Assembly: GCA_937858165.1 (NCBI GenBank)
Contig: CALLZA010000423.1
Span: 1 to 10,347 of the forward strand
Length of the DNA stretch: 10,347 nucleotides
Origin: an uncultured Ardenticatenia bacterium
Lineage (GTDB): Bacteria; Chloroflexota; Anaerolineae; Promineifilales; Promineifilaceae
Reading direction: 5' to 3'
Shown one piece after another: positions 1 to 10,347 of this stretch. Under the pieces are notes generated by a model that did not search any database, was not told where the DNA came from, and worked only from the letters and a program-made list of their open reading frames with translations. Numbering within the stretch: position 1 is the first letter of the stretch; every line of letters begins with the position of its first letter. Position numbers and translations under genes: made by a program.

Positions 1-149
1 GCACTGGATCACCATAGTCTGACTTAATATTCTGTATGTGTGTGTATAACACGTCTTCACACTCTTGTGCGCGTCGCGCTAGTACACAGGTGTTCAGTTT
101 CTCATGTCTCCTATGGTTTGCTAGCAGTAATTGTTGCATTTTTTTTTTT
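1..149. other. Non-genomic sequence outside the P7 adapter
   Basis: This stretch lies outside the library adapter and ends in a run of T (139-149). In an Illumina read that runs off the end of its fragment, the adapter is followed by a homopolymer and then arbitrary base calls. Seen on the opposite strand, that is exactly this order. The composition (TG-rich, lower GC) also differs from the genomic insert. I see no gene here; any open frame through it is meaningless. Confidence 0.85.
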
Positions 150-215
150 CAAGCAGAAGGCGGCATACGAGATCTAGTACGGTCTCGTGGGCGCGGAGAT
201 GGGTATAAGAGACAG
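150..215. other. Illumina P7 end + i7 index + Nextera transposon end
   Basis: Positions 150-173 match the P7 flow-cell sequence with one mismatch. Positions 174-181 read CTAGTACG, the reverse complement of i7 index CGTACTAG, which I know as Nextera N702. Positions 182-215 match the Nextera read-2 transposon adapter ending in AGATGTGTATAAGAGACAG, with two T-to-G differences. Genomic sequence begins at 216. This is library contamination, not a biological mobile element, although the terminal 19 bases derive from the Tn5 mosaic end. Confidence 0.97.
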
Positions 216-1092
216 CCTGCCGATAGGCCATTACGTGGACGCCGGCCACACCGGGCATCTCGCGCACCTGCTGAATGATCTCGACGCAAATACGCTTGCC
301 CTCTTCGCGCTGCTTGCCCTTCGGCGCGCCGCGCAGCCGGGCAATGACCTCGTCGGGGATGTAGACGCCGGGCACTTTCGCGCGCATGAACTCGGCCGCC
401 TTCTCGCCCCGCAGCGGGCCGACGCCAACCAGGATGAACACCCGCTCGTGCAGCCCCAGGTCGCGCACTCGGCGCATAAACTCGGCCAGCCGCGGCACAT
501 CGAAGCAGTACTGCGTCTGGATGAACTCCGCCCCGGCTTCGACTTTCTTGGCCAGCCGCAGCGGCCGCCAGTCGTACGGCGGCGCAAACGGGTTCTCGGC
601 CGCGCCCAGGAAGAGGCGCGGTGGCGTAGTCAGCTTGCGCCCGCTGAGAAAGACGCCCTCGTCGCGCATGATGCGCGCCGTGCGCAAGAGCTGGATGGAG
701 TCAAAGTCGAAGACGCGCTTGGCCTCCGGCTGGTCGCCGTTGGTCACGTCGTCGCCGGTCAGGCACAGGACGTTGCTGACGCCCATCGCCGCCGCGCCCA
801 GCAGGTCGCCCTGGATGGCGATGCGGTTGCGGTCGCGGCAGGAGACCTGGAAGACGGGCGAGTAGCCGGCGCGGGTCAACAGGGCGCAGATGGCGACGCT
901 GGACATGTGGCAGTTGGCCCCACTGGCGTCGGTGGCGTTGATGGCATCGCAGACAGCGGCCAGCGTTACGGCCGCGTCATAGACCTCTTGGGGATCGGCG
1001 CTGTCGGGCGGGTTCAGCTCGGCCGTCACAGCAAAGCGGCCCGACCGCAACACCCGTTCGAGGCGGCTACCGGATTTGTATGTGATGTTCAT
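216..1092 (-). CDS. metF: Methylenetetrahydrofolate reductase, 3' end missing (partial)
   Basis: This gene encodes a TIM-barrel flavoprotein that reduces 5,10-methylene-THF to 5-methyl-THF, the methyl donor for methionine synthesis. About 292 residues are genomic. Visible family landmarks are AELNPP near residues 24-29 (the Glu corresponds by position to the catalytic Glu of E. coli MetF), LTGDD at 111-115 (flavin-contacting Asp) and IQTQYCFD at 191-198 (conserved TQ..FD folate-site motif). The start at 1092 gives the usual N-terminus. It overlaps the end of metV by 26 bases and has no clear Shine-Dalgarno, so translation is probably coupled to metV. The frame runs from genomic DNA straight into the Nextera adapter and acquires the false tail VSYTHLRAHET. 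MetF proteins are usually about 290-310 residues, so probably only a short C-terminal piece and the stop are missing. It is the last gene visible of the cluster. Confidence 0.93.
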
Positions 1093-1621
1093 GGCCGTTG
1101 CTCGAAGGGGTCGCCAGGCTGACGGGTTGGTTTAGCTTGACCTGTGACGGGACGCGCCGCCAGCCTTCGGGGTAGGTGGTGTCGGCCCCGGTCAGCATGT
1201 TGACCCAGGCCGAATCCCCTTGCAGGCGGTGGTTGACCGGCGGCTGAATCCACAGCATCTCGTCGCCGTAGTAGGCCATGCGCCCGGCGCGGTCGAACGC
1301 CTGCACCCAGACGCAGAAGCGGTCGGGGAAGACCTCACAGTGGCCGTTGGGGCGCACGCCGCCGCACGGGCCGTTGCGCAAGCTCTTGGGGCAGCTCATG
1401 GGGCAGGTCATGCCCGTGGAGTGGAGGATGCACTGGCCGCAACTGCGGCAGTCGAAAATGAGTTGTTTGGCCGGCTCCTCGAAGGGAACGAGCCAACGCT
1501 CGGCCCGCTCGTAGCCGACGCGGCGGATGAGTGGGGCGGCGCGGGTAAACAGGCGGTGGGTCAGGTCGTAGGCGCGCTCCAGCAGCCGGGGGTGGGCCTG
1601 CAACCAGCTACGCAGGGACAT
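1067..1621 (-). CDS. metV: MetV-like cysteine-rich partner of MetF (MTHFR C-terminal domain family)
   Basis: This 184-residue protein resembles the 'methylenetetrahydrofolate reductase C-terminal' family (PF12225), known as MetV where it forms a complex with MetF, for example in acetogens. The N-terminal 50 residues are helical and basic. The core holds eight cysteines at about 58, 61, 64, 73, 77, 86, 95 and 103, in CRSCGQC, CPMSCPK, GPCGG and GHC contexts, enough for a metal or Fe-S centre. The C-terminal half carries aromatic motifs such as AYYGDEMLW. AGGAG (1631-1635) lies 9 bases before the ATG and overlaps the stop codon of the preceding methyltransferase gene, and the 3' end overlaps metF by 26 bases. 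The three genes are therefore tightly coupled. The inferred role is to pass electrons to MetF or to stabilise it. No HdrA or RnfC-type partner is present in the window, so the electron donor is open. Confidence 0.85.
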   Translation of the reverse strand: MSLRSWLQAHPRLLERAYDLTHRLFTRAAPLIRRVGYERAERWLVPFEEPAKQLIFDCRSCGQCILHSTGMTCPMSCPKSLRNGPCGGVRPNGHCEVFPDRFCVWVQAFDRAGRMAYYGDEMLWIQPPVNHRLQGDSAWVNMLTGADTTYPEGWRRVPSQVKLNQPVSLATPSSNGHEHHIQIR

Positions 1622-1630
1622 TGGGTTTCG

Positions 1631-1635
1631 CTCCT
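1631..1635 (-). promoter_or_regulatory. Shine-Dalgarno of metV overlapping the upstream stop codon
   Basis: The minus-strand reading is AGGAG, 9 bases before the metV ATG. Its first two bases lie within the TAG stop of the homocysteine methyltransferase gene (1634-1636), a typical layout for translational coupling. Confidence 0.75.
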
Positions 1636-2629
1636 AGTTGCGGGGGCGGCGGTAGGTCCGCTCACGGGCGGTGGGTGGTTCGGCCGCGCTGTTGTCGTTG
1701 TTGGCGGCCATTTCGGCGACCAGTGCGGCGCGGTCGGCGTCGGAAAGGGGGGCGCGCAACGCCGCGGCGATGGCGGCGATGTGGTCGGGGCCGTTGCCGC
1801 AACAGCCGCCGATGAAGCAGGCCCCCAGGGCTCGCACGCGCTGGGCATAGCGGCCCATGATAGGTGGCGTGGCGTCGTAGATAAGTTCGTTGTTGCGCCA
1901 TTGGGGGATGCCGGCGTTGGCCTTGGCAATGAGGCGGACGTCCGGCGCGGCGCGGTGCATGGCGTCGATGACGCCCTCGATCTCGGCGATGCCGTTACCG
2001 CAGTTGCCGCCGACGGCCACCAAGCCCCACTCCTTCATGGTCCGCACGGCCTGGGCCGGGGTGACGCCCATCATCGTCCGGCCGTTGGTGTCGAAGCTCA
2101 TGGTAGCGGCGATGGGCAAGTCGGTGATCGAGCGCGCGCCCTCGACGGCCGCGCGCGCCTCCGCCAGATCGCTCATCGTCTCGACCCACAGCAGATCGAC
2201 ACCGCCGGCGGCCAGCCCGCGCACCTGCTCGGCAAAGGCGGCCCGCGCGTCGTCGAAGGTCATCGTGCCCATCGGGGCCAGCAGCTCGCCCGTTGGCCCC
2301 ATCGACCCGGCCACTAGGACGACCCGCTCGGCGGTGTCGGCCGCGGCGCGGGCGTTCTGGGCCGCGGCGCGGTTCAATTCGTAGACGCGGTCTTGCAGGT
2401 TGTGGAGCTTCAGCCGGTAGCGCGTGCCGCCGAAGGAGTTGGTCAGAATGATCTGCGAGCCTGAGTTGACATAATGTTGATGGACGGCACGGATGCGGTC
2501 GGCGTGGGATACGTTCCACTCCTCCGGCGGCGCGCCGGCCAGCAGCCCGGCGGCAAATAGCATCGTGCCCATCGCGCCGTCTAGGACGATGGGTTCGTTG
2601 GTGTCGAGGAGGTGTTGTAGCTTATTCAT
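1634..2629 (-). CDS. Homocysteine S-methyltransferase family protein (Bmt/MetH homocysteine-domain-like)
   Basis: This is a 331-residue zinc-dependent methyltransferase of the PF02574 family, which activates homocysteine as a zinc thiolate and methylates it to methionine. The N-terminus has LDGAMGTMLF (16-25). LTNSFGGTRYRLKLH (62-76) and SMGPTGELLAPMG (109-121) follow. The zinc ligands are Cys210 in GGNCGNG and Cys276/Cys277 in GGCCGNG. The sequence resembles proteins annotated as betaine-homocysteine methyltransferase (Bmt) in Alphaproteobacteria and the first domain of MetH. It has no B12, folate or SAM-activation domain. The separate corrinoid protein immediately upstream (71-base gap) suggests that it takes methyl from methyl-cobalamin, as the MetH module does, rather than from betaine. 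The start is fixed by a strong GGAGG. The last 25 residues are a polar, probably disordered tail. The exact methyl donor cannot be decided from sequence alone. Confidence 0.9.
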   Translation of the reverse strand: MNKLQHLLDTNEPIVLDGAMGTMLFAAGLLAGAPPEEWNVSHADRIRAVHQHYVNSGSQIILTNSFGGTRYRLKLHNLQDRVYELNRAAAQNARAAADTAERVVLVAGSMGPTGELLAPMGTMTFDDARAAFAEQVRGLAAGGVDLLWVETMSDLAEARAAVEGARSITDLPIAATMSFDTNGRTMMGVTPAQAVRTMKEWGLVAVGGNCGNGIAEIEGVIDAMHRAAPDVRLIAKANAGIPQWRNNELIYDATPPIMGRYAQRVRALGACFIGGCCGNGPDHIAAIAAALRAPLSDADRAALVAEMAANNDNSAAEPPTARERTYRRPRN

Positions 2630-2634
2630 AGATT

Positions 2635-2639
2635 CCTCC
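2635..2639 (-). promoter_or_regulatory. Strong Shine-Dalgarno of the homocysteine methyltransferase
   Basis: The minus-strand reading is GGAGG, 5 bases before the ATG at 2629. It confirms the start codon. A long hairpin (2647-2694) ends 7 bases upstream of it. Confidence 0.8.
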
Positions 2640-2646
2640 GAAACAA

Positions 2647-2694
2647 GGTTCCAGCTTCCAGGGGAATAGCGCTCTTCCCCTGGAACCTGGAACC
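2647..2694. repeat. Long inverted repeat between corrinoid-protein and methyltransferase genes
   Basis: Arms 2647-2666 and 2675-2694 are reverse complements at 19 of 20 positions around an 8-base loop containing AGCGCT. One more A-T pair extends the base of the stem. The minus-strand transcript of the first arm contains two adjacent copies of GGTTCCA. It lies just after the corrinoid-protein stop and before the methyltransferase Shine-Dalgarno. No clear U-run follows it, so an mRNA-stabilising or processing hairpin, or a dispersed palindromic repeat, is as likely as a terminator. Confidence 0.85.
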
Positions 2695-2700
2695 TGTGAC

Positions 2701-3402
2701 CTAGCCTCTTGTCTTCGCTTTCTGCCGCCGGATATACATGAACTTTTTGGCCGTCTCGACACCGACGGCCGCATCGCGGCAGTAGGCGTCGGCCCCAATC
2801 TCCTCGGCGAACGCCTCGTTGAGCGGCGCGCCGCCGACGAGCACGATGATGTCCTGGCGAATGCCGGCCTCTTTCAGAGCGTCGATAACCACGCGCATGT
2901 AGGGCATGGTCGTCGTCAGCAGGGCGCTCATGCCCAGGATGTCGGGCTTATGCTTCTCGATGGCGGCCATGAAGTTATCGACCGAGTTGTTGACGCCCAG
3001 GTCGATGACCTCGAAGCCGGCCCCTTCCATCATCATCCCGGTCAGGTTCTTGCCGATGTCGTGGATGTCGCCCTTGACCGTACCGACGACCATGGTGCCG
3101 ATCTTTTCCGCGCCCGTCTCGGCCAGCAGCGGCCGCAGGATGGCCATGCCCGCCTTCATCGCCTTGGCGGCCATGAGCACTTCGGGCACGAAAAGGATGC
3201 CGTCGCGGAAGTCGGCGCCGACGATGTCCATGCCGGCGACGAGGCCGGAGGTGAGGATGGTATACGGCTCGTGGCCGCGTTCGAGCATGACGTTGACTTC
3301 CTCGACGACCTCCTCAGCGTAGCCGTCGTAGAGGTCTTCCTTCATCAATTCATAGATCTCGTCGTCCGACATCGTTTGCAGGTCGATCTCTTCGTCACTC
3401 AT
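2701..3402 (-). CDS. Corrinoid (B12)-binding methyl-carrier protein
   Basis: This is a 233-residue two-domain cobalamin carrier, like the B12 modules of MetH, MtaC and MtbC. Residues about 10-95 form the helical cap (B12-binding_2) with GLVAGMDIVG and the conserved FVPEVLMAAKAMKAG. Residues about 100-225 form the Rossmann B12-binding domain with GTVKGDIHDIGKN (107-119), so Asp112, His114 and Gly117 give the D-x-H-x-x-G motif and His114 is the lower cobalt ligand. MSALLTTTM (158-166) and VGGAPLN (189-195) complete the cobalamin pocket. It shuttles the methyl group between a donor enzyme and, here, most likely the adjacent homocysteine methyltransferase. The RACo-like gene upstream would reactivate it when it oxidises to cob(II)alamin. 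A GGAAG about 10-12 bases before the ATG supports the start. The first 15 residues are acidic. The substrate-specific partner is inferred from context. Confidence 0.93.
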   Translation of the reverse strand: MSDEEIDLQTMSDDEIYELMKEDLYDGYAEEVVEEVNVMLERGHEPYTILTSGLVAGMDIVGADFRDGILFVPEVLMAAKAMKAGMAILRPLLAETGAEKIGTMVVGTVKGDIHDIGKNLTGMMMEGAGFEVIDLGVNNSVDNFMAAIEKHKPDILGMSALLTTTMPYMRVVIDALKEAGIRQDIIVLVGGAPLNEAFAEEIGADAYCRDAAVGVETAKKFMYIRRQKAKTRG

Positions 3403-3417
3403 GACACATACTCTTCC

Positions 3418-3525
3418 TGTAGCGCGGGTTGCTCTACCTACGCTCTTCCACCGTCACAGTTATAGCTGCGCGGGTTGCCTACCCGCGCTACAGCCGGATC
3501 GCGGGTAACCAAACCGCGCTATAGC
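3418..3525. repeat. Degenerate GC-rich repeat cluster with palindromic core
   Basis: An 11-base word, GCGCGGGTTGC, occurs at 3422-3432 and again at 3468-3478, each followed by similar CTACC..CGCT sequence. The second copy forms a perfect 8-bp stem (3468-3475 with 3481-3488) and continues to CTACAGC. A third fragment, CCGCGCTATAGC at 3514-3525, crosses the stop codon of the RACo-like gene. The parts fit degraded copies of a palindromic unit that begins TGTAGCGCGGGT. It fills most of the gap upstream of the corrinoid-protein gene, so it could also fold in that leader. Confidence 0.7.
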
Positions 3526-5576
3526 TTGCGCCCGCGGATGCGTTCGGCCCGGAGGGCGCGGCCGTTGGCCTTGTTGCCGTTGGCCGTGCGAGGTAAGGGC
3601 GTCGTCAGACGGCTCTCCAGATGGGGGAACGTGTCCGTGGCGTGCGGGATGTGAATCGCGCCGACGAACTCATCCTGGAAGTGTGGGTCAATGGCCGTCT
3701 CGACGTAGGTTACCCAGCGCGCCAGCTCGGCCGCCTCGGCCCGCTTATGCCGGTTCAGCAGGGCGATGCGCGCCCCGTCGCCGGCAGCGTTGCCCACAGC
3801 CGTCACCCGGTCGAGCGAGCAGTCGGGGATAAGGCCCAACAGCATAGCGTACTGCGGGTCGATGTAGCTGCCGAACGCCCCGGCCAGGGTGATCCGTTCG
3901 ACGCGCGCGACACCCAGGCGATTCATAAGCAGCTTCGCCCCGGCATAAAGCGCCGCCTTGGCCAACTGGATATTGCGCACGTCATCCTGCGTCACCAGAA
4001 TGGGCTGACCGTTGGCCGTCTGGTTGCCGGTCGCCAACACGTAGGCCCCGCGCTTGCCTTCCCAGACCACGCGCTCGTGCGGCCGGTCGGGGTCGAAGCG
4101 GCCGTCGCCACGGATGATGCCGGCTAGGAACATCTCGGCCACGACCTCAATGATGCCCGAACCACAGATGCCCGCCGCCAGGTGTTGCGGTTGGGCTTCC
4201 GGCGGCACGTCCGGCCCACTCGGCCAGGCGTCGGACCAACGATCCTCGCCGATGACGCGAAAGCGGGCCGCCCAGTTCTGCGGGTCGATGCGCACGCGCT
4301 CGATGGCCCCCGGCGCGGCGCGCATGCCGAAGCGAATCTGCGCCCCCTCGAACGCCGGGCCGGTGGGGCTGCTGGCGCTAAGCAGCCGTTGGCGGTTGCC
4401 CAGCACGATCTCGGCGTTGGTGCCGACGTCGACGAGCAGGGTTAGCTCATCCTGGCGGTGCGGCTCTTCGGCCAGCAGCACGCCGACGTTGTCCGCGCCG
4501 ACGTGCCCTGCTTCGGCCGGCAAGACGTGGACGTAGGCTCCCGGATGGAAGCGCAACTCCAACTCGCGGGCCTTCACGTCCACCGCATCGCGCGTGGCCA
4601 GGGCGAACGGGGCGCCGCCTAACTCCTGCGGGTTGATACCCAGCAGGATGTGGATCATCGTCGTATTGCCCACAAAAACAGCGTCGTGGATGTCGCGCAG
4701 TTGCTGCCCGGCGGCGCGGGCGGCGCGGGCGGCCAGCGCGTTGAGCGCCTCAATGACGGCCGCGTGCAGCTTGTCCAGCCCGCCGGGGTGGGTCGTGGCG
4801 TAGGAGACGCGGCTCATCAGGTCTTCGCCATACGTTACCTGTGGGTTCATCGCCGCCTCGGTCGCCAGCACGGCCCCGGTGCGGAGGTCGCATAGATGAC
4901 CGGCAATGGTCGTCGAGCCGATGTCAACGGCCAGGCCAAAAAGGCCCTCTTTATAGCCGGGCTGCACGTCGATTACTTCATGCTCGCCCCACAGAATGAT
5001 GGTGACGGCCCAGTTGCCCGCGCGCAGCGCCGGCTGGAGGCGGCGCAGGGCGGGCAGGTCAATGGTGAGGTTGGTCAGTTGCCACTGCGCGGCCAGCGCG
5101 GCTTGCAACCGGCCCCAGTCGCCGCGGTGCTCGCCCAACTCGGCCGGATCGACTTCAACGTAGAGCCGGCGCACGGCCGGGGCCACGTCGATGACGCGCG
5201 TCGTGGCCGACTTGCGGATAACTTGCTTGTGGGCGCGGCTCTCCTCCGGCACATAGACCAGTACGTCGCCGCGGACGTGGCTGGCGCAAGCGAGGCGATA
5301 CGCCCCGTCGCCGTCGGGCGCGGCAGCCAGCAGACCCGTCTCGCGGGCGTCGGGTGGGCTGACGTGGGCGGCGGCCGAGTCGATACCGTGTTTGGCGAAG
5401 CGGCCTTCTTCGATGCGAACGCGGCACTTGGCGCAGGTCAGACGGCCGCCGCAGATGCTTTCGATCGCCACGCCCAACTGGCGAGCGGTGTCGAGGAGTG
5501 TCTCGTTGGCTCGCGCCTGGCCGCGGCGGCCGGAGGGCATGAAGATGACGTGATGTTCGCCGTTGGCCGTAGCCAT
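3519..5576 (-). CDS. Corrinoid-protein reductive activase (RACo/RamA-like ferredoxin-ASKHA protein)
   Basis: This 685-residue protein matches the DUF4445/RACo architecture. Such proteins use ATP to drive reduction of inactive cob(II)alamin to cob(I)alamin in corrinoid methyl carriers. Residues about 1-110 are a [2Fe-2S] ferredoxin domain with Cys42, Cys48, Cys51 (C-x5-C-x2-C) and Cys97. A linker domain (about 115-210) follows. The ASKHA ATPase begins at GLAVDIGSTT (214-223) and contains VFVGNTTM (300-307), LVDVGTNAEIVLG (381-393), AAGICGSGIIEV (467-478) and TLAGAFGSYIDP (563-574), the usual nucleotide-binding landmarks. I chose the ATG at 5576, with a weak GGTGA upstream. An upstream in-frame extension to 5675 would run through a promoter-like sequence and lacks family similarity. 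The C-terminus ends in a basic, Asn/Gly-rich tail. The nearby corrinoid protein is the obvious client. RACo family assignment is firm; the client is inferred. Confidence 0.92.
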   Translation of the reverse strand: MATANGEHHVIFMPSGRRGQARANETLLDTARQLGVAIESICGGRLTCAKCRVRIEEGRFAKHGIDSAAAHVSPPDARETGLLAAAPDGDGAYRLACASHVRGDVLVYVPEESRAHKQVIRKSATTRVIDVAPAVRRLYVEVDPAELGEHRGDWGRLQAALAAQWQLTNLTIDLPALRRLQPALRAGNWAVTIILWGEHEVIDVQPGYKEGLFGLAVDIGSTTIAGHLCDLRTGAVLATEAAMNPQVTYGEDLMSRVSYATTHPGGLDKLHAAVIEALNALAARAARAAGQQLRDIHDAVFVGNTTMIHILLGINPQELGGAPFALATRDAVDVKARELELRFHPGAYVHVLPAEAGHVGADNVGVLLAEEPHRQDELTLLVDVGTNAEIVLGNRQRLLSASSPTGPAFEGAQIRFGMRAAPGAIERVRIDPQNWAARFRVIGEDRWSDAWPSGPDVPPEAQPQHLAAGICGSGIIEVVAEMFLAGIIRGDGRFDPDRPHERVVWEGKRGAYVLATGNQTANGQPILVTQDDVRNIQLAKAALYAGAKLLMNRLGVARVERITLAGAFGSYIDPQYAMLLGLIPDCSLDRVTAVGNAAGDGARIALLNRHKRAEAAELARWVTYVETAIDPHFQDEFVGAIHIPHATDTFPHLESRLTTPLPRTANGNKANGRALRAERIRGRKL

Positions 5577-5641
5577 GTCAATTTCACCGGGCAGAGGCAC
5601 GCCGCAGGGGGGCGCACAGACAGCATCCAGAAGTTTAAGGG

Positions 5642-5670
5642 ATTCTAGCACGCCGGGGCACGTGCTCCAA
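5642..5670 (-). promoter_or_regulatory. Possible sigma-70-type promoter for the RACo-like gene
   Basis: On the minus strand, TTGGAG (5665-5670) and TAGAAT (5642-5647) are separated by 17 bases. The -10 matches consensus at five of six positions and the -35 at three. It lies about 65 bases before the chosen ATG and after the repeat remnants. It would let the corrinoid part of the cluster be transcribed separately from the upstream genes. Confidence 0.35.
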
Positions 5671-5682
5671 AGCAAGAGAGGG

Positions 5683-5775
5683 AACCACAGATTTCACAGA
5701 TTAAGAGCAAGAGCCTCACGCCAGGATCGTCAGGGGCGCCAAAAACGCCAAGAACCAACTTTTCATTCTGTGGTT
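5683..5775. repeat. Composite repeat remnant with inverted ends
   Basis: AACCACAGATTTCACAGATT (5683-5702) is a single-arm, shortened copy of the palindrome at 9487-9554. The opposite end, TCTGTGGTT (5767-5775), is the reverse complement of its first nine bases. Between them, 5736-5754 matches 17 of 19 bases of the unrelated hairpin arm at 6138-6156. The right end runs into the last codons of the small gene ending at 5763. It looks like pieces of two repeat families joined together. Confidence 0.65.
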
Positions 5776-6074
5776 TCTATCTTCTGACGAATCGCCGCCG
5801 CGACGGCGCGTGTGTCGAGGGTGGGGTGGCGTGCCTCCAGCTCGGCGGCCACGGCCGCGGCGACCTCGGCCGGGGAGCCGTCGCGCTCCTGCGCCTCGCC
5901 CCAGACGAAGCCGGACAGGTAGCCGTCAGTGCCGGTTAGCCCGGCAGACATGGCGGCGCTATCGACGGCTTCCTGGAAGCGTGGCGGCAGTTCGATGCTG
6001 GCGCGGTCGCGGCGGCCGCCGGCGCGGACTTGAACGGGGATGCCGTGCCAATAGAGGATTTGGTAAGATGTCAT
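5763..6074 (-). CDS. Small 'virulence factor' family protein (PF13769-like), function unknown
   Basis: This 103-residue protein begins MTSYQILYWHGIPVQVRAG, then has RRDRASIELPPRFQEAVDSAA and GYLSGFVWGEAQERDGSPAEVA. I recognise this pattern as PF13769, a small family labelled 'virulence factor' in databases without a demonstrated activity. It is soluble, with no signal peptide or membrane segment. The conserved block is residues 1-80, and the last 20 residues form an Ala-rich helix. As I recall, relatives in Alphaproteobacteria often sit beside corrinoid methyltransferase, MetF and RACo genes, and this neighbourhood fits. That argues for a role in one-carbon or cobalamin metabolism rather than virulence, but the activity is unknown. 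The start at 6074 matches the family N-terminus although no good Shine-Dalgarno precedes it. An upstream ATG at 6134 adds 20 unconserved residues overlapping a hairpin repeat. The final codons (Thr-Thr-Glu) fall in repeat-like sequence. Confidence 0.8.
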   Translation of the reverse strand: MTSYQILYWHGIPVQVRAGGRRDRASIELPPRFQEAVDSAAMSAGLTGTDGYLSGFVWGEAQERDGSPAEVAAAVAAELEARHPTLDTRAVAAAIRQKIETTE

Positions 6075-6130
6075 AGTCGGCTGTTCGTAGTGCGTGGCCT
6101 CGCTCTTATCAGCTGGGAGAAGAACCTCAT

Positions 6131-6188
6131 GCAAAGAGCGCCAAGAACGCCAAGAGAAAACTCTCCTGGCGTTATTGGCGCTCTTTGC
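6131..6188. repeat. Long inverted repeat (27-bp arms) between oxidase and small gene
   Basis: Arms 6131-6157 and 6162-6188 are reverse complements at 25 of 27 positions around a 4-base loop. The arm begins GCAAAGAGCGC, a word also starting the hairpin at 7539. It lies 38 bases after the oxidase stop on the minus strand and could end that transcript, but no U-run follows. CGCCAAGAACGCCAAG within the left arm recurs in modified form at 5738-5753. Confidence 0.88.
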
Positions 6189-6226
6189 GCCCTTGGCGGG
6201 AGATCTTCTGCCTCAATCGACCTCTG

Positions 6227-7495
6227 TCATTGGCGTACATGCGGTTGGCCCAACGCGCCGCCCGGCACTTCGCGCGGCATATCGCCGCGATAGAGCGGGT
6301 GCCGCGGGTTGTGGACTAGAAGATCCCCTTGCGGTTCATGACCGAGGCTGGCCTGTTCAGTGAAGCGGGCCAGTTTGAACAGGCTGATATCGTGGCGCGT
6401 GGCCCGGCGCTCGACCAGGTCGGCCATAATCTCGCCGACGACACTGGCGAACTTGTAGCCGTGGCCGGAGAAGCCGGCGGCAAACGACACCTGCGGATGG
6501 TCGGGGTGCAGGTCGATCAGAAAGTGACGGTCGGGCGTGTTGGTGAACAAGCACGCCTTGAGGATCATCGTCGGCCCGGCGCCGTCGGGGAAGTAACGCT
6601 CGGCGAAGTCGCGCAACACGGCTTCGTCTTCGCGGAACGCCTCGCGCGAGAGATACTCTGCCTCGCCCGACTCCTCAAAATGGTGATAGCGACCGAACTT
6701 GAAGCCCGGCACAGCAAAGACGGGGAAGCCGTAGTAGCGCCCCTCCGGCACCAGACAGTTGAAGACGGGGAAGCGTTCGGGCCGGAACAGTTCCGGCCGC
6801 GCCGGCTGGAACCAGCCCAACACCTGTCGCTCCGGCACAGCCAGACCGCGCAACACGGGCAACACGTTCTGGTTCCAGCCGCCGGCGGTGAAGACTAGGG
6901 TGTCGGCGGTGTACTCGTCGCGGTCGGTGAAGACGCGCACCCGGTCACCCCACGGCTGCCAGTCGAGCAGCGCCTCGCGGCCATGAATATCCGCCCCCAG
7001 GGCGTGGGCGGCCTCGACGTAAGCCACCGTGCCCCGCTCTGGCCGCAGGAAGCCACCGTCGGGTTGAAAGACGGCCAGGTCTTCGGGCGGCAGGTGGTAG
7101 GCGGGGTAGCGCTGGCTGACTTGCGCCCCGGTCAGGACCTCATGGGGCAGATCGTGTTCGACGCACGACTGGAGCGACCCGTTAAAGACGTGGCTGTCGG
7201 CCGGGCCGCAGTCGAGCGAACCGGTGCGGTAGAACAACTGCTCGCCGGCCATGCGTTCGATTTCGGCCCACAACTCGTACGCGCGCCGCAGCAGGACGAC
7301 GTAGGAGGGGTGCTCGTAGTAGGCCAGGCGGATGATCCGCGTGTAGCCGTGGGACGAGCCGAGGTCGTGGGGGATGTCGAATCGTTCGATGCCGAGGACG
7401 CGCTTGTTGCGCCGCGCCAACTGATAGCAGGTGGCGCTGCCCATCGCGCCGACGCCGATGACGATAGTGTCATAGTGCTTGCTAAGTGCGCTCAT
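6227..7495 (-). CDS. FAD-dependent N-methyl amino acid oxidase (sarcosine / N-methyltryptophan oxidase family)
   Basis: This 422-residue flavoprotein belongs to the DAO superfamily, MSOX/SolA branch, which oxidises N-methyl amines using O2 and gives formaldehyde, hydrogen peroxide and the demethylated amino acid. The dinucleotide-binding GVGAMG is at 14-19, followed by the acidic residue of IERFD. GSSHGYTRIIRLAYYEHP (46-63) is typical of the family. Cys315 in KACLFTNTPDRHF matches the covalent flavin Cys315 of monomeric sarcosine oxidase in context and number. Lys266 in GFKFG is a candidate for the oxygen-activating lysine. GFSGHGYKFA (341-350) is the C-terminal FAD contact. The last 40 residues are an extra tail rich in Gly, Pro and Arg. 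A GAGG lies 6 bases before the ATG. The true substrate (sarcosine, N-methyltryptophan, pipecolate or another amine) cannot be read from sequence. Its position beside fhs suggests that it feeds C1 units to folate. Confidence 0.88.
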   Translation of the reverse strand: MSALSKHYDTIVIGVGAMGSATCYQLARRNKRVLGIERFDIPHDLGSSHGYTRIIRLAYYEHPSYVVLLRRAYELWAEIERMAGEQLFYRTGSLDCGPADSHVFNGSLQSCVEHDLPHEVLTGAQVSQRYPAYHLPPEDLAVFQPDGGFLRPERGTVAYVEAAHALGADIHGREALLDWQPWGDRVRVFTDRDEYTADTLVFTAGGWNQNVLPVLRGLAVPERQVLGWFQPARPELFRPERFPVFNCLVPEGRYYGFPVFAVPGFKFGRYHHFEESGEAEYLSREAFREDEAVLRDFAERYFPDGAGPTMILKACLFTNTPDRHFLIDLHPDHPQVSFAAGFSGHGYKFASVVGEIMADLVERRATRHDISLFKLARFTEQASLGHEPQGDLLVHNPRHPLYRGDMPREVPGGALGQPHVRQ

Positions 7496-7538
7496 GGGTT
7501 GCCTCGCCTGGCCACTTCACGCGAAGCGCCAGAAAGAC

Positions 7539-7586
7539 GCAAAGAGCGCAATTAACCCTGGGAACAGGGTTGATTGCGCCCTTTGC
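7539..7586. repeat. Inverted repeat / possible terminator after fhs
   Basis: Arms 7539-7560 and 7565-7586 pair at 20 of 22 positions around a GGAA loop. It starts 12 bases beyond the fhs stop on the minus strand. In the transcript one mismatch becomes a G-U wobble. Only a weak T-rich stretch (GTCTTTCTGG) follows, so termination is possible but not certain. Confidence 0.82.
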
Positions 7587-7598
7587 CACTGTTTTGTT

Positions 7599-9380
<1,782 letters not shown>

Positions 9381-9385
9381 TGGTT

Positions 9386-9390
9386 CTCCT
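9386..9390 (-). promoter_or_regulatory. Shine-Dalgarno of fhs
   Basis: The minus-strand reading is AGGAG, 5 bases before ATG 9380. This decides for this start over the upstream ATG at 9458. Confidence 0.82.
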
Positions 9391-9446
9391 AAAGGTGGTG
9401 TCGGCCGCGGCAGAGGGCAGGCGGACGACGGGGAATCGACGCGGGC

Positions 9447-9474
9447 ATTGTATCGCAATCACCAACGCCCGCAA
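9447..9474 (-). promoter_or_regulatory. Possible sigma-70-type promoter for fhs
   Basis: On the minus strand, TTGCGG (9469-9474) and TACAAT (9447-9452) are 16 bases apart. The -10 matches consensus at five of six positions; the -35 only at three. It lies between the palindrome and the fhs start, giving a leader of about 60 bases. The upstream alternative start codon would fall inside it. Confidence 0.35.
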
Positions 9475-9486
9475 GTTCGGAGGAGA

Positions 9487-9554
9487 AACCACAGATTACA
9501 CAGATTTCACAGATTACAGATCAAAAATCTGTGAAATCTGTGTAATCTGTGGTT
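9487..9554. repeat. Perfect 29-bp inverted repeat between korC and fhs
   Basis: Arms 9487-9515 and 9526-9554 are exact reverse complements around a 10-base loop. Each arm is itself built of repeated CACAGATT / CACAGATTT units. It is AT-rich compared with its surroundings. It starts 11 bases after the korC stop on the minus strand, and the transcript then reads TCTCCTCC, a weak pyrimidine tract. It could act as a terminator, but its internal repetition and the related fragment at 5683-5702 point to a dispersed repeat family. Confidence 0.93.
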
Positions 9555-9565
9555 ACTCTCTTCCG

Positions 9566-10114
9566 TTAAGCGCGGGCGGGCAGGCCGACGGCGTGGCCGT
9601 GGCGCAAGACCTGGAGGTTGGCCTCGATGAGGTGTTGCTTGTTGGCCGGCAGGTGGGCGGCCAGGGCCGCAGCGACGACCTCCAGCGGTAACACCGGCCG
9701 CCCGGCCAGCAGCGCACCGACAGCGGCCATGTTGAGCATCTTGGGCGTGCCCCACTCCTCGGCGATGGCGTTGGCGCCCACGTAGATGACGTCGATGTCG
9801 TCGCGGTGGGATTCGGACGCCACCAGCGAGCTATTGACAACCAGCAGCCCGCCCGGTTTCACCAGGGGTTCGTACTTGTCATAGGACGGCAGATTGAGGA
9901 CGACGGCCACGTCGGGTTGGGCGACGATGGGCGCGCCGATCTCGTCGTCGCCGATGATCACGGTGCAGTGGGCCGTGCCGCCGCGCATCTCCGGGCCATA
10001 GGAGGGGATCCACGACACGAATCGCCCGGCGTCCATGCCGGCATAAGCGAGCAGTTGACCGGCAAACAGCGCGCCCTGGCCGCCGAAGCCGGAGATGATG
10101 ATCGAACTTTCCAT
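9566..10114 (-). CDS. korC: 2-oxoacid:ferredoxin oxidoreductase, gamma subunit (KorC-like)
   Basis: This 182-residue protein belongs to the POR/KOR gamma family (PF01558). With thiamine-pyrophosphate alpha/beta subunits it interconverts a 2-oxoacid plus CoA and acyl-CoA plus CO2, using ferredoxin. ISGFGGQGALFAGQLLA (7-23) and IPSYGPEMRGGTAHCTV (36-52) are the signature segments. LNLPSYDKYEPLVKPGG and ALLAGRPVLPLE follow. The SYGPEMRGG form is typical of the 2-oxoglutarate type, but pyruvate and other 2-oxoacid enzymes share it, so the substrate is unproven. The sequence AGGAAAC upstream of ATG 10114 provides a ribosome binding site. The catalytic alpha and beta subunits are not in the window; they would be expected upstream in transcription, beyond 10210. 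It is complete at both ends. Confidence 0.88.
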   Translation of the reverse strand: MESSIIISGFGGQGALFAGQLLAYAGMDAGRFVSWIPSYGPEMRGGTAHCTVIIGDDEIGAPIVAQPDVAVVLNLPSYDKYEPLVKPGGLLVVNSSLVASESHRDDIDVIYVGANAIAEEWGTPKMLNMAAVGALLAGRPVLPLEVVAAALAAHLPANKQHLIEANLQVLRHGHAVGLPARA

Positions 10115-10146
10115 AGTTAAAGTTTCCTGTGGTTCGTAGTAGAGGA

Positions 10147-10188
10147 TTTGTCGCGCTCTTCTCTCTGTAGGCTAAAGAGCGCGACAAA
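10147..10188. repeat. Inverted repeat upstream of korC
   Basis: Arms 10147-10160 and 10175-10188 are perfect 14-bp reverse complements around a 14-base loop. AAAGAGCGC within the right arm recurs in the hairpins at 6131 and 7539. It occupies most of the 96 genomic bases before korC and could be a terminator of the preceding gene or another member of the same repeat family. Confidence 0.8.
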
Positions 10189-10210
10189 GCGCTTTACGAC
10201 GAACTTAGGC

Positions 10211-10280
10211 CTGTCTCTTATACACATCTGACGCTGCCGACGAGCGATCTAGTGTAGATCTCGGTGGTCGCCGTCTCATT
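10211..10280. other. Nextera transposon end + i5 index + Illumina P5 end
   Basis: Positions 10211-10243 match the reverse complement of the Nextera read-1 adapter exactly. Positions 10244-10251 read GCGATCTA, the reverse complement of i5 index TAGATCGC, which I know as S501/N501. Positions 10252-10280 match the reverse complement of P5 with one mismatch. Genomic sequence ends at 10210. Confidence 0.97.
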
Positions 10281-10347
10281 AAAAAAAAAACAATGAGGTG
10301 AATCCTAGTCAGCACCACACAGTAATGCAGGAAAACGACACAAGAGA
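10281..10347. other. Non-genomic homopolymer and noise after P5
   Basis: A run of ten A (10281-10290) followed by 57 arbitrary bases is what base calling yields past the end of a library molecule. I see no gene or motif here. Confidence 0.85.

Follow-up and report, generated by a model that had tools for sequence, protein, structure and literature searches.

Genes of the locus and the contig ends

The window, meaning the whole stretch of 10,347 nucleotides that was analysed, derives from an uncultured Ardenticatenia bacterium of the phylum Chloroflexota. Its central genes are all encoded on the minus strand in the order RACo/RamA-type activase, corrinoid protein, homocysteine S-methyltransferase (HcyMT), MetV and MetF (Table 1). 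Open reading frames and Pfam matches thus bear out the sequence-only reading, which had placed separate HcyMT, corrinoid and activase genes directly upstream of metV-metF. Adapter sequence is present at both ends of the contig; the native DNA therefore extends from approximately position 216 to 10210, and MetF breaks off near codon 292. Searches for tRNAs and Rfam elements within the window gave no hits.

Table 1. Features of the window, in order of position
Feature	Position	Strand	Evidence or remark
Illumina P7/Nextera adapter, artefact	150..215 (pieces 150-173, 182-215)	+	
MetF, 3' end missing	216..1092	-	PF02219; cut by adapter, which runs from 215 down
MetV	1067..1621	-	PF12225; eight Cys
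Homocysteine S-methyltransferase (HcyMT), MtgE/Bmt-like	1634..2629	-	PF02574, 246 bits; NCBIfam NF005718
Free-standing corrinoid (B12-binding) protein, MtgC-like	2701..3402	-	PF02607 + PF02310
RACo/RamA-type corrinoid reductive activase	3519..5576 (ATG at 5576)	-	Fer2 + RACo linker, middle and C-terminal domains
Small PF13769 protein, upstream of RACo	5763..6074	-	PF13769
Monomeric sarcosine oxidase/N-methyltryptophan oxidase-like FAD enzyme	6227..7495	-	PF01266
Formate-tetrahydrofolate ligase	7599..9380	-	PF01268, 849 bits
2-oxoacid:ferredoxin oxidoreductase gamma subunit	9566..10114	-	PF01558
Nextera/P5 adapter, artefact	10211..10280 (pieces 10211-10243, 10252-10280)	-	

The possibility of a chimeric window was rejected on three grounds. 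The gap between the HcyMT and MetV genes is 12 bp, and 6 bp in a relative's locus (L051); MetF is 81-82% identical to the proteins of four relatives, which are themselves 79-85% identical to each other; and the GC content is 0.62-0.69 all along the window. Among the flanking genes, the one for the PF13769 protein is present in 13 of 19 RACo loci, the window included. The FAD enzyme scores above the cut-off of the NCBIfam model for N-methyl-L-tryptophan oxidase (PRK11259), whereas its closest structures are those of monomeric sarcosine oxidase (1e-83, versus 1.6e-53 for N-methyltryptophan oxidase).

The three core proteins and known systems

The domains of the activase and its match to structure 3zyy (1.3e-103) identify it as the RamA/RACo type that occurs in MtgBCDE and split synthase modules. 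Its Cys42/48/51/97 motif is intact, and its best NCBIfam match is AcsV at 420 bits, under the cut-off of 800. The corrinoid protein has an intact DxHxxG motif at 112 and is 67-71% identical to rhizobial proteins from MtgBCDE-type loci, which carry close homologues of all the modules of that system. This identity and its Pfam domains place it with the stand-alone corrinoid proteins of the MtgC kind, although its best NCBIfam match (NF047996 MtgC, 209.7 bits) is below the curated cut-off of 370, as is true of the homologue from Sinorhizobium psoraleae. HcyMT scores 372.7 bits on NF005718, above the cut-off of 338, and is accordingly of the stand-alone Bmt/MtgE kind. Its NCG (at 209) and GGCC (at 274) motifs are intact, and the zinc-type cysteines C210, C276 and C277 are invariant among 12 aligned sequences. 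PF02574 is its sole Pfam match, with no sign of the MetE-type catalytic domain by which the folate-independent core synthases MesA-D are described (PMC7857596).

Classical MetH fuses homocysteine, pterin, B12 and activation domains, whereas the genes in the window are separate. The sequence-only reading had pointed to a three-part split methionine synthase with a RamA-like activase in Phaeobacter inhibens, and at the family level this was right: the published account has a PF02574 protein, a B12 protein and a DUF4445/ferredoxin activase as separate genes (PMC5764234). P. inhibens is stated to lack MetH (PMC12478193), in contrast to the genome bin of the window, and the window shows no pterin gene. 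The MtgBCDE system of Ruegeria pomeroyi and Sinorhizobium, as presented in PMC12478193, is built of the same modules, and MtgC, MtgE, the RamA-type activase, the MttB-family MtgB and the pterin protein MtgD all occur in the taxonomic order to which the window belongs. Unlike that system as presented, the window module includes metV-metF, neither MtgB nor MtgD is in the window, MetH is also in the bin, and DUF1638 lies near only some Chloroflexota trios. The MtgABC system of Desulfitobacterium hafniense has in common an MttB-type enzyme, a corrinoid protein and a THF acceptor enzyme; the part of its description used here (PMC7154762) contains no homocysteine arm, and the window protein falls under the MtgC model cut-offs. 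Judged from sequence, the trio resembles the published MtgC/MtgE/RamA module, which serves as a split methionine synthase and in the demethylation of glycine betaine, and it belongs to this already known kind.

It is also conceivable that HcyMT alone is a betaine- or DMSP-homocysteine methyltransferase, while the corrinoid protein and activase separately serve MttB demethylation. In vitro, the P. inhibens protein Bmt is reported to use betaine and DMSP in forming methionine, with no cobalamin or THF added (PMC12366255), and 13 of 32 relatives' loci lack a corrinoid gene in the stretch that encodes HcyMT. However, HcyMT is closer to the MetH structure 1q7m (1e-46) than to the betaine enzyme BHMT (1lt7, 3.5e-18), the homologues from S. 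meliloti and other species are stated to be without betaine-binding residues (PMC12478193), and the order RACo-corrinoid protein-HcyMT recurs in 18 of the 32 loci. We regard this arrangement as unlikely.

MetV-MetF and the pterin subunit

Methylene-THF reductases of the MetF-MetV type are recognized by neighbouring PF02219 and PF12225 genes. This is the arrangement in the window, with MetF incomplete. In all 12 other loci with a similar metF, five of them from one genus, it is followed by a gene for an MtgD-like pterin methyltransferase (MeTr); a coaBC gene also occurs in this region in relatives. The earlier proposal that there is no pterin subunit therefore could not be read from the window, where the contig is cut within metF, but it does seem to hold for the rest of the genus. 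Neither the bin (79% complete) nor seven other genomes of the genus yielded a stand-alone PF00809 methyltransferase or MtgD at E <= 1e-3. In all eight, PF00809 is confined to folP-type and MetH-type genes, including in the genomes G033 (99% complete), G039 (98%) and G036 (97%). Within the genus, MetV is found only in the window's genome, and MetV-MetF is absent from the other seven. The folate-binding part may thus sit past the adapter-cut contig end, though the closest relatives appear to be without it. The locus had also been viewed as a split synthase to which MetFV was added in a distant lineage. The family of modules is indeed the same, but the addition is not specific to this lineage, as two Rhodoferax MAGs carry MetV-MetF-MeTr-RACo.

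Methyl donors and the relation to MetH

A complete MetH with its activation domain is encoded on another contig of the bin (C854), and the bin also carries a HcyMT-MetF fusion. Consequently, the trio is not the only possible methionine synthase of this genome, and its candidacy as the sole one was rejected. There are four PF06253 (MttB-family) matches in the bin. One of these proteins (on C246) is closest to structures 4yyc, 9yce (glycine betaine methyltransferase) and 2qne. The window itself has no MttB gene, and within the genus MttB either sits on a different contig or is widely separated from the trio. In the 79% complete bin, the window protein is the only free-standing corrinoid protein of the methyltransferase type; a third B12-cap protein was rejected as a further methyl carrier because it is a MerR-type regulator. 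The presence of MetH, four MttB-family matches and a single such corrinoid protein makes a role in demethylation likely. The sequence-only reading had named a complete MetH or MetE together with an MttB/MtaB-type partner for the corrinoid protein as grounds for such a catabolic role, and most of this was found, with the putative pairing reached by elimination.

Across the order, genomes with a match of at least 75% identity were counted as carriers of the corrinoid protein. MttB is present in 33 of 33 carriers, versus 11 of the other 23 genomes. MetH is missing from 17 of the 19 carriers that also have MtgD (present in 2/19), but present in 13 of the 14 that do not; seven of these 14 have a divergent MeTr homologue (29-31%). 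This suggests that the trio replaces MetH only in company with MtgD. Without MtgD, it may supply homocysteine with methyl groups taken from MttB-type donors. A dedicated folate-dependent split methionine synthase with little catabolic role, as first proposed from the window, would agree with the modules of the P. inhibens synthase (PMC5764234) and with the MetH-less genomes. Nevertheless, the complete MetH of the bin and the MttB genes of every carrier render it very improbable.

Gene content, gene order, intact motifs and co-occurrence are best explained by a Chloroflexota MtgC-MtgE-RamA module in which an MttB-loaded corrinoid protein delivers methyl groups to homocysteine, with MetF-MetV and a probable MtgD forming a link to THF (probability about 0.6). 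An MttB-family enzyme encoded elsewhere, for which the glycine-betaine-methyltransferase-like protein on C246 is the best candidate, would methylate the Co(I) corrinoid protein. HcyMT would then transfer the methyl group to homocysteine to yield methionine, this direction of flow being predicted, and the activase would return oxidized corrinoid to the reduced state. MetF-MetV, probably with an MtgD-like gene just beyond the contig end, would connect the methyl group to tetrahydrofolate, and formate-THF ligase and the sarcosine-oxidase-like enzyme could act in later C1 and N-demethylation steps. Two relatives' loci (L051 and L049) unite MttB, demethylating FAD/GcvT enzymes, the trio, MetV, MetF and MeTr in a single cluster. 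Counting against this explanation are the lack of MttB in the window, the lack of MtgD in the bin and the seven other genomes, and the MetH of the bin, which sets it apart from 17 of 19 MtgD-bearing carriers.

Perhaps the module has no MtgD at all, and the trio passes methyl groups from MttB through the corrinoid protein to homocysteine while MetF-MetV serve MetH or the folate pool. The restriction of PF00809 noted above fits this rather doubtful alternative, as does the retention of the trio in six of the seven other genus genomes, with dN/dS of approximately 0.08-0.25 in the four compared, and the presence of MttB in all genomes of the genus. It fits poorly with the presence of MetV-MetF in the window, alone in the genus, and with the 12 of 12 loci in which a metF of this kind precedes MeTr. 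Moreover, the pterin search in the genus was by PF00809, and a GcvT-like THF-domain protein near MttB_B in six genomes could accept methyl groups for folate. A tentative extension is that the trio of the genus is folate-free: MttB-type enzymes would load betaine-like methyl groups onto one shared corrinoid protein for transfer to homocysteine, a B12-dependent route from betaine to methionine beside MetH, and gain or loss of the MetV-MetF-MtgD block would switch the trio between this role and that of a full synthase that permits loss of MetH.

These findings place an MtgBCDE-type methyl hub, which the papers cited here describe mainly from Pseudomonadota, in an order of Chloroflexota whose members are for the most part uncultured. 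The distribution of MetH and MtgD provides a genome-level test of when the split system replaces MetH, and one MtgD-less genus gives an indication of a possible folate-free route.

Gene content and affiliation of the locus

The sequence-only reading had proposed a split methionine-synthase-like system, with separate homocysteine methyltransferase (HcyMT), corrinoid and RACo/RamA-type activase proteins encoded upstream of metV-metF, and both this gene order and the domains were confirmed in the window (Table). Catalytic signatures are intact, and neither tRNAs nor Rfam families were found in the window. With its HcyMT, corrinoid-protein and activase genes, hereafter the trio, the locus belongs to the MtgC/MtgE/RamA kind. 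The FAD enzyme encoded nearby scores above the NCBIfam cut-off for N-methyl-L-tryptophan oxidase, but its closest solved structures are monomeric sarcosine oxidases.

Table. Features of the window, with loci of relatives (L numbers) given for two of the associated proteins
Feature	Position	Strand	Loci of relatives
POR gamma	10114-9566	minus	
FTHFS	9380-7599	minus	
Sarcosine-oxidase-like FAD enzyme	7495-6227	minus	
Small PF13769 protein, upstream of RACo	6074-5763	minus	L039-L044, L049, L050, L052, L053, L055, L059
RACo/RamA-type activase	5576-3519	minus	
Corrinoid protein	3402-2701	minus	
HcyMT	2629-1634	minus	
MetV	1621-1067	minus	
Truncated MetF	1092-216	minus	
P7/Nextera adapter	150-173, 182-215		
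Nextera/P5 adapter	10211-10243, 10252-10280		
GcvT-like protein after one MttB type in the window's genus			L105, L108, L111, L112, L113, L119

A three-part methionine synthase with RamA-like and DUF1638 proteins, the latter a reactivation partner, is described for P. inhibens in PMC5764234. At other loci (L060, L065 and L134) DUF1638 lies close to the trio, and a PF13769 ('Virulence_fact') protein is found upstream of RACo in 13 of the 19 RACo loci examined, including the window. The PF13769 protein may help reactivate the corrinoid as an alternative accessory to DUF1638.

PMC12478193 reports MtgBCDE from Ruegeria, with colocalisation in rhizobia; the string 'Chloroflex' does not occur in its main text. 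Among the papers listed for these systems together with Chloroflexi or Chloroflexota, none concerned such a module in Chloroflexota by title and opening of the abstract; PMC11264602 mentions both MtgB and Chloroflexota. In PMC12366255, Bmt converts betaine and DMSP to methionine in vitro, which is in conflict with the view, in PMC12478193, that such homologues are without the betaine-binding residues. Other papers treat MtgA, a THF methyltransferase that shares no sequence identity with earlier structures (PMC7154762), and MesA-D (PMC7857596).

Genome contigs were scanned once with 12 aligned HcyMT sequences. Of 590 confirmed matches the best 80 were retained, and these span Chloroflexota, Acidimicrobiia, Alpha-, Beta- and Gammaproteobacteria and further groups. 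Many of the 80 stretches showed none of the other reference genes. Rhizobial loci, among them L170, L180, L190 and L195, place HcyMT near MttB, a corrinoid protein, DUF1638, the pterin methyltransferase MeTr and RACo, which is the arrangement given for S. meliloti in PMC12478193. The corrinoid proteins of these rhizobial loci are 67-71% identical to that of the window.

The adapter cut and the pterin methyltransferase gene

Both contig ends of the window are artificial, and the final ~30 residues of the MetF ORF are translated adapter. The position of the 'missing' pterin subunit coincides exactly with this cut. Adapter-like translations also occur in ORFs at L089 and L071 on other contigs of the bin (C246 and C647), and truncated genes there should therefore be read with care.

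There are 13 loci whose MetF is at least 55% identical to that of the window, the window being one. In all 12 others, an MtgD-like MeTr is the next matched gene after MetF, on the same strand and 114-348 bp on, although these loci are not independent (genus g22 contributes five, g7 two, and g2, g3 and g11 one each, with the other two in Rhodoferax MAGs). The MeTr of L059 matches PF00809 and scores 346.6 bits with NF005719, for which the cut-off is 259. The two Rhodoferax loci (L161 and L197, Betaproteobacteria) read MetV-MetF-MeTr-RACo, and in L161 DUF1638 and the corrinoid gene lie upstream of this block. The MetFV insertion is therefore not confined to one phylum.

With the window cut inside metF, after which relatives carry MeTr, a pterin-subunit gene may lie just beyond the contig end. 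The claim that the system has no pterin subunit stands better for the window's genus (g1), in which PF00809 is confined to folP-type and MetH-type genes in all eight genomes.

MetH and MttB in the bin and its genus

The bin (G000; 1043 contigs totalling 4.45 Mb, with completeness of 79.4% and contamination of 5.9%) holds a complete MetH on contig C854, with homocysteine, pterin, B12 and activation domains all present. Its only other PF00809 occurrence is a folP-type gene (our own assignment; a folK-like ORF lies beside it), and none is a stand-alone MtgD-type gene. Three proteins of the bin match PF02574: MetH, the window HcyMT and an HcyMT-MetF fusion of 626 aa. Three also match PF02607: MetH, the window corrinoid protein and a MerR-type regulator.

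There are four occurrences of MttB (PF06253), on C246, C67, C781 and C858. The C246 copy is cut at its N-terminus and the C858 copy is an N-terminal fragment; the two could be one and the same gene. For the C246 protein, 4yyc (9e-98), 2qne (6e-92) and the glycine betaine methyltransferase 9yce (5e-92) are all better matches than the trimethylamine methyltransferase 7xcl (3.5e-36). Beside it lie a DAO-type oxidase fragment and an ORF resembling, by eye, a relative's creatininase. Trimethylamine enzymes and betaine enzymes match the C67 protein about equally well. Because the other PF02607 proteins are only MetH and the regulator, the window corrinoid protein is left, by elimination within an incomplete bin, as the sole partner visible for the MttB proteins. 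Of the combination said to point to catabolic demethylation, MetH and MttB are present, the pairing being one by elimination.

Elsewhere in g1, the trio is found in six of the seven other genomes (not in G035, 68% complete), with dN/dS of ~0.08-0.25 in the four g1 genomes compared, and MttB is present in 8/8. No stand-alone MeTr homologue was found in the eight genomes, not even of a divergent kind (29-31% identity), and MetV occurs only in the bin (1/8). Two states of the window's strain were weighed, with and without MtgD: MetV-MetF in the window speaks for its presence, whereas the genus and the bin's MetH speak against it. In six g1 genomes, one MttB gene has a gene for a GcvT-like protein with a THF domain close by; the one copy of this protein compared with NCBIfam best matches trimethylamine N-oxide demethylase, in its C-terminal part. 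This protein may be a THF-linked acceptor, and its location counts against a strictly folate-free reading.

Co-occurrence in the order and the source of methyl groups

By hand count, split HcyMT (at least 45% identity) is present in at least 38 of the 56 genomes of the order, the bin included. Among 32 HcyMT loci compared from the other 37 genomes, RACo, corrinoid protein and HcyMT stand together in 18, a contig edge truncates one, and the remaining 13 show HcyMT but no corrinoid gene in the stretch. HcyMT directly adjoins MttB in three genomes (G029, G027 and G040). Two loci are, by gene content, betaine-type catabolic clusters: L051 (MttB, DAO-GcvT protein, Etf-like proteins, RACo, corrinoid protein, HcyMT, MetV, MetF, MeTr) and L049 (MttB end, GcvT, oxidase, DAO-GcvT-like protein, PF13769, trio, MetV, MetF, MeTr, FTHFS). 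MttB was not seen within the stretch in most other trio loci examined.

Presence sets compiled by hand for the 56 genomes place the corrinoid protein (at least 75% identity) in 33, including G044 via a partial match. MttB is present in all 33 versus 11 of the 23 without it. MtgD-like MeTr (at least 60% identity) is found in 19 of the 33, only two of which (G001 and G012) have MetH, whereas the 14 genomes lacking MtgD keep MetH in 13 cases, counting a 701-aa partial MetH in G036; the exception, G037, is 71% complete. Each of the two tests gives a Fisher p of ~2e-6, uncorrected for kinship. Per genus, MtgD occurs without MetH in eight and MetH without MtgD in four.

Together, the trio and MtgD thus seem capable of replacing MetH. 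Where MtgD is absent, MetH is kept and the trio most likely passes methyl groups from MttB-type donors to homocysteine. A folate-free reading is made slightly less probable by the divergent stand-alone MeTr homologue in seven of the 14 'MtgD-less' genomes (G002-G006, G031 and G043). This homologue shares its contig with a longer PF12225 (MetV-domain) protein of ~490-515 aa, a few kilobases away at most, and might serve folate transfer. We tentatively assign little more than one chance in four to the proposal that the trio of g1 is folate-free, and that gain or loss of MetV-MetF-MtgD would switch it to or from a full methionine synthase.
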